NCBI RefSeq assembly: GCF_001751255.1
Contig: NZ_LJGW01000111.1
Location: 62,001 to 126,000 of the forward strand
Direction: 5' to 3'
DNA length: 64,000 bases
Source of the DNA: Streptomyces nanshensis
Lineage (GTDB): Bacteria > Actinomycetota > Actinomycetes > Streptomycetales > Streptomycetaceae
Of the stretch, positions 1-64,000 are shown in pieces (position 1 is the first letter of the stretch; each line of letters starts with the position of its first letter). The notes under the pieces were generated by a model. The model had not been told where the DNA came from. It was given only the letters and a program-made list of their open reading frames with translations, and made no database searches. Made by a program: the position numbers and the translations under genes.

Positions 1-713
1 ACCACATCGACCTGTGTTCCGTACAACTGCGACAGCGCGGCTGACGTCAGCACCTCCCCCGGTGTGCCGACCCGGTGACCGCCTCGGGCGAGATACAGCA
101 CACGGTCGGCCAGTCCCAGCACAGGGTTGATCTCGTGGGTCACGAACACCACGGCCGTGCCGTGTGACCGGCGCCGGGCATCCACCAGCTCGGTCACGGC
201 CCTCTGGTGATGCGGGTCGAGAGAGAGCAGCGGCTCGTCGCACAACAGGATCCGCGGGTCGGTCGCCAGGGCTTGTCCGATGCGCACGCGCTGCCGCTCT
301 CCGCCGGAGAGCAGACCGACGGGGACATCCGCATAGGGGGCGGCCCCGACCGACTGGAGGGCTTCGTTCACCCGGCTACGAACGGTGCGCGTACGCGGTC
401 GTGGTCCGAAGACGTGCCCGTCGATACCGAGCCGGACCAAGTCCCGGGCGCGGAGCGTCGCGTGGACAGGCAATGCCGTCTGCTGCGGGATGTAGCCGAT
501 GTGCCGGCTGCCCTTGCGGGGCGTGCGGCCGAGGACCGTCAGCGTCCCGGCGGACAGTTGCCGCTGGCCCAACAGGGCTCGGACAAGGCTGGTCTTGCCG
601 GATCCGTTGGGCCCCAGCACGGCCAGAAACTCCCCGGGCCGTACGTCGAGATCCAGCCCGCTCCACACGACGCGCTCGCCGTAGGAGAGGGCAGCGTCAC
701 GCAGACTGATCAC
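1..713 (-). CDS. Zinc/manganese-type ABC transporter ATP-binding protein (3' end outside window)
   Basis: This is the ATPase of a metal importer; it would power uptake of the metal captured by the lipoprotein encoded just upstream. The reverse strand shows a Walker A motif (GPNGSGKT) near residue 37, the ABC signature LSGGERQRVRIGQALA, Walker B LLCDEP and the switch histidine in FVTHEI. The start chosen is the GTG at 713, with CCGGAG five bases before it. An in-frame GTG at 764 would overlap the stop of the binding-protein gene (GTGA) but has no ribosome site. The last residues lie beyond base 1, where a ZnuB-type permease would be expected. The metal is inferred from the neighbour and the upstream Zur-like box. 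Confidence 0.85.
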   Translation of the reverse strand, partial: MISLRDAALSYGERVVWSGLDLDVRPGEFLAVLGPNGSGKTSLVRALLGQRQLSAGTLTVLGRTPRKGSRHIGYIPQQTALPVHATLRARDLVRLGIDGHVFGPRPRTRTVRSRVNEALQSVGAAPYADVPVGLLSGGERQRVRIGQALATDPRILLCDEPLLSLDPHHQRAVTELVDARRRSHGTAVVFVTHEINPVLGLADRVLYLARGGHRVGTPGEVLTSAALSQLYGTQVDV

Positions 714-760
714 CGCGGCTCCGGCACCGCAGTCCTCCGTCAAGGCCCTTGCCGGGTGCC

Positions 761-1699
761 TCACTTGGCCAACGCGCTCGCGAGCGCGTCGACGTTCGCG
801 GTCATCCAGGCGACGTAGCCCTTGCCCTTCGGCAGGGTCTCGGTCACGGGGACGACGGGGATCCCCGCCTTCTTCGCCGCCTGCTCGACCTTCTCCGTCT
901 GCGGGCCAGAGGTCTGCTCGTTGTAGACCAGGGCCTTGACCTTCTTGCCGGTGAACAGTTCCAGCGTTGACTGCAGGGTCTTCGGTGAGACGTCGTCCCC
1001 CTCCTCGATGGCCTCGCTGAAGTCGTCGGGGGTCTTGTTCTCCAGCCCGCTCGCCTCGGTGAGGTACAGGGGAACAGGCTCGGTGATGGCCACCGTCTCC
1101 CCCTCGTGGTCGGTCTTGATCTGCCCTTCCTTCGCCTCCAGCGGCTTCAGCTTCGCCTTGAAGGCCTTCGCGTTCTCGGTGAAGGTGGAGGCGTGGTCCG
1201 GATCCGCCTTGGACAGGGCGGCGGCCACGCGGTCTGCGAGCTTGCCGACCGTGGGGAGGTCGTACCAGACGTGCTCGTTCAACTCCCCGCCTGCCGGCGC
1301 CTTCTTACCGGAGACCTTGACTGCGTTGATCACCTCGGGGGACGCGTTGTCGCCGCTCTTGAGCATCCGGTCGATGAAGTCGTCGTAGCCGCCGCCGTTT
1401 TCGATGACGACCTTCGCCTTGGACAGGGCCAACTGGTTCTGGGTGCTGGCCTCGTAGGAGTGCGGATCCTGACCGGGGTCGCTGATGATCGAAGTGACCT
1501 TGACCCTTCCGGCACCTATCTGCTCGGCGATGTCGCCGTAGACGTTCGTGGAGGCCGCCACGGGGACGGTGGACGAGGAAGCGGCGCCCTTCGAGGAGCT
1601 GGAATCGCCTTCGGATTCCGACGAGTTGCCGCAACCGGCCAGCAAGGCCAAGGACGCGGCGGTGATCAGCGCGAGATGCCGGGACCGGGACGTACGCAT
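761..1699 (-). CDS. Zinc ABC transporter substrate-binding lipoprotein (ZnuA-like)
   Basis: A cluster A-I metal-binding lipoprotein that captures Zn2+ (or Mn2+) outside the membrane. The ATG at 1699 is preceded by GGAGGAAAACC; earlier in-frame codons lack such a site. Residues 1-22 form a lipoprotein signal ending in the lipobox LLAGC. The mature part has the family features: ASTNVYGDIAEQIG near the N-terminus, the metal-ligand segment DPHSYEAS, and ENGGGYDDFIDRM. A second ligand His lies in ELNEHVWYDLPT. Length (312 residues) is normal. A serine-rich linker follows the lipid anchor. It is first in an operon with the ATPase downstream. Zinc is preferred because of the Zur-like box, but manganese cannot be excluded. 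Confidence 0.9.
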   Translation of the reverse strand: MRTSRSRHLALITAASLALLAGCGNSSESEGDSSSSKGAASSSTVPVAASTNVYGDIAEQIGAGRVKVTSIISDPGQDPHSYEASTQNQLALSKAKVVIENGGGYDDFIDRMLKSGDNASPEVINAVKVSGKKAPAGGELNEHVWYDLPTVGKLADRVAAALSKADPDHASTFTENAKAFKAKLKPLEAKEGQIKTDHEGETVAITEPVPLYLTEASGLENKTPDDFSEAIEEGDDVSPKTLQSTLELFTGKKVKALVYNEQTSGPQTEKVEQAAKKAGIPVVPVTETLPKGKGYVAWMTANVDALASALAK

Positions 1700-1770
1700 G
1701 GTTTTCCTCCGCAACAAGACGGCATGTACGCCGAGCTGAGCCTTGCCTCGGCCTGAACAGTGAGGCTAGA

Positions 1771-1785
1771 TGAAAACGGATTTCA
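1771..1785. promoter_or_regulatory. Zur-like operator
   Basis: The 15-base element TGAAAACGGATTTCA has perfect TGAAA/TTTCA arms around a 5-base centre. It lies 72 bases upstream of the znuA-like start. It resembles, from memory, the TGaaAAtgatTTTCA boxes bound by the zinc repressor Zur in Streptomyces. A second half-site (GGTGAAAATCG) sits near 1808. Repression under zinc sufficiency is inferred. Confidence 0.6.
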
Positions 1786-1876
1786 AGACCATCTTTGTTG
1801 CGCTCGCGGTGAAAATCGTTGCCGGGTATTGACCTGCCGGGAGAGCTTCGGGGAGGCGGGCCAGGAACGCGGCACG

Positions 1877-3475
1877 TCAGATGTGTCCCCGCAGCGCACG
1901 CAAGACGGAGCGGACGGTGCCGCCCGGGTCGGCGGGCCGGCGGGCTGAGCGCCAGGCGACGAACCCGTCGGGACGGACGAGCAAGGCGCCGTCCGGCTCC
2001 GTCCCGGCCAGCTCGGCGAATGCCGCGGCGTCGTCACCGGCTGTCGCCGGGCGGCAAAGCCGTACTCGCAGTTCGTCGCTCTCGACGCCGGACGCGAACC
2101 AGCCGCTGCCGCTCGGACCCACCAGGAGGGTCCAGTCGGGCCCGACGAGGTCGAGCGTGGAGCGTCGTCGGTCGCCGTCGTCCAGCCATCGGTGCGGCAG
2201 GCGGCAGCCAGGGACCGCGTGATCGTCCAGCACCCCCGGCAGCGGGTCGTCGCCGCCGAGCACGGCGCCGGACTCGTAGCGGTAGAGGAGCATGCCGCGC
2301 AAGTAGTCGTCGGCCAGCCGCGCATAGAGCTCGTTCGTGTCCTGCTGGGTCTGATAGCCGCGGTGCATGCCGTACGACAGCGCCAGGGATGCCTCGGCGG
2401 CGGCTCGCCGCTCGGGCTCGTAAGTGTCCAGCAGCGCCTCGCCGGCTCCGCCGTGCAGTACGGCTGCGAGTTTCCAGGCGAGGTTGTGACCGTCCTGGAT
2501 GCCGGTGTTCATGCCCAGCCCACCGGCCGAACTCTGTACATGGGCGGCGTCACCGGCGAGAAAGATCCGGCCACGGCGGAACGACGAGGCGATACCCAGG
2601 GCCGCCTCCCACGGGTTGCACTCGATCAGGTCGATCGGCACGGTGCCGTCGCCGATCGCCGCGTGCAGGAACCTGAGGGTCTGCTCCGGTGCCAGCGGCT
2701 CCAACTCCGTTGGTTTTCCCGGGTAGTCCATGATGTGCGAGGACCAGCGGTCGCCCGCGGCCGTCTTCGCGAACAGCGTGCAGTAGATGTGCTCGTTGCG
2801 GATGAAGCAGGAGTGTGTCGCGGACTCCGGCAGCAGTCCGCGCAGATCTGCCCGGAAGAAGGCCGTGTGAAGACGTGCAGCGACCTCCCGGTCGGGCATG
2901 CCGATCCCGGACAGTGACCGCACCCGGCTGTGGGCGCCGTCTGCCCCGATGAGGTAGCGGCTGACGACCCGCCGTTCACGCCCGGTACCGGCCTCCGACA
3001 ACCGTGAACGCACCACGTCGGCGCCTGCGTCGGCGTCCTCGAACTGGACACCGAAGCGGACGTGTCCGCCGCGGAGACGCAGTTGTTCCAGAGCAAGTCG
3101 CTGCAGGGCGTCCTGCGTCATCGTCCGGCGAATGCCGATCGGGCTGCAGGACGCGAGCCGTTCTGCGTACTGCTCCGGAGGGGCCGCCCGGTGCCGTACC
3201 GCACCGATCGCGCTGTCCTTGATCACCGACTGCAGTGGCGCCGGGCCGTCCCAGCACGCTTCTTCCAGGTCCGCCCCGAGCCCGACCGTCCGGAACAGCT
3301 CCAGGGTGCGCACGCTCGTACCGGCACGCGGCGGACTGGAGAGGGGGTCGCGTTTGTCCAGCACCAGCACCCGCACTCCCCGGTCCGCCAGGAACAACGC
3401 GGTCGACAGGCCCACCGGCCCGGCACCGACCACGACCACCTCGTACTGCTCCACGCTGTCCGTCTCACTGACCAT
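1877..3475 (-). CDS. FAD-dependent aromatic monooxygenase (class A, PHBH fold)
   Basis: A group A flavoprotein hydroxylase using NAD(P)H and O2, as in degradation or tailoring of phenols and polyketides. The N-terminus carries VVVVGAGPVGLSTALFLAD (FAD Rossmann fold) and then LVLDKRD. The middle has the DG motif LIGADGAHSRVR, and near residue 285 the GD motif FLAGDAAHVQSSAGGLGMNTG. The C-terminal 150 residues form the thioredoxin-like extension of phenol-hydroxylase-type members (GALLVRPDGFVAWR). Two starts are possible, GTG 3484 and ATG 3475; I took the ATG with AGGG nine bases upstream. It is divergent from a MerR regulator, with an operator between them. The substrate is not evident. Confidence 0.88.
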   Translation of the reverse strand: MVSETDSVEQYEVVVVGAGPVGLSTALFLADRGVRVLVLDKRDPLSSPPRAGTSVRTLELFRTVGLGADLEEACWDGPAPLQSVIKDSAIGAVRHRAAPPEQYAERLASCSPIGIRRTMTQDALQRLALEQLRLRGGHVRFGVQFEDADAGADVVRSRLSEAGTGRERRVVSRYLIGADGAHSRVRSLSGIGMPDREVAARLHTAFFRADLRGLLPESATHSCFIRNEHIYCTLFAKTAAGDRWSSHIMDYPGKPTELEPLAPEQTLRFLHAAIGDGTVPIDLIECNPWEAALGIASSFRRGRIFLAGDAAHVQSSAGGLGMNTGIQDGHNLAWKLAAVLHGGAGEALLDTYEPERRAAAEASLALSYGMHRGYQTQQDTNELYARLADDYLRGMLLYRYESGAVLGGDDPLPGVLDDHAVPGCRLPHRWLDDGDRRRSTLDLVGPDWTLLVGPSGSGWFASGVESDELRVRLCRPATAGDDAAAFAELAGTEPDGALLVRPDGFVAWRSARRPADPGGTVRSVLRALRGHI

Positions 3476-3492
3476 GCCGCTCACCCTGCTCG

Positions 3493-3508
3493 CTCAAGTC
3501 GGCTTGAG
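3493..3508. promoter_or_regulatory. MerR-type operator between divergent genes
   Basis: CTCAAGTCGGCTTGAG is a perfect 6-4-6 inverted repeat in the 54-base gap between the monooxygenase and merR starts. MerR proteins bind such dyads inside overlong promoter spacers, so it probably controls both genes. Confidence 0.6.
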
Positions 3509-3529
3509 CGCAAGCTGCATCATGGTGAC

Positions 3530-3991
3530 GTGGAATACACGATCAGGGAGGTGGCGCAGCACTTCGGCATCGCCGTCTCCGCACTGCGCTACTACGACGA
3601 GGCCGGTCTGCTGCGTCCGGCCGGGCGGCGTGGGACGGTCCGCGTCTACGGAAGGGACGAGTTGCGCCGGCTCGTCCTCATCCGACTCCTCCACAGCGAC
3701 GGGATGATGAGCCTGACCGACACCGCCGTCACGCTCTCCGACCCGGTCACGGACGACCACGTCGCCGCCAGGAACGTCATCGAGAAATCCGTCGAGGTGA
3801 TGCAGCACAAAATCCAGCAACTCCAGGAAGCACAGCGCCTCCTGGAACACCTGCTCACCTGCCCCCGTGACAACCCCGTCCGTAACTGCCCGTACCTCCA
3901 AGAAGAGCTGGAGCGGTCCATCGATGCCGCGCTCGCCCACGGCCCCGGGGCGGATCCGGCTCCGGGACCCGGCAGTACGCCGGGCGATTGA
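3530..3991 (+). CDS. MerR family transcriptional regulator
   Basis: A 153-residue MerR-type regulator, probably controlling the divergent monooxygenase. The start is the GTG at 3530, since VEYTIREVAQHFGIAVSALR is the classical N-terminal winged helix-turn-helix. YYDEAGLLRP and the wing GTVRVYGRDELRRL follow. The middle (KSVEVMQHKIQQLQEAQRLL) is the dimerisation coiled coil. The effector part is short and holds two cysteines (TCPRDNPVRNCPYLQ), as in small-molecule or redox-sensing actinobacterial MerR proteins. The inducer is unknown. The C-terminus is rich in Pro, Gly and Ala and probably disordered. Confidence 0.9.
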   Translation: MEYTIREVAQHFGIAVSALRYYDEAGLLRPAGRRGTVRVYGRDELRRLVLIRLLHSDGMMSLTDTAVTLSDPVTDDHVAARNVIEKSVEVMQHKIQQLQEAQRLLEHLLTCPRDNPVRNCPYLQEELERSIDAALAHGPGADPAPGPGSTPGD

Positions 3992-4076
3992 GGCCCGGCC
4001 GAAACTCCGGCCCGGCGTACTCAAGTGCGGCGTCGGTACAGAAGGTTCGACGGATCAGAGATCCGTTCCAGTTTCG

Positions 4077-4250
4077 TCAGCTTAGGTTCGCGCCGTCAGA
4101 GAGCCCCGTCCGGCCATCTGGGCGGCGGGGCAGCTCATTTCGGAACGGAGTGTTCTCCGATATGCCCGCACAGGCGGCGAGTTCGTCGAGCGCCGGGCCC
4201 GGGCATCCCGTGCGAAGGAGGACTCCCGTACGTTCCAGTCCCTCGGACAT
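4077..4250 (-). pseudogene. TetR regulator remnant (helix-turn-helix only)
   Basis: A 57-codon frame with an excellent ribosome site (GAGGAGGCTTC before ATG 4250). Its only recognisable part, LDELAACAGISENTPFRN, matches the TetR helix-turn-helix pattern (xxELAxxAGISxxTxFR). The first TetR helix is shortened, and the ligand-binding domain of about 130 residues is missing: the frame ends soon after the recognition helix. It lies divergent from the FAD-reductase remnant at 4324, an order typical of intact regulator/reductase pairs. I read it as a decayed regulator; a short expressed protein cannot be excluded. Confidence 0.4.
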
Positions 4251-4323
4251 GAAGCCTCCTCTGTCTTGCCAAGGCGGCAAGTTCTTTTGGCGACGGTCTC
4301 ATTCTGCCGATGCACTTGCCGGT

Positions 4324-4505
4324 GTGAACGAAGAGTGGGACGTGCTAATGGCCGGTGGCAGCGTGGCGGATCTGAGTGCCGCTCTGTTGCCGTCGGCGAT
4401 GTCGTCGCCCCGGCTGCGAACGTCCCGATGTCCCCGGGACCGGCGCCGCGGCCGGCGGTGCGGTCAACGCGCTACTGGTCACCCGCGACTTCGACGCCGC
4501 ACCGC
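4324..4505 (+). pseudogene. Thioredoxin-reductase-like FAD oxidoreductase remnant (internal deletion, frameshifted)
   Basis: Pieces of one family appear in three frames. GTG 4324 opens VNEEWDVLMAGGSVADLSAAL, a damaged FAD-binding N-terminus (normally DVxxxGGGxAGLSAAL). About 20 bases later another frame reads VGDVVAPAANVPMS, and a third reads GTGAAAGGAVNALLVTRDFDAA. The last two match the C-terminal end of thioredoxin-reductase-like proteins (GNVxDPxAQVxxAAxxGxxAAxAVNADLVxED). About 250 residues between the two ends are missing. No complete frame can be rebuilt, so it is a pseudogene. The assignment rests on motif recognition only. Confidence 0.45.
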
Positions 4506-4674
4506 CTCGAGGACATCTCGCGGCATCGACTCGCGTCGAAGGACAGCGCCACGACGCTTCTCCAACCTGCGGCAGACCTTGTGAACGGAACAAAGGAATA
4601 CATCACGGAACTCACGAAAGTACCGTAAGCCGCTTTTGGGCCCGGCTCCTTCGCCTGGCACGGAGGGAATCGAT

Positions 4675-5112
4675 ATGAGCACCACGACTCTCACGACCGA
4701 ACTGCCTATCGGAGCGCACGTCGCCGCCGGACTGGCACGCAAACCCGAGGTGATGGCCTTCGTGATGAGGCCAGTGCTGCGGTTGTACCGGATGGATGTG
4801 CCGGACCGCATCGAGGCGGGCACGCACGGCAAAGCACGGCTGTGGTGGTTCGGGATATTCCCCGCATGGACCCACCACATCACGATCGAGAGGCTCGACC
4901 CGCTGGAGATCCACACCGACGAGTACGGCGGACCGGTACGCACATGGCGGCACCACCTCGTGTTCGTCCCGCTCGGGGAGCATCGGTGCCGCTACACCGA
5001 TGAGATCGAGACCGAAGACGGGTGGCGCGGGGCGCCGACCCGCCTCTTCGTCCGGCTCATGTTCCGCCACCGGCACCGCCGCTGGCAGCTACTCGCACGC
5101 ATGCTGCACTGA
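4675..5112 (+). CDS. Conserved hypothetical protein, SRPBCC-like
   Basis: A 145-residue protein without signal peptide or membrane segment. The ATG at 4675 has GGAGGG eight bases upstream. The centre (RIEAGTHGKARLWWFGIFPAWTH..ITIERLDP) and RTWRHHLVFVPLGEHRCRYTDEIE alternate strands as in the START/SRPBCC fold, in which such proteins bind a hydrophobic ligand or cyclise a polyketide. No catalytic residue is evident. The C-terminus is very basic (RLFVRLMFRHRHRRWQLL), as in a common actinobacterial family of unknown role. It is intact but stands between two decayed genes, with no operon partner. Fold assignment is tentative. Confidence 0.6.
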   Translation: MSTTTLTTELPIGAHVAAGLARKPEVMAFVMRPVLRLYRMDVPDRIEAGTHGKARLWWFGIFPAWTHHITIERLDPLEIHTDEYGGPVRTWRHHLVFVPLGEHRCRYTDEIETEDGWRGAPTRLFVRLMFRHRHRRWQLLARMLH

Positions 5113-5652
5113 CCGCCGCTGACAGCTCTCAGGAGAACAGATGGAGTGCCCGACATCGCCGAACGGGCTCTGAAGGAGCAGATGAGCCAGCGCGGCCTCC
5201 TCGCCGAGTCACTGATGACCGAATGCGGCGACAGCTCGCCGACGTTCGGCGGCTCAGCCGCGATGACGCGCTCAGGATTCGATGAACGACGCCGAAGGGG
5301 ACTGCACTTCAGTCTTCGTCTGCGCTCGACAGAGCTTGGGTGATCACGCGCGTGGCGAAGTCGCCTCGCCCCTGCCGGCGGCCCCGCGTCCGGTTCCAAC
5401 CACCCTGCCACGCACGGCAGTCGAGGCCGCGGGAGAACGGAGGTCACCGAGCGGCGCCCCGTGACAGACGCGGCCGGTGACGCCTCGCGACGGCCGCCGG
5501 CGACGTCCAGCCGGACCGTGACGATCGAGTCCCGCTCGCCGCACAGCCGTAGACGTACGCCGCCAACTCCCGTGCCCGCCTTGACGGTGAGCCCGGAAAC
5601 GTCACGCCGTGCGAACGCGGCAAGAGACGGCCGCGAGGCTTGACGGAGTCCT
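5113..5652. other. Non-coding or degenerate stretch
   Basis: About 540 bases hold only short overlapping frames without family motifs or good ribosome sites. One frame, RRQLADVRRLSRDDALRIR near 5225-5285, is reminiscent of a small regulator but too short to name. Given the pseudogenes on both sides, this is probably eroded coding sequence. Confidence 0.4.
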
Positions 5653-6095
5653 GGCGCCGAGCTCGCCGCGAACCCCGTCGCCGACGCGCTGCTGTCGCCG
5701 TTCGGCGACGAACGGAACATGACCCGCATCCTCTTCACCCACCCGGAAGCGAAGTCCGTGTTCGCGGAGTGGGACCGGCTGCGCCGCAGCACGGTCGAGG
5801 CGCTTCGCCTCAACCAGGGGCGGATGCCGGACGATCCGGACATCGACGCTCCGTGAACGAACTCGCCGCCGTATCACCGGAGTTCCAGGAGCTGTGGGCA
5901 GAACACCGCGTGGGCGGTCTCTCCCGTGCCTTCAAGGTGTTCGTGCACCCCCGCGCCGGCCGCATCGAGCTGACGTATCAGACCTTCGACGTCCACGACG
6001 CTCCCGGCAGGGCCCCACTCCACACGCGTTCAGCACCACACACGTTCGTGGCCCATTCCCGTCCGCGTGTGCGCGCTTCCCGTCAAGAGAAGTGA
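5653..6095 (+). pseudogene. XRE-family regulator remnant with MmyB-like ligand domain
   Basis: The C-terminal ligand-binding half of an MmyB-type XRE regulator, broken into two frames. From 5653 one frame reads ELAANPVADALLSPFGDERN and continues through FTHPEAKSVFAEWDRLRR to PDDPDIDAP, then stops at 5854. The next frame from 5853 continues the same family as VNELAAVSPEFQELWAEHRV, KVFVHPRAGRIELTYQTFDV and HDAPG. A one-base loss near 5852 explains the break. The N-terminal helix-turn-helix is missing: an in-frame TGA lies at 5641. After HDAPG the sequence no longer resembles the family, so the 3' end is lost too. Intact relatives in Streptomyces usually control a divergent oxidoreductase; none is present here. 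Confidence 0.7.
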
Positions 6096-6173
6096 GCATG
6101 CCGGGATCTGCTTTCTCGGCCCGGCAGGAAAACCCGCCTCGTGAAAGCGCGAGGCCGGCTGACCGCTCAGCCG

Positions 6174-6620
6174 TCAGTGCTTCTTCAGCTCCTCGGCGAG
6201 CATCACAAGGATGCCGCTGGGACCGCGGACGTACGTGAGCTTGTAGACGCCCTCATAATTCGCGACGCCGCGAAGCGGACGGCATCCGTGCCGTGCGGCT
6301 GTCTCAAGGGCTTCGTCGAGGTCGTCGACGGAGAAGGCGACGCGATGCATGCCGATCTCGTTGGGAAGAGTGGGCTCCGACTCGATCGCCTCGGGGTGGA
6401 TGTACTCGAAGAGTTCAAGGCGACCGTGGCCGTCCGGGGTCTGGAGCATCGCGATGTCGGCGTGATTGCCGTCAAGGCCGACGGCGGTGTCGGTCCATTC
6501 GCCGCTGACCGTGTCACGGCCGACGACCGTGAGGCCGAGGTCGGTGAAAAAGGAGATCGCTGCTTCGAGATCGCGAACGGCGATGCCGACGTTCTCAAGT
6601 CTGACGGCCATGCGCTGCAT
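6174..6620 (-). CDS. VOC family (glyoxalase/dioxygenase-like) protein
   Basis: A 148-residue vicinal-oxygen-chelate protein with two beta-alpha-beta-beta-beta modules. Module one begins MAVRLENVGIAVRDLEAAIS; module two contains NEIGMHRVAFSVDDLDEALE. Candidate metal ligands are the His in MHRVAFSV and the Glu in GRLELFEY. The C-terminus VYKLTYVRGPSGILVMLAEEL is typical. Starts at 6620 (MQRM) or 6611 are both possible; neither has a strong ribosome site, and related proteins often begin MQRMA. It could be a glyoxalase I-like lyase or a resistance protein. No partner gene is near. Confidence 0.82.
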   Translation of the reverse strand: MQRMAVRLENVGIAVRDLEAAISFFTDLGLTVVGRDTVSGEWTDTAVGLDGNHADIAMLQTPDGHGRLELFEYIHPEAIESEPTLPNEIGMHRVAFSVDDLDEALETAARHGCRPLRGVANYEGVYKLTYVRGPSGILVMLAEELKKH

Positions 6621-6704
6621 GCTACCGAGCCGGACCAGTTCGGGCGCTTCCGGCGGCGCCCGGAGTGTGCCCGGCGGCAAGGGCGTCGATCGGGCAAGCG
6701 GTGG

Positions 6705-7358
6705 TCAGTAGACCGCGATGTGCATACCACCGAGCGAGAGCAGCGTGCCGAACGCAGCGATCAGTACGGTCCCGACGATCACCGACGTCAGCCAAATGCG
6801 ACGGCGAGCGGAGGTGCGGACGAATTGCCAGGCGGCAAGCGCGACCAATGCACCCTGCAGCACGAAGCACGGTTCGAACACCACCAGGTCCTGTATTGCG
6901 GACAGTTGGTGTCTCCCGGCTGCGGTGGCCGCGCTGACTCCGGGCACGCTGGGGAAGTCGACCGCACCGTGCCACCCGCTCAGATAAAGCCCCTTGGTGA
7001 CGAATCCGTAGACGCCGTGGGAGAGGCACACGACGGCTGCGATCCAGAGTGGCACCAGCAGCGTCCAGGCCGGAACCCGCCGACCGACCGGGTGATTGAG
7101 CGCGAGAATGAAGAACGCACCGATCAACTCGACGGCGCACACGACCCAGTTGGCCGCCTGAACCGCGGACCTGTTGCGCGTCTCCATGAGCGGCAGACCC
7201 CAGGTGCCGCCGACCGCCCAATACAGGTGCAGCAGCATGAAGACGAGCGTGAAAGCGAAAGCCACGTACACCAAGACCGGCCGCGGCGGCTGAACAGCCC
7301 CCGGCTCACGGTCGCTTGAGCCCCTGTCGTTTCCGGTTGCCAACGATCTTTCGTGCAC
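6705..7358 (-). CDS. DUF3995-like four-helix membrane protein
   Basis: A 217-residue integral membrane protein of unknown role. Four hydrophobic segments are visible: VLVYVAFAFTLVFMLLHLYW, WVVCAVELIGAFFILAL, WTLLVPLWIAAVVCLSHGVY and WLTSVIVGTVLIAAFGTLLS, with a shorter one at VVFEPCFVLQGALVALAAW. The motif LHLYWAVGGTWGLP and the pattern of conserved Gly and His (SHGVYGF) match the DUF3995 family. The GTG at 7358 is chosen because residues upstream are low-complexity and the hydrophobic protein starts about 25 residues later. AAGGG lies about 12 bases before it. It is monocistronic. Confidence 0.75.
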   Translation of the reverse strand: MHERSLATGNDRGSSDREPGAVQPPRPVLVYVAFAFTLVFMLLHLYWAVGGTWGLPLMETRNRSAVQAANWVVCAVELIGAFFILALNHPVGRRVPAWTLLVPLWIAAVVCLSHGVYGFVTKGLYLSGWHGAVDFPSVPGVSAATAAGRHQLSAIQDLVVFEPCFVLQGALVALAAWQFVRTSARRRIWLTSVIVGTVLIAAFGTLLSLGGMHIAVY

Positions 7359-7760
7359 CGTTCGGAATCCCTTCCCCCGAGCAAAATCAGCCCATCCTAG
7401 GTCGCCGGACGGGACCAAGTCCTGCGATATTTCGTGGAGAAGGCGGCCAGGCCGGACATCATGCGGAGGGACCGGGCCGCTCGGTCTCGCTGAGGGGACC
7501 CCCCGCTGGCGTCTGCCGCGTCCGGTGCCCCGTACCCGCGCCTCCGGTTGTTGCGCGGCCTCCCCCCGTACGGAGGCTGCGGCGTCCCGGAGTTCACACA
7601 ACGAAGACGGCGTCGGGCGGATGCCCGACCTGACGGCGGCTCATCGTCGGAGTTGACACACCGCCTCAGCCGGTGAGTTGGGCTGCGGCGTGGATTCGAC
7701 AAGTGAACTCATCCTCGCCTCTTGACGGTTCGGTGACGCTACATGACAGTGACTTGTGAA
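7359..7760. other. Intergenic region with a 15-base direct repeat
   Basis: No convincing gene. CGGAGTTCACACAAC (7588-7602) recurs as CGGAGTTGACACACC (7648-7662), exactly 60 bases later. A TTGACG at 7722-7727 with a weak -10 around 7745-7750 may be the promoter of the downstream beta-glucanase gene. Confidence 0.4.
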
Positions 7761-7774
7761 TGAGAGCGCTCTCA
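7761..7774. promoter_or_regulatory. LacI-type operator before the beta-glucanase gene
   Basis: TGAGAGCGCTCTCA is a perfect 14-base palindrome, 124 bases upstream of the GH16 start. It has the centre of LacI-family sugar operators; the Streptomyces CebR box is remembered as TGGGAGCGCTCCCA. Induction by glucan-derived oligosaccharides is inferred. The regulator gene is not in the window. Confidence 0.6.
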
Positions 7775-7897
7775 GGCGACCGCTCCGATCGGCCGTGCCG
7801 AGCGTGCCCATCCACCTTGTACGTGCTTTTCCCGCTCTGTCGGGCTCGCGTGTCCGTACGTCACCGACCGACGTTCCTCCGAGTGAAAGCAGCCCCC

Positions 7898-8926
7898 ATG
7901 TACAAGCTCACTCCCCCACGCAGGACGGCGCACATCCAACTCCGGCCCGGGCGACGCTTCTTGGCCCTCGTGGCCGCGGTGTCGCTCCCCCTGAGCGCGT
8001 TCCTGGGTCTCACCGCGTCCACCAGTACGGCCGCCGCCGGCGAACCCGCCGGACCCGCGGCTGCGAGCAAGGCGGCGGCCGAGAGGACGGCAGACGACGC
8101 CGCTCCCGCAGCGGACTGGACCACCGTCTTCAAGGACGACTTCGACGGCGCGGCCGGCACCGGACTCAACCGCGACGACTGGCTCTACGACATCGGCACC
8201 AACTACCCCGGCGGCGCCGCGAACTGGGGCACGGGCGAGATCGAGACGTCCACGGACTCGACCGAGAACGTCTACCAGGACGGCGAAGGTCACATGGTGA
8301 TCAAGCCGATCCGCGACGACGCCGGGAACTGGACCTCGGGCCGAGTGGAGACCCAGCGCACCGACTTCGGCGCACCGGCCGGCGGCCAGATGGAGATGAG
8401 CGCCTCCATCAAGCAGCCCAACCCGGAGAAGGCGCTCGGCTATTGGCCCGCGTTCTGGGCCATGGGCGCCGACGCGCGCCCCGTCGGAGCCACCAACTGG
8501 CCGAGCATCGGCGAGATCGACATCATGGAGGCCGTCAACGGTCTCAGTCAGCACTCGACCACGTTCCACTGCGGCGAATGGGCCGGAGAGTGCCACGACC
8601 CGGACGGCATCACCAGCGAACTACAGCCCTGCGACGGCTGCCAGACCGGGTATCACACCTACTCCGTCATCGTGGACCGTACCGACGCCTCCGCCGAGCA
8701 ACTGCGCTTCTACCTCGACGGCGAGGAGACCTTCGCCGTGAACCAGGACCAGGTGTCGGCGGAGACCTGGCAGAAGGCGGTGGACCACGGGTTCTTCGCC
8801 ATCTTCGACGTCGCGATCGGCGGCTCCTACCCGGACAAGGTCTGCGGCTGCACCTCGCCGGCGGCGGACATCACGTCGGGCGCGGGAATGAGCGTCGACT
8901 GGTTCGCGGTGAACGTGAGCGAGTAA
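7898..8926 (+). CDS. Secreted GH16 endo-beta-1,3-glucanase
   Basis: A 342-residue secreted glycoside hydrolase that cuts beta-1,3- or mixed-linkage glucans with retention. The ATG at 7898 begins a long signal peptide: basic start MYKLTPPRR, hydrophobic core FLALVAAVSLPLSAFLGLTA, then an Ala-rich cleavage region. The GH16 active site GEIDIME gives nucleophile Glu206, Asp208 and acid/base Glu211. VFKDDFDG and WLYDIGTNYPGGAANWGTGE are typical of bacterial laminarinases. There is no carbohydrate-binding module. Several cysteines (HCGEWAGEC, PCDGCQTG, KVCGCTS) may form disulfides. A LacI-type operator precedes it and a terminator follows it. Confidence 0.93.
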   Translation: MYKLTPPRRTAHIQLRPGRRFLALVAAVSLPLSAFLGLTASTSTAAAGEPAGPAAASKAAAERTADDAAPAADWTTVFKDDFDGAAGTGLNRDDWLYDIGTNYPGGAANWGTGEIETSTDSTENVYQDGEGHMVIKPIRDDAGNWTSGRVETQRTDFGAPAGGQMEMSASIKQPNPEKALGYWPAFWAMGADARPVGATNWPSIGEIDIMEAVNGLSQHSTTFHCGEWAGECHDPDGITSELQPCDGCQTGYHTYSVIVDRTDASAEQLRFYLDGEETFAVNQDQVSAETWQKAVDHGFFAIFDVAIGGSYPDKVCGCTSPAADITSGAGMSVDWFAVNVSE

Positions 8927-8977
8927 CGGCGGAGCCCCTGACTCCCGCCTGAGCACGCTCTCTTGGCAGACCGCAGG

Positions 8978-9013
8978 GAGACCCCGTCGCACCACGTGGG
9001 ACGGGGTCTCTTT
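8978..9013 (+). terminator. Rho-independent terminator after the beta-glucanase gene
   Basis: Perfect 11-base stem GAGACCCCGTC/GACGGGGTCTC with an 11-base loop, followed by TTT. It lies 51 bases after the GH16 stop. Confidence 0.8.
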
Positions 9014-9220
9014 GGCGCCGTTCCTCCGGTCTTACGGCTGCCCGTCCGCGCGGCTGCGGCAGACAGCCGCCCGACGTGAACCTCTCCGTTCACCGAATTC
9101 GCCAGTGGGCTAGACCACAGGCGCTTCGGACGCACCCTTCCACGGAGCCCCCGCGTCGCGTATTTATGACATGTCCGCATCATGCGCACTACCACCACCA
9201 CCGACTCCCAGGAGACACCC

Positions 9221-10117
9221 ATGCAAAGACCCAGCCCCCACCCCGGCTTCTACGCGCGTAAGGTCGCCATGGCAGCCACCGTCGTCGGCGCGACGATGGC
9301 CCTCACGCTCCCCACCGTCGCGACCTCCCACGCCGCCCCCTTAAACGGTGAGAAGGACAGCTACCGGCTCGGCGAGGGCCACATGGGCATCAGCGCCGAG
9401 AAGGAGACGGCCGGCAAGGAGCGCCGCACGGTCGGCCCGCAGGACACCAGCGGCGTCCAGGGCATCGACGTGTCCCACTATCAGGGCGCCATCAACTGGG
9501 GCTCGGTGAAGGGTGCCGGCATCGAGTTCGCCTGGATCAAGGCCACCGAGGGCACCTCGTACAAGGACCCGCAGTTCAGCGCCAACTACCTCGGCGCTCA
9601 CGACAACGGCGTCATCCGCGGCGCTTACCACTTCGCCCGTCCCGACGCATCGAGCGGCGCGGCGCAGGCCGACTTCTTCGCCAAGAGCGGCGGCGCCTGG
9701 TCCGCGGACAACCTCACACTTCCCGGCGTGCTGGACATCGAGAACGGCCCCAGCTCCCAGTGCCACGGACTGAGCCAGGCCGCCATGCGCACCTGGATCA
9801 GCGACTTCTACGACACCTACAAGGCCCGGACCTCCCGCGACGTGGTCATCTACACCACGGCCAACTGGTGGAACACCTGCACCGGCAACTGGACGGGCAT
9901 GAGCGCCAAGACACCGCTCTGGGTCGCGCATTGGACCAACGGCAGCCCCACCATCCCCACCGGTTTCCCGTCCTGGACGGTCTGGCAGTACACGGACCAG
10001 GGGAACATCGGCGGCATCAACCCGGTCGACCGCGACAAGTTCAACGGCTCGCGGGACAGGCTGCTGGCCCTGGCGAACAACACCACGCTGGCCAAGCCCC
10101 GCGTGGACGTGCCGTAA
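9221..10117 (+). CDS. Secreted GH25 lysozyme (N-acetylmuramidase)
   Basis: A 298-residue secreted muramidase of the cellosyl/Chalaropsis type, which hydrolyses beta-1,4 bonds in peptidoglycan. The ATG at 9221 has GGAG eight bases upstream. A signal peptide follows (VAMAATVVGATMALTLPTVATSHA). The catalytic domain starts at GIDVSHYQGAINW near residue 81. Likely catalytic acids are Asp83, Asp172 and Glu174 (LDIEN). The family segments AWIKATEGTSYKD, GAYHFARPDASS and WTVWQYTDQGNIGGI (with Asp in PVDRDKFNG) are present. It ends at the domain boundary, with no wall-binding repeat. It may serve cell-wall remodelling or attack on other bacteria. Confidence 0.94.
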   Translation: MQRPSPHPGFYARKVAMAATVVGATMALTLPTVATSHAAPLNGEKDSYRLGEGHMGISAEKETAGKERRTVGPQDTSGVQGIDVSHYQGAINWGSVKGAGIEFAWIKATEGTSYKDPQFSANYLGAHDNGVIRGAYHFARPDASSGAAQADFFAKSGGAWSADNLTLPGVLDIENGPSSQCHGLSQAAMRTWISDFYDTYKARTSRDVVIYTTANWWNTCTGNWTGMSAKTPLWVAHWTNGSPTIPTGFPSWTVWQYTDQGNIGGINPVDRDKFNGSRDRLLALANNTTLAKPRVDVP

Positions 10118-10129
10118 CCGGAATGCCAC

Positions 10130-10156
10130 GCCACAGGGGCAGTTGACGCCTGTGGC
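10130..10156 (+). terminator. Hairpin after the lysozyme gene
   Basis: Stem GCCACAGG/CCTGTGGC (8 bases) with an 11-base loop, starting 13 bases after the GH25 stop. There is no clear T-run, as is common in Streptomyces terminators. Confidence 0.5.
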
Positions 10157-10254
10157 ACACGAGGCCGCGGTGAACTGGCCCGTGAGCGGGAGCGCCCTTC
10201 CCTCTCATGGGCCGGCGGCCCAGCGGCTCGGCCCGCGCTGGTCGAAGAACGCGG

Positions 10255-10443
10255 TCACTCCCGGTCTCGCGCCGTGGCCCCGGTCGTCCGGGCCAGCGCC
10301 TCGGCGAAGGCCGGTGAGGTGTTCGGATCGCCGTGGCCGTCGACCATCAGACAGAGCAGGGCGGGCAGGTGCAGGACCCGGAACTCGCCTCGCTTCGCCC
10401 GGTAGCCGTCGAAGGTCTTCTTGAAGTCGGTCTTGTCAGTCAT
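10255..10443 (-). pseudogene. Truncated GyrI-like small-molecule-binding protein
   Basis: MTDKTDFKKTFDGYRAKRGE followed by LMVDGHGDPNTSPAFAEAL is the N-terminus of a common Streptomyces GyrI-like (SOUL/Bacillus-regulator effector fold) protein of about 200 residues. After residue 49 the sequence leaves the family (ARTTGATARDRE) and stops at codon 63. The remaining 140 or so residues, including the ligand pocket, are missing from the next 300 bases. I read it as a 3'-truncated remnant. Related full-length proteins bind small cationic or hydrophobic ligands. Confidence 0.6.
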
Positions 10444-10607
10444 CGGGTACCTGGGCTCGGGCGGTGAGCCGCGTCCTCTCTGCTTCTTGCCTCTTCTGCC
10501 GCTTCTGCTCTTCTGCCTCCACGAGGCTCAGTGCGTACGCCCCACCGCAGCCGGACCGGCGGCATCCGCCCCGCCGCGATCACCGAGTGCGTGAAAGGAT
10601 GCAGCGC

Positions 10608-11582
10608 ATGCGCTACATCGTCATCGGGGCGGGAGCGGTCGGCGGCTCGATCGGCGGGCGGCTGCACGAAAGCGGACACGAGGTGATCCTCGTGGCTCGC
10701 GGTACGAATCGTGAAGCGCTGCGCGCCGACGGCCTGCGGCTGACGACTCCGGAAGGCACCCGGACCCTCGACATCCCGGTGGCCGCGGGCCCGGACGAGG
10801 TCGAACCCCGGGACGGCGACGTGCTGATGGTCGCGGTGAAGACACAGCACGCCGTCGCCGCCCTGGACGCCTGGGCCGCGCGCCACTCCCGGTCGCCCGT
10901 CGTCTGCGCGCAGAACGGTGTGAGCGGCGAGCGGCTCGCGCTGCGCCGCTTCCCCGAGGTGTACGGCATGTGCGTCTGGCTGCCGGCCGCCCATCTGGAA
11001 CCCGGCCAAGTCGTCGCGGCCTGCGGCCCGTTGACCGGGATCCTGCACATGGGCCGCTATCCCGCCGGCACCTCCGACACCCTCCGCGCGATCGCCGCCG
11101 ATCTGGAGACGTCGCACTTCGCCGCCCCGGTCGTGCCGGACGTGATGCGCTGGAAGTACGCGAAGCTGCTCGCCAACCTCGGCAACGCCCTCGACGCGAC
11201 GCTCGGCCCGCAGGCCGTCGGCTCTCCCGAGGGGCGCGAGCTGCGCGAGCGCGCCATGGCAGAGGGCCGCGCCGCCCTGGCCGCTGCGGGCATCGCCCAC
11301 GTGAGCGAGGAGGAGCAGCGCCGCCGACGCGGAAACCACATGGTTCCGCAGGCCGTTGAGGGCGTGGAACAGGTCGGCAGCTCGTCCTGGCAGAGCCTCG
11401 CCCGAGGCACGGGCTCAGTCGAGGCCGACTATCTCAACGGCGAAATCGTCCTGCTCGGGCGGCAGTTCGGGGTGCCGACCCCGGTCAACGAGCTCCTCCA
11501 GCGCACCGCCAACGCCTTCGCCCGCGAAGGCCGCGCACCGGGGTCGCTGACCCCGTCCGAACTGGCGGCGGCAGCCGGCTGA
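10608..11582 (+). CDS. 2-dehydropantoate 2-reductase (ketopantoate reductase family)
   Basis: A 324-residue NADPH enzyme of the PanE/ApbA family, which reduces ketopantoate to pantoate in pantothenate and CoA synthesis, or acts on a similar 2-keto acid. The N-terminus MRYIVIGAGAVGGSIGGRL is the Rossmann NADPH site (GxGxxGxxxG). VAVKTQHA follows in the usual second motif. The C-terminal helical domain carries WKYAKLLANLGNALDA, with the likely catalytic Lys, and VPTPVNELLQRTANAFAREG. ATG 10608 is taken, with AAAGGA upstream; ATG 10599 is also in frame. It is alone on its strand, so biosynthetic and paralogous roles cannot be separated. Confidence 0.85.
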   Translation: MRYIVIGAGAVGGSIGGRLHESGHEVILVARGTNREALRADGLRLTTPEGTRTLDIPVAAGPDEVEPRDGDVLMVAVKTQHAVAALDAWAARHSRSPVVCAQNGVSGERLALRRFPEVYGMCVWLPAAHLEPGQVVAACGPLTGILHMGRYPAGTSDTLRAIAADLETSHFAAPVVPDVMRWKYAKLLANLGNALDATLGPQAVGSPEGRELRERAMAEGRAALAAAGIAHVSEEEQRRRRGNHMVPQAVEGVEQVGSSSWQSLARGTGSVEADYLNGEIVLLGRQFGVPTPVNELLQRTANAFAREGRAPGSLTPSELAAAAG

Positions 11583-11584
11583 GA

Positions 11585-11602
11585 CCGGCCGGGCCCGGCC
11601 GG
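11585..11602. terminator. Bidirectional hairpin between convergent genes
   Basis: An 18-base perfect palindrome, CCGGCCGGG and its complement, lies three bases after the ketopantoate reductase stop and 24 bases from the convergent monooxygenase stop. It is probably a shared terminator. Confidence 0.5.
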
Positions 11603-11625
11603 CTCCCGCGCGAGGGGGATCTCGG

Positions 11626-12714
11626 TCAGGGGGCGGACTCCCCCGTGGCCGGTGGCCCCGCAAGCACAGGGCCCCAGGCGAACGGCGGGTCGGGGATGTC
11701 GCGACGCAGCACCGGAGCGACCTCGGACTGGAAGAGTTCCAACGAGTCCCGGTGCCGGCTCTCCGTCAATCCGCCCGCGTCGGCGTGGAGATGCAGCACC
11801 GTATGGCCGAACTGGTCGTGGTAGCGGTGCACTTTGTCGATGATCTGCTGCGGGCTGCCGATCAGTGCCGAGCTGCGCTCGACGAAGTCCTCGACCGTCG
11901 GGAAGACCGGCTCCAGACCGAGCTGCTTCTGGAAGGCCAGATTGCCTTCGAACACGGGCCGGTAGGCGGCGATCGCCTCCTGGGACGTACGGGCCACGTA
12001 CATGCCCGCGGTTCCCGCACCGACGGCGATCGCAGCCGGGTCGTGGCCGTGGTGCTCCCAGCGTTCGCGGTAGTGGCGGATCAACTCGGCGTACGGCTCG
12101 ATCGAGTTGGTGACGTTCGCCGAGAACAGCGGGTCGCCGTAGCGGGCCGCCAGTTCGACGGACTCCCTGCTGGTCGCGCTGCCGTGCCAGACGCGGACCG
12201 GCTGCTGCAGCGGCCTCGGCCACACCTCGGCGTCCGTCAGCGGAGGGCGGAAGCGCGTCCCGGCGGTGACCTTGTCCTGCCGCCAGATGCGCCGGAAGAC
12301 CTCGTAGCTCTCGGCGTTGCGCTCCCACTGGTCCTCGGGTGAGACGTCGAACAGCTCGCGCTGCGCCGTGCCGTTGCCCTTGCCGATGATCAACTCAAGG
12401 CGTCCGCCGGAGAGATGGTCCAGCGTCGCGTAGTCCTCGTAGGCGCGCACGGGGTCCAGAAGACTGAGCGTGGTGACGGCCGTGAACAGACGGATGCGTT
12501 TCGTCAGTGCGGCGATGTGGCTGAGCACGACGGGCGGTGAGGAGGAGATGAAGGGCCGCTCGTGCCGCTCGCCGACGCCGAATCCGTCGAAGCCCAACTC
12601 CTCGGCGAGCAGGGCGTTGTCGAGGACTTCGCGGAACCGTTCGGCGGTCGAGGTGCGTACGCCGGTCACGGGGTGGGGTGCGTGCACGATCAGCGTGATC
12701 GCGAGGAACTTCAC
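11626..12714 (-). CDS. LLM-class flavin-dependent monooxygenase
   Basis: A 362-residue member of the bacterial-luciferase superfamily, which uses reduced FMN and O2 to oxidise small organic (often sulfur) compounds. It starts at GTG 12714 (MKFLAITLIVHAPHP after the initiator) with GAGGAGG seven bases upstream. Barrel motifs: LAEELGFDGFGVGERH, IRLFTAVTTLSLLDPVRAYE, DHLSGGRLELIIGKGN and RVWHGSATSRESVELAARYG. It lies 16 bases after the permease gene in the same operon. In B. subtilis the S-alkylcysteine operon combines LLM monooxygenases with an amino-acid importer and acetyltransferases. The divergent genes here supply the same set, suggesting a sulfur-compound substrate. The exact substrate is unknown. 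Confidence 0.85.
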   Translation of the reverse strand: MKFLAITLIVHAPHPVTGVRTSTAERFREVLDNALLAEELGFDGFGVGERHERPFISSSPPVVLSHIAALTKRIRLFTAVTTLSLLDPVRAYEDYATLDHLSGGRLELIIGKGNGTAQRELFDVSPEDQWERNAESYEVFRRIWRQDKVTAGTRFRPPLTDAEVWPRPLQQPVRVWHGSATSRESVELAARYGDPLFSANVTNSIEPYAELIRHYRERWEHHGHDPAAIAVGAGTAGMYVARTSQEAIAAYRPVFEGNLAFQKQLGLEPVFPTVEDFVERSSALIGSPQQIIDKVHRYHDQFGHTVLHLHADAGGLTESRHRDSLELFQSEVAPVLRRDIPDPPFAWGPVLAGPPATGESAP

Positions 12715-12730
12715 GATGCCGCCTCCTCAC

Positions 12731-13786
12731 TCATCGCCGGCCCTTCACAAGAGGGGGTGCTCCGGCGGCGCTCGAGGTGCGCAGCCGCTCGCGCAGCGTG
12801 GCGGCACGGCGACACAGCCGCTGCACAGGGGTCGGGGGCAGTTCGCGGGCGGCGCCGCGCGCGTAGTACCGCTCCAGATAGAACTGGCCGACGCTCAGCA
12901 GGGTGGTCACGGCGATGTACCAGAGCGTGGCGACCATCAGCAGCGGGATGACCTGGTAGGTGCGGTTGTAGACCAACTGCACGGAGTACAGGAGGTCTTG
13001 CACCGCCAGGACGCTGACGATGCTGGTGCCCTTCAGCGTGCCGATGAGCATGTTCCCCGCGGTGGGGACGATGGAGCGCATCGCCTGCGGTACGACGATC
13101 CGTTGCAGCACGCGCCGCCTGCCCAGTCCCAGCGCCTGTGCCGCCTCGGTCTGTCCGGCGTCGACGGTGAGGATCCCGCCCCGTACGACTTCGGCGGCGT
13201 AGGCGGCCTCGTGGAGTGTCAGCCCGATCAGGGCGGTGGCGGCGGCACCGAGCAGGTTGGCGGTCTTGAACGTGACGAACTCGGGGCCGAAGGGGATGCC
13301 GATGCCCAGCCGTGGATAGAGGGCGCCGATGTTGAACCAGAACAGCAACTGCACCAGGAGCGGAGTGGAGCGGAAGATCCATACGTACCCCCAACTGAGC
13401 GTCCGCAGAACCGGGTTGGCGGACAGCCGCATCACGGCGAGCAGGGTGCCGAGCACGAAGCCCAGCACCATCACGGCGGCCGTCAGCCAGAGGGTGAGCA
13501 CAAGCCCGTCGAGGACGGCGGGCGTGGTGAAGTAGCCGCTGACCACGTTCCACTGGAACGCCCGGTTGCGGACGACGGAGTTGAGCACCATGGCGAAGAC
13601 CAGGAGTGCGGCGCAGGCCGCGAGCCATCGCCCCGGATGCCGCCGCGCGACGATCTGCGGCAGGGCGTCGGCGGTGTCGCCGGACGGTCTGTCCGCGCCG
13701 CCGGGGTCACCGTCCGGGGCGCCGAAGTCGCCGGAGGGCGGGCCGGCTTGAGGGGACGTGGGCAGGGCATGAGGGGTTGCGGCCAT
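12731..13786 (-). CDS. Polar amino-acid ABC transporter permease
   Basis: A 351-residue HisM/GlnP-type permease. The ATG at 13786 is preceded by GGAG nine bases away. A hydrophilic Pro/Gly-rich N-terminus of about 65 residues precedes WLAACAALLVFAMVLNSVV and further membrane segments. The family signature [41 protein letters not shown] and the EAA loop (EAAQALGLGRRRVLQRIVVPQ) are clear. Its operon has no ATPase and no binding protein. It probably pairs with the ATPase at 18359, as an alternative partner to the permease at 17277. Substrate, from context: cystine-like or S-substituted amino acids. Confidence 0.88.
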   Translation of the reverse strand: MAATPHALPTSPQAGPPSGDFGAPDGDPGGADRPSGDTADALPQIVARRHPGRWLAACAALLVFAMVLNSVVRNRAFQWNVVSGYFTTPAVLDGLVLTLWLTAAVMVLGFVLGTLLAVMRLSANPVLRTLSWGYVWIFRSTPLLVQLLFWFNIGALYPRLGIGIPFGPEFVTFKTANLLGAAATALIGLTLHEAAYAAEVVRGGILTVDAGQTEAAQALGLGRRRVLQRIVVPQAMRSIVPTAGNMLIGTLKGTSIVSVLAVQDLLYSVQLVYNRTYQVIPLLMVATLWYIAVTTLLSVGQFYLERYYARGAARELPPTPVQRLCRRAATLRERLRTSSAAGAPPLVKGRR

Positions 13787-13813
13787 GTCAGGGTTCTCCG
13801 GGAAGAGACGTGG

Positions 13814-13849
13814 CGGGCTACGGAAGCCCGGCTCTGCGCGGCGCAGAGC
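13814..13849 (-). promoter_or_regulatory. Tandem hairpins in the leader of the permease/monooxygenase operon
   Basis: Two adjacent inverted repeats lie 28 bases before the permease start: GCTCTGCGC/GCGCAGAGC (13831-13849) and CGGGCT-N5-AGCCCG (13814-13830). Together they could act as a 5'-leader attenuator or protect the mRNA. No clear leader peptide was found on this strand. Confidence 0.4.
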
Positions 13850-14129
13850 ATCACTGGGTGCACGAAGCGGTTCGCGACAGGTCGTCCCGCACCTCGGGTA
13901 CGAACCGGCGGACCGCAGGACGCCACGCGAGCCGTGTCCCTCAACACGGCCGGGGCACCGGCCGCCCGACAGGCAGGAGCCCACAACGGCCATGAGAGCA
14001 ATGGCCGTTCGCAGCCGGTGATTCCCTCTACGAGGGTATGGCGAGCCGCCGCGAAACTGTCAAGAGGGACAAGAATTCGGCCCATCATGCGGACAACAGT
14101 TGACGCGGCGAAGAATGCGGTGCTCAATT

Positions 14130-14213
14130 GTGTCCGTGAAGAACAGGCTGCCGCTGGTCACCCGCGACCACATCGACTTCGGTCGAGTGTGGTCGGCGTC
14201 GTGTTTCTGCTGA
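14130..14213 (+). CDS. Cysteine-ending leader peptide of the sulfur-type cluster
   Basis: A 27-codon frame starting at GTG 14130 (or GTG 14136) and ending LVTRDHIDFGRVWSASCFC. The R-x-H-[IV]-D-x-x-R-V-x-S-A-x-C pattern resembles short leader peptides annotated upstream of actinobacterial sulfur-assimilation genes, where Cys codons near the end are thought to sense cysteine supply. It lies 351 bases before the SsuD-like monooxygenase and is followed by two hairpins. The ribosome site is poor. It aligns without gaps with the peptide at 27527-27673 (R, D, V, S and C shared at five of 14 positions, with further similar residues). A control role is inferred. Confidence 0.6.
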   Translation: MSVKNRLPLVTRDHIDFGRVWSASCFC

Positions 14214-14225
14214 CCTTCCGGCAGC

Positions 14226-14269
14226 GGGCCGTCTGACCGGCCCATCCCTCCCCGGTGGATCCGCGGGGA
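14226..14269 (+). promoter_or_regulatory. Possible attenuator hairpins after the leader peptide
   Basis: Two stem-loops follow the leader stop: GGGCCG-N6-CGGCCC-like (14226-14243) and TCCCCG-N9-CGGGGA (14249-14269), the second closely followed by CGGTCTTT. They are well placed to stop transcription when the leader is translated without pausing. The mechanism is a hypothesis. Confidence 0.4.
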
Positions 14270-14564
14270 CCGGTCTTTCCGCAGCCTTTCCGCAGCGCAC
14301 CGCCCGGCCGTGTGCTGCGCCGTATGGCTCCGGGCGCCGCTGCCGACATCCGGCCACCCTCCGCCGCGCGTCACCTCGTACCTGAGCTGCGCACGTCCCG
14401 CTTCCCTGCTCCGCGTCCCGAGTGTTTCCCCGCGTTGCCCCGCGTTTCCAGGCGCTTTCGCGTCGTTTCGCTCTCGTTGCACGCTGCCATTACGGCGGCG
14501 CCGGGAGCCGATTTCGGCCTGCCCGAAAGCACCGCACGACGTTTCTTCTTGAAAGGCCGCCTCC

Positions 14565-15725
14565 ATGCCAGTGGAGTTTCTCGGTATTGCCGCCACACAC
14601 GACGGTTCGGAGACACATCCGCGCTCCGGTCCCTCATTCGACAAGGACTACACACTCAGACTCGCGCGGGCCCACGAGGATCACGGCTGGGACCGTGTCC
14701 TGTTCGCGTACGGCTCCGGTTCTCCCGACCCGTCCCCGGCGGCCGCCTTCATCGCGAGCCGTCTGGAGAAGCTCCAGATCCTCCTCGCGCACCGGCCGAA
14801 CGTCTCCTACCCCACCTATGCGGCGAAGACCTTCGCCACTCTCGACCGCATCAGCGACGGCCGTCTCACGGTCCACTTCATCACCGGCGGCAACGACCAC
14901 GAGCAGCGGCGTGAGGGCGACACCCTCACCAAGGACGAGCGCTACGCGCGCACTCGCGAGTACATCCGGATCGTCAAGAAGATCTGGACCACTCACGAGC
15001 CCTTCGACCACGAAGGCGAGCACTACCGCTTCCACGACTTCGTCAGCGACACCTTCCCCGTCCAACAGCCGCGCCCCGGCGTCTCGTTCGGCGGCTCCTC
15101 CCCCGCCGCGCTGGAGACCGGAGGCGCCGAGGCGGACGTCTACTGCCTGTGGGGCGAGCCGCTGGAGAGGACGGCGGAGCAGATCGAGTCCGTACGGGCC
15201 GCCGCGGCCGCCGCCGGACGCGCTCGGCCTCCGCGCATCCAGGTCGCGTTCCGGCCGATCATCGCGCCCACGGAGGAGCTGGCCTGGGACAAGGCGCACC
15301 GCACCGTGGCCGCCATCCGCGACCGCAGGGAGAAGGGCGAGGCCACGACGGTGCGTCACCACCGGCGGGGCGCCCCGGAGAACACCGGCTCGCAGCGGCT
15401 GATCGCCATCGCCGCGGAGGGCGAGCGCTACGACCGCGCGCTGTGGACGCCGACCGCGGCCGCCACCGGAGGCGCCGGCAACTCCAATGCCCTGGTGGGC
15501 ACTCCGGAGACGGTCGCCCAGGCGCTGCTGGACTACTACGACCTCGGCGTGGACATCCTCTCCGCCCGCGGCTACGACCTGCTGGGCGACGCCATCGACT
15601 TCGGCAGGCACGTCATTCCGCTGGTCCGCGCCGAAGTCGCCAGGCGTGACGCGGAACGGGCCCGCCGCGAGGCGCGGCCGGCAGCGGTCGCGGAGCCGGA
15701 CGCCCTCGCGGCGGGCCGGAGATGA
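14565..15725 (+). CDS. SsuD-like FMNH2-dependent monooxygenase
   Basis: A 386-residue LLM-class enzyme of the alkanesulfonate monooxygenase group (FMNH2 + O2, cleaving C-S bonds or oxidising sulfides). Motifs: SFDKDYTLRLARAHEDHGWD; ILLAHRPNVSYPTYAAKTFA; DRISDGRLTVHFITGGNDHE; RYARTREYIRIVKKIW; and HYRFHDFVSDTFPVQQPRPG. ALVGTPETVAQALLDYYDLG is the usual end-domain signature. It is first in an operon with acetyltransferase, binding protein, permease, ATPase and second binding protein, and its stop overlaps the acetyltransferase start by four bases. A reductase providing FMNH2 is not visible nearby. Substrate class (sulfonate or S-oxidised amino acid) is inferred from neighbours. Confidence 0.9.
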   Translation: MPVEFLGIAATHDGSETHPRSGPSFDKDYTLRLARAHEDHGWDRVLFAYGSGSPDPSPAAAFIASRLEKLQILLAHRPNVSYPTYAAKTFATLDRISDGRLTVHFITGGNDHEQRREGDTLTKDERYARTREYIRIVKKIWTTHEPFDHEGEHYRFHDFVSDTFPVQQPRPGVSFGGSSPAALETGGAEADVYCLWGEPLERTAEQIESVRAAAAAAGRARPPRIQVAFRPIIAPTEELAWDKAHRTVAAIRDRREKGEATTVRHHRRGAPENTGSQRLIAIAAEGERYDRALWTPTAAATGGAGNSNALVGTPETVAQALLDYYDLGVDILSARGYDLLGDAIDFGRHVIPLVRAEVARRDAERARREARPAAVAEPDALAAGRR

Positions 15726-16240
15726 CGCCGGTCGCCGAGCCGTACGGGCAGACCGCGCTGACCGTGGTGCGTACCCGGGTCACGGACCCTCTGGTACGGC
15801 CGCTGCTGCGGGAGTTGGGAGAGGAGTACTCCACCCGCTACGGCAAGGACGCACACGGAGAGCTGAGCCGCTACCCCGCCGAGGAGTTCACACCGCCGCA
15901 CGGCGTGCTGCTCCTGCTGTTGCGCGCCGGGGCCGCGGTAGCCGGTGGTGCGTACCGCCGGCTCGACGCCGGCACCGCCGAACTCAAGCGGATCTGGACC
16001 CACTCGGCACACCGCCGCAGGGGTCTGGCCCGCCGTGTCGTCGCGGAGCTGGAACGCGAGGCCGCGCTGCGCGGCTACCGGCGGATCTACCTCACGACCG
16101 GGCCCCGCCAGCCGGAAGCCAGAAGTCTGTATCTGGCGACCGGTTACACGCCTCTGTTCGACACTTCGGCCGATCCGGAGAGCATCGGCCCCCTTCCCTT
16201 CGAGAAGCACATCGCCGCCCCGGACACCGGAGAGACGTGA
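15722..16240 (+). CDS. GNAT family N-acetyltransferase
   Basis: A 172-residue acetyl-CoA-dependent N-acetyltransferase, translationally coupled to the monooxygenase gene by an ATGA overlap. The acetyl-CoA pyrophosphate loop is AHRRRGLARRVVAELE; strand beta-4 with the conserved acidic residue is AELKRIWTH; beta-5 is YRRIYLTTGPRQPEARSLYLATGYTP. In B. subtilis the SnaA/SnaB acetyltransferases N-acetylate S-substituted cysteines before LLM-type monooxygenases cleave them. This enzyme sits in the same context and may do the same. That role is inferred by analogy, not from sequence identity. Confidence 0.85.
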   Translation: MTPVAEPYGQTALTVVRTRVTDPLVRPLLRELGEEYSTRYGKDAHGELSRYPAEEFTPPHGVLLLLLRAGAAVAGGAYRRLDAGTAELKRIWTHSAHRRRGLARRVVAELEREAALRGYRRIYLTTGPRQPEARSLYLATGYTPLFDTSADPESIGPLPFEKHIAAPDTGET

Positions 16241-16242
16241 CC

Positions 16243-17259
16243 ATGCACCGTGTTCCCGCCCGCGCCCCTGTCCCCGCCCCTGCTTCGGCTGGCCCTGTCC
16301 CTGCCCCCGACCCCGCTTCGACCCCTCACCGCCCGCCGCGCGGCAGGGCGTTCGCGACGGTCGCCGCGCTGCTGCCGATCACCCTGACCGCATGCGGCGG
16401 CTCCGCCGAACCGGCGGCGCAGAACGGCGCCTCGCCCGCGCCCTCCCAGAACGTCCTCCGCTCGGTGCACAAGGACGAAGCGGCCGCGAAGCTGCTGCCA
16501 CGGGCCGTACGGGAGAGGGGCAGTCTGCGGCTGGCGACGTCGGTGGGCTCACCGCCCAGCGCGTACCACCCGGACACCGCCACGAAGAAACCGGTGGGCC
16601 AGGACGTCGACATCGGCGACGCCGTCGGCAAGGTGCTCGGGCTGAAGGTGCGGCGCGACGAGGCGAGCTTCGAGACGATCCTCCCCGCCCTCACCAGCGG
16701 CAAGTACGACGCGGGCACCGGCAACTTCGGCGTCACCGACGAGCGCCGCCGCACGATCGACTTCGTCACCTACATCAACGACGGGCAGGGCTTCGCCGTC
16801 CGCAAGGACGACAAGAGTCTCCGCAAGGTCACCCGGCTCAGCCAGTTGTGCGGCAAGACCATCGGCACCGGTGCGGGCACCACCTTCGAGAAGACCCTCG
16901 ACACCCACAGGGACGTCTGCAAGAAGAGCGGCGAGAAGCCCTACACGGTGCGGGTCTTCTCCGACGACGGGGCCGAGCTCACCAGCCTCCAGCAGGGCCG
17001 GGTCGACGTGACGATGTCGACCATCAACGGCCTGCGCCACCAGGCCGCGCAGCCCGAGGCCGGCATCCGCTTCCTGGGCGAGTTCCAGCGCCTCGACGTC
17101 GGCTTCGCCTTCGCCAAGGGCTCCCCGCTGACCAAGGCGTTCCAGACCGCCGTCAACCGGCTGATCAAGGACGGCACGTACGACCGGATCCTGCGCAAGT
17201 GGGGCACGGAGAAGTCCGCCATCCCCGCCTCCCGCATCAGCCCGCCCGAGAAGAAGTGA
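16243..17259 (+). CDS. Polar amino-acid ABC transporter substrate-binding lipoprotein
   Basis: A 338-residue family-3 extracellular binding protein. The ATG at 16243 has GGAGAG upstream. The N-terminal region is long and Pro/Ala-rich, then [16 protein letters not shown] provides the lipobox, so the lipidated Cys is near residue 50. Mature motifs include [75 protein letters not shown] and [13 protein letters not shown]. It is followed 17 bases later by the permease gene. Ligand likely a cystine- or S-alkylcysteine-like amino acid, judging from the adjacent monooxygenase and acetyltransferase. Confidence 0.88.
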
Positions 17260-17276
17260 CCCCGAGGAGCCCCACG

Positions 17277-18362
17277 ATGGACCCCGCTGCCGCCACCGGC
17301 ACCGCCCCGCCGGGCACGGCGCACTCACCGCCCGCCGCGCCGCCGAACCGTCCGGCTTCCGACGCGGCGTCCCCGGCGCCCCCGCCGGGCGCGGATCTGA
17401 CGTCGCTCCGGGTGGTGCCCGCCCGGCACTACTGGCGCTGGATCGCCGGTGCCGCGGCGCTCGTCGTCGTCGCCCAGTTCGCACACGGCCTGCTCACCAA
17501 CCCCGCCTGGGACTGGGGCACGTTCTTCGCGTATCTCTCCACCGGCACCGTCCTCAAGGCGGTCTGGCTGACCGTCCAACTCACCGTGTACGGAACGGTG
17601 CTGGGCTTCGCCCTGGGCGTCGTCCTCGCCTTCATGCGGCTCTCGCGCAGCCCGGTCCTCCAGACGGTCGCGTGGACCTACATCTGGGCCTTCCGCTCGA
17701 TCCCGCTCATCGTCCAACTGCTGTTCTGGTTCAACCTGGCCTATCTCTACAGGGAGTTGGGGGTGGGCATCCCCTTCGGGCCGGTCTTCTGGCGCTTCGA
17801 GACCATGAACCTCGTCGGCGCCATCACGGCCGCCGTGATCGGTCTCGCGCTGCACCAGGCCGCCTACGCCGCCGAGATCGTCCGCGCGGGCGTCATCTCT
17901 GTGGATCCGGGGCAGTTGGAGTCCGCCGCGGCGCTGGGCATCCCCCGGCTGCGTCAACTGCGCCGCGTCGTACTGCCGCAGGCGATGCGCTCCATCCTGC
18001 CCAACGCCGCCAACGAGGTCGTCTCCCTCTTCAAGGGCACCTCGATCGTCTCGGTGATGGCCATCGGCGAACTCTTCTACCAGGTCCAGGTGATCTACGG
18101 GCGCAACGGCCGGGTGGTCCCCCTGCTGATGGTCGCCACGGTCTGGTACATCGTCCTGACCACCGTGCTCTCCGTCGTCCAGTACTACGTGGAGCGGCAC
18201 TTCGCCCGCGGCGCCGAGCGCACTCCCCCGCCCACTCCGCTCCAGCGCGCCCGCGGCTTCGTCCGTGCGCTGCGTGCGCAGGCGGCCCGTCCGGAGATTC
18301 CCGTGACGCCGGGCGGCGGCGCCCTGCCCCGTACGGCTGCCGCCGAGAGGAGCGAGCGATGA
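17277..18362 (+). CDS. Polar amino-acid ABC transporter permease
   Basis: A 361-residue permease of the HisMQ family starting at ATG 17277 (GAGGAG seven bases upstream). About 50 Pro/Ala-rich residues precede [20 protein letters not shown]. Signature segments: [60 protein letters not shown], and the EAA loop [21 protein letters not shown]. It closely resembles the permease at 12731-13786 in layout, so the two are paralogues. Its stop overlaps the ATPase start (ATGA). It forms the membrane pore of the importer. Confidence 0.9.
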
Positions 18363-19132
18363 GCACCGAGCGCGGTCCCATGGTCGACATCCGCGGCGTC
18401 CACAAGAGCTTCGGCCCGCTGGAGGTGCTGCGCGGAGTGGATCTCCAGGTCCGCGCCGGCGAGGTCACCGTCATCCTCGGGCCCTCCGGTTCGGGCAAGT
18501 CCACGCTGCTGCGCAGCATCAACCATCTGGAGCGGCTCAACCGGGGCTACGTCAGCATCGACGGCGAACTGATCGGCTACCGCCGCTCGGGGAACAAGCT
18601 GCACGAGCTGAAGGAGAGGGACGTACTCAAGCAGCGCACCCATATCGGCTTCGTCTTCCAGAACTTCAACCTCTTCCCGCACCTCACGGTGGTCGAGAAC
18701 GTCATCGAGGCCCCGGTCTCCGCACTGGGCCGCACACGCCGTGCCGCCCTGGAACAGGCCGACGTGCTGCTGACGAGGGTGGGCCTCGCGGACAAGGCGG
18801 ACGCCTACCCCCGGCAGCTCTCCGGAGGGCAGCAGCAACGCGTCGCCATCGCCCGGGCGCTCGCCCTGGAACCGAAGGTGCTGCTGTTCGACGAGCCGAC
18901 CTCCGCCCTCGACCCGGAGCTTGTCGGAGAGGTCCTCGACGTCCTCAAGGATCTGGCCCGTACGGGCACCACCATGATCGTGGTGACCCACGAGGTCGGC
19001 TTCGCCCGTGAGGTCGCCGACACCGTGGTCTTCATGGACGACGGTCTCGTCGTGGAAGCGGGCCGGCCCTCCGACGTGCTCGACGCACCGCGGCACGAAC
19101 GCACCAGGGCCTTTCTCTCCAAGGTGCTCTGA
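18359..19132 (+). CDS. Amino-acid ABC transporter ATP-binding protein
   Basis: A 257-residue GlnQ/HisP-type ATPase. Walker [17 protein letters not shown]-loop [19 protein letters not shown], signature [19 protein letters not shown], Walker [21 protein letters not shown] and switch histidine [14 protein letters not shown] are all present. The insertion [17 protein letters not shown] is shared with the paralogue at 41735-42502. It starts inside the permease stop (ATGA), so the two are co-translated. It is the only ATPase in the 11-20 kb cluster and probably serves both permeases there. Confidence 0.93.
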
Positions 19133-19214
19133 CGCCCGCCCCGCAAGCGCCTCTGCTCCCCCGGACCGCTCCCCGTACAGCCGCCCACCGCCCAGCACAC
19201 TCCAGGAGACCGCC

Positions 19215-20207
19215 GTGCCCAGCCGCCCAGCCCGCCGCCCCGCCACCGCCGCCGTCCTCGGCCTCACCGCCGTCCTGGTCCTGTCCGCCTGCGGCGGCTC
19301 CACGGGCGGCGCCGACGAGGCCGCGCCAGGCGGGGCGCCCCGGAAGGGCACCGCCAAGGTCGATCTGAGCCCCGACCAGAAGAGGATCAGGACGCCGAAG
19401 GTCACGTCCATCGCCGCCCTCGTGCCACGGAAGATACGGGAGAGCGGCACCCTCGACATCGCCAATTCGGCAGGCGCCGCACCGCCGTTGACCTTCTACG
19501 CCACGGACGACACGACCGTCATCGGCGTCGAGCCGGACATCGCCTCGCTGATCGCCGACGTCCTGGGCCTCAAGCTGCGCTCGCACACGGTCGACTGGGC
19601 GAACATCTTCGTCGGCCTGGACAGCGGCAAGTACGACGCGGGCGTCAGCAACATCACCGTCACCGAGGAGCGCAAGGAGAAGTACGACTTCGCCACGTAC
19701 CGGCTCGACAACCTGGCGTTCGAGGCGAAGAAGGGAAGCGGCTGGACGGTACGCGGCCCCAAGGACGTGGCCGGGAGGACCATCGGCGTCAGCTCCGGCA
19801 CCAACCAGGAGAAGCTGCTGGTCACTTGGAGCAAGCGGAACGTACGGAAGGGCCTTGAGGCAACGGACATCAAGTACTACGACAAGCCGACCGACTACTA
19901 CCTCGCCCTCGGCTCCGGCCGCCTGGACGCCTACCTCGGCCCCAACCCCGTCGCCGCGTACCACTCGGCCACCACCGGCCAGAGCGAGATCATCGGCACC
20001 TACTCGGGCGGCGGCGCGAGTCTCCAGGGCAAGATCGCGGCCACGACGAAGAAGGACAACGGACTCGTCGAGGCACTTCACCAGGCCCTCAACACCGTGA
20101 TCCGGAACGGCACTTACGCCAAGGTCCTCAAGCGCTGGGGCCTGTCCGACGAGGCCGTCGAGACCTCCGAGCTGAACCCGAAGGGCCTGCCGAAGACCAA
20201 CTCGTAG
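19215..20207 (+). CDS. Second amino-acid ABC substrate-binding lipoprotein
   Basis: A 330-residue family-3 binding protein starting at GTG 19215 (AGGAG seven bases upstream), 82 bases after the ATPase gene. Signal: AAVLGLTAVLVLSACG, lipidated Cys near 26. Mature motifs: VPRKIRESGTLDIANSAGAA, VIGVEPDIASLIADVLGLKL, GLDSGKYDAGVSNITVTEERK, DVAGRTIGVSSGTNQEKLL and LGSGRLDAYLGPNP. It differs clearly from the first binding protein (16243). Two receptors sharing one importer would widen the substrate range, as in B. subtilis TcyJ/TcyK. The ligand is not known. Confidence 0.88.
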   Translation: MPSRPARRPATAAVLGLTAVLVLSACGGSTGGADEAAPGGAPRKGTAKVDLSPDQKRIRTPKVTSIAALVPRKIRESGTLDIANSAGAAPPLTFYATDDTTVIGVEPDIASLIADVLGLKLRSHTVDWANIFVGLDSGKYDAGVSNITVTEERKEKYDFATYRLDNLAFEAKKGSGWTVRGPKDVAGRTIGVSSGTNQEKLLVTWSKRNVRKGLEATDIKYYDKPTDYYLALGSGRLDAYLGPNPVAAYHSATTGQSEIIGTYSGGGASLQGKIAATTKKDNGLVEALHQALNTVIRNGTYAKVLKRWGLSDEAVETSELNPKGLPKTNS

Positions 20208-20244
20208 CCTCTCGCCCCGGACGGCGCCGGCCGCTGGGTTTCGT

Positions 20245-21327
20245 TCAGTCGAGGCCGAAGAGCTCGGTGTAGGAGCCGACTCTGAGGTCCGCGCCCTTGA
20301 GCCGCGAGGTGGCCTCCGCGCCCAGGACACCCCTGCCGGGGGCGTACGAGGCACCGCCGTGCGGGCCGAGCGGGAGCGAGATGGCAGGCGGAGCGGGGGT
20401 GTACGTGGTCAGGTCGCCGCTGCCGCGGATCAGTGCGCCGATGTTGTGGGCGACGACGGCCGCGTGTTCGCCCGCGGCCTTGGCCAGCTTGGCTTCCGGC
20501 AGGGCGGTCACGTCGCCCACGGCGAAGACGTTCCGCTGTCCGGGCAGGCGCAGCTCGCCGGTGACCTCGACGTGCCCGTCCCGGCGCCGCGCGGGGGCCA
20601 GTTCGCCGGTCAGACAGTCGCTGACGGGTACGACCCCGAAGCAGCGGAACCAGAGGTCGGCGGTGATCTCCCGTCCCGAGCGGGTGGTCACGGTGAACGT
20701 CCGGGTCTCGCCCGGCTCGGAGGGCGGCTCCTCGCGCAGCGCGGTGCCCAGCACCAATTCGACGTCCAGCGCGGCGAGTTGAGCGCGCAGCTCGGCGCGG
20801 AAATCGTCCACGAAGCCGCCGGCCAGGATGTCCTCGGCGGGATCGACGACGGTCACCCTCTTCCCGGGCCAGGCCGCCTTGATCTCACCGGCGAGTTCGA
20901 GACCCGCCGGACCCGCGCCGAGAAGCAGAACGCCGTCGGCCCGGGTCAACGCCCCGTGTGCGGCCCGGAATCTGGCCCGCGCGGCCGTGCTGTCGTCGAG
21001 GTCCGGCTTCGCCGGGAACGGATACCGGGAGCCGGTCGCCAGGACCAGGTAATCCGCCACGATCCGCTCGTCGGAGGCGAGTTCGACGCCAGAGCCGTCC
21101 ACGCGCACCGCACGGTCCCGGACGATCCGGCCACGGCTCAGGAGCCGGCCGTAGGGAAAGAACAACCGCCCGGACCAGTCCGGGTCCACCAGCTCGCGCA
21201 GGGCGGCGATGTTGTGCACGAACGCGTCGCGCGGCTCGACGAGGACCACGTCGGCGACGTCGTCGAGCGCCTTCGCCACGGCGACTCCGCCGTATCCCCC
21301 GCCGATGACGAGCACCGTGGCAGCCAT
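20245..21327 (-). CDS. FAD-dependent pyridine nucleotide-disulfide oxidoreductase (AIFM2/NDH-2-like)
   Basis: A 360-residue two-dinucleotide-fold flavoenzyme. The FAD site is VLVIGGGYGGVAVAKALDD; the NAD(P)H site is GVLLLGAGPAGLELAGEI; the second FAD contact is RNVFAVGDVTALPEAKLA. No active-site CxxxxC disulfide is present, so it is not a thioredoxin reductase. The layout matches AIFM2/FSP1-like and type II NADH:quinone oxidoreductases. It is divergent from a MarR gene, with repeated operators between, so it may be induced by quinones or other redox-active compounds. Quinone reduction is inferred. Confidence 0.87.
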   Translation of the reverse strand: MAATVLVIGGGYGGVAVAKALDDVADVVLVEPRDAFVHNIAALRELVDPDWSGRLFFPYGRLLSRGRIVRDRAVRVDGSGVELASDERIVADYLVLATGSRYPFPAKPDLDDSTAARARFRAAHGALTRADGVLLLGAGPAGLELAGEIKAAWPGKRVTVVDPAEDILAGGFVDDFRAELRAQLAALDVELVLGTALREEPPSEPGETRTFTVTTRSGREITADLWFRCFGVVPVSDCLTGELAPARRRDGHVEVTGELRLPGQRNVFAVGDVTALPEAKLAKAAGEHAAVVAHNIGALIRGSGDLTTYTPAPPAISLPLGPHGGASYAPGRGVLGAEATSRLKGADLRVGSYTELFGLD

Positions 21328-21338
21328 GAGACACCTGA

Positions 21339-21389
21339 TTCGTTGTACGGACTATTCGTAGTGCGAACTAAAGTAATTCGTGATACGAA
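21339..21389. promoter_or_regulatory. Three MarR-type operator repeats
   Basis: The divergent gap has TTCGTAGTGCGAA (21355-21367) and TTCGTGATACGAA (21377-21389), both inverted repeats TTCGT-N3-[GA]CGAA spaced 22 bases (two helical turns). A weaker copy, TTCGTTGTACGGA, lies at 21339-21351. They are probable binding sites for the MarR protein encoded at 21423. Confidence 0.7.
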
Positions 21390-21422
21390 CTACTGTCAAC
21401 CGCACTCGGTCCAGGAGGTGCC

Positions 21423-21872
21423 ATGGCCGATCCGGCCCGTACGAGGACGGCGAAGGAGACGGAGTTCGGCTTCGCCGACGCACTGGTGCGTCTGACGCAC
21501 CTGGTGCAGCGGGTGTTCGCCGACGTCAGCCGCGCCCACGACCTCACCCCTCAACAGGCCCAACTGCTCTGCGTCCTCACGCGCGGCCCGGCGGGGATGA
21601 CGGAGCTGAGTCATGTGCTGTACCTGGAGAAGTCCAGCCTGACGGGCCTGGTGGACCGCATCGAGCGCCGCGGCCTCGTCGTACGGCAGCGCAGCTCCCA
21701 CGACCGCCGTGCGTGCCAGGTCGCCCTGACGGACAAGGGGACGCGGCTGGCTCACGAGACCCACGACGCCATCACCGCACGGCTGGAGTCCCTGGCCGGG
21801 GATCTCTCGCGCACCGACAGGGAGCGGGTGACGTCGGTCGTCGTCCGACTCCTCGGCGGCGCAGTGTCCTGA
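21423..21872 (+). CDS. MarR family transcriptional regulator
   Basis: A 149-residue winged-helix repressor. ATG 21423 is preceded by AGGAGG. The DNA-binding part is LTPQQAQLLCVLTRGPAGMT followed by LSHVLYLEKSSLTGLVDRIE (recognition helix) and the wing RRGLVVRQRSSHDRRACQVALT with the conserved D-x-R. Flanking helices form the dimer interface. It lies divergent from an FAD oxidoreductase with repeated palindromes between, so it most likely represses both genes until a ligand or oxidant releases it. It has one Cys in the helix region (LLCVL) and one in the wing (RACQV), so thiol sensing is possible. Confidence 0.92.
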   Translation: MADPARTRTAKETEFGFADALVRLTHLVQRVFADVSRAHDLTPQQAQLLCVLTRGPAGMTELSHVLYLEKSSLTGLVDRIERRGLVVRQRSSHDRRACQVALTDKGTRLAHETHDAITARLESLAGDLSRTDRERVTSVVVRLLGGAVS

Positions 21873-21923
21873 GCGGCGAGGAGGGGGACCGCCGCGGTGT
21901 CACGGCCTCGGCGACCGCGGCCC

Positions 21924-21950
21924 GGCGGCCGTCGGGGACCGCCGGCCGCC
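21924..21950. terminator. GC-rich hairpin between convergent genes
   Basis: GGCGGCCG/CGGCCGCC stem (8 bases) with an 11-base loop lies between the marR stop and the SsuB-like stop. It could terminate transcription from both sides. Confidence 0.4.
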
Positions 21951-21952
21951 AG

Positions 21953-22768
21953 TCATGCCGTGGGCTCCGCCCGGTGGTGGAGCGCCCGGGCGATGCGTCC
22001 CCTGAGCCGCCGGAAGGCGTCGGAGAAGCGCACGTCCTCCACGGCTCTGGGCCGGGGAATGTCCACGTCGTACTCGCCGATGACGCGGCCGGGACGTGCG
22101 GACATCACCACGACGCGGTCGGCCAGGGTGACGGCCTCGTCGATGTCGTGCGTCACGAACAGGACCGTCTTGCCCACGCGTTCCCACAGCGCGAGGAAGT
22201 CGGCGCTGATGCGTTCCCTGGTCAGGGCGTCCAGCGGTCCGAAGGGCTCGTCCATGAGGAAGACGCCGGGGTCGGCGGCCAGCACACGGGCCAGAGCCAC
22301 ACGCTTGCGCATCCCGCCGGAGAGCTGGCGCGGATAGTGCCCGCCGAAACCGGTGAGGCCGACCGCGGAGATCAACTCGGCGATGCGGCGCCGCTGTTCC
22401 GCCTGGGCAACGCCGGCGACCGCGAGGGGGAAGCGGATGTTGTCCTCCGCAGTGCGCCACGGCAGCAGCGCGTCGTTCTGGAAGAGCAGGCCGACGCCCT
22501 CGGGAACCCCCTCCAGCCTCTCGCCGTCGAGGACGACGCTGCCGGCGGTCTTCTCCACCAGCCCCGAGACCGCCTTGAGCAGGGTGGACTTGCCGCAGCC
22601 GCTGGGGCCGACCAACGCGACGAACTCGCCCTCGTGGACGTCGAGATCGAGGTCGTGCAGCGCGGTGGTACGGCCGCCGTCCGCGGCGTACTCCAGCCGC
22701 AGCCCCCGTACGGACAGCTTCGGCTCGCCCCGTGCGGTGCGTCCGGCCGCGGGCGTGGCGGCGGTCAT
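21953..22768 (-). CDS. Sulfonate/taurine-type ABC transporter ATP-binding protein (SsuB-like)
   Basis: A 271-residue ATPase of the nitrate/sulfonate/taurine family. Walker A GPSGCGKSTLLKAVSGL, Q-loop GLLFQNDALLPWRTAEDN (the ALLPW motif is typical of SsuB/TauB), signature LSGGMRKRVALARVLAADP, Walker B VFLMDEPFGPLDALTRE and switch FVTHDIDEAVTLADRVVVM are present. Its start overlaps the binding-protein stop by four bases. It is last in the operon that starts with the NtaA/DszA-like monooxygenase and the rhodanese, which points to organosulfur uptake. Confidence 0.92.
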   Translation of the reverse strand: MTAATPAAGRTARGEPKLSVRGLRLEYAADGGRTTALHDLDLDVHEGEFVALVGPSGCGKSTLLKAVSGLVEKTAGSVVLDGERLEGVPEGVGLLFQNDALLPWRTAEDNIRFPLAVAGVAQAEQRRRIAELISAVGLTGFGGHYPRQLSGGMRKRVALARVLAADPGVFLMDEPFGPLDALTRERISADFLALWERVGKTVLFVTHDIDEAVTLADRVVVMSARPGRVIGEYDVDIPRPRAVEDVRFSDAFRRLRGRIARALHHRAEPTA

Positions 22769-23817
22769 GATCCCGAACTCCGCGTGCTCTTCGGGCCGTT
22801 CGAGCCGGCCTGTCCCTCCGCCTGGTCCAGGAGCCCGAAGTCGAAGGCGTCGGAGAAGGACGGTGTCCTGCCCGCCTTGGCGCGGCCGACGTCGACCAGC
22901 AGACCGGTCGTGTCGCGGTAGACGGACTCGTCGACCGCCAGGCCCTTCGGTGTGATGCCGAGGGTCTGGTGCACGGCCCGCCGCAGCACGCGGTCGCTCA
23001 CCTCGAACTTCTCCTTCTTCAGGGCCCGTACGGCGAAGGACTCGTCGGCGCGCGACTTCTTCTCCGCCGTGCGCAGCCCCTGGAGGAACCCGGTCATGGC
23101 CTTGCGGTGCTCCTTGACCCAGGTGGTCTTGGCCAGCGGCACCAGCGCGGCGTAGTCGAAGTCCGGGGTCCAGATCTCCTTGTACTCGCCGGTGCGCAGC
23201 AGTTGGGAGAGCTGCGGCTCGCTGACCATGCCCGCGGCCGCCTTGCCCTTCGAGATGGCGGCGAGCATGCTCGCGCCGCTGCCCGCGCCGATGACCTTCA
23301 GGCTCTTGTACGGGACGCCGGAGTCCGAGGCGGCCTTCTCCAGCTCGGTGTCCGAGAGGCTGCCGGGCGAGGTGACCGCGACGGTCTTGCCGCGCAGATC
23401 CCGTACGGAGCCGGCGCCCGAACCGTTCGCGGAGACAAGGGAGTAGGGCACGCGGCTGGTCAGCGCCGCGTACGCCGTCACGGGCAGCCCTTTGCCCCGG
23501 GTGGAGACGACGTGTTCCGTGGAGCCGATGAAGACGTCGACGCCTCCGCCGAGCAGGGCCTGCACCGCTTCGGCTCCGCCGTCGAAGCAGACCTTCTTCA
23601 CCTGGACGTCGTCGGGGAAGGTGTCCGCGTCCATGGCGACGGTGGCGACGTTGATGCCGCCGCAGACGTTTCCCACGCGGATGGTCTGCCGCTCGGCGCC
23701 GCCGGTGCCGCTGCCGGTTCCGGTGGAGCAGGACGCGGTCAGGGCCAGGAGCAGGGGGACGACGGCGGCGAGGAGCACGGTGCGCCTGCGGCGTGCTCCG
23801 GTACGTATGTGAGACAT
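22765..23817 (-). CDS. Sulfonate-type ABC substrate-binding lipoprotein (SsuA-like)
   Basis: A 350-residue lipoprotein of the SsuA/TauA/NMT1 fold. The N-terminus (MSHIRTGARRRRTVLLAAVV) leads into LLLALTASCSTG, lipidated Cys near residue 29. VGNVCGGINVATVAMDAD, LLGGGVDVFIGSTEHVVSTR, RDLRGKTVAVTSPGSLSDTE and LAAISKGKAAAGMVSEPQLS follow the family layout. A gap of 146 bases separates it from the permease gene upstream, so it may have its own ribosome loading or a small promoter. Substrate likely a sulfonate or related anion, from the neighbours. Confidence 0.87.
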   Translation of the reverse strand: MSHIRTGARRRRTVLLAAVVPLLLALTASCSTGTGSGTGGAERQTIRVGNVCGGINVATVAMDADTFPDDVQVKKVCFDGGAEAVQALLGGGVDVFIGSTEHVVSTRGKGLPVTAYAALTSRVPYSLVSANGSGAGSVRDLRGKTVAVTSPGSLSDTELEKAASDSGVPYKSLKVIGAGSGASMLAAISKGKAAAGMVSEPQLSQLLRTGEYKEIWTPDFDYAALVPLAKTTWVKEHRKAMTGFLQGLRTAEKKSRADESFAVRALKKEKFEVSDRVLRRAVHQTLGITPKGLAVDESVYRDTTGLLVDVGRAKAGRTPSFSDAFDFGLLDQAEGQAGSNGPKSTRSSGS

Positions 23818-23963
23818 GAGGGCTGCTTCCTGATCAGAGATGGCGGCGGTTCACGGATGCGGGGGTGGCGGGGAGACGGGGACGGTCGGTGGCGGAGAGA
23901 CCGGGGCGTCGGTCGACCGGCCGGTCGGAGCGGGCGCCGAACGGGGCCCGGTGCGGGGCCCGT

Positions 23964-24860
23964 TCAGCGGTAGCGGAGCAGATACCGGCTCAGCGCGCCG
24001 ACGAGCGTGTCGAAGGTCATGGCGACGGCGGTGATCACGGCGAGGCCCGCGAAGACGCCGGTGATGTCGAGCAGGTTGGAGGAGTTCTTGATGTAGTAGC
24101 CGAGACCGGCGCTGGAGCCGACGAGTTCAGCGATCACGGCTCCGATGAGCGCCAGCCCCACCCCCAGCCGCAGCGCCGTCAACAGCCATGGAGTGAGCGC
24201 CGGGAAGACGATCCAGCGCAGCGTCCGGAGGAAAGACGCCCGGTGTGCGCGGGCCATGTCCAGCAGGTCCGGGTCGATGCTGCGGATGCCCTCGTACACG
24301 TTGTAGAAGACGGCGAAGATCACCATCGTGGCGACCATGGTGACCTTCGAGGTCAGGCCGATGCCGAACCAGACGATGAACAGCGGGGCCAGGGCCACCC
24401 TGGGCAGGCTGTAGAGCGCCATGACGTACGGGTGGAACCACTGCCCGACGAGTCCGGAGAAGGCGATGGCGAGACCCAGCGCGATGCCGCCGGCCGTGCC
24501 GATGCCCAGCCCGGCGCCGAACTCGGCCAGGGTCGTGAGCAGATGGGGCCACAGTTCGCCGCTGCGTACCAGCGCGGCGAGGCGGGCGGCCACGTCCGAG
24601 GGCGAGCTGACGAAGAACGGGTCGACCCACCGGCCGGACGCGAACTGCCAGAGCAGCAGCGTCAGTCCGCCGACGGCGACACGTCCCGCGTAGAGCAGAA
24701 CGCGATGCCGCCGTCCGTACCGGCCCCGTCCTCTGCCCTGTCCCCGGCCCTGTCTCCTGCCCGGCGGCACCGTACGGGCATCGTCCATGTCGGCGTCGGG
24801 AGCGGCGAGTTCACGGCCGCCCGTGGCCAGGCGCTCCGACGGCGTACGCAGCGACGTCAT
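23964..24860 (-). CDS. Sulfonate-type ABC transporter permease (SsuC-like)
   Basis: A 298-residue permease. A basic, Gly/Arg-rich N-terminus ([20 protein letters not shown]) precedes six membrane segments, beginning with VAVGGLTLLLWQFASGRWVD. The central family block is SLPRVALAPLFIVWFGIGLT followed by SKVTMVATMVIFAVFYNVYE; the EAA-like loop is RAHRASFLRTLRWIVFPALT. Start ATG 24860 overlaps the rhodanese stop by four bases. It forms the channel with the SsuB-like ATPase. Confidence 0.9.
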   Translation of the reverse strand: MTSLRTPSERLATGGRELAAPDADMDDARTVPPGRRQGRGQGRGRGRYGRRHRVLLYAGRVAVGGLTLLLWQFASGRWVDPFFVSSPSDVAARLAALVRSGELWPHLLTTLAEFGAGLGIGTAGGIALGLAIAFSGLVGQWFHPYVMALYSLPRVALAPLFIVWFGIGLTSKVTMVATMVIFAVFYNVYEGIRSIDPDLLDMARAHRASFLRTLRWIVFPALTPWLLTALRLGVGLALIGAVIAELVGSSAGLGYYIKNSSNLLDITGVFAGLAVITAVAMTFDTLVGALSRYLLRYR

Positions 24861-25780
24861 GGTCTACGGCCCTCCTCGGCACGGGGCTCGGCCCGGGTGG
24901 TGGCGTCGTGGTGCGGGAGCGGTGCGAGCGGACGGGGATCGGCGCCGGTCTCCACCGGCTGCGTACCGTCGGCGGCCCACTCCGACCAGGAGCCCGGATA
25001 GAGGGCGACGGGAATGCCGAGGTCCGTCAGGACGGCGGCCTGGAAGGCCGCGGACACTCCGCTTCCGCAGTAGACGCCCACCGTCTCGTCCCCGTCCGGC
25101 ACGGGGTCGCGAAGCAGCGCGGCGTACCGGCGGCGCAGCACGTCGGCCGGCCGCAGGACACCGCCGTCCGCGGTGTTCTCCGCGGCGGGGGCGCTGCGTG
25201 CTCCGGGGATGTGCCCGGACTCGTAGGCCGTCGCCGCACGGGCGTCCAACAGGCGCCCGTCGCGCCCCAGTTCGGCGGCGGCGGCGGCGTCGAGCACGGG
25301 CAGTCGGCCGCCGGGCAGTACGACGTCGCCGGGCGGCGGTTCGGACGGCTCGGTGCTCAGCGCGTGACCGGCGGCCAGCCAGGCGGGGAGGCCGCCTTCG
25401 AGGATGCGGACGCTGCGCAGTCCGCCCCAGCGCAGCAGCCACCAGGCCCGTGCGGCCGACAGTCCCGACCTGGCGTCGTAGACGACGACGTCGCTGTCCT
25501 GACCGATGCCCCACCGGCGCGCGGCTTCCTGCAACTCCGCCCGTCCGGGCAGCGGATGACGGCCCTCCCCGGGGCGCGGCGGCCGGGACAGCTCGGCCGG
25601 CAGATCGACGTGGACGGCACCGTCGATGTGGCCCTGTGCCCACTCCTCGCGGCCCGTGCCGGCGGCGGGGTCGTAGCGGACGTCGAGGAGCCGCAGGGAA
25701 CCGCCGCCGGTACGGGCGCCGTCCAGCAGCTCGGCGAGTTCGGCCACCGTGATGGTCACCTCGGACACGGCGGCGCTCAC
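24857..25780 (-). CDS. Rhodanese-type sulfurtransferase (SseA-like, two domains)
   Basis: A 307-residue thiosulfate/3-mercaptopyruvate sulfurtransferase. The N-terminal rhodanese domain is inactive (VVVYDARSG, Asp in place of Cys). The C-terminal domain carries the active-site loop VGVYCGSGVSA, with catalytic Cys near residue 240. GHIDGAVHVDLPAEL and GHIPGARSAPAAEN are the paired CH2A-type motifs. The GTG start overlaps the monooxygenase stop (GTGA). Its place between a C-S-cleaving monooxygenase and a sulfonate importer suggests handling of released sulfur (sulfite/thiosulfate or persulfide). Confidence 0.92.
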   Translation of the reverse strand: MSAAVSEVTITVAELAELLDGARTGGGSLRLLDVRYDPAAGTGREEWAQGHIDGAVHVDLPAELSRPPRPGEGRHPLPGRAELQEAARRWGIGQDSDVVVYDARSGLSAARAWWLLRWGGLRSVRILEGGLPAWLAAGHALSTEPSEPPPGDVVLPGGRLPVLDAAAAAELGRDGRLLDARAATAYESGHIPGARSAPAAENTADGGVLRPADVLRRRYAALLRDPVPDGDETVGVYCGSGVSAAFQAAVLTDLGIPVALYPGSWSEWAADGTQPVETGADPRPLAPLPHHDATTRAEPRAEEGRRP

Positions 25781-27162
25781 TCCCCGCCCACGACGGCGGC
25801 GGTGTCACTCGGGACCCCGGCGTCCGCGAACTGATTGCCAGGCCGGGCGAGTCCGAGGTGGTCGCGCAGCGTCCGGCCCGCGTACTCGGTGCGGAACAGG
25901 CCCCGGCGCTGGAGCTCGGGGACGACGAGATCGACGAACGCCTCCAGACCGTCCGGCATATGGGGCGGGAAGATCATGAAGCCGTCGGCGGCGCCCTGTT
26001 CGAACCACTCCTGGAGGACGTCCGCGACCTGCGCGGGCGAGCCGACGACCTCCTTGAACCAACCGCGGCGCAGATACGAGGAGTTGACCTCGCGCAGCGT
26101 GACCGCGTTCTTGCCGTGGAGCTCGCGCGCCTCCCCGATGATCAGGGCTCCCTCCGCGGAGGCGTCCGCGGGGTCGGCGACGTCGTCGAGCACCGCGTCC
26201 GGGTGGTGACCGGTCAGGGCGAGCCCGAGGGCGGCGGAGAGCCCGGCCAGGTCCACGTCCTGTCTGCCGAGGGCCTGAAGACGCGAGTACAGCTCGTGCG
26301 CCTCCCGGCTGGTCGGCGCCGTGTAGACCGCGACCCCGGGGATGACGAGCTGTTCCCGCGGTGCGCGGCCGTGCGCGGGCAGACGGCGCTTGAGGTCGTC
26401 GTAGTACGCCCGTGCCCCGGCGAGGCCCAGCACGGAGGAGTTGGTGAAGCGCACGTCGGAGTAGCGGGCACCCAGTTGGCGCGAACGTTCCGACGAGCCC
26501 GCGTTGACGAGCGGGATCTGGCCCTGGACGGGCCGTTCGACGTTCAGCGGGCCGTCGACGGAGAAGAACTCCCCGCGGAAGTCGATCCGGTGCACCCGCG
26601 CCTCGTCGACGAACCTGCCCGTCTCCGGGTCGGCGATCCGCGCGCCGTCCTCCCAGCTATCCCACAGCAGCCGCAGCACCTGGACGAACTCGGTGGCCCA
26701 GTCGTAGCGCCGGTCGTTCTCCCAGTGCTCGTTGCGGCTGAAGTTGCGGGCGGCCTCGGCGTTCTTGCCGGTGACGATGTTCAGTCCCGTCCGCCCGTTG
26801 CTGAGGTGGTCGATGGTCGCCAGCGAACGCGCGACGTTGAACGGCTCCGCGTAGGTGGAGTTGACGGTCGTGATCAGACCGATCCGTTCGGTGACTGCGG
26901 CGATGTGCGCGGCCAGCGTCAGCGCTTCCGGCCGCAGGACCTCGTTCGGCGCGGCGAACTGTGAGGCGGGAAGGCCCACCACGCGGTCGCCGATGAAGAA
27001 GAAGTCGAACTTGCCGCGTTCCGCGGTACGCGCGGCGCTCTGGAGCAGCGCCGGGCTGGAGTTGCCGTTCGTCGGTGCGCCCGGCAGCCGCCACGCACCG
27101 GGGTGGAAGCCGGTGGGCCAGATCGTGAATCCGAGGTGCATCGGGCGGGGTGACGCGGGCAT
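25777..27162 (-). CDS. NtaA/SnaA/DszA-type FMN-dependent monooxygenase
   Basis: A 461-residue flavin-dependent monooxygenase of the nitrilotriacetate/dibenzothiophene-sulfone group, using FMNH2 from a separate reductase. Signature segments: MHLGFTIWPTGFHPGAWRLP, ARTAERGKFDFFFIGDRV, ATIDHLSNGRTGLNIVTGKN, ARNFSRNEHWENDRRYDWAT, IPLVNAGSSERSRQLGARYS and GFMIFPPHMPDGLEAFVDLV. The ATG at 27162 is used; AAGG lies about 11 bases upstream. The B. subtilis relative CmoJ acts on N-acetyl-S-alkylcysteines, and SsuD-family enzymes on sulfonates. The downstream sulfonate-type importer and rhodanese fit C-S bond cleavage. A leader peptide lies 364 bases upstream. Confidence 0.92.
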   Translation of the reverse strand: MPASPRPMHLGFTIWPTGFHPGAWRLPGAPTNGNSSPALLQSAARTAERGKFDFFFIGDRVVGLPASQFAAPNEVLRPEALTLAAHIAAVTERIGLITTVNSTYAEPFNVARSLATIDHLSNGRTGLNIVTGKNAEAARNFSRNEHWENDRRYDWATEFVQVLRLLWDSWEDGARIADPETGRFVDEARVHRIDFRGEFFSVDGPLNVERPVQGQIPLVNAGSSERSRQLGARYSDVRFTNSSVLGLAGARAYYDDLKRRLPAHGRAPREQLVIPGVAVYTAPTSREAHELYSRLQALGRQDVDLAGLSAALGLALTGHHPDAVLDDVADPADASAEGALIIGEARELHGKNAVTLREVNSSYLRRGWFKEVVGSPAQVADVLQEWFEQGAADGFMIFPPHMPDGLEAFVDLVVPELQRRGLFRTEYAGRTLRDHLGLARPGNQFADAGVPSDTAAVVGGE

Positions 27163-27225
27163 AGCGGATCGCCTTCCCAGGAGGGCAGAGAGAGTCGGCC
27201 GGAGCCGTACGGGACGCACGTAGGC

Positions 27226-27264
27226 GACGTACGGACAGGGCGTAGACCGGGACGTACGGACAGG
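27226..27264. repeat. GACGTACGGACAGG direct repeats
   Basis: A 14-base unit occurs at 27226-27239 and again at 27251-27264 (period 25). Partial CGTACGG copies lie near 27207 and 27318. The array sits in the untranslated leader of the monooxygenase operon, so it may be a protein-binding site. Confidence 0.5.
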
Positions 27265-27526
27265 ACGTACGACAGCCGCGCCGGCACGCGTGCGGAACGG
27301 TGAAGAGCACACGCACACGTACGGAACGGCAGAGAGTCGGAAGAGAGCAGAGCAGGCGGAGGGTGCGATACCCGGCGTGGCCGGCGTCAGCCCCGCACGT
27401 TCCCGCGCGATGAGCGCGTCCGGTGCGCCGCTCGCCCGGGCTGCGCCCCGAACGCGCGGGCGGGAGCGGGACGAACAGGAAAGGGCTGCGCCTCGGCGGG
27501 TGCCGTGCCGGCGAGCGCCAAGACGG

Positions 27527-27673
27527 TCAACAGAGGCTGGACTTGACGCTCATCTGGTCGACGTACCTGCGGGCCACGGCGTACAGGGTGACGGCGCAGA
27601 GATCCGGACGGGGAATCCCGGCGAGGGGCGTCGTCACGGGAAGGCGCTGTCCGCCTGCCGTACTGCCTCGCAT
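27527..27673 (-). CDS. Cysteine-ending leader peptide of the sulfonate-type operon
   Basis: A 48-codon frame from ATG 27673, with AGGGGG about six bases upstream, ending AVARRYVDQMSVKSSLC and then TGA. The ending matches the R-R-x-V-D...S-S-x-C pattern of leader peptides described upstream of actinobacterial sulfur genes and aligns with the peptide at 14130-14213. It precedes the NtaA/DszA-like monooxygenase by 364 bases, nearly the same distance as in the other cluster. Shorter starts (GTG at VTTPLAG or VARRYVD) are possible. Cysteine-dependent attenuation is inferred. Confidence 0.65.
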   Translation of the reverse strand: MRGSTAGGQRLPVTTPLAGIPRPDLCAVTLYAVARRYVDQMSVKSSLC

Positions 27674-27834
27674 CCGAGCCCCCTCGGTTCCCGCGATCCG
27701 CTGTGCGCGATCCCGTGCTGTGTATACGCACTGTATCCACTGCGCGGGCCGCAGTGTCAAGGGCCGTCTCATGTGGTGTGCGCTGCGACGCGCGGCGCGG
27801 TGTGCGGCGCGGAGGCCGACGGTGCCCGGCCGGT

Positions 27835-28596
27835 TCAGGATCCTTCCTGCGCGAGGCCCTGGATGCGCAAGTCCCGCATTCTGCCGAGGTGTTCGGCCAT
27901 GGCCGTACGGGCGCGCGGGGCGTCGCCGTCGCGCACCGCGTCGAAGATCGCGGCGTGCTCCTCGACGGTGCGGTCCTCGTCGGCCGTCGTCGCGAAGGCG
28001 GGGCGGTAGATCGCCAGCAGGCTGTCCAGCCGGTCGAGGAATCCGGCGATGATGTCGTTGTGCCCCGCCACTCGCAGGGCCCGGTGCCAGTCCTCGTTCG
28101 CGGCGGTGCGCTCCGCCGAGTCGCGTGCCTCGCGCCGCAGTTCGGCGAGGTGCTCCAGCCTGCTGAGGTCGAAGGCCGTGCGCCGCTCGGCGGCGAGCCC
28201 GGCACCGGTCGACTCCAGCGAGATGCGCGCCTCGTAGATCGAGAGGATCTCCTCGGGCGTGCGCCGCCGTACCAGGAAACCGCGGGAGGTGCGCTCGATG
28301 AACCCGTCCTGCTGGAGCCTGCCCAGCGCCTCCCGTACCGGGGTCCGGGACACCCCGTACCGCTCGCTCAGCGCGGTCTCCAGCAGCACGGTGCCCGGCG
28401 GGTACGTGCCGCCGATCAAGTCCTCCTTGATCCTGGCGTAGTGCATGTCCACACGGTTGCCGGTGCGTCCGCGCGGCGTCGACCCGCCACGGCCGCCGGG
28501 GGCCGAACTCCCGCCCGCGCTCTGCGTGTTCACGCGGCGCGGTCCCGCACGCCCGTCACGCCGCGTCCCCGCGTCCGTCCTGCCCCGGCCATGCAC
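27835..28596 (-). CDS. GntR family transcriptional regulator (FadR/FCD type)
   Basis: A 253-residue repressor. ATG 28596 has GAGGGAG seven bases upstream. About 48 basic, Gly-rich residues precede the winged helix: YARIKEDLIGGTYPPGTVLL, ALSERYGVSRTPVREALGRL and QQDGFIERTSRGFLVRR. The all-helical FCD ligand domain follows (EILSIYEARISLESTGAGLA, NEDWHRALRVAGHNDIIAGF, EEHAAIFDAVRDGDAPRART), with His/Asp residues that usually bind a metal and an organic acid. It lies upstream of, and in the same direction as, the sulfur operon leader and divergent from the ATP-grasp gene. Which of the two it controls is open. Confidence 0.88.
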   Translation of the reverse strand: MHGRGRTDAGTRRDGRAGPRRVNTQSAGGSSAPGGRGGSTPRGRTGNRVDMHYARIKEDLIGGTYPPGTVLLETALSERYGVSRTPVREALGRLQQDGFIERTSRGFLVRRRTPEEILSIYEARISLESTGAGLAAERRTAFDLSRLEHLAELRREARDSAERTAANEDWHRALRVAGHNDIIAGFLDRLDSLLAIYRPAFATTADEDRTVEEHAAIFDAVRDGDAPRARTAMAEHLGRMRDLRIQGLAQEGS

Positions 28597-28867
28597 ACGC
28601 TCCCTCGCCTTGCGAAAACCCCGTGCATCATAGGGCGGCCCGTACGAGGAGACGGAGACGGACCGTGAGTCCCGCCGGCGCCCGACTCGTCTGCCACGTA
28701 CTGCCGTCGGAGACCGACCGCGGCCGGCCTGGCGACGCCGGCTTCGCCACGGGCACGTGCGTACGGGAGCGAGGTGCTTGCCCGGCAGATCGCCGGGTAA
28801 GCGCCGGAAGGTACGGTCATGTCGGCCACGTAGTCGATGCGTTCACGCGCCGAAGGAGAAACGGTCT

Positions 28868-30109
28868 ATGCCACAGGGCGAACCCGCCACCAAAAACCCG
28901 GACAAAGGCTATGTAGCGCTTCTTGGCTGGAGTATCAACGCGGTGGAAGCCCTCGACCGGTTCGACCGGCGATATGTCGTCGTGGCGCCGGAGTGGGCCG
29001 AGGAGTACTGCGTCGAACACGACATCCCCTATGTGCCGTGGAATTTCGAGCGGCTCAACGACCGCTCCATGGAGATCGCCGAGACACTCCAGAAGAAGGG
29101 TGTCGACGTCGCGATCCCGCTGTTCGAGGAAACCGTGGAATGGGCGGGGGCGATCAACTCCGTTCTGCTGGACAACCCGCGTCTGTACGGGCAGTCCCTG
29201 CTGCTGCGGGACAAGGCGCTGATGAAGCGCCGCGCCCAACTCGGCGGCATCCGGGTCGGGATATTCGAGGAGGCCCACGACCGGGACGACGTCATCCGCT
29301 TCCTCAAGCGCGTCAATCAGACTCTGCTCAAGCTGGACGGCGACCCGAACGACCCGATCCATCTCAAGGCGTTCGACAAAGCAGGCTGCCTCGGGCACCG
29401 CGTCATCCGCACCCCGGACGAGATCGACACGATTCCGGAGGAGGAGTTCCCGGTCCTCATGGAATCCCATCTCGACGGCTGGGAGTTCGCCGTCGAGGCG
29501 TGGATACACAACGGGAAGATCAAGTTCCTCAACATCTCCGAATACGTCACGCTGGGATATTCGGTGTTCGTCCCCGCGACTCCGGAACTGGAGCGGTACC
29601 GCCCGCAGATCACGGCGCAGATCGAGAAGCTCATCAAGACGTTCGACATCGAGTTCGGCTTCGTGCACCCGGAGTATTTCGTCACCAGCGACGGCGAGAT
29701 GTACTTCGGCGAGGTCGCCTACCGGCCGCCGGGCTTCAAGGTGTTCGAACTCCTGGAGCGCGCCTACGGGTTCAACGCCTACCATGGGCTCGTGCTGGCC
29801 TTCGACCCGAAGACGACCGAGGAGGAGATCGACGCCTTCTTCCCGCGCGAGGTCGTCGACGCGTCGGGAGTCGCCGGCTGCTTCGGCGTCTACCCGCGCC
29901 GCCGCGTCGTCAGCGACCTGGAGATCCCGGAGGAGACCGAGGACGACGACTACTACGAGTCGCACGACCTCTCCACGCCGCTCGAGGAGACCGTCACCAA
30001 GAGGACCGCGTTCGGCACCCACTGGGGTCTGGTGTACTTCTTCGGCGATGACCCGTACCGGATGCGCGACCTGTTGAAGAAGCAGGAAGAGCTCGACTTC
30101 TACGTCTGA
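28868..30109 (+). CDS. ATP-grasp ligase of unknown substrate
   Basis: A 413-residue ATP-grasp protein, probably joining a carboxylate to an amine with ATP. ATG 28868 has AAGGAG nine bases upstream. The N-terminal domain (GYVALLGWSINAVEALDRFD, YVVVAPEWAEEYCVEHDIPY) precedes the ATP-binding domain with LLLRDKALMKRRAQLGGIRV, LKLDGDPNDPIHLKAFDKAG and VLMESHLDGWEFAVEAWIHN. The metal-binding end is EFGFVHPEYFVTSDGEMYFG followed by EVAYRPPG. The C-terminal part is acidic (EETEDDDYYESHD). The layout resembles carnosine-synthase/L-amino-acid-ligase-like enzymes. The next gene starts within 8-41 bases, so the two are co-expressed. Substrates are unknown. Confidence 0.8.
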   Translation: MPQGEPATKNPDKGYVALLGWSINAVEALDRFDRRYVVVAPEWAEEYCVEHDIPYVPWNFERLNDRSMEIAETLQKKGVDVAIPLFEETVEWAGAINSVLLDNPRLYGQSLLLRDKALMKRRAQLGGIRVGIFEEAHDRDDVIRFLKRVNQTLLKLDGDPNDPIHLKAFDKAGCLGHRVIRTPDEIDTIPEEEFPVLMESHLDGWEFAVEAWIHNGKIKFLNISEYVTLGYSVFVPATPELERYRPQITAQIEKLIKTFDIEFGFVHPEYFVTSDGEMYFGEVAYRPPGFKVFELLERAYGFNAYHGLVLAFDPKTTEEEIDAFFPREVVDASGVAGCFGVYPRRRVVSDLEIPEETEDDDYYESHDLSTPLEETVTKRTAFGTHWGLVYFFGDDPYRMRDLLKKQEELDFYV

Positions 30110-30150
30110 TCGATCCCGTGGACGCAGGAGACCAACCCGAGGGAAACCCT

Positions 30151-32205
30151 TTGAAACCGACCGCCGACGTCAGCGGTGAGGCCACGACGCTGGACAAGCG
30201 CGTGGCCTCGCTCGACGACGCCATCCGGGCCATGGCCGAAACCCGCGACTTCGGCAAGCACACGAAGCTGCGGCGGCTCCTGGAAGCACTGCGTCGGGTG
30301 CTCATGCAGCCGGGCGGCGCCGCGGCCGTCCAGGCCAGGGCGCAGGCCCTCGAGGAGGCCGGGCTCTTCCGGGAGACGGACTGGGCGTCACCGGAGATCC
30401 TCATCCCGTCGCTGGTCAGTCCGGGTCTGCGCAGTGCCGACGCGGACACCGTCGTCATGGAGGCCACCAGCGAGCTGCGGATGCTCGCCGTCGCCCTCGG
30501 CGAGTTCGCGCATCCGACGCTGCCCGCCGAGGACGCCCGCCAGTTCCTGTCCCAGGTGCTGGCGACCAATCTGGAGCTGCTGTTCACCGCGCCCAGCGAG
30601 GCGGAGCGCACCCAGCAGGGCCGTATCGCACAGCTCGTGCGGAGCCTGTTCCGCCATCTCGCCGACGAGATCGGCTACGACAGCGTCCTGGACGACCTGG
30701 TCGACGAGATCTGGCGGATCCTGCGCCAGCGTCCGATCCAGGTCGAGACGGTGCAGTCCCTGATCACCCGGATCGCGGCCTACCGCGACGACCCGGACGT
30801 CGCTCTCGGGGCGTCGTCGGGGCAGGGCGTCGACCGGCTCATCACGAGCCTGTACGGGACCACCGAGGCGTGCCGGGAGGATCCGGGCATCGACGTCTTC
30901 CGCTCCCGGCTCGAGGTGATGGACGCGGGCGGTCTGCAGAACGAGGCGTCGGGGTTCGCGCGGGCGATGCACGACACCGGCCTGGTGTCGCCGTACCACG
31001 CGGAACTGCTCCGGTTCCTTCTGCACGAGAGCGACTACCTCATCGGTGAGGCGCTCGGGCTGTCCGACACCGGCCGCAACTGCCTGCTGCGCTACAGCCA
31101 GTTGGTGCACCGGCTGATCGACGTGGCCGTGCATCCGCAGACCGCGCAGAGCGTCTACGGGCTGGCGCTGCTGCTCGACCGCGGCATCCTCTACGAGCCG
31201 CCGATCGTGCCCGGCCTGTGGCGGCAACTGGCGCTCGAACTCTCCCCGGTCGCACGGGAGCGGCTGACGACGGTCTTCGGCGAGGTGCCGGGGCCGCAGG
31301 CGCGGCTGGTCGCGGGGGTGCTCTCGATGCTGGGCCAGCCGCTCGGCGTCGGCCAGGGCGACAACCCCACCTGCCAGTCGGCACGCGCGCTGTCGATGTG
31401 GTCCTACAACGACCCGGACTATCTGCTGCAGATGGTGGTCTGGGCGGCCCGCGACGACGAGGTCCTCATGCACTTCGAGGGCCAGCCGATCTCGTCGAAG
31501 GACAGCACGGCCGGAGTCGCGAGCACGCTGCCGATGGACCTGGACCCCGTATCGCTGCTCGTGGTGCCTCATCTGGACCGGATCTACGCCGAGATGGGGC
31601 GGCGCTGCGTGGCGCGGCCGGGGGACCCGCACCGGTGGGTCAACCCCGAGTTCCACGGCTGGTGGGCATCCCGCGGGTTCCACATCAACGTCGACGTCGC
31701 GACCGGGAACCTGGTCGATCTGGACGGGTTCCTGCGGCAGTTCCACGCCGGCTACCACCCGTCCTACAACGGCGGGCAGCCGCTGATCCATCCGCAGCCG
31801 GCCGGCGTCGCCGTCACCGACAGCGCGGCCCGGTATGTCGGCTGGCACGCGATCACGATCCTTCGGGCGGCGCCGGACCCCCAGGACGTCATGCGGGTCT
31901 ACTTCTTCAACCCGAACAACGACAGCGGCCAGGACTGGGGCGACGGCGTCGTCGTCTCCACCGCGGGCAACGGCGAGCGGTTCGGCGAAGCCTCGCTGCC
32001 GTTCGACCAGTTCGCCTCGCGGCTCTACATCTTCCACGCCGACCCGCTGGAGCGCGGCGAACCGGAGCGGGTGCCCGCCGAGGACGTCACGCGGATCATC
32101 GGCTACATCGAGCGCAGTTGGGGCAACGACCGGCTGCCCGCGGGGACGCTGCAAGCCGTCGAAGAGCCCCGCGAACCTGTGAGCCCGCCGCGTAACCGGT
32201 CCTGA
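30151..32205 (+). CDS. Large uncharacterised protein with possible papain-like triad
   Basis: A 684-residue cytosolic protein of unknown function. The TTG at 30151 has GAGGG nine bases upstream; an in-frame GTG at 30118 lacks a ribosome site. Residues 1-390 are helical and regulator-like. From about 395 the sequence carries GQGDNPTCQSARALSMWSYN (Cys408), GWWASRGFHINVDVATGNLV, RYVGWHAITILRAAP (His566) and VYFFNPNNDSGQDWG (Asn587). Cys, His and Asn occur in papain order, with strand-like surroundings, so a cysteine peptidase, transglutaminase or acyltransferase is possible. No signal peptide or membrane segment. It follows the ATP-grasp gene as a pair. Function is a hypothesis. Confidence 0.7.
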   Translation: MKPTADVSGEATTLDKRVASLDDAIRAMAETRDFGKHTKLRRLLEALRRVLMQPGGAAAVQARAQALEEAGLFRETDWASPEILIPSLVSPGLRSADADTVVMEATSELRMLAVALGEFAHPTLPAEDARQFLSQVLATNLELLFTAPSEAERTQQGRIAQLVRSLFRHLADEIGYDSVLDDLVDEIWRILRQRPIQVETVQSLITRIAAYRDDPDVALGASSGQGVDRLITSLYGTTEACREDPGIDVFRSRLEVMDAGGLQNEASGFARAMHDTGLVSPYHAELLRFLLHESDYLIGEALGLSDTGRNCLLRYSQLVHRLIDVAVHPQTAQSVYGLALLLDRGILYEPPIVPGLWRQLALELSPVARERLTTVFGEVPGPQARLVAGVLSMLGQPLGVGQGDNPTCQSARALSMWSYNDPDYLLQMVVWAARDDEVLMHFEGQPISSKDSTAGVASTLPMDLDPVSLLVVPHLDRIYAEMGRRCVARPGDPHRWVNPEFHGWWASRGFHINVDVATGNLVDLDGFLRQFHAGYHPSYNGGQPLIHPQPAGVAVTDSAARYVGWHAITILRAAPDPQDVMRVYFFNPNNDSGQDWGDGVVVSTAGNGERFGEASLPFDQFASRLYIFHADPLERGEPERVPAEDVTRIIGYIERSWGNDRLPAGTLQAVEEPREPVSPPRNRS

Positions 32206-32274
32206 GACACGGCGGGTCGGAGGGGCTGAGGCTTCGAACGACCGCCGCCCTCTCCGGGTGTACGGCGACGCCGA

Positions 32275-32316
32275 AGGCCCCGCTCCGGCCGTGCGGTCAC
32301 GGCCGGAGCGGGGCCT
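32275..32316. terminator. Strong bidirectional terminator
   Basis: A perfect 19-base stem, AGGCCCCGCTCCGGCCGTG and its complement, with loop CGGT. It lies between the convergent papain-like gene and the glycine-betaine transporter. Confidence 0.85.
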
Positions 32317-32357
32317 GTCGTCGGACGGGACGGCGCGGCGTCAGCCGCGGCCGGCGG

Positions 32358-34967
32358 TCACTTGACCGGTGCCAGCTTGTCCACGAGGCCCGGGTGGGCG
32401 TCCATCCACTTGCGGGCGGACTCCTTCTCCTTGCCCTGGCCGCCCTTCTGGATCTCGGCCTCCAGTGAGGCGAGGTCCTTCTCGGACATCTTGAACTTCT
32501 TCAGCCACGAGTTCAGTTCGGGCAAGTCCTTGCCGAAGGTCTTCTTCCCGGTGATGTGGATGTCGTCGCCCTTGCCCCAGGCGCCCTTCGGGTCCTTGAG
32601 CTTGGTCAGGTCGTACTTGGCGTACGCCCAGTGCGGCGTCCACAGCGTGACCACGACCGGCTCCTTCTTCTTGATGGAGCGGTCGAGTTCGGACATCATC
32701 GACGCGGTCGAGGACGAGACGATCTTCCAGTCCTCCAAGCCGTACTCCTTGACGACCTTGTCCTTGAGGATGCCCATCTCACCGGCGGACGCCTCGATGC
32801 CGATGATCTTGCCCTTGAACTCGCCCTTGTGCTTCTTCAGATCGTCGAGCGACTTCACGTCCTTCATGTACGACGGCACGGACAGCTCCAGGGACGTGGG
32901 GCCGTACCACTTGCCCACGTCCGTGAGCTTGTCCCCGTACTTGTCCATGTACTGCTTGTGCGTCGTCGGCAGCCAGGCGTCGAACTGGACGTCCATGTCG
33001 CCCTTGGACAGGGCCGTGTAGAGCGGACCCGGGTCGAGCTGCTGGACCTTCGGCTTGTAGCCGCGGTCCTCGAGGATGTTCTCCCACAGATACGTCGTGG
33101 CGATCGCCTCGTCCCACGGGAAGTAGCCGAGGTTGACGGCCTTGCCGGCGTCCTTGCCCTTGGCGTTGCCGCCGCCCGAGACCGGAGCCATCTTGTCGAC
33201 GAGGCCGGGGTGCTTCTTCAGCCACTTCTTGACCGCGTCCTGCTCCTTGCCCTTACCGGCGTCGGTGATCATGCCCTCGAGCTCGGTGAGGTCCTTCTCG
33301 TTCATCTTGAAGTTCTTCAGCCAGGACGCGACCCTCGGGTCGTCGTTGCTGAATCCCTTCCGCGCCACGGTGTGGATCTTGTCGCCCTTGCCCCAGGCGC
33401 CCTTCGGGTCCTTGAGCTTGGTCATGTCGTACTTGCTGTACGCCCAGTGCGGCGACCACAGCGTCGTGACGATGGGCTTCTTGCTCTTGTACGAGCGGTC
33501 CAGCTCGGAGAGCATCGACGCCGTCGAGGAGGAGACGATCTTCCAGTCGGAGAGGCCGTACTCCTTGACGATCTTGTCCTTGAGGATGCCCATCTCACCG
33601 GACGAGGCCTCGATGCCGATGATCTTCTTGCCGAACTTGTCCTCGTTGGCCTTCAGATCGTCCAGGGACTTCACGCCCTTCACATACGAGGGCACCGACA
33701 GCTCCAGCGAGGTGGGGCCGTACCACTGGCCGAAGTCCTCGAGCTTCTTGCCGTACTTCTTCCAGTACTGCTCATGGGTGGTCGGCAGCCAGGTGTCGGT
33801 CTGGAAGTCCAGGTCGCCCTTGGACAGGGCGGTGAACATCGGGCCGGGGTCGAGCTGTTGCAGGGTCGGCTTGTAGCCGCGCTGCTCCAGGACCTCCTTC
33901 CACAGGTACGAGGAGGCGATGCCCTCGTCCCACGGGATGTAGCCCATCTTGATCTGCTTGCCCTTGCCGACGTTCGTGCCGCCCGCCTGACTGGTGCCGT
34001 CGCCGCCGGCCATGTTCATACCGCCCGCGACGAGCGCGAGAACGATGATGCCGACGCCCGCCACGGCGGTGTTGGGACGGTAGTGCACCAGCTTCCAGCC
34101 GCTCGCCATGGCGGCGGCCTTGGCCAGCGCACGGCGCCCGAGCGGAGAGACGCGCTGGTTCAGCGCGGCGGTCATACGGTCCAGGTACATCGCCAGGATG
34201 ACGACCGCGAGGCCCGCCTCGAAACCGGCGCCGATCTCGACGCGCGTCACCGCGTTGTAGACGTCTTCGCCCAGGCCCGAGGCACCGGCCATACCGGCGA
34301 TCACGACCATGGACAGCGCGAGCATGATGACCTGGTTGACGCCGGCCATGATGGTCGGCAGCGCGAGCGGCAACTGGACGCGGCGCAGGGTGTTGCCCGG
34401 CGTGGTCCCGAACGCCTCGGCGGCCTCGACCAGTTCGGAGTCGACCTGCCGGATGCCCAGCTCGGTCATGCGTACGGCCGGCGGCATCGAGAAGATGACG
34501 GTGGCCAGCAGACCCGGCGTGACGCCGACTCCGAAGAAGACGACGCCCGGCAGCAGATAGATCATCGCCGGCATGGTCTGCATGAAGTCCAGGACCGGGC
34601 GCACCGTCGTCGAGACGGCCTTGCTGCGCGAGGCCCAGATGCCCACGGGCACGGCGATGATCAGTGTGATCACGGCGCAGACGAGCACCATGGACAACGT
34701 CATCATCGCGTTGTCCCACAGCTCGACCGAATCGATGATCATGAAGCCGAGCATCGCGAGGAGAGCGGGCAGCAGGCCGCGCAGCCAGAAGGTGACGACG
34801 GCGAGGATGCCGCCCATGAGCAGCGGCTCAGGGGCGCCGAGCACGGCGTTGACGCCGTCGAAGCAGTTGGTCAGTACGGCGCTGATCGCGTCGAACAGCC
34901 ATGTCAGATGGGTCTGGAGCCAGTCGATGAGCGATTCGACCTTGGACCCGAAGTCGAATCTAGGCAC
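32358..34967 (-). CDS. Glycine-betaine ABC permease fused to two tandem substrate-binding domains
   Basis: An 869-residue OpuA-type osmolyte importer subunit. Residues 1-330 form the ProW-like permease ([40 protein letters not shown], EEAAxAFG-type loop [20 protein letters not shown]). Two OpuAC-like binding domains follow, at about 335-595 and 607-869. Both have the cage motif GY[IF]PWDE[GA]IA, then QQLDPGP[ML][FY]TALSKGD[LM][21 protein letters not shown] and WSPHWAY/WTPHWAY. The copies are nearly collinear, a tandem duplication. The start overlaps the ATPase end by eight bases. Tandem domains fused to the permease can raise uptake under osmotic stress. Confidence 0.93.
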
Positions 34968-36027
34968 CGGCGCTCACCTTTTCGCTCTTGCCGTCGTCGG
35001 CTTCGTCGTCGCCGACCGCTTCACCCAGTACCGACAGCAGCCTGTCCCGCTCGACGCGGCCGACCAGGTCGCCGTCGTCGCCCGTGACGCCGACCGCCTC
35101 GTCGCCGCCCGCGAAGGGCGCGAACAGCTCGGCGACCGGGGTGTCCTCCGGCACGCTGATCGCGGCGGAGAAGCTCTTGGCCAGGGCGTCTTCCATGATC
35201 GACCCGGCGGTGAGCACACGGGTGCGGTCGACGTCCTCGACGAAGCGGCGCACGTAGTCGTTCGCCGGACGGACGAGGATGTCCTCGGGGGCGCCGATCT
35301 GCACTATTCGGCCGTCCCGCATGACCGCGATGCGATCGCCGAGGCGCATCGCCTCGTTGAGGTCGTGGGTGATGAAGACGATGGTCTTCTTGAGCTTCTC
35401 CTGAAGCTCCAGGAGCTGGTCCTGCATGTCGCGGCGGATCAGCGGGTCCAGCGCGGAGAAGGACTCGTCCATCAGCAGCAGGTCGGCGTCGGTGGCCAGC
35501 GCGCGGGCCAGGCCGACGCGCTGCTGCATGCCGCCGGAGAGCTCGTCGGGCCAGGACTTCTCCCAGCCTTCGAGCCCGGTGAGCGCCAGCGCCTCCGTGG
35601 CGCGCTCCTCGCGCTCCTTCTTCTCCACGCCCTGGACTTCCAGGCCGTACGCGGCGTTCTCCAGGACGCTGCGGTGCGGGAAGAGCGCGAAGTGCTGGAA
35701 GACCATGCTGATCTTCCTGGCCCGGACCGCGCGGAGGGCGGCGGGGCTCAGCTTCGTCACGTCCTCGCCGTCGAACTTCACGGCGCCCGCCGTCGGCTCG
35801 AGCAGTCCGTTCAGCAGCCGCAGCAGCGTGGACTTGCCGGATCCGGACAGGCCCATCACGACGAAGATCTCGCCGGACTCGACCTCGAAGCTGGCGTCGA
35901 TGACGGCAGCCGTGGTCCCGCTCTTGCGCAATTCGTCGCGGTCGACGCCGGATTCGAGCCGGCTCACTGCCTGTTCCGCTTGTTTGCCGAACACCTTGTA
36001 CAGGTGCTCGGCCTGCAATCTGCTCAC
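34960..36027 (-). CDS. Glycine-betaine/proline ABC transporter ATP-binding protein
   Basis: A 355-residue OpuAA/ProV-type ATPase. The GTG at 36027 ([20 protein letters not shown]) is preceded by GGGG six bases away; the longer upstream frame is low-complexity. Walker [19 protein letters not shown]-loop [20 protein letters not shown], signature [20 protein letters not shown], Walker [21 protein letters not shown] and switch [19 protein letters not shown] are clear. The C-terminal 90 residues form a CBS-like module ([40 protein letters not shown]), which in OpuA senses ionic strength. It overlaps the fused permease/binding gene and is first in the operon. Confidence 0.92.
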
Positions 36028-36280
36028 ATACACCCCATGAGTCGTACGCAAAACGACCCGCCTCCCCCGCCGGCGGGTCGCAGAGCGGCGTGGCATCTGC
36101 CCGGTTTGCACCGTTCTGCGCAGAGGGAGATCGGATCGACTCCGCATGCGCCGCTGCCCAGACTTATGTGTCTCAAACACATCCGATGACGCACGCCACG
36201 GCCGACTCACGGTGAACGCTCGGCATATCGGCACCGCCGGACGGCGGGCGAACCGGTCATCTCACGGTTGGTCATTGGTA

Positions 36281-36298
36281 GTTACACCCAAGTTATAC
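36281..36298. promoter_or_regulatory. Direct repeat upstream of the betaine transporter
   Basis: GTTACAC (36281-36287) and GTTATAC (36292-36298) are spaced 11 bases, about one helical turn, as OmpR-type response regulators prefer. It lies about 260 bases upstream of the ATPase start. Involvement of MtrA or a similar osmotic regulator is only a suggestion. No other feature was seen in 36028-36372. Confidence 0.35.
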
Positions 36299-36372
36299 AC
36301 CCTTCAGCCACCACCGGGACCGTCCGCGCAGCGCACGGAGCCCGTGCGGGCCGCCGCGTCCGCGGTGGAAGC

Positions 36373-36416
36373 GTGACGGATCCCGCACCGGTCGCTCCCG
36401 GTACGGGATCCGTCAC
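36373..36416 (-). terminator. Terminator after the sedolisin gene
   Basis: Stem GTGACGGATCCCGCACCGG with CCGGTACGGGATCCGTCAC (one mismatch) and a 6-base loop, 28 bases downstream of the minus-strand stop at 36444. Confidence 0.75.
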
Positions 36417-36443
36417 GGCGTGCTCACGACCGCCGGTCGGCTG

Positions 36444-38396
36444 CTAGTGACGCTTGAAGGACTTCAGGTAGCGCGCCGTGGGCGAGCCGACGCCGGTGAC
36501 GTCGTCGTAGCCCCGTACGGCCTTGAGCGAGCTGTCCTTGCCCAGCGTGCGCAGCGTGGTCTTCAGACCCTCGGAGTCGTCGGCGCCGTTGGCGAAGTCG
36601 ACGCGGGCCACCGCGAGATCGGTCGTCGGACCGCGCGGGTGGTCGGTGACGTCGTGGTACGCCTTGGTGCCGAACCGGGCGTAGATCGCCGGGTTGGCGA
36701 AGCCGATCGGCTTGCCGTGCCCGGCCTGCTGCGCCAGTGCCTGTACGCCGGCGACGACCGGTGCCGCCAGCGACGTGCCGCCGATGCGGTATTCGCTGTA
36801 CTTCTCCGAGCCGTCGGTCTGCTGCTGCGTCTGCCCCACGAGGAAGCCGGTGTTGGGGTCGGCCACCGCCGCGATGTCGGGCAGGACGCGCTGCCGGGTC
36901 GGGCCGTTGGCCTTGGCGAGCGCGTCCGGTACGACGCCGCGCTGGTAGAACGGCTGGTCGTAGGTCTTGCTCGTACCGCCGCCCGCGCCGGAGGTGAACG
37001 GGCCGGGCAGGCCCTTCCAGCTCTTGCCGTTCTTCGACAGCGGGGCCTGATCGGTGCCCCAACCGGTCTCGAACGTATAGCGGTCGCCCTTGCCGACGGC
37101 GAGGCTGGTGCCCCCGACCGCCGTCACCCAGGGCGAGTTGGCGGGGGTGTCGACCTGCTTGGTGCCGGTGCTGGCGACGTTGTCGCCGTCGTCGCCGGAG
37201 GAGAAGTAGAAGCCGATGCCCTCGATGGCGCCGAGCTGGAAGACGTGGTCGTAGGCGGCTGCCACGTCCGGTGTCTCGTTCTCCTCCACATCGCCCCAGG
37301 AGTTGGAGACGACGTCGGCGAGCCGGTTGTCGACGATCTTGCTGAGCGAGTCGAGCAGGTCGGCGTCCTGGCAGGAGGCGCCGCCGACATAGGTGATGTC
37401 CGCGGCGGGCGCGAGCGCGTGCACGGCCTCCACGTCCAGGGTCTCCTCGCCGTACCAGCCGGCCGCGTCGCAGTCCTTGGTGTGGTTGTAGTCATCGGGC
37501 AGCACCTGGCTCAACTGCCCCTTCCGGTACGCCTTGTCGCCGTTGCGGCGCGCGTACTCGGAGGCGTCCTCGGCGATGGACGGCGAGGCGTAGGCGTCGG
37601 TGATCGCGACGGTCACGCCCTTGCCGGTCAGCCCCGAACCGGCGGCGCCGTAGGCCGCGCGCAACTGCTTGCCGGTGTAGCCCTTGACGGCGTAAGGCAC
37701 GTGCTTTCCGTACGCCTTGGGAAGGCCGGTCGCCGTCTTCGAGCCGTGATAGCTGGAGAACGGGCCGGAGTTGCGGAAGACCGGTCCGGGCGGCGGCAGT
37801 TCCTCGTCGTGCTCGGCGAGCTTGGGCGCGTTGTCCAGGCCGACGACGGTCAGCACCGCTCCGTGCAGCGAGGACGGCACGGACGCGGCGGTCTGCGGCG
37901 CGCGGTACGTCTTGCCGTCCTTGGAGTAGTCGTGCAGCTTCGTGGCGAAGGCCTTCTCCGTCGCCGCGGTGTCACCCGTGACCGAGACATAGTGCTCGTC
38001 GGTGCCGGTCACCTTCATCCCGGCGGACTTCAACCAGGCGGTGACGGCGGACTTCTGGGCCTTGGTCGGGCCGTAGCGTGCGCGTGCCTGCCGCGCGGAC
38101 AGGTACTTGTGGTACGAGGCGGAGCCGGGCTCGGAGACGGACCTGGCGTAGTCCGCGAGCCCGGCGGCGTCACGTCCGGCGAGGTAGACCCGGGCGGTCA
38201 CCTTCGCGGATCCGGTGGTGCTGCCGCGGTCGGCCTTCGTGGTCGCCCACTGCGGCTTGGTGGTCTTCAGCACGTGCCGACCGTGCTGTGCGCCGTCGGC
38301 ATGGGCCGGTATGCCCAGGGCGAACGCGCCGGCGATCAGCGGCAGCGTGACGGCCACGGCTACGCCGGCGCGCGTTCTCGGACGGGCGATTTTCAT
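36444..38396 (-). CDS. Secreted S53 peptidase (sedolisin/kumamolisin type, with propeptide)
   Basis: A 650-residue secreted acid serine peptidase. ATG 38396 has AAGGGGG four bases upstream. The signal peptide contains GVAVAVTLPLIAGAFALGIP ending at AHA. A pro-kumamolisin domain (about 45-215) has SYHKYLSARQARARYGPTKA and VTGDTAATEKAFATKLHDYS. The catalytic domain shows GEETLDVEAVHALAPAADIT (Glu317, Asp321) and GGTSLAAPVVAGVQALAQQA (Ser542); SNSWGD holds the oxyanion Asp. A calcium site is expected near the C-terminus (DDVTGVGSPTA). It is active at low pH after self-cleavage, and likely used for protein nutrition. It is monocistronic. Confidence 0.95.
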   Translation of the reverse strand: MKIARPRTRAGVAVAVTLPLIAGAFALGIPAHADGAQHGRHVLKTTKPQWATTKADRGSTTGSAKVTARVYLAGRDAAGLADYARSVSEPGSASYHKYLSARQARARYGPTKAQKSAVTAWLKSAGMKVTGTDEHYVSVTGDTAATEKAFATKLHDYSKDGKTYRAPQTAASVPSSLHGAVLTVVGLDNAPKLAEHDEELPPPGPVFRNSGPFSSYHGSKTATGLPKAYGKHVPYAVKGYTGKQLRAAYGAAGSGLTGKGVTVAITDAYASPSIAEDASEYARRNGDKAYRKGQLSQVLPDDYNHTKDCDAAGWYGEETLDVEAVHALAPAADITYVGGASCQDADLLDSLSKIVDNRLADVVSNSWGDVEENETPDVAAAYDHVFQLGAIEGIGFYFSSGDDGDNVASTGTKQVDTPANSPWVTAVGGTSLAVGKGDRYTFETGWGTDQAPLSKNGKSWKGLPGPFTSGAGGGTSKTYDQPFYQRGVVPDALAKANGPTRQRVLPDIAAVADPNTGFLVGQTQQQTDGSEKYSEYRIGGTSLAAPVVAGVQALAQQAGHGKPIGFANPAIYARFGTKAYHDVTDHPRGPTTDLAVARVDFANGADDSEGLKTTLRTLGKDSSLKAVRGYDDVTGVGSPTARYLKSFKRH

Positions 38397-38639
38397 GGAA
38401 CCCCCTTCGAAATCGGCCGCGATCTTGGTCGCGAACCGACGGTGTCCGGTGGGAGACACCGTGCTGCGCCAATATTTCGCTGATCTGGACATGCCAGGGA
38501 ATGGCGTGCCTCAAGAACAAGCCAAGGAACGGCAATGGAAGCCGTGTTCGCGGTCCGGAGTGCCGCTTCGGGGACGCAGGCAGGGGGTGCTATGGAGGCG
38601 TACTAGCGTCAGGCCCGCGCCGGATCAGGCCGGGGCCGC

Positions 38640-38672
38640 GTGGCCGGAAACCGCTGAACGGTGCCCGGCCAC
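38640..38672 (-). terminator. Hairpin after the amidohydrolase gene
   Basis: Stem GTGGCCGG/CCGGCCAC (8 bases) with a 17-base loop, seven bases downstream of the minus-strand stop at 38679. It would end the catabolic operon. Confidence 0.5.
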
Positions 38673-38678
38673 ACCGCC

Positions 38679-39572
38679 TCAGCCCATGTTCCGGACCGCG
38701 TCCGCGAGGGCGACGAAGCAGTCCTGGAGCGCGGGCAGTCCGTCGTGGAGCTGCCGGGTCTTCTCGTCCAGGTACAGATCGCGGCGCAGTTCGACCTGGA
38801 GGCTCTCGATTCCCGTTCCGGGTGACGCGTGCCGTCGGAGGAGTTCGTTGCCGGGGAAGGGCGTGTTCAGGGCGACCTCGAATCCCGCGTCGCGGAAGAC
38901 CCCGGCGACGGTCTCGGCGTAACCCGGCGACGCCGTCGTGCCGTTGAGGTCGCCGAGGCAGATCTGCGGTCGTCGCAGGCCGTCCCTCGGACCCACGGAC
39001 GACATGCTGTGGCAGCTCAGTTGGAACGCCCTGCCGAACGCGTCCCGTCGGCGCTCCAGCAGTTCCGCGAGGGCGCTGTGGTACGGGAGGTAGTACACGG
39101 CGATGCGGCGCTCGACCTCCGCGACCGCCAACTTCCCCTCGTAGAGCGGCGAGTAGTCCGCGCCCAGCGTGTGGATCAGTCCCGATCCGGACCGCAGCGA
39201 ACCCTTCAGCGGACGCAGGGCGACAGGCCAGGCGCCGTCCAGCGCCTCGGGATCGATGTCGTCCACCGGCCTGTTGGGGTCGACGAGGGACGGCGGGAAG
39301 TCCGCGATCAGAAGTGTCGCTCCCGCCCGGGCACTTGGCCGCACGACGCGGTCGACGTGCGGGGCGGTCTTGTCGTGTACGGCGGTGAACGACGCGGACG
39401 GGCGGAACTCCGGCGGATACCGCGTACCGCTCCGTGAGACGTCCACGACGAGCGGGCCGTCCGTCTCGCCGGTGACGATACGGAACGGGGCTGCCGTGTC
39501 CGGGTCATCAGCCGCGTCGGGCGCCGCCGTTCGCGGCCGGTCGGGCCGGTCGGGTTCGCCGGGCGTCACCAT
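38679..39572 (-). CDS. N-formylglutamate amidohydrolase family protein
   Basis: A 297-residue zinc hydrolase of the HutG/FGase family, which removes N-formyl or similar acyl groups from amino-acid derivatives. The ATG at 39572 overlaps the aldo/keto reductase stop. The first 25 residues are hydrophilic and probably disordered. Conserved segments are GPLVVDVSRSGTRYPPEFRP, DKTAPHVDRVVRPSARAGAT, DIDPEALDG, YYLPYHSALAELLERRRDAF, LSCHSMSSVGPR (zinc-ligand His), ICLGDLNGTTASPGYAETVA and GIESLQVELRRDLYLDE. It is last in a catabolic operon with an importer and an amine-type oxidase, so the last step may hydrolyse an N-acyl amino acid. Confidence 0.85.
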   Translation of the reverse strand: MVTPGEPDRPDRPRTAAPDAADDPDTAAPFRIVTGETDGPLVVDVSRSGTRYPPEFRPSASFTAVHDKTAPHVDRVVRPSARAGATLLIADFPPSLVDPNRPVDDIDPEALDGAWPVALRPLKGSLRSGSGLIHTLGADYSPLYEGKLAVAEVERRIAVYYLPYHSALAELLERRRDAFGRAFQLSCHSMSSVGPRDGLRRPQICLGDLNGTTASPGYAETVAGVFRDAGFEVALNTPFPGNELLRRHASPGTGIESLQVELRRDLYLDEKTRQLHDGLPALQDCFVALADAVRNMG

Positions 39573-40564
39573 GCGTACGCCTCGGGTGCGGCGCCCGGGC
39601 CGGGGAAGATCGCGTCGAGTTCCGCGAGTTCGCTCTCCGAGAGGCTCAAGCCGGCCGCCTGGAGGCCGTCTTGGAGGTGGCGCATCGTGCGTACCCCGAC
39701 GACGGGCGCCGTCACGCCCGGCTGGTGCAGCAGCCACGACTGTGCAACCACGGCCGGCGCCCGTCCGAGGTCACGGCAGAACTGCTCGTAGCGTTCGAGC
39801 TGTTGGCGGCTGTGGGAGAGACCGTCGGCGGCCCGCTTGCTGGCCGTACGTGCCGCGGTCTCGCCCTTGGACAGGACGCCGCCCAACAGGCCGGAGTTCA
39901 GGGGGCTGTAGGGCATGAGCCCGATGCCGTAGGCGCGGCAGGCCGGCAGCACTTCGAGTTCGACGGTGCGCTCCATGAGGTTGTAGATGCTCTCCTCGAC
40001 GACGATGCCGAGCAGATTCCGCCGGAGTGCCGCCTCCTGTCCCCGTGTCAGGTGCCAGCCCGCGAAGTTGCTCGTACCGGCGTAGCGGATCTTCCCCTCG
40101 CGCCGCAGATCGTCCAGCACCTCCCAGATCTCGTCCCAGCTTGTGGCGCGGTCGACGTGGTGCAGCATGAACACATCGAGCACGTCGGTCTGCAGCCGCT
40201 GGAGCGAGGCTTCGCAGGCCCTGCGCAGATGCCGGGCCGAGAGGTACATGTCGTTGGCGCCCTCGCCCATCCGCCCGTACGCCTTCGTCACCAGGACGAT
40301 CCGGTCCCGGCGTCCCGGGTCGCGGGCGAGCCAGCGGCCGATGATGCGTTCCGTCTCGCCCTTCGCCTCCGAGTGGTCGGAGACCGTACGGTTCGCGTCC
40401 GCTCCGTAGACGTCGGCGGTGTCCAGCAGATTGACCCCGGCGTCCAGGGCGGCGCTCATGACGGTGTGGGCGTCGGGCTCCGGTGTCACGGGCCCGAAGT
40501 TCATGGTGCCCAGTGCCACGGGGGCGACCCGCAGGCCCGTCCGTCCCAGCGTCCGGTGGTGCAC
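39566..40564 (-). CDS. Aldo/keto reductase
   Basis: A 332-residue NADPH-dependent reductase of the AKR superfamily (TIM barrel). The N-terminus is MHHRTLGRTGLRVAPVALGT; the catalytic Asp and Tyr are in NLLDTADVYGADANRTVSDH; the catalytic Lys is in IVLVTKAYGRM; the His is in DVFMLHHVDRATSWDEIWEV. SNFAGWHLT and SYNxMER-like YNLMERTVELEVLPACRAYG follow, then the cofactor region APVVGVRTMRHLQDGLQAAG. It lies in one operon with the sarcosine-oxidase-like enzyme two bases upstream. It may reduce an aldehyde formed by that oxidase. The substrate is inferred only. Confidence 0.9.
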   Translation of the reverse strand: MHHRTLGRTGLRVAPVALGTMNFGPVTPEPDAHTVMSAALDAGVNLLDTADVYGADANRTVSDHSEAKGETERIIGRWLARDPGRRDRIVLVTKAYGRMGEGANDMYLSARHLRRACEASLQRLQTDVLDVFMLHHVDRATSWDEIWEVLDDLRREGKIRYAGTSNFAGWHLTRGQEAALRRNLLGIVVEESIYNLMERTVELEVLPACRAYGIGLMPYSPLNSGLLGGVLSKGETAARTASKRAADGLSHSRQQLERYEQFCRDLGRAPAVVAQSWLLHQPGVTAPVVGVRTMRHLQDGLQAAGLSLSESELAELDAIFPGPGAAPEAYAW

Positions 40565-40565
40565 G

Positions 40566-41720
40566 TCAGATCTCCTTGTCGCGGAAGCGGTCGGGTGAGA
40601 AGTGGTCGAGCGGCACGGAACTGGCCCCGTCCAGCGCGAGGTCGACGCATACGTCGCCGCTGGCGCTCGCGTGCTTGAAACCGTGTCCGGAGAAGCCCCC
40701 GGCGAGGACGAGCGACGGCGCCAGTGCGGAGGTGCCGATGACGAAGTCGCGGTCGGGCGTCGCCGAGTTCATGCAGGGACGCGCGGCGGAGTGCTTCGGG
40801 TTCAACCCCGGGAAGGCGCGGCGGCAGAAGGCCTCGACCGGATCGGTGTCCCGGGCGTCGATGGGATAGGTGTTGTCGTCCGCGTGTTCCAGGCGCGGTT
40901 TCGGGGCGGACGGCCCGGCGCCGATCTTCACCCCCGCTCCGTCGACGTCGGTGATGCCCCAGCCGTCGAGGTCGCCGCTCTTGCGGACGAACACGGGGAA
41001 CCTCTCGGGGCCGTAGAGCTCGGGCTGCGGGCCGGTGAACCACACCAGCGGCGAGCGGACGATCCGAAGAGGCAGCTCCAGATCGGGAATCAGATCGGTG
41101 AACCAGGCGCCGGTGGCGACGATCGCCCGCCGTGCGCGCACCTGTTCCGTACCGAGGTCGATGCGGACGCCGTCGGCGTCGTGGCGGATCGCGGAGACGG
41201 GCGTCTCCAGCCGGATGTCGGCGCCGTGTCTGCGGGCCATGGTGAGGGCGGCGGCCACGCACCGTTCGGGGTTGAGCACCCCGGCTCCCGGCTCGTGGAC
41301 GGCGACGTCGTCGGCGATCGTGGCGTGCTGCGGGAAGCGACGGGCGAACTCGTCCGGTTCCAGCAGCCGGTGCTCGAAGCCTCCTTCGCGTGCGGACTCC
41401 AGTGCGCGTGCGATGACGCCGCTGTCCGGCGGTCCGATGCACAGGCCGCCCGTGCGCTGGAACAGCACGGACGAGGACGCCGATTCGAGTTCACGCCAGA
41501 GCGTGCGTGCCCGCCGGACGAGCGGAACGTACGCGGTTCCTTCGAAGAGGGTCTGCCGGAAGATCCTCGATCCGCCGTGTGAGGACCCTCGTGCGTGTGC
41601 TTCACCGAACTGTTCGATCCCGATGGTGCGGGCGCCGCGTGCCGCGGCGCGCCAGGCGGCCATGGAGCCGACGCCGCCGAGGCCGAGCACCGCGACGTCG
41701 TATGTGCGGGGGCTTGTCAC
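40566..41720 (-). CDS. Sarcosine oxidase/N-methyl-amino-acid oxidase-like FAD enzyme
   Basis: A 384-residue monomeric sarcosine oxidase/SolA-type flavoprotein that oxidises secondary amines or amino acids with O2, forming H2O2 and an aldehyde. The FAD Rossmann motif is YDVAVLGLGGVGSMAAWRAA. GIEQFGEAHARGSSHGGSRI carries the conserved Arg/His around the flavin. Cys316 in ARPCMNSATPDRDFVIG matches the Cys that binds FAD covalently in the family. GGFSGHGFKHASASGDVCVD is the usual end motif. It follows the ATPase gene by 14 bases. Its partner importer probably supplies an N-alkyl or N-methyl amino acid. Confidence 0.9.
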   Translation of the reverse strand: MTSPRTYDVAVLGLGGVGSMAAWRAAARGARTIGIEQFGEAHARGSSHGGSRIFRQTLFEGTAYVPLVRRARTLWRELESASSSVLFQRTGGLCIGPPDSGVIARALESAREGGFEHRLLEPDEFARRFPQHATIADDVAVHEPGAGVLNPERCVAAALTMARRHGADIRLETPVSAIRHDADGVRIDLGTEQVRARRAIVATGAWFTDLIPDLELPLRIVRSPLVWFTGPQPELYGPERFPVFVRKSGDLDGWGITDVDGAGVKIGAGPSAPKPRLEHADDNTYPIDARDTDPVEAFCRRAFPGLNPKHSAARPCMNSATPDRDFVIGTSALAPSLVLAGGFSGHGFKHASASGDVCVDLALDGASSVPLDHFSPDRFRDKEI

Positions 41721-41734
41721 TCCGTACTCCTGGG

Positions 41735-42502
41735 CTAGAGGACCTTGGACAGAAATGCCTGGGTGCGGGGGTGTTGGGGAGCGTCGATCACGTCGGCGGG
41801 CCGCCCGGACTCGACGACGACGCCGGCGTCCATGAAGGCCAGCGAGTCCGCGACGCGGCGTGCGAAGCCGATCTCATGGGTGACGATGATCATGGTGAGC
41901 CCCTCGTCCGCGAGGTCGCCGATGACGTCGAGCACCTCGCCGACGAGTTCGGGGTCGAGCGCGGAGGTCGGTTCGTCGAAGAGCATCACTTTGGGGCGCA
42001 TCGCCAACGCCCGTGCGATGGCGACGCGTTGCTGCTGTCCGCCGGAGAGCCGGCGGGGGTAGGCGTGCAACTTGTCGCCGAGGCCCACCCGTTCGAGGAG
42101 CGCGGTGGCCCGCTCCACGGCCGCGGCCCGGGACTCACCGCGGACGATCATGGGGGCGGCGATGACGTTCTCGAGCGCCGTGTAGTGGCTGAAGAGGTTG
42201 AAGTCCTGGAAGACCATGCCGATGTCGGCCCGCTGCCGGCTCTGCTCCTTCTCCGACAGCTCGTGCAGGGTGTCGCCGCGCTGGCGGTAGCCGAGCAGTT
42301 CGCCGTCGACCCAGAGCCGGCCGTGCTGGATCTGCTCCAGGAGGTTGATGCACCGCAGGAACGTGCTCTTGCCCGATCCCGAGGGCCCGATCAGACACAT
42401 CACCTCGCCCCGCCGCACCTCCAGGTCCACGCCCTTGAGGACTTCGTTGCGCTGATAGCTCTTGTGGACCTGCTCGGCCCGTACGAGCACCTCCGGTGTC
42501 AT
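41735..42502 (-). CDS. Amino-acid ABC transporter ATP-binding protein
   Basis: A 255-residue GlnQ-type ATPase. Walker [22 protein letters not shown]-loop [20 protein letters not shown], signature [20 protein letters not shown], Walker [21 protein letters not shown] and switch [20 protein letters not shown] are present, as is the [18 protein letters not shown] insertion shared with the paralogue at 18359. Its ATG overlaps the permease stop by four bases (ATGA). It serves the catabolic importer of the 41-46 kb cluster. Confidence 0.93.
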
Positions 42503-43473
42503 GGCAGCCTCCGGTCGAGTGCGGTGGTGCGGGCGCCGGTTCGCGGCCGTCGCTCCCGGGCGCCGTCGGGCGAGAACTTCCGCTCGATCCAGGACTGGAC
42601 GAGGGTGAGCACCGAGACGGTCACCAGGTAGAGCACGGTCGCCACGATCAGCAGCGGGATCGTCTGGAAGTTGCGGGAGTAGACGATCTGCGCGCTGTAG
42701 AGCAGGTCCGGGATGGCCAGGACGCTGACGAGCGACGTCGTCTTGAGCATGGAGATCGTCTGGTTCCCGGTCGGCGGGACGATGACGCGCATCGCCTGCG
42801 GGAGCACGATCTTCCGCATCGTCTGCAGCCGCGTCATGCCCAGTGCGCTCGCCGCGCGGATCTGCCCCTGGGGTACGGAGAGGATCCCGGCCCTGACGAT
42901 CTCGGCCATGTAGGCGCTCTCGTGCAGGGCAAGTCCGAGGAAGGCGGCCGTCATCGGGGTGATGACGTGGTTGGCGTTGAAGGCCGCCAACTCGGGGCCG
43001 CCGAACGGCAGACCGACGACGATGCGCGGATAGACCGCGCTCATGTTGAACCAGAACAGAAGCTGGACGAGGAGCGGCGTCCCGCGGAAGAACCAGACGT
43101 ACGCGGCCGCCGCACCGGACAGCAGCCGGTTCTTCGAACTGCTCATCACCGCGAGCACGATGCCGATGGCGACGCCGGCCGCCATGGACAGCGCGGTGAG
43201 CCACAGGGTGAGCAGCAGGCCCTCCATGATGGTCCGCGCCGTGAGCCACTGTCCGACCACGTCCCACTGGAAGCGCGGATTGGTCACCACGGACCACGCG
43301 GCGGCGGCCAGTGCGAGACCGACGAGGGCTGCTGCGAACGCCCGTCCGGTGTGCCGCTTGGGAACCAGCCGGATGCGCAGATCGGGCGGTGCTTCCCCGT
43401 CCGCGGCACGGGACGGGTCCGGGGCGTCGGACTCCTCGGTGTGCTCTGGGAGTTGGCGTGTCCTGTGGGCCAT
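42499..43473 (-). CDS. Amino-acid ABC transporter permease
   Basis: A 324-residue HisM/GlnP-type permease. A hydrophilic N-terminus of about 40 residues precedes AFAAALVGLALAAAAWSVVT. Motifs: [60 protein letters not shown] and the EAA loop RAASALGMTRLQTMRKIVLP. It lies three bases after the binding-protein gene and overlaps the ATPase gene, as expected for one importer. Arginine- and Pro-rich C-terminal tail is cytoplasmic. Confidence 0.92.
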   Translation of the reverse strand: MAHRTRQLPEHTEESDAPDPSRAADGEAPPDLRIRLVPKRHTGRAFAAALVGLALAAAAWSVVTNPRFQWDVVGQWLTARTIMEGLLLTLWLTALSMAAGVAIGIVLAVMSSSKNRLLSGAAAAYVWFFRGTPLLVQLLFWFNMSAVYPRIVVGLPFGGPELAAFNANHVITPMTAAFLGLALHESAYMAEIVRAGILSVPQGQIRAASALGMTRLQTMRKIVLPQAMRVIVPPTGNQTISMLKTTSLVSVLAIPDLLYSAQIVYSRNFQTIPLLIVATVLYLVTVSVLTLVQSWIERKFSPDGARERRPRTGARTTALDRRLP

Positions 43474-43476
43474 GGC

Positions 43477-44526
43477 TCACGCACACCCCTTGCGCAGAGG
43501 CTGGTAGTAGTAGGTGTGCCCCGGCTTGATCTCCTTCGGGTCCTTGAAGATCTTCGACTCGACGATCCGTCCGTCGGAGCCGACGCCCCAGGGTCCGGCG
43601 ATCTTCTGGTACTTCTTCGAGAGTTCGGTGCCGGCCTTGGTGACGTTGGTGCCCCACTTGTCGCTGATGCGCTCGTACTCGCCCGACTTCAGCAGCGAAT
43701 TGACCGCCGCCTGAAGGGGCTTAGCCAGGGACGAGTTCTTGGGCACGGCGATGCCGGCGATGCTGTGGCTGGTCTGGTAGACGCTGGTCACGCAGAGCTG
43801 ACCGTTCGACCGGTCGGCGGCGTACAGGACTTGGGGCTTGTCGTTGACGGCGACGTCCGCCCGTCCGGACTGCAGGGTGAGCACCGCGGCGTTGGAGTCG
43901 GGGACTTGAAGGATCTTGACGGGTTTCCTGCCGTGGCTGCGACAGTACGTACTTGCGTCGCCGAGGGCCTCGACCTGGCTGACGCCCTTCTTCACGGAGA
44001 CGCGGTAACCGCACAGATCGTCGAACGAGTTGACCTTGATCCCCGAGCCCTTCTTGATCAGGAACCCGCCGCCGGACAGGTAGTACGACACGAAGTCCGC
44101 GGTGGGCAGACGCTCGTGCTCGATGCTGAAGGAGGACATCGCCGCGTCGTACCGGCCTGCGGCCAGGCCCGGGAGGATGGAGTCGAACGATATGTTCTTC
44201 CATTCGACCTTCAGTCCCAGCTTGGCGCCGATGGCGTTGCCGAGATCGATGGTGTAGCCGGTCAGCGTCTTGTTGTCCCCCTTGAAGAACACGATCGGTG
44301 CGTTGGGACCGTTGGTGGCGAACACGACCTTGCCCTTCTTCTTGAAGCTGCCGGGTACGAGCCCGGCGGCGTCGGGGTCGGTCGTCACCTTGGGGACCGG
44401 CCGGCTCTTCGGTGCGTCCTTGCCGGATCCGGCCGACGACGGATCGGCGCAGGACGCCAGCATCAGCAGGCTGAGACCGGCGGCCACGAGCACGGCCGTA
44501 CGGGGTGGGCGGACAGGGAATGACAT
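43477..44526 (-). CDS. Amino-acid ABC substrate-binding lipoprotein
   Basis: A 349-residue family-3 binding protein with a lipoprotein signal (RTAVLVAAGLSLLMLASCAD, lipidated Cys near 26). Motifs include AGLVPGSFKKKGKVVFATNG, KTLTGYTIDLGNAIGAKLGL, LPGLAAGRYDAAMSSFSIEH, FDDLCGYRVSVKKGVSQVEA and LTLQSGRADVAVNDKPQVLY. It is the first importer gene, 180 bases after the lyase gene. Ligand likely the amino-acid-like substrate of the neighbouring lyase and oxidase. Confidence 0.9.
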   Translation of the reverse strand: MSFPVRPPRTAVLVAAGLSLLMLASCADPSSAGSGKDAPKSRPVPKVTTDPDAAGLVPGSFKKKGKVVFATNGPNAPIVFFKGDNKTLTGYTIDLGNAIGAKLGLKVEWKNISFDSILPGLAAGRYDAAMSSFSIEHERLPTADFVSYYLSGGGFLIKKGSGIKVNSFDDLCGYRVSVKKGVSQVEALGDASTYCRSHGRKPVKILQVPDSNAAVLTLQSGRADVAVNDKPQVLYAADRSNGQLCVTSVYQTSHSIAGIAVPKNSSLAKPLQAAVNSLLKSGEYERISDKWGTNVTKAGTELSKKYQKIAGPWGVGSDGRIVESKIFKDPKEIKPGHTYYYQPLRKGCA

Positions 44527-44706
44527 GGCTGCTCCTGGTATCGGTGCTCCTGGGCCGGGGTCGGGGGTGCGCTGTACGTGAGTCGGGGGCCGGGTCCTGA
44601 AGTACGGGGAGGGAGACCGGCGTTGGGGGTTGCCGGCGGTGCCGGCGGGCTGTCGGGTGTCGGGCGCCGGGGCTTCGGAACGGCCGCCCCGGCCTGACCG
44701 AGGGCG

Positions 44707-46062
44707 TCAGGAGAGCTCGTCGGCTCCCGCGTACGTGGTGTGCGGGGCGGTGTGCGCCCGGCGTGCGATCGCGTCGTAGCCCTCCGAACCGGCGGCCACG
44801 ACGGCCTGGGTGAGCGAACCCGCGAGGTTCGCCCTGACGGCGTCCGCGTTCCAGCGCAGGCCCGCTATGCAGCGGTCGGCGAAGATACGGGCGCCGGAGT
44901 CGAGCCGTTCCAGTCCGCCCAGCAGACCGAGGGTCACGACGGGAGCCATGGCGGACACCTCCAACTCGCCGACGGCTGCGGCCGCCCGCGCGCTCGCGGC
45001 CTCGCCCGCGATCTGGAACGACATCTGCATCATGAGCTCCGGAATGACCGGATTCACCTTCCCCGGCATGATCGAACTTCCGGCCTGTACCGCGGGCAGT
45101 TCGATCTCGCCGATCCCGCCGACCGGCCCGGACGCCAGCAGCCGCAGGTCCGTGGCGATGCGCGCGGCCGAGCGCGCACAGCGGTCGACCGCCTCGCTCA
45201 CCGCGACGAAAGGTTCCAGGGACGCCAGCGCCCAGTAGGGATCCTCGGCCGCCTCGACCGGACATCCGGACACCTCGGCGAGTTCGGCCACCGCCGCCGC
45301 GGAGAATCCCGGCGCGGCTCCGAGCCCCGTGCCCACGGCCGTCGCGCCGAGCGGGACCTTGAGCAACGCCCGTACCGTGGTACGGAGTTCGTCGGCGGCC
45401 TGTCCGATCCCGTAGGCGTGAGACCGGTGCAGAGAGGCGACCGGAAGCGCCACCGCATCCTGCAGACAGGTGCGGCCCAGGCGCTCGGTCTCCGGGTACT
45501 CCCCCGCCTTCGCGCGGCATGCGTCCGCGAGACGGTCCAGGCTCTCGACGGTCCGTGTGCTCGCCGAGTGCACCGCCAGGGCGATGGCGGTCGGCATCAC
45601 GTCGTTGGTCGACTGCCCGCGGTTGACATGGTTGTTGGGGTGTACGGCGCTCTCGGAGCCGCGCCCGCGCAGCAGTTGGGTCGCGCGCCGTGCCACCACC
45701 TCGTTGACGTTCATGTTCGTCGAGGTGCCCCCGCCTCCCTGGAGGACGGGCAGCGGGAACTGACCGTCGTGCGACCCCTGTTGGACCTCGCGGGCCGCGG
45801 CGATCACCGCGTCGGCGACCTCGGGGGCGAGGCTGCCCAGCCGCCGGTTCGCCCGTGCCGCCGCGATCTTGACCAGGGCGAGGGCGCGGATGAGGTCGGG
45901 ATGGTCGTGAAGCCTGGGCCCGCGGAAGTCGAAGTTCGCCAGTGCCCTGCGGGTTTGACCGCCGTACAGCGCTTCTCGGCCGTCGCCGTCCTTCCCGGCC
46001 GGCTCTTCGCGCTCGTCGACGGTGCCCCAGTTATTTGCCAGGTGGTCAGGCCAATTAGTCAC
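44707..46062 (-). CDS. Aspartase/fumarase superfamily lyase
   Basis: A 451-residue enzyme that eliminates an amine (or water) from a succinyl-type substrate to give fumarate. Signatures: YGGQTRRALANFDFRG, LQGGGGTSTNMNVNEVVARR (aspartase-like), HPNNHVNRGQSTNDVMPTAI, GRTCLQDAVALPVASLHRS and the superfamily loop AGSSIMPGKVNPVIPELMMQ with catalytic Ser. It resembles aspartate ammonia-lyase more than fumarase. GTG 46062 is used, but GTG 46071 and 46077 are also in frame; none has a clear ribosome site. An operator overlaps its first codons. Clustering with an importer and an N-alkyl amino-acid oxidase suggests an N-substituted aspartate as substrate. Confidence 0.87.
   Translation of the reverse strand: MTNWPDHLANNWGTVDEREEPAGKDGDGREALYGGQTRRALANFDFRGPRLHDHPDLIRALALVKIAAARANRRLGSLAPEVADAVIAAAREVQQGSHDGQFPLPVLQGGGGTSTNMNVNEVVARRATQLLRGRGSESAVHPNNHVNRGQSTNDVMPTAIALAVHSASTRTVESLDRLADACRAKAGEYPETERLGRTCLQDAVALPVASLHRSHAYGIGQAADELRTTVRALLKVPLGATAVGTGLGAAPGFSAAAVAELAEVSGCPVEAAEDPYWALASLEPFVAVSEAVDRCARSAARIATDLRLLASGPVGGIGEIELPAVQAGSSIMPGKVNPVIPELMMQMSFQIAGEAASARAAAAVGELEVSAMAPVVTLGLLGGLERLDSGARIFADRCIAGLRWNADAVRANLAGSLTQAVVAAGSEGYDAIARRAHTAPHTTYAGADELS
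46034..46055. promoter_or_regulatory. GntR operator copy A
   Basis: TTTGCCAGGTGGTCAGGCCA (46034-46053), within the first codons of the lyase gene. It matches the complement of copy B at 46078-46099 at 18 of 22 positions, so the two form a large inverted pair around the lyase start. Confidence 0.55.
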
Positions 46063-46077
46063 GCGGCTCACGCTCAC

Positions 46078-46099
46078 ATTGGCCAGGCCACCTGTCAAG
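46078..46099. promoter_or_regulatory. GntR operator copy B
   Basis: ATTGGCCAGGCCACCTGTCA (46078-46097), 20 bases before the gntR start and 16 bases from the lyase GTG. The TGGCCAGGCCA core is itself nearly palindromic, resembling FadR-type T-G-G-[TC]-N-[GA]-A/G-C-C-A sites. A repressor bound to A and B would block both divergent promoters. Confidence 0.55.
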
Positions 46100-46118
46100 T
46101 GGTCTATAGTGGGTTTCT

Positions 46119-46886
46119 GTGACGGCAGACTCAGAAGGAACCGCATCCATCGACGTGTTCGCCGCCCCCGTGGTGGTCCGCAGCGCCGCGGCGCAGGTGG
46201 CCGACAAGATCGTCGCCGCGATCCAGAGCGGCCGGATCAAGCGGCACGAACGGCTGCCGCCCGAGCGTGAGTTGGCCAAACAGTTGCAGGTCAGCCGTCC
46301 GACGCTGCGCGAGGCGTTCGCCGCGCTGGAACTGGCGGGCGTGCTCGAATCCCATCAGGGCCGGGGCTCCGTGGTGGTCGCCGCACCGTCGCAGGTCGCG
46401 AACTGGGGCATAGAGGTGCTGCCCACCCAGGTCTTCGAGGCACGCCTCGCCATCGAGCCCCACCTCGCCGAACTGGCCGCGGCCAAGCGCTATCCCGAGG
46501 ACATCGCGCATCTGCGGGAGGCCGGCGCGGACCTCGACGAGGAGTACGAGCGGACGGGCGCGTACCGCAGCGACCTCGCCGTGCACCGCGCCATCGCCCG
46601 CGCCGCACGCAACCCCGTACTCGCCGACGCGCTGGAGTCCGCGCTGAAGTACACGGAGTCCTCGCGATGGACCGACCTGCGGGCGCAGGCGCTCGCGGAA
46701 CCCCGCGCCCGCGAGGGCCACGTCGACGAAGTGCGCCGCGTGATCGAACACATCGCGGCCGGTGAAGGAGTTGAAGCGGCGTCGGTCTGGCGGGCTCATC
46801 TGACGTACTACCGCGACGAGATGCTCGACGGTCTGAAGAAGGAGTCGGACCGCAAGCCCGCGGGGACGACCGGATCCGCGTCGTAG
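46119..46886 (+). CDS. GntR family regulator (FadR/FCD type) of the catabolic cluster
   Basis: A 255-residue repressor starting at GTG 46119. The winged helix is AAQVADKIVAAIQSGRIKRH, RLPPERELAKQLQVSRPTLR and EAFAALELAGVLESHQGRGS. The FCD domain follows (QVFEARLAIEPHLAELAAAK, RSDLAVHRAIARAARNPVLA, HVDEVRRVIEHIAAGEGVEA), with the D-H-H residues used for metal and ligand binding. It lies divergent from the lyase-importer operon, with two operator copies between them. A dicarboxylate or amino-acid intermediate is the likely inducer. The BPL_N lipoprotein gene follows 16 bases later. Confidence 0.92.
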   Translation: MTADSEGTASIDVFAAPVVVRSAAAQVADKIVAAIQSGRIKRHERLPPERELAKQLQVSRPTLREAFAALELAGVLESHQGRGSVVVAAPSQVANWGIEVLPTQVFEARLAIEPHLAELAAAKRYPEDIAHLREAGADLDEEYERTGAYRSDLAVHRAIARAARNPVLADALESALKYTESSRWTDLRAQALAEPRAREGHVDEVRRVIEHIAAGEGVEAASVWRAHLTYYRDEMLDGLKKESDRKPAGTTGSAS

Positions 46887-46902
46887 GGGCGGGAGTTCAC
46901 CG

Positions 46903-47724
46903 ATGGCTCGCCTTCCGGATCCACGCGGCGACGGCGGTTCCGCTGTGCCCGGCGTGAACCGGCGACGGCTGCTCACCCGGGCCGTGCCCGCGGCCGCCGC
47001 GACGCTGCTGAGTGCCGCGGCATGCTCCCGGGCGGACGAACCCCCGCGCCGGACCGCCCCGTTGGCCGCGCTCGTCTACCGCGGTCCGGCCGCCCTCGAC
47101 GGATGCCCGGAGGCGGTGGCCTCCCTGCTGCGGCGGGCCCCGCGTCCGTTCACGGTCAAGTACGTCGGCCCCGACGAGGAGTTGCCGCTGACCGCGGACA
47201 CTCTGGCGGACGCCGACCTGTACGCCCAGCCCGGCGGCAACGACGATGTCGAGGGAACCTGGGAGGAGTTGAGGGGCGCCGCCGGTACGGTCCGCGACTG
47301 GATCCATGACGGCGGCCGCTACCTCGGCTTCTGCATGGGCGGCTATCTCGCCGCGGGCGACCCGGGCTTCGATCTGCTGCCGGGCGGCACCGACGCGTAC
47401 ATCTCCTCCCCCGACGCCTCGGTCCACGACGGACGGGACACCGTCGTGGCGGTGACATGGCGCGACAAGCCGCGCCACATGTACTTCCAGGACGGGCCGG
47501 CCTTCTTCCTGGACGAGGGCGCCGAGGCGTCCGTACTCGCCACGTACGACAACGGCACGGTGGCCGCCGCCGTCTCTCCGTACGGAAAGGGCCGCGTCGG
47601 CGTGGTCGGACCCCACCCGGAGGCCGACGCCTCCTGGTACGCGGACGAGGGGCTGCGCAATCCCGACGGGGTGCGGTTCGACCTCGGCCACGACCTGGTC
47701 GATCAGACGGTCCGGGGGCTGTAA
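46903..47724 (+). CDS. BPL_N-domain lipoprotein (GATase-like fold)
   Basis: A 273-residue lipoprotein starting at ATG 46903 (GGGAG upstream). NRRRLLTRAVPAAAATLLSA gives a Tat-like twin Arg followed by the lipobox SAAAC, so the Cys is near 42. The remainder matches the BPL_N (biotin-protein-ligase N-terminal) domain: PLAALVYRGPAALDGCPEAV, ADLYAQPGGNDDVEGTWEEL, GRYLGFCMGGYLAAGDPGFD (nucleophile-elbow Cys) and GRVGVVGPHPEADASWYADE. The fold is that of class I glutamine amidotransferases, but an enzyme activity is unproven. It is co-oriented with the GntR gene and may be unrelated to the catabolic operon. Confidence 0.8.
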   Translation: MARLPDPRGDGGSAVPGVNRRRLLTRAVPAAAATLLSAAACSRADEPPRRTAPLAALVYRGPAALDGCPEAVASLLRRAPRPFTVKYVGPDEELPLTADTLADADLYAQPGGNDDVEGTWEELRGAAGTVRDWIHDGGRYLGFCMGGYLAAGDPGFDLLPGGTDAYISSPDASVHDGRDTVVAVTWRDKPRHMYFQDGPAFFLDEGAEASVLATYDNGTVAAAVSPYGKGRVGVVGPHPEADASWYADEGLRNPDGVRFDLGHDLVDQTVRGL

Positions 47725-47823
47725 CGCCCATGTGGTGCACGGGAGTTGGACGAACGGACCGATCCCCCACGCTGCGCAGCCCGACTGACCGGCCCGCGCA
47801 CGGCGTCCGGCCCGCGGCGGGCG

Positions 47824-49362
47824 TCATCGGCGGCGTCTGCGGCGGGCCAGGCGGTGGAAGGCCCGCGGGCCGCCGGTCGGCGGGGGCAGGGTGCCCGCGA
47901 CCGCGTCGGAGAGCAGGGTGCCGACCGTTTCGGAGGCGCAGGCGCGGTTGGCGCCGATGCCTCCTGAGGGGCCGCGTTTGATCCAACCCACCACGTACGT
48001 ACCGGACGTGCCGGTCACCCGGCCGTTCTCGTGCCGGACCGTGCCGGTCGTCTCGTCGAACGGCAGCCCCGCCTGGGGCACTCCGCGGTAGCCGATCGCC
48101 CGCAGTGCCATGCCGGCGGGGATGTCCGACTCGCCGCTGCCGCCGGTGGTGCGCACCGCGCGGACGTGTGCGTCCCCACGTATCTCCACCGGTGCGGAGA
48201 GGAAGCGGAAGACGATGCGGCGCCGTCGTCCGGCCGCGCCCGGTGAGACGGACCAGTCGACGGTCTCCCGCGTCACGTCCCGCAGCACCGCCGCCTTGTC
48301 CTGGGGCCCGGCGGCGTCGATCGCCGCACCGATGCGCGGATCGTGGTCGTCCACGATCAGGTCCACCTCGGGGAGGTGCTTGAGGGCGAGCAGTTCGGAC
48401 CGGGTGTAGGCCGCGTGGTCCGGGCCGCGGCGTCCGAGCAGCACCACCTCGCGTACCTTGCTGCGGCGCAGTTCCGCGAGGGCGTGCGGCGCGATTCCGG
48501 TATCGGCCAGGGTCTCCGGGTCGGAGACCAGGATGCGGGCGACGTCGAGAGCGACGTTGCCGTTGCCGATCACGACGACGCGTTCCGCCGAGAGGTCGAC
48601 GGCGTCCGGTGCGACCTCGGGGTGTGCGTTGTACCAGGCGACGACGGTGGTCGCGGCGACGCTGCCCGTCCGCTCCTCGCCCGGGATGCCCAGCCGCCGG
48701 TCGGCGGCGGCGCCCACCGCGTAGATCACCGCGTCGTGGTGGGCGGCGAGTTCCTCGGGTGAGACGTCCCCGCCCACGTCGAGGCCGAGGTGCATCTGTA
48801 CGCGGGGGTGCGTGTGGAAGCGGGCGAAGGTGTCGCCGGCCTTCTTGGTCGCCGGGTGGTCGGGCGCGACTCCGTAGCGGAGCAGACCTCCGGCGAGCGG
48901 AAGCCGGTCGACGAGCGTCACGTCGGCCCGGGTGTGCAGCAGCAGATCCTCCGCCGCGTACATGCCCGCCGGTCCGGTGCCGACGATCGCGACCCGCAGC
49001 GGCCCGAAGTCCGGCGGCAGGACGCGTTCGAAGGCGGGCGCGCCCCAGTCGTGAAAGTTCGGTCCGGGAACGGCCGTCGGGGACTCCTCCGGCTGCGGCT
49101 CCTCCTCGGTCCGCTCGAAGTAGGCCGCGTTGATGTCGGCGTACTCGCGCTGCCCGGCGGTGAGGCTGTCGACGGGGAAGACCGCGTCCACCGGGCAGGC
49201 GTCGGCGCAGGCGCCGCAGTCGATGCAGGTCGCCGGGTCGATGTGCAGCATCTCGGTGCTGCCGAAGTCGCGTTCGCCGGGCGTGGGGCGAATGCAGTTG
49301 ACCGGGCAGACGGACACACACGTGGCGTCGTTGCAGCAGGTCTGGGTGATCGCGTAGGCCAT
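47824..49362 (-). CDS. Ferredoxin-fused NADPH:ferredoxin reductase (FprB type)
   Basis: A 512-residue protein with an N-terminal 7Fe/8Fe ferredoxin and a C-terminal adrenodoxin-reductase-like flavoprotein. Cluster ligands are CCNDATCVSVCPVNC and CIDCGACADACPVDA. From about 107: VAIVGTGPAGMYAAEDLLLH (FAD), VVVIGNGNVALDVARIL (NADPH), LLGRRGPDHAAYTRSELLAL and the end motif VVGWIKRGPSGGIGANRACA. It transfers electrons from NADPH through its own ferredoxin to oxygenases. It lies 25 bases downstream of the AurF-like diiron oxygenase, so it probably reduces that enzyme. The C-terminal tail is Arg-rich. Confidence 0.94.
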   Translation of the reverse strand: MAYAITQTCCNDATCVSVCPVNCIRPTPGERDFGSTEMLHIDPATCIDCGACADACPVDAVFPVDSLTAGQREYADINAAYFERTEEEPQPEESPTAVPGPNFHDWGAPAFERVLPPDFGPLRVAIVGTGPAGMYAAEDLLLHTRADVTLVDRLPLAGGLLRYGVAPDHPATKKAGDTFARFHTHPRVQMHLGLDVGGDVSPEELAAHHDAVIYAVGAAADRRLGIPGEERTGSVAATTVVAWYNAHPEVAPDAVDLSAERVVVIGNGNVALDVARILVSDPETLADTGIAPHALAELRRSKVREVVLLGRRGPDHAAYTRSELLALKHLPEVDLIVDDHDPRIGAAIDAAGPQDKAAVLRDVTRETVDWSVSPGAAGRRRRIVFRFLSAPVEIRGDAHVRAVRTTGGSGESDIPAGMALRAIGYRGVPQAGLPFDETTGTVRHENGRVTGTSGTYVVGWIKRGPSGGIGANRACASETVGTLLSDAVAGTLPPPTGGPRAFHRLARRRRRR

Positions 49363-49387
49363 GTCGTCCGCTCGCCTAACGTCGTCG

Positions 49388-50302
49388 TCAGATCAGGTCG
49401 GCGCGCTTGTAGAAGATCAGCGCGGGCTTGGTGAGCAGCCCCACCGACGCCAGGAACTCCATCAGGCCCGAACAGCTCGAGCGCATCATCGACTTGTGGT
49501 GCTCGTTGGCCTTCGCCTCGCGGACGGCTCGCTTCTCCTCCAGCCCGGCGTTCGCATAGACCTTCCGGTTCACCATGCTGGTGGTGATGACGTAGGCGGC
49601 CACGGCGATCAGTACGGAGTGGATGTGCCGGCGCACCCGTCCGGCGCGGGCGAGGCGCTTGCGCGTCTCGTCGCGGGCGAACTTCATGTGCCGTGATTCC
49701 TCGACGACATGGATGTTGTTGATGGTGCGGACGAACGGCACGACCCGCTCGTCGCGCATCCAGTCGCGCTGCATGACGTCGAGGACCTCCTCGGCGACCA
49801 GGATCGCGGCGTACGCCGCCTCGCCGAACGCGACGGTCTTGAAGAACCGGCCGAGTTCGACCGCGATCCGGTGCGGGCGGTAGGCCGGGGCCTGAAGCTT
49901 CTTGGCGCCGCGGGCGAACATGATCGAGTGGCGGCACTCGTCGGCGATCTCGGTGAGCGCCCACTGAAAGGTGTCGGCGGTCGGGTCCTTGGCGTAGATG
50001 TCCCGGAGCACCATCTGCTGGAGGATCATCTCGAACCAGATGCCGGTGCTGGCGACCGACGCGGCCTCCTGCCGGGTCAGCTCCTTGCGCTGTGCGTCGG
50101 TCAGTTCGTTCCAGTACGCCGTGCCGTAGAGGGTGCTCCACTCCGGGCTGGCCCCGTGGAAGTCCTTGTCGAGCGGGGTCTCCCAGTCGACTTCGGTGAG
50201 CGGGTCGTAGGAGAGCTGTGCCGATGAGTCGAGCAGCCGCCGCGCGACGTCGTCCTCGGGCGTAGGGCTCGTGGTCTCCGGTCGCGAGATGCTGACGTCC
50301 AT
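49388..50302 (-). CDS. AurF-like non-haem diiron oxygenase
   Basis: A 304-residue diiron enzyme of the p-aminobenzoate N-oxygenase family, which oxidises amines to hydroxylamines or nitro groups with O2. ATG 50302 has GAGGAG seven bases upstream. The iron ligands lie in E-x28-37-DExxH-type motifs: GIWFEMILQQMVLRDIYAKD, ALTEIADECRHSIMFARGAK, AYAAILVAEEVLDVMQRDWM and NNIHVVEESRHMKFARDETR. RKVYANAGL and a Cys-containing tail (SSCSGLMEFLASVGLLTKPA) follow. A strong palindrome precedes it. The FprB-type reductase is encoded next. The substrate is unknown; no biosynthetic partner is nearby. Confidence 0.9.
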   Translation of the reverse strand: MDVSISRPETTSPTPEDDVARRLLDSSAQLSYDPLTEVDWETPLDKDFHGASPEWSTLYGTAYWNELTDAQRKELTRQEAASVASTGIWFEMILQQMVLRDIYAKDPTADTFQWALTEIADECRHSIMFARGAKKLQAPAYRPHRIAVELGRFFKTVAFGEAAYAAILVAEEVLDVMQRDWMRDERVVPFVRTINNIHVVEESRHMKFARDETRKRLARAGRVRRHIHSVLIAVAAYVITTSMVNRKVYANAGLEEKRAVREAKANEHHKSMMRSSCSGLMEFLASVGLLTKPALIFYKRADLI

Positions 50303-50347
50303 GGTGGGACTCCTCAAGTCGGGTCCGTGAAGTGCCTCATCCCCTGC

Positions 50348-50370
50348 TGCTATTACTAGCGGTAACAGCA
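50348..50370. promoter_or_regulatory. Palindromic operator upstream of the diiron oxygenase
   Basis: Arms TGCT-A-TTAC and GTAA-C-AGCA around TAGCG, 46 bases before the oxygenase ATG. TetR-type operators look like this; the regulator is not in the window. Nothing else was seen in 50371-50634. Confidence 0.55.
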
Positions 50371-50634
50371 TCTTGTTGACAGACCTTATAACAGGAGTCG
50401 ATGCCTGCCTACCCCCGCGTAACCCACGAGGTCCGGGCGGCCCGCGATCGGCACAGGTCCTGAACACCGCCCACAACTCGACGGCACGAGTGCGGCGTTC
50501 GGGGCCGGCGTTCGGGGGCGCCGGTTCGCCGCCCGTCGCGGCCTCGCCCCGTACCGCTCCCGCGGCATCGCCCACACACCCCCGACTCGGCCGACGGACA
50601 AGGGAGTTGCACTCGGCACCCGGGGCCCGTTCAC

Positions 50635-50656
50635 CTAGCTTGCTAGGATGCTAGCA
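50635..50656. promoter_or_regulatory. Tandem TGCTAG repeats before the RHH gene
   Basis: CTAGCT, TGCTAGGA (50641-50648) and TGCTAGCA (50649-50656) are adjacent and end nine bases before the RHH start. Ribbon-helix-helix proteins bind short repeats of this kind, so it may be an autoregulatory operator. Confidence 0.5.
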
Positions 50657-50664
50657 TCGCGGTC

Positions 50665-50844
50665 GTGGGTGATGACGACGTCAAACAGTTCAACGTGTAT
50701 CTGCCGATCGGCCTGATCAAGCAGGTCAAGTACCGCGCCATCGAGTCCGGTACGTCGTTGTCGGCGCTGGTGGCCGAGGCGCTGCGCGCCTACCTCGACG
50801 ACACCCATGGCAGCGGGCGGCGACCGACCGAGGAGGAGACCTGA
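50665..50844 (+). CDS. Small ribbon-helix-helix DNA-binding protein
   Basis: A 59-residue protein from GTG 50665. [20 protein letters not shown] is the beta-strand plus helix A of the ribbon-helix-helix fold, and [20 protein letters not shown] gives the turn and helix B. The C-terminus is polar ([13 protein letters not shown]). It is too short to be a toxin; an antitoxin or autoregulator role fits. Its stop is one base before the VOC gene start (GAGGAG shared as ribosome site), so the two form a two-gene unit. Repeats just upstream are the likely operator. Confidence 0.75.
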
Positions 50845-50845
50845 C

Positions 50846-51190
50846 ATGGCGACCGAGGGCATCGAGGCCGTCTTTCTGACGACCCACAACTGGGGCAGGG
50901 CGGCGAAGTTCTTCCAAGCACTGGGCTACGAGCTGGAGTTCGCGACGGACCACAACTCCGGGCAGCTCCGCAACGGCGACGGTCCGTACGTCTTCATCGC
51001 CGAGGTCCCCGAGGACCGGGAGCCGCAGACGCGGATCGTGCTGAAGGTGCCCGACGCGGACGCATTCCGCGCCGACCCCTCCGTCGAGGTCGTCACCGAC
51101 TTCGAGGACACCCACTACGGGACCAGGGAGATGACCGTCCGCGACCCCGACGGACGTGTGTGGAGTCTCCAAGCCCCCGGCGGTAACTGA
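50846..51190 (+). CDS. VOC family protein paired with an RHH regulator
   Basis: A 114-residue single-domain vicinal-oxygen-chelate protein. GIEAVFLTTHNWGRAAKFFQ opens the first module; HNSGQLRNGDGPYVFIAEVP and TREMTVRDPDGRVWSLQAPG complete it. The His in TTHNW and the acidic residues in the last strand may hold a metal, but the usual metal triad is incomplete. Resistance and ligand-sequestering members of the family have this size. Immediate coupling to an RHH gene suggests control by that protein and perhaps a toxin/antitoxin-like or resistance role. Function unknown. Confidence 0.75.
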   Translation: MATEGIEAVFLTTHNWGRAAKFFQALGYELEFATDHNSGQLRNGDGPYVFIAEVPEDREPQTRIVLKVPDADAFRADPSVEVVTDFEDTHYGTREMTVRDPDGRVWSLQAPGGN

Positions 51191-51277
51191 GAGTTCGGGC
51201 CACGACCGGGGACAGCGGGAACCGGGCACAGCGGGAACCGGGCACGACGCGCACCGACCACCACGAGAGGCGGCACC

Positions 51278-52141
51278 ATGGCACAGGAGCAGACCGAGGC
51301 CGGGGCACCGGACAGCACCGCCGTACGGACCGCGCTGTGGCGGGCCCTGCACCTGGAGGTCGATCCGCCGCCCCATGTGCTCGCGGACGAGATCGGTCTG
51401 CGGCTGGCGGCGCCCGGCGACGGTTGGCGCGACCGCCCGGACATGGATCCGCGGGCCACCAGTGCGTTCCGGGCGGCCATGGTGGCCCGTGCCCGCTTCA
51501 TCGAGGATCTCGTCGCCGAGCAGGCCGCGTCCGGTGTCACGCAGTACGTGATCCTGGGCGCCGGTCTGGACACCTTCGCCCAGCGCGAGCCCGAACTCGC
51601 CGCCCGGCTGCGGATCTTCGAGGTCGACCGGCACGAGCCGCAGCTCTGGAAGCGCCGCCGACTGCTGGAACTCGGCTACGGCCTTCCGGACCGGCTGCAC
51701 TTGGTGCCCGTCGACTTCGAGGCGGGCGAGGACTGGCTCGACCGGCTGACCGACGCCGGATTCGACCCCGGACAGCCGGCGGTCATCGCCTCCACCGGCG
51801 TCACGATGTACCTCACCAAGGAGGCCACCGTCGCCACCCTGCGCCAGACCGCCGGGCTCGCGCCCGGGTCGACGCTCGCGATGACGTTCCTGCTGCCGGC
51901 CGAGCTCGTCGACGCCGCCGACCGTCACGGTCTGCGGAGGAGCGAGGAGGGCGCCCGCGCGTCCGGAACGCCGTTCATCAGCTTCTACAGCCCGCAGGAG
52001 ATGCTGGCGACGGGCCGCGAAGCCGGCTTCGCGGACGTCCGGCACATCTCCGGGGCCGCGCTCGGCGAGCGCTACTTCGCGTCCCGCGCCGACGGCCTCC
52101 GCCCCTCGACCGGGGAGGACTTCCTCGTCGCCACCGTCTGA
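51278..52141 (+). CDS. SAM-dependent methyltransferase (LCM/TIGR00027-like)
   Basis: A 287-residue class I methyltransferase of the leucine-carboxyl-methyltransferase-like group common in actinobacteria. SAM-binding motif I is TQYVILGAGLDTFAQREPEL; motif II is LRIFEVDRHEPQLWKRRRLL; post-II is ASTGVTMYLTKEATVATLRQ. N-terminal STAVRTALWRALHLEVDPPP and DPRATSAFRAAMVARARFIE are the family cap. ATG 51278 has GAGGCGG upstream. It is probably an O-methyltransferase of a small metabolite or polyketide. No biosynthetic partner is visible. Confidence 0.87.
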   Translation: MAQEQTEAGAPDSTAVRTALWRALHLEVDPPPHVLADEIGLRLAAPGDGWRDRPDMDPRATSAFRAAMVARARFIEDLVAEQAASGVTQYVILGAGLDTFAQREPELAARLRIFEVDRHEPQLWKRRRLLELGYGLPDRLHLVPVDFEAGEDWLDRLTDAGFDPGQPAVIASTGVTMYLTKEATVATLRQTAGLAPGSTLAMTFLLPAELVDAADRHGLRRSEEGARASGTPFISFYSPQEMLATGREAGFADVRHISGAALGERYFASRADGLRPSTGEDFLVATV

Positions 52142-52380
52142 GCGCCGGTCCGACCGCCGACTGAACACCGTACGAGCACCGCCGCACGGCACGGCCGCGC
52201 ACCCCGCCCTGGTTGCTCTCCGTGAACTCGCGGTCCACCCAGCGTCATGGTGGACTGAGCCCAGTGCCGCCCCGGTGCCGGTCATGGCGGGCGCCGGCCG
52301 GGCCCGTCGTATGCCGCCGGTCCGGCACCGAGCACGGCTGGGCGGTCGCAAGGCGTGACGACGAGGATGCGGAGGCGCCG

Positions 52381-52587
52381 GTGGCGGAGCCGGGAGACGA
52401 CGAGCGGCGCACCGGGCGGCTTGCGGCCCTGGCGGCGCTGACGCTCGTGCTGATCGTCCCGCCGCTGCTCTCGCAGTTCGACCGGATGGAGAGAGTCTTC
52501 GACGTCCCGGTGATCTGGGTCTACCTCTACCTCGTCTGGGCGGTGGTGATCGGCCTGATCGCCGTCATCGGCGGCAGACCGAGGTAG
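52381..52587 (+). CDS. Small two-helix membrane protein ahead of the symporter fusion
   Basis: A 68-residue protein from GTG 52381 with GGAGG five bases before it. An acidic N-terminus (VAEPGDDERRTG) precedes LAALAALTLVLIVPPLLSQF and WVYLYLVWAVVIGLIAVIGG, two membrane helices separated by the short segment DRMERVFDVPVI. DUF3311-like partner proteins of sodium/solute symporters have this size and position. It ends four bases before the symporter start. It may assemble with the transporter domain. Confidence 0.65.
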   Translation: MAEPGDDERRTGRLAALAALTLVLIVPPLLSQFDRMERVFDVPVIWVYLYLVWAVVIGLIAVIGGRPR

Positions 52588-52591
52588 TGCC

Positions 52592-55500
52592 GTGCTGCTC
52601 CAGACCTGGGTGATCGTCGCCGTCTCGGTGGTGTACCTGGGGCTGCTGTTCGCCGTGGCCTTCTTCGCCGACCGGCGGGCCGACGCCGGCCGCAGCATGG
52701 TCAACAAGGCCAGCGTCTACGCACTTTCCCTCGCGGTGTACGAGACCGCCTGGGGCTTCTACGGCAACGTCGGCACGGCCGCCAGCAGCGGCGTGGGCTT
52801 CCTGTCGGTCTATCTCGGGCCGCTGCTGATGTTCTCGCTGGGCTGGCTGCTGCTGCGCAGGATCATCCGCGTCAGCCGACGGCACCGCATCACCTCGCTC
52901 GCCGACTTCGTCTCCGCCCGCTACGGCAAGAGCGCCGCGCTGGGCGGGCTGGTGACGATCATCGCCGTGATCGGGATCGTTCCGTACATCTCGTTGCAGC
53001 TCAAGGCGATCTCCAACACCTTCGAGGTCATCCGGCGGCACCCGGACACGACGGGCGCCGCGGATCTCAGTCACGTCCCGCTGTTCCAGGACACCGGGTT
53101 CTATGTGGCGCTGCTGCTGGCCGCGTTCACGATCCTCTTCGGTACGCGCCATCTGGACGCCACCGAGCGGCACGAGGGTGTGGTCGCGGCCATCGCGTTC
53201 GAGTCCGTGGTCAAGCTCGTGATGTTCCTGTCGGTCGGGGTCTTCGTGACCTTCTGGATCTTCGACGGGTTCGGCGACCTGTTCTCCCAGGCGCACGGCG
53301 CCGGTCTCTCGCAGCTTTTCTCGCTGCGGGACCACACCAGTACGGGCACATGGATCTGGCTCAACGTGCTGTCGATGCTGGCGATCGTGCTGCTGCCCCG
53401 GCAGTGGCAGATGCTCGTCGTCGAGAACGTCGACGAACGGCACCTCAAGCGGGCGATGTGGCTCTTCCCGCTGTATCTGCTCGCGATCACCTTCTTCGTG
53501 CTCCCGATCGCGGCGGGCGGGCTGCTGCTGTTCGGGAAGTCCGTCGACGCCGACACCTATGTACTGACGCTGCCGCTGGCCGAGGGGCCGCAGGCGCTGG
53601 CGCTGCTCGTCTTCATCGGCGGCATCAGCGCGGGCACCAGCATGATCATCGTCGAGACGATCGCGCTGAGCACGATGGTCTCCAACTCGCTGGTGATGCC
53701 GCTGCTGCTGCGCGGCAAGTCCCGGCTGGCGCAACAGGGCGACCTGTCCGGGCTGGTGCTGGGCATCCGCCGGGTCACCATCGTGCTGATCCTGCTGCTC
53801 GGGTACGGCTACTTCCGGCTGGCCGGCGAGGGCCCGGCGCTGGGCTCGATCGGCACGGTGTCCTTCGCCGCAGTGGCGCAGTTCGCGCCGGCGATCCTGG
53901 GCGGGCTGTTCTGGAAGGGCGGTACGCGCAGGGGCGTGCTGGTCGGGCTGGTCGGGGGGTTCGCGGTATGGGCGTACACCCTGCTGATGCCGAACTTCGC
54001 GGACGCCGGGCTGCTGCCGGTCTCGTTCCTGGACCACGGGCCGCTGGGCATCGAGTGGCTGCGGCCGCAGCAGCTCTTCGGCCTCGGGGGCATGGACCCG
54101 ATCAGCCATGCGATGTTCTGGAGCGCGCTGCTGAACATCGGCGGGTACGTCGTGGTCTCCCTCGCGGAAAGGCCGAGCGCCGCCGAGGGCGCACAGGCGG
54201 TGCAGTTCGTCGACGTCCTCACCGAGCCCGTACGGGAGCGGCGCTGGCAGGTCCGTACGACCGTCGGCGAACTCCGTACGCTGCTGGAGCGCTTCCTCGG
54301 CCGGGGCGGCGCCCAGCGTGTGCTGCGCACCTACCCGGAGGGGAAACCCGGTGCGCCGGAGGCCGAGGCGGCGCCCGAACTCGTCCATCACGTGGAGGCG
54401 CAGCTCGCCGGCTCGATCGGTGCCGCGTCCGCGCGTCTCGCGGTCGACGCCGTGGCCGGAGAGGAGCACTTCGGCACCGACGAGGTCATGGAGATGATCG
54501 GCGAGGCGTCGCAGCGCGTGGAGCTGGTACGGGGGCGGCTGCGGCTGCTCTTCGACGCGACGGGCGGCATCGGCACGACCCTCGATGTGACCCGTACCGC
54601 CGAGGAGTTGGCGCAGGTCGCCGTGCCGCGCTTCGCGGACTACGTCACCGTCGAGCTGGCCGAGCCCGTGCTGCGCGGCGACGAGCCGGGAGTCGAACCC
54701 GCCGTCGGTTCCGGCGGCAGCACCACGATGCGGCGTACGGCCTTCAGCGGCGTACGCCAGGACCCTCCGCTCTTCCCCCTCGGGGACCGGATCACCTTCG
54801 TACCGGCCTCGCCGCCGGCGCGCACCATCGAGAGCGGGCAGGCGGTGCTGGTGCCCCGGCTGGTGCAGTCCCAGGGGTGGCGGGAGGTCGATCCGGAACG
54901 GGCCGAGCGCGTCCTGGAGTTCGGGATCCACTCGCTGATCACGGCGCCGCTGATCGCCCGCGGCGTGCTGCTGGGCGTCGTCAACTTCTGGCGCTCGGAC
55001 AAGCCCGAGCCCTTCGAGGACGACGACCTCTCCCTCGCCGCCGAACTGGCCGCCCGCGCGGCGGTCTCCCTCGACAACGCGCGCCGCTACACCCGTGAGC
55101 ACGGCATGGCCGTGACCCTCCAGCGGAGCCTGCTGCCCCGTGCCATGCCGGCGCAGAACGCCGTCGAGGTCGCCTCCCGCTATCTGCCCGCGCAGGAGGG
55201 CGTGGGCGGTGACTGGTTCGACGTCATTCCGCTGCCCGGCGCCCGTGTCGCGCTGGTCATCGGCGACGTCGTCGGGCACGGGCTGCACGCCGCCGCGACC
55301 ATGGGGCGGCTGCAGACCGCCGAGCGCAACTTCTCCTCGCTCGACCTTCCGCCGGACGAAATCCTCGGCCACCTCGACGAGTTGGTCACCCGCATCGACC
55401 AGGACGCGATCGCGGCGGGCGACGAGACCACCATCACCGGCGCCACCTGCCTGTACGCGGTCTACGACTCCGTCTCCCGTAACTGCTCCATCGCCCGGGC

Positions 55501-56215
55501 CGGTCACCCCGCGCCCGCGCTCGTCCATCCCGACGGCAGGGTGGAGTTCCTGGAGGTGCCCTCCGGGCTGCCACTGGGCATCGGCGGACTGCCCTTCGAG
55601 AGCGCCGAGTTGGAGCTGCCCGAGGGCAGCCGGCTGGTGCTGTTCACCGACGGCCTGGTCGAACGCCGCAACCAGGACATCGACACCGGGCTGCGGATGC
55701 TCCGCGAGACCCTGGCGCACGCGGCGCAGTCGCCCGACCAGACCTGCGACGCCGTGCTCGACACGCTTCTGCCGGAGTTGCAGAGCGACGACATCGCGCT
55801 GCTCGTCGCACGCACGAAGGTGCTCGACGCGAGCCATGTCGCCGAGTGGGACGTGGAGTCCGACCCCGCCGCCGTACGCCACGTACGCGCCGCCGTCTCC
55901 CGGCAGTTGGAGACCTGGGGGCTGGAGGAGCTGGTGGAGACGACGGAGCTGATCCTCAGCGAACTCATCACCAACGCCCTGCGCCACGGCGCGGGCCCCA
56001 TCAACGTACGGCTGCTGCGCGACCGTTCGCTCATCTGCGAGGTCTCCGACCAGAGCAGCACCTCACCGCATCTGCGGTACGCGGCCACGACGGACGAGGG
56101 CGGACGGGGCCTCTTCCTCGTGGCGCAGTTCGCCGAACGGTGGGGTACGCGCTACACGAAGGACGGCAAGGTCATCTGGGCGGAGCAGGCGGCGCCGGAG
56201 TTGCCGGGCGGATGA
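52592..56215 (+). CDS. Na+/solute symporter fused to GAF, SpoIIE phosphatase and HATPase domains
   Basis: A 1207-residue multidomain sensor starting at GTG 52592 (GAGG seven bases upstream). Residues 1-520 form an SLC5/PutP-like transporter with about 12 helices (YGNVGTAASSGVGFLSVYLG, FADFVSARYGKSAALGGL, GGISAGTSMIIVETIALSTM). A GAF domain spans about 648-835. A PP2C/SpoIIE phosphatase follows (LQRSLLPRAMPAQNAVEVAS, VGGDWFDVIPLPG, LVIGDVVGHGLHAAATMG, LVLFTDGLVERR; metal-binding Asp residues present). A GHKL ATPase closes it (LILSELITNALRHGAGPINV, GGRGLFLVAQFAERWG), as in anti-sigma kinases. It suggests that transport activity sets a partner-switch signal. Confidence 0.9.
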   Translation: MLLQTWVIVAVSVVYLGLLFAVAFFADRRADAGRSMVNKASVYALSLAVYETAWGFYGNVGTAASSGVGFLSVYLGPLLMFSLGWLLLRRIIRVSRRHRITSLADFVSARYGKSAALGGLVTIIAVIGIVPYISLQLKAISNTFEVIRRHPDTTGAADLSHVPLFQDTGFYVALLLAAFTILFGTRHLDATERHEGVVAAIAFESVVKLVMFLSVGVFVTFWIFDGFGDLFSQAHGAGLSQLFSLRDHTSTGTWIWLNVLSMLAIVLLPRQWQMLVVENVDERHLKRAMWLFPLYLLAITFFVLPIAAGGLLLFGKSVDADTYVLTLPLAEGPQALALLVFIGGISAGTSMIIVETIALSTMVSNSLVMPLLLRGKSRLAQQGDLSGLVLGIRRVTIVLILLLGYGYFRLAGEGPALGSIGTVSFAAVAQFAPAILGGLFWKGGTRRGVLVGLVGGFAVWAYTLLMPNFADAGLLPVSFLDHGPLGIEWLRPQQLFGLGGMDPISHAMFWSALLNIGGYVVVSLAERPSAAEGAQAVQFVDVLTEPVRERRWQVRTTVGELRTLLERFLGRGGAQRVLRTYPEGKPGAPEAEAAPELVHHVEAQLAGSIGAASARLAVDAVAGEEHFGTDEVMEMIGEASQRVELVRGRLRLLFDATGGIGTTLDVTRTAEELAQVAVPRFADYVTVELAEPVLRGDEPGVEPAVGSGGSTTMRRTAFSGVRQDPPLFPLGDRITFVPASPPARTIESGQAVLVPRLVQSQGWREVDPERAERVLEFGIHSLITAPLIARGVLLGVVNFWRSDKPEPFEDDDLSLAAELAARAAVSLDNARRYTREHGMAVTLQRSLLPRAMPAQNAVEVASRYLPAQEGVGGDWFDVIPLPGARVALVIGDVVGHGLHAAATMGRLQTAERNFSSLDLPPDEILGHLDELVTRIDQDAIAAGDETTITGATCLYAVYDSVSRNCSIARAGHPAPALVHPDGRVEFLEVPSGLPLGIGGLPFESAELELPEGSRLVLFTDGLVERRNQDIDTGLRMLRETLAHAAQSPDQTCDAVLDTLLPELQSDDIALLVARTKVLDASHVAEWDVESDPAAVRHVRAAVSRQLETWGLEELVETTELILSELITNALRHGAGPINVRLLRDRSLICEVSDQSSTSPHLRYAATTDEGGRGLFLVAQFAERWGTRYTKDGKVIWAEQAAPELPGG

Positions 56216-56281
56216 GCCGCCCGTGCACCGGCGGGGAGGACGAGCGCCGAGCGCCGGAGACCCTCCGGTCCACCCCGCTGC

Positions 56282-56297
56282 TCACCCCTCGGGGTGA
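56282..56297 (+). terminator. Hairpin after the symporter-fusion gene
   Basis: TCACCCC-TC-GGGGTGA, a 7-base stem, 66 bases after the stop. No T-run, so confidence is moderate. Confidence 0.4.
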
Positions 56298-56484
56298 TGC
56301 CCGTGACCTGCGCCCTTGATGTGCTCCGGTGGCGCACCGCGGCGCGCCTCCGCGGGACTCGGGACACACGCCTCAACAGGGCTTCCCACAACAGGACTTC
56401 GGGATACGGGACTTCCGTGGCGGTCCGGCCGGTCCCGGACGTACGTACGGAACGAGCGGCATGCCGGGGCCCCGCGGCATACGG

Positions 56485-57702
56485 TCACCGCCCCGGGGCG
56501 CCTCCCGCGACCGCGGGCAGATGGCGGCGGCTGTAGTACGCGGTGATCCCGAGCAAGAGCACGCCGACGGCGGCCAGTCCCACCAGAAGCGCCGGGTAGG
56601 GCGCGGCGCCCGCGCTCATGGCGAGGAGCAGGGGCGCGAGGAAACCGCTGTGGGTGGCGCCCTGGTAGACCGAGGAGGCGGTGGGCAACGCGGGCCCGTG
56701 CGCGAGCCGTTCGATCTCCTTCAGCCCGGAGGCGAGGGTCAGCCCGTAGCCGGCGCCGAGGACCACGGCGGCGGGCAGCACCAGCAGCGGCGAGTCCAGA
56801 GAGACCGCGACGGCGCCGGCCAGCAGCCCGACGACGACGGTGGCCATGGCGACCAGTGTCGAGCGTGCGCTGCCGGCCTGGTCCAGCCAGGTGGCCAGCG
56901 GCTGTACGGCGACGCCCACGGCGATCGTCACCCCGACGACCAGACCGCTGAACATCGGTGCGTGGCCGTGTACTTGGTCGATCACCAGCGGCGGCAGCAC
57001 GACGTACGCCACCGTCGCCGCCGCGAACGCGGCCGGGCTGGCGGGCAGCACCACGAGCACGAACCGGGGGTGGGTCACGATCGTCCAGCGCATGCGCGGG
57101 GGACGCGGCGGGGCCGTGCCGTCCTCACGGGAGGCGGCGGTCTCCGGTGCGCGGCGCGTCGCGCAGCACACCAGCAGGACGAGGAGGCTGTGCAACAGGC
57201 AGGGCAGCACCATGGGTTGGGGCAGCCACTCCGCGACGCATCCGGCGGCCAGCGCCCCGGAGGCGAAGCCGGCGCCGGTGGCGTACAGGGCACGGCGGTT
57301 TCCCGCGTCCTGGCCGCCGGCCTCGGAGATCTCCTCCAGCCAGGTCGCCCCCGCGGACAGGACGATCCCGGCGGCGAACCCGGTGGCCAGCCGGCTCGGA
57401 TACACCGCGTCCTCGGAGACCGCCGCGGCCGCCAGCAGCGCGCTCGCCGCGGACGAGACCGCCAGCGCACCGCGCACGACGCGCCGTCTGCCGTACCGGT
57501 CGGCGATCCGCCCGCCGAGGAGCAGCCCCGGCACGAGCCCCACGAGATACAGGGTGAACATCGTGGCCACCGCGAGGGCGGCCCAGCCCTCCTGCACCCG
57601 GTAGACGACGGCGAGCGGAGCGAACTGGCTGGCTCCCCACCCCGCGACGTACAGCGCGGACGCCGCCGGAAGCCAGGTGCGTGCGGCCTGCGAAACGGGC
57701 AT
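56485..57702 (-). CDS. MFS transporter
   Basis: A 405-residue major-facilitator protein with 12 predicted helices. ATFLYLVGLVPGLLLGGRIA-like segment (TMFTLYLVGLVPGLLLGGRI) and ADRYGRRRVVRGALAVSSAA carry the loop 2-3 motif G-x3-D-R-x-G-R-R. FTWLEE in GATWLEEISEAGG and GAGYGLTLASGLKEIERLAH lie in later loops. A likely efflux role is inferred from the drug:H+ antiporter pattern. It starts 51 bases after the FdhF/YdeP gene, in the same direction, so the two are probably co-transcribed. The substrate is unknown. Confidence 0.85.
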   Translation of the reverse strand: MPVSQAARTWLPAASALYVAGWGASQFAPLAVVYRVQEGWAALAVATMFTLYLVGLVPGLLLGGRIADRYGRRRVVRGALAVSSAASALLAAAAVSEDAVYPSRLATGFAAGIVLSAGATWLEEISEAGGQDAGNRRALYATGAGFASGALAAGCVAEWLPQPMVLPCLLHSLLVLLVCCATRRAPETAASREDGTAPPRPPRMRWTIVTHPRFVLVVLPASPAAFAAATVAYVVLPPLVIDQVHGHAPMFSGLVVGVTIAVGVAVQPLATWLDQAGSARSTLVAMATVVVGLLAGAVAVSLDSPLLVLPAAVVLGAGYGLTLASGLKEIERLAHGPALPTASSVYQGATHSGFLAPLLLAMSAGAAPYPALLVGLAAVGVLLLGITAYYSRRHLPAVAGGAPGR

Positions 57703-57753
57703 GCCTGAGCGGCCCTTCCCTTCTGCCGGGTGTGGCCGGGCCGCTCGGCTCTC

Positions 57754-60063
57754 TCAGCTCGCCGCGGCGGCCACCGGTTCCAGACGGACGACGACGCCCT
57801 TGGACGTCGGGGTGTTGCTGATCTCGGCGACGCTGTCGAGGGGCACCAGGACGTTGGTCTCCGGGTAGTAGGAGGCGGCCGAGCCCGGAGCCGTCGGGTA
57901 GGACACCACCCGGAAGCCGTCCGCGCGGCGCTCCACCCCGTCGTCCCACACGCTGACGATGTCGACCTGCTGGCCGTCGGCCAGGCCGAGTTCGCTCACG
58001 TCGTCCGGGTTGACCATCACGATGCGGCGGGCGTTGTGGATGCCGCGGTAGCGGTCGTTCATCGCGTACGGGACGGTGTTCCACTGGTCGTGCGAGCGCA
58101 GGGACTGGAGCACGAGATGGCCTCGGGGCGCGCTGAGCATCGTGAACGCGTTGCGTGTGAAGACGGCCTTGCCGCTCGGGGTCGGGAAGACGTGCCGGTT
58201 GACGGGGTTGGGCAGCCGGAATCCGCCGGGCTTCGCGACGCGTGCGTTGAAGTCCTCGAAGCCCGGTACGACGCGGGAGATCCGGTCCCGGACCGTGCCG
58301 TAGTCCCTCTCGAACTCCTCCCAGGGGACGGCCGCTTCGGAGCCGAGCGTGCGCCGGGCCAGACGGCACAGGATGGCGACCTCGCTGAGCAGATGCGGCG
58401 ACGCGGGCTCCAGCCGTCCGCGTGAGGCGTGCACCTCGCTCATCGAGTCCTCGACGGTGTAGAACTGCTCGCCGGTGGCCTGCACGTCGCGGTCGCTGCG
58501 GCCCAGGGTGGGCAGGATCAGCGCGGTCTCGCCGCAGGCGGTGTGCGAGCGGTTGAGCTTGGTGGAGATCTGCACGGTCAGCCGACACCGGCGCAGCGCC
58601 TCCTCCGTCACGCCGCTGTCCGGGGCGGCGCGTACGAAGTTGCCCGCGACGCCGACGAAGACCTTCGCCTTCCCGTCGCGCATGGCGCGGATGGCGCCGA
58701 CGGAGTCGAGGCCGTGCTCGGCGGGCGGGGTGAAGCCGAACTCCTTGCCGAGTGCGTCCATGAACCGCTGCGGCATCTGCTCCCAGATGCCCATGGTGCG
58801 GTCGCCCTGCACATTGCTGTGCCCGCGCACCGGGCACACTCCCCCGACGGTTCCCCGCGCGCCGTCGGGCGCGCCGATACCGCCGCGCATCAGCAGGAAG
58901 TTGACGATCTCCCGGATGGTGGGCACCCCGTGCTTGTGCTGGGTGAGGCCCATCGCCCAGCACACGATGACCTTTTCGCTCTTCAGAACGCGCCGGTGCA
59001 CCTGCTCGATCTCGTCCCGGGTCAGCCCCGTTGCGGCGAGCACGTCCTCCCAGGGGGTCTTCACGGCCTGTTCGGCGAACTCCTCGAAGCCCGTGGTGCG
59101 GGTGCGGATGAACTCGTGGTCGAGCACGGTGCCCGGGGCTTCCTCCTCGGCCTCCAGCAGCAGCCGGTTGAGGGCCTGGAAGAGCGCGAGGTCGCCGCCG
59201 GCGCGGATGCGCAGGAACTGGTCGGCGATCTGCGTGCCCCGGCCGATCACCCCGCGGGCCTTCTGCGGGTTCTTGAAACGCATCAGGCCGGCCTCGGGGA
59301 GCGGGTTCACCGCGACGATGTGGCCGCCGTTCTGCTTGGTCTCCTCCAGGGCGGAGAGCATGCGGGGATGGTTGGTGCCGGGGTTCTGGCCGACGACGAA
59401 GACCAGGTCGGCGTCGTGGATGTCGTCCAGGGACACATTGCCCTTGCCGATTCCCAGTGTCTCCCCCAGCGCGGAACCGCTGGACTCGTGGCACATGTTG
59501 GAGCAGTCCGGGAGATTGTTGGTCCCGAAGACGCGGGCGAACAACTGCAGCAGAAAAGCCGCCTCGTTGTTGAGCCTGCCGGAGGTGTAGAAAAGGGCCT
59601 CGTCGGGAGAGTCCAGGGAGCGCAGCTCCCGCGCCAGCAGATCGAGGGCCTCGTCCCATTCGATCGGTACGTAGTGCGTCGCCCCGGGGCGTTTGACCAT
59701 CGGGGACGTCAGCCGCCCTTGCTGGTTGAGCCAGAGATCGGACTTCCCGTCGAGTTCGGCGACCGAGTGCTCGCGGAAGAAGTCCGGGGTGACACGGCGC
59801 GTGGTGGCCTCGTCGTTGACGTGCTTCGCGCCGTTCTCGCAGTACTCGTTCATGTGCCGGTGGCCGCCGGGCTCCGGCCAGGCGCACCCCGGGCAGTCGA
59901 AGCCCTTGGCCTGGTTGATGTTGAGCAGGGTCAGCGCCGTGCGCCGGACGGAGTTCTCCTCCAGCGAGTACTTGAGGGCGTGGGCCACCGCGGGCACGCC
60001 TGCCGCCCAGGTCTTGGGCGGTTCGACGGCCAGGTCTTCGCTCGGATCCTCGATCGTGCCCAT
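57754..60063 (-). CDS. FdhF/YdeP-family molybdopterin oxidoreductase
   Basis: A 769-residue molybdenum enzyme related to formate dehydrogenase. N-terminal cluster residues occur in GFDCPGCAWPEPGGHRHMNE and YCENGAK. The molybdopterin-binding segments are CHESSGSALGETLGIGKGNV, LVFVVGQNPGTNHPRMLSAL, GGVCPVRGHSNVQGDRTMGI and LNRSHTACGETALILPTLGR; VNPDDVSELGLADGQQVDIV is the C-terminal cap. The ATG at 60063 is used, with TTG 60075 an alternative; GAGG lies between. Family members are poorly characterised; formate oxidation, acid tolerance or reductive roles are possible. It lies downstream of cbbX in the same direction, separated by 258 bases. Confidence 0.88.
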   Translation of the reverse strand: MGTIEDPSEDLAVEPPKTWAAGVPAVAHALKYSLEENSVRRTALTLLNINQAKGFDCPGCAWPEPGGHRHMNEYCENGAKHVNDEATTRRVTPDFFREHSVAELDGKSDLWLNQQGRLTSPMVKRPGATHYVPIEWDEALDLLARELRSLDSPDEALFYTSGRLNNEAAFLLQLFARVFGTNNLPDCSNMCHESSGSALGETLGIGKGNVSLDDIHDADLVFVVGQNPGTNHPRMLSALEETKQNGGHIVAVNPLPEAGLMRFKNPQKARGVIGRGTQIADQFLRIRAGGDLALFQALNRLLLEAEEEAPGTVLDHEFIRTRTTGFEEFAEQAVKTPWEDVLAATGLTRDEIEQVHRRVLKSEKVIVCWAMGLTQHKHGVPTIREIVNFLLMRGGIGAPDGARGTVGGVCPVRGHSNVQGDRTMGIWEQMPQRFMDALGKEFGFTPPAEHGLDSVGAIRAMRDGKAKVFVGVAGNFVRAAPDSGVTEEALRRCRLTVQISTKLNRSHTACGETALILPTLGRSDRDVQATGEQFYTVEDSMSEVHASRGRLEPASPHLLSEVAILCRLARRTLGSEAAVPWEEFERDYGTVRDRISRVVPGFEDFNARVAKPGGFRLPNPVNRHVFPTPSGKAVFTRNAFTMLSAPRGHLVLQSLRSHDQWNTVPYAMNDRYRGIHNARRIVMVNPDDVSELGLADGQQVDIVSVWDDGVERRADGFRVVSYPTAPGSAASYYPETNVLVPLDSVAEISNTPTSKGVVVRLEPVAAAAS

Positions 60064-60321
60064 GGCCTGACTCAACCTCTTTTCCGTTTGCCCCTTTTGC
60101 GTTCACATCGGTGTGTACGCGAAGGACAATTCTTCGGCAGCCGCCGACGCGGGTCAAACAGAAGTGTTCGATGCCCTCATAGACGGCGCCTATGACCATG
60201 TGAGCCCCTTCTCTGCGGTTTCGGTACGGGCGGGCGCCGATGCGACGGCCGGAAATGCGGAACCCTCAGTCCGGTGAATTACCGGTGCCGGGACGGGAAT
60301 TCGAGGAGGGCGGGCCGCCGC

Positions 60322-61371
60322 TCAGCCGGCGGCCCCCTCCCCGGCGCCGGAGCCGCCTCCGTCTCCGGCCGTCTCCGCGTTCCCTTCATCCTCCGCGTCC
60401 TCCGTGAACACGCTGCTGCCGTGCACGTCCTCCGCGGTGATGGTGATGAGGTCCTGCTTGCCCAGCGGACGCCGGAGCGCCACGAGCCTGCGGGCCTGAC
60501 GCAGCCGGCAGCGTTCGATGGCGTTGCGGACGCTGCGGGCGTTGGAGAAACGCGGCTGCCGCATTCGGCGCGTGAGGTAATCCGAGAACGCCTCACGCGC
60601 CCCCTCGTCGAAACGGAAATTCTCCTCGGCGACCATGAGTTCGGCGATCTGCATCAGTTCCCCGTGGTCGTAGTCCTCGAACACGATGTGGTGCGGCACA
60701 CGGGAACTCAGTCCAGGGTTGGCGGAGAAGAACGCGGCCATCCGGTCCGGATATCCGGCGAACATGACCACGAGGTCGCCGCGTTCGTTCTCCATCTCGG
60801 TGAGCAGGATCTCGATGACCTCCTGCCCGTAGTCGCGCTCGTTCTCGGGACGGAAGAGGTAGTACGCCTCGTCGATGAAGAGCACACCGCCCGCGGCGCG
60901 GGCCAGCGCCTCCTTCGTCTTGGGCGCGGTGTGCCCGATGAACTGGCCGACCAGGTCGTCACGGGTCACCACATGCACCCGCGGCGCCCTGATGTAGCCC
61001 AGCGCGTGCAGGATCGCCGCCATCCGCATCGCGACGGTCGTCTTGCCGGTGCCGGGACCGCCGGTGAAGCTCATGTGCAGCGTCGGCTTGGAGGAGCTGA
61101 GCCCGAACTGCCCGCGGGCGCGGTCGACTTGGAGCAGGGAGGCGATCTCACGGACGCGCCGTTTGACCGACGCCAGCCCGACCAGTTCGGCGTCGAGCGC
61201 CTCCAGGGTCTCCTCCACCCTGGCCGTTGCCTCGTCCGCCTCCAGGTCGAGTTCCGCGTCGTCGGCGAGCGGCGCCGGCTCCGCCGCCTCGCCGGCGTCG
61301 GCGCCCGCTTCGGCCGCCGCCGGACCGTGCTGGCCCGGCGGCGGAAAGCCGAACCCCCTGGGGGTCTCCAT
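60322..61371 (-). CDS. cbbX: RubisCO activase CbbX (AAA+ ATPase)
   Basis: A 349-residue AAA+ ATPase of the CbbX/CfxQ group, which frees red-type RubisCO from inhibitory sugar phosphates. ATG 61371 begins METPRGFGFPPPGQHGPAAA; about 75 disordered residues precede the core. Walker A FTGGPGTGKTTVAMRMAAIL, pore-loop region VTRDDLVGQFIGHTAPKTKE, Walker B GGVLFIDEAYYLFRPENERD and sensor/arginine region ANPGLSSRVPHHIVFEDYDH are clear. It lies five bases after rbcS. A short C-terminal extension is acidic and Gly-rich. A weak hairpin (CCGGTGAATTACCGG, 60271-60285) follows the gene. Confidence 0.93.
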   Translation of the reverse strand: METPRGFGFPPPGQHGPAAAEAGADAGEAAEPAPLADDAELDLEADEATARVEETLEALDAELVGLASVKRRVREIASLLQVDRARGQFGLSSSKPTLHMSFTGGPGTGKTTVAMRMAAILHALGYIRAPRVHVVTRDDLVGQFIGHTAPKTKEALARAAGGVLFIDEAYYLFRPENERDYGQEVIEILLTEMENERGDLVVMFAGYPDRMAAFFSANPGLSSRVPHHIVFEDYDHGELMQIAELMVAEENFRFDEGAREAFSDYLTRRMRQPRFSNARSVRNAIERCRLRQARRLVALRRPLGKQDLITITAEDVHGSSVFTEDAEDEGNAETAGDGGGSGAGEGAAG

Positions 61372-61376
61372 CGCCG

Positions 61377-61802
61377 TCACCCGCCTTCGTAACGTGCCCC
61401 GGCGGGCCGGTTCGTGGCGTACGGCCTGACCGCGTAGCGCTGGGTGCGGTCGGAGCCCTCCTGCCGTTCGAGGACGAACCCGGGCTCCTGCGCGGGCCGT
61501 TGGACGAGGAAGGACAGGGCGGTCGACTGCCGGCCGAGGCTCGCGTCGTACGCCTGGACGCGCACATAGCGCCCGGGGTGGGTCGCGCGGCACTCGTCGA
61601 TCTGCGCCAGTACGCCGTCGGGTTCGGCCAGGTCGAACATCGGCAGCCCCCACATCTCCCAGTAGACGTTGCGCGGATGCGGGTCGTCGGTGTGCTCGAC
61701 GGAGACCGGCCAGCCCTGGGAAAGGGCGTAGGCGACCTGGGCCCCGATCTCCTCGTCGGTGAAGTCGGGCAGATACGAGAACGTCCCGTGGCGGAACTTC
61801 AT
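61377..61802 (-). CDS. rbcS: RubisCO small subunit
   Basis: A 141-residue small subunit (CbbS) of form I Rubis[22 protein letters not shown] matches red-type small subunits; [20 protein letters not shown] and [20 protein letters not shown] carry the conserved W-x-M-W-G-L-P-M-F motif. [20 protein letters not shown] is the usual C-terminal half. The last 40 residues extend beyond the core as in red-type enzymes, where they form a beta-hairpin in the central pore. Start 61802 lies 33 bases after the rbcL stop. Confidence 0.95.
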
Positions 61803-61835
61803 GACGTGCTCCTTCCGTGAAGCGCGCGGGAGAGG

Positions 61836-64000
<2,165 letters not shown>

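What the first reader, a model, noticed from the sequence alone, without database searches (positions are those of the whole stretch)
28868..32205. ATP-grasp ligase paired with a large protein carrying a possible papain-like triad
The 413-residue ligase and the 684-residue protein are closely linked (41 bases or less) and isolated from any known pathway. The second protein has Cys408, His566 and Asn587 in papain order within strand-rich motifs (TCQSARALSMW, GWHAITILRA, FFNPNNDSG). I know no described system with this pair. It could make or trim a peptide-like metabolite or modify a protein: ligase adds, thiol enzyme cleaves or transfers.
Basis: partly seen in the sequence, partly recalled or inferred. 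Interest (0 to 1): 0.7.

Follow-up and report, generated by a model that had tools for sequence, protein, structure and literature searches.

The report
Paired ATP-grasp ligase and papain-like enzyme
Two neighbouring bacterial genes, one for an enzyme that joins molecules with ATP and one for a new relative of papain that should cut or transfer such joins, travel together in scattered soil and marine bacteria, and the searches made here found no description of what they do.

Summary
The ligase (28868-30109, 413 aa) and the second gene (30151-32205, TTG start, 684 aa) are real and 41 nt apart. They are linked in 80 of 80 related loci examined. In a sample of 398 Pseudomonadota genomes the same 11 carry both families and 387 carry neither at the thresholds used. 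No third gene is widely conserved.

The second protein matches no Pfam or NCBIfam model, but residues 345-664 fold as a papain/calpain-like domain (AF2 pLDDT 89.7; Foldseek E 4.9e-4 to calpain-3). Cys408 opens a helix six residues after Gln402, His566 lies on a strand, and Asn587 follows the next strand. All four are invariant in 100 of 100 sequences, down to 49% identity. The ligase keeps the ATP-grasp residues that I checked. Its end, DFY[VIL], is invariant in 102 of 102 distinct sequences.

Most likely this is a two-enzyme amide module: the ligase makes a peptide-like amide and the thiol enzyme transfers or hydrolyses its acyl group through Cys408. The substrate is unknown. A writer/eraser pair on a protein, like RimK/RimB, is the main rival.

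The parts
28868..30109 (+). ATP-grasp amide ligase, 413 aa, ATG start; ends in the invariant C-terminus DFYV
   Evidence: Pfam ATP-grasp_4 E 4e-5 (23.7 bits, below the 27-bit cutoff); NCBIfam PRK07206 E 1.1e-5 (24.4 bits, cutoff 302); PDB profile best match L-amino acid ligase BL00235 E 0.0031; 18 of 19 chosen ATP-grasp positions invariant in 100 of 100 distinct sequences
30110..30150 (+). 41-nt spacer with a ribosome-binding-like purine stretch (gagggaaa); spacing mostly 36-43 nt in relatives
30151..32205 (+). Second gene, 684 aa, TTG start: helical N-terminal part plus papain/calpain-like C-terminal domain
   Evidence: no Pfam or NCBIfam match at E<=1
30151..31182 (+). N-terminal part (residues 1-344), helical in the model, fold unassigned
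   Evidence: 10-residue block pLDDT 43-96; only short, middling-Z helical matches; not predicted alone
31183..32142 (+). Papain-like domain (residues 345-664)
   Evidence: AF2 pLDDT 89.7, pTM 0.88; Foldseek calpain-3 E 4.9e-4; VIA Z 8.1, rmsd 4.6, 209 aligned
31354..31356 (+). Gln402, six residues before Cys408, candidate oxyanion-hole residue
   Evidence: Invariant 100 of 100
31372..31374 (+). Cys408, candidate nucleophile, first residue of a helix
   Evidence: Invariant 100 of 100; only invariant Cys; helix start
31846..31848 (+). His566, in the strand 562-575
   Evidence: Invariant 100 of 100
31909..31911 (+). Asn587, directly after the strand 581-586, in the motif NPNND
   Evidence: Invariant 100 of 100

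Best explanation
The two genes form a two-enzyme amide module that is inherited as a unit. Step 1 (inferred from family): the ATP-grasp ligase activates a carboxylate as an acyl phosphate with ATP and joins it to an amine, giving a dipeptide-like or other amide. Step 2 (inferred from fold and residues): the partner attacks that amide, or an activated acyl group derived from it, with Cys408, assisted by His566/Asn587 and an oxyanion hole at Gln402. The acyl-enzyme is then passed to a second acceptor (transferase) or to water (amidase). Shown: conserved candidate catalytic residues in both, a papain-like fold in the model, strict pairing, no other widely conserved gene. Not shown: substrate, product, any activity, and transfer versus hydrolysis.
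For: Pairing: 80 of 80 loci and an identical set of 11 carriers in a sample of 398 Pseudomonadota genomes; the centre G778 was picked because it has the pair, so 10 of 397 are independent. Ligase: the families with a hit are ATP-grasp_4, PRK07206 and, among solved structures, the L-amino acid ligases 3vot (E 0.0031) and 4wd3 (E 0.017), which I take as small-molecule ligases; chosen catalytic positions are invariant. Thiol enzyme: Q-x5-C, H and N invariant; papain-like domain model, whose structural neighbours include an enzyme that acts on a small peptide, phytochelatin synthase Alr0975 (Z 7.2, rmsd 4.5, 153 aligned). Precedent for papain-like transacylases in operons that also hold peptide ligases: passages of PMC2922099 and PMC10318531. 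Neither protein shows an obvious signal peptide by eye.
Against: No transporter, carrier protein or other biosynthetic gene was seen to recur beside the pair, which is odd for a metabolite pathway. The 344-residue helical N-terminal part would also suit a protein partner or protein substrate. The ligase matches are below the curated cutoffs. Separate copies of each partner exist in genomes that also hold the pair. The Foldseek match has low TM-scores (0.33-0.34), and the whole-protein model found helical-repeat proteins first.
Confidence: 0.45

Rival explanations
1. Writer/eraser pair on a protein: the ligase adds amino acids to a protein (tail or side chain) and the papain-like enzyme removes them, as RimK and RimB do on ribosomal protein RpsF.
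For: Strict pairing; a large helical part that could bind protein; the patchy spread of a self-contained pair resembles rim genes, whose evolution is described as distinct from that of the hosts (passages of PMC11957791). Eukaryotic parallel (recalled): TTL ligase and vasohibin.
Against: The ligase hits ATP-grasp_4 and amino-acid ligases; no RimK-family match was listed at E<=1. No candidate protein target is linked.
Confidence: 0.25
2. The papain-like enzyme regulates the ligase itself: it docks on, trims or becomes acylated by the ligase's invariant free C-terminus (DFY[VIL]-COOH), switching ligase activity.
For: 102 of 102 distinct ligases end in DFY[VIL] with no extension, with synonymous codon changes and all three stop codons, whereas the C-terminus of the partner varies.
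Against: A buried C-terminus in the ligase's own fold or dimer would explain the same conservation. Ligase copies without the partner beside them keep the tail too (L145, L148 and, at a contig end, L146).
Confidence: 0.1
3. Anti-phage defence or toxin/antitoxin cassette.
For: Patchy two-gene island without widely conserved neighbours.
Against: No PADLOC match at E<=1 and no PHROG match better than E 0.25. High conservation (ligase 76-96% identical to the window's in the 19 relatives) is unlike fast-evolving conflict genes. No relative confirmed in viral contigs, and the second protein in one of 72,556 plasmid records.
Confidence: 0.05

Closest known systems
RimK/RimB (ATP-grasp poly-glutamate ligase plus retropepsin-like protease of Pseudomonas; PMC11957791, passages seen)
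   Same: An ATP-grasp ligase and a peptide-bond-breaking partner encoded together, with a distribution that does not follow the hosts
   Different: RimB is an aspartic retropepsin, not papain-like; RimK is another ATP-grasp family (recalled); no such matches here
BtrJ/BtrH of butirosin biosynthesis (BtrH from passages of PMC10318531 and PMC2922099; BtrJ role recalled)
   Same: ATP-grasp ligase and papain-fold acyltransferase in one pathway
   Different: Uses an acyl carrier protein and a large cluster; no BtrH_N match was listed at E<=1
Glutathionylspermidine synthetase/amidase and trypanothione synthetase (recalled)
   Same: ATP-grasp-type synthetase combined with a papain-clan amidase on the same amide
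   Different: Fused in one chain with a CHAP amidase; no CHAP or GSP_synth match was listed here
Calpain protease core (PDB 6bjd, 6bdt)
   Same: Best structural match of the domain; Cys, His and Asn-Pro in the same order (calpain residues recalled)
   Different: No sequence relation found (domain profile against PDB sequences: no match at E<=10); bacterial, with a different N-terminal part
Phytochelatin synthase Alr0975 (PDB 6tho, 2bu3)
   Same: Papain-like thiol enzyme that forms an acyl-enzyme with glutathione (entry titles)
   Different: One of several fold-level matches (Z 7.2); no ligase partner gene known to me
L-amino acid ligases BL00235 (3vot) and 4wd3
   Same: Closest solved relatives of the ligase by sequence profile
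   Different: Weak (E 0.0031 and 0.017), covering about residues 192-309 only

Membership tests
ATP-grasp superfamily | Sequence profile match above the curated cutoff | tested here: inconclusive
   ATP-grasp_4 E 4e-5, 23.7 bits against cutoff 27; PRK07206 E 1.1e-5, 24.4 against 302
ATP-grasp superfamily | Conserved ATP/Mg-binding Lys, Glu, Glu, Arg | tested here: met
   K116, K167, E269, E282, R286 invariant in 100 of 100 distinct sequences; E269/E282/R286 lie in the stretch aligned to BL00235; the roles and the Lys assignment are recalled
L-amino acid ligase (dipeptide synthase) | Full-length homology to a characterised member | tested here: inconclusive
   Only about residues 192-309 align, E 0.0031 and 0.017
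L-amino acid ligase (dipeptide synthase) | ATP-dependent dipeptide formation | not testable with these tools
   Needs purified enzyme
Papain-like thiol enzymes (clan CA fold) | Gln six before Cys at a helix start, His on a strand, Asn/Asp after the next strand, all conserved | tested here: met
   papain's own spacing is recalled; inter-residue distances not measured (coordinates not available to me)
Papain-like thiol enzymes (clan CA fold) | Fold match to solved members | tested here: met
   Foldseek calpain-3 E 4.9e-4, prob 0.99, TM 0.33-0.34; VIA Z 8.1, rmsd 4.6, 209 aligned; staphopain Z 6.8, 3.9 A, 139; Z in this range is middling by the tool's own note
Any described Pfam/NCBIfam papain-like family | Sequence match to a curated family model | tested here: not met
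   0 families at E<=1 in Pfam and NCBIfam
Calpain (C2) family | Sequence homology to calpains | tested here: not met
   52-row domain profile against all PDB sequences: 0 matches at E<=10
RimK/RimB system | RimK-type ATP-grasp and retropepsin-like partner | tested here: not met
   No such Pfam match listed at E<=1
BtrJ/BtrH system | BtrH_N domain in the thiol enzyme | tested here: not met
   No Pfam match listed at E<=1
BtrJ/BtrH system | Acyl carrier protein gene nearby | tested here: inconclusive
   Only 25 of 98 families over 93 immediate neighbours were shown; none of those is an ACP
Glutathionylspermidine synthetase/amidase | CHAP amidase and GSP_synth domains | tested here: not met
   No Pfam match listed at E<=1
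Known anti-phage defence systems | Match to PADLOC-DB models | tested here: not met
   0 families at E<=1

The most novel reading that the evidence does not exclude
A previously undescribed write/erase system: the ATP-grasp enzyme conjugates an amino acid or small acid to a protein C-terminus, possibly its own invariant DFY[VIL] tail, and a bacterial calpain-like enzyme reads or removes that mark, so the pair is a self-contained tagging switch found in both Actinomycetota and Pseudomonadota.
Probability: 0.15. Interest if true: 0.85.

Novelty: new variant of a known kind. Interest (0 to 1): 0.6.

Why it matters
A two-gene module this conserved and this strictly co-inherited probably makes or controls something worthwhile. 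It is small enough to express whole and assay, so an unknown metabolite or modification in Streptomyces, Saccharopolyspora, Amycolatopsis, Nocardia and halophilic proteobacteria becomes directly testable. It also adds a bacterial papain-like family with its own large helical part.

Tried and rejected
Conserved third gene: ORFs of the 80 loci were clustered (40 clusters shown). Apart from the pair and a 22-locus shadow ORF opposite it, the largest cluster spans 9 loci, 8 of them Rhodococcus/Rhodococcoides or Williamsia. The window's own flanks were not part of that clustering. A Pfam scan of 93 of 98 immediate neighbours (5 dropped for length; 49 non-redundant loci out of 91) shows no family in more than 4. 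My ORF caller is crude, so rare partners could be missed.

Polyamine or acetyl-polyamine link: one separate copy lies 3 nt behind an ABC permease gene (L126; polyamine type judged by eye), and an HDAC-like gene sits beside another (L132). At E<=1e-40 the HDAC query matched 11 of 11 pair-carrying and 7 of 20 other Pseudomonadota; copies at 66% identity or more occur in 8 of 11 and 0 of 20, but in 0 of 11 pair-carrying Streptomycetaceae and 0 of 3 other actinobacterial carriers (best 46%). I read this as a lineage effect.

Glutathione/Memo link: a GCS2-type and an AstE/AspA-type gene beside the separate copies L122 (Pfam) and L128 (by eye), and Memo plus a radical SAM gene beside L122. None of these families is among the 25 shown, so the lead was not pursued.

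Weak hits set aside as not real relatives: G228, G671 and G722. RNA element: no Rfam match in 27300-36500. Viral carriage: 4 pattern matches, none confirmed. The whole-protein model gave beta-catenin-like helical matches first, E 0.027 and worse, with calpain-5 at rank 16. Absence of other families from the VIA lists is not evidence against them.
Full report
WHAT IS THERE. The ligase gene runs 28868-30109 (ATG, 413 aa); after 41 nt comes a TTG-started gene, 30151-32205 (684 aa), with a purine-rich stretch before the start. Each query matched one place in its own genome. Upstream, on the other strand, are a GntR/FCD regulator and genes for a luciferase-like monooxygenase, a rhodanese and an NMT1-type ABC transporter; downstream, on the other strand, is a glycine-betaine-type ABC transporter. 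Beyond the pair no gene recurs widely in the flanks of relatives (in which the window's own flanks were not included; 2 of the 93 neighbours are luciferase-like).

PAIRING. All 80 carry the ligase directly upstream on the same strand; in L052 it is cut by the contig end and in L083 it lies in two frames. In the host family 12 of 394 genomes matched; one, G228, is a 78-residue hit at E 4.6e-4 and was set aside, and all 11 others carry the ligase beside it. In the phylum sample 6 of 396 matched, two of them weak short hits, leaving 4 with the window's genome. In a sample of 398 Pseudomonadota genomes the second protein was found in 11 (E<=0.001) and the ligase (E<=1e-40) in the same 11, with no match in the other 387 of each search. 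The two calls used the same centre, size and handles as far as listed. The centre was itself a known carrier, so the unbiased count is 10 of 397. In 10 of those 11 the paired copy is tandem; in G975 it is divergent. Pairwise distances of the two proteins correlate across 91 loci (Pearson 0.89), though shared ancestry alone would also give this. The ligase changes about half as fast (mean distance 0.14 against 0.29).

EXCEPTIONS THAT INFORM. Three Pseudomonadota genomes (G852, G920, G956) hold extra copies of the second protein at about 50% identity. In L123 and L147 such a copy stands divergently beside a second, about 75% identical ligase, and in L125 likewise with one gene between. Copies of the second protein with no ligase nearby stand in L122, L126, L128 and L129, and ligases without the partner in L145 and L148; L146 looks the same but its contig ends about 200 nt after the ligase. 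So the partners can be encoded apart, but each separate copy was found in a genome that also holds the pair.

THE SECOND PROTEIN. No Pfam or NCBIfam family at E<=1 and no PDB relative by sequence (one hit at E 0.87, which I take as chance; none with the domain profile at E<=10). An AF2 model of the whole protein (24 rows, pLDDT 75.4, pTM 0.63) is helical up to about residue 433 and alpha/beta after it. The domain 345-664 alone, with 52 rows, reaches pLDDT 89.7 and pTM 0.88. Foldseek gives six matches at E<=0.001, all calpain cores (best 6bjd, E 4.9e-4, probability 0.99, TM-scores 0.33-0.34). VIA-align gives calpain-3 Z 8.1 (rmsd 4.6, 209 aligned), PCAT1 Z 7.9 (2.7 A, 122), phytochelatin synthase Alr0975 Z 7.2 (4.5 A, 153), staphopain Z 6.8 (3.9 A, 139), then cathepsins, ZUP1 and bleomycin hydrolase. 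The tool warns that Z below 8 is often a common arrangement; here nearly all 50 listed rows are, as far as I know them, papain-fold enzymes, which is why I trust it. Cys408 is the first residue of a helix, Gln402 six residues before it as in papain (Gln19/Cys25 recalled), His566 on the strand 562-575, and Asn587 right after the strand 581-586. From the first aligned residue to the cysteine the offset equals that in staphopain (14) and PCAT1 (13) if no gap lies between (Cys numbers there recalled). Gln402, Cys408, His566 and Asn587 are invariant in all 100 sequences compared, the window and 99 relatives from 48.6% identity upwards, not all of them distinct; 115 of 684 positions are invariant and Cys408 is the only invariant cysteine. 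The comparison left out loci L001-L012, the fragment L014, the weak hits and duplicate extracts. The extra copies L116-L121 keep all four. I could not read coordinates, so distances within the triad were not measured.

THE LIGASE. It matches ATP-grasp_4 (E 4e-5, under the curated cutoff), NCBIfam PRK07206 (E 1.1e-5, far below its cutoff) and, by profile, two solved L-amino acid ligases (E 0.0031 and 0.017). Of 19 positions that I picked as likely ATP-grasp hallmarks, 18 are invariant in 100 of 100 distinct sequences (D203 is S in 5; matches spanning under 380 residues were left out). Its last four residues are D-F-Y-[V/I/L] in 102 of 102 distinct sequences, never extended, with synonymous codon changes and all three stop codons (136 of 137 ends were complete). 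A free C-terminus this constant is striking, and I do not know its role.

MECHANISM. Fold and residues suggest that both proteins are active enzymes; linkage suggests that they act in one process. The ligase's nearest solved relatives make dipeptide-like small molecules, and papain-fold transacylases in operons with peptide ligases have been proposed or shown elsewhere (passages of PMC2922099; PMC10318531). I therefore favour a small amide product that the thiol enzyme transfers or hydrolyses (0.45). A writer/eraser pair on a protein, as with RimK and RimB (passages of PMC11957791), is the main rival (0.25). Regulation through the ligase tail (0.1) and defence (0.05) are less likely. The remainder is something not listed.

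NOVELTY. Ten full-text searches of the open-licence library (listings seen, four of them capped: 20 of 29, 12 of 49, 8 of 19, 12 of 26) returned no paper that, from title or abstract, describes this pair. Subscription papers are mostly not held, and the 2009 amidoligase survey by Iyer and colleagues could not be opened. Pairing an ATP-grasp ligase with a thiol enzyme has precedents, so I call this a new variant of a known kind, built from a papain-like family that Pfam and NCBIfam do not name.

I corrected the meaning of the 568 stretches, the status of L146, the distance of the fragment L014, the wording on the window's own neighbours and the full result of the HDAC control.

Noticed in passing
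window 30095-30109 and relatives: The ligase's extreme C-terminus DFY[VIL]-stop is invariant in 102 of 102 distinct sequences with no extension; role unknown.
   Followed up: partly
L122:5219-11868, L128:7025-12841: Separate copies of the second protein sit near a GCS2-type ligase and an AstE/AspA-type gene (Pfam for L122, by eye for L128), in L122 also 23 nt behind a Memo-family gene with a radical SAM gene next to it.
   Followed up: partly
L126:2941-8870: A separate copy starts 3 nt behind a BPD_transp_1 permease gene; the ABC binding-protein gene upstream looks like a polyamine type by eye.
   Followed up: partly
L132:6591-7709: An HDAC-like gene convergent with the second protein; copies at 66% identity or more in 8 of 11 pair-carrying Pseudomonadota, 0 of 20 others and 0 of 14 actinobacterial carriers.
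   Followed up: yes
L014 (G212:C13:210415-210804): A 129-residue stretch, 82% identical to residues 518-646 of the 695-aa query, lies about 8.4 kb from the complete gene in the same genome, within an open frame of 338 aa.
   Followed up: no
window 32358-34967: Glycine-betaine ABC gene fusing a permease with two matched OpuAC binding-domain stretches.
   Followed up: no
window 36444-38492: Serine peptidase with a pro-kumamolisin activation domain and a subtilase-family match.
   Followed up: no
spacer 30110-30150 and relatives: The second gene's mostly non-ATG start (TTG 49, GTG 19, ATG 10 of 78) and a 36-43 nt spacer (58 of 78) are kept across genera; possibly a fixed translation ratio.
   Followed up: partly
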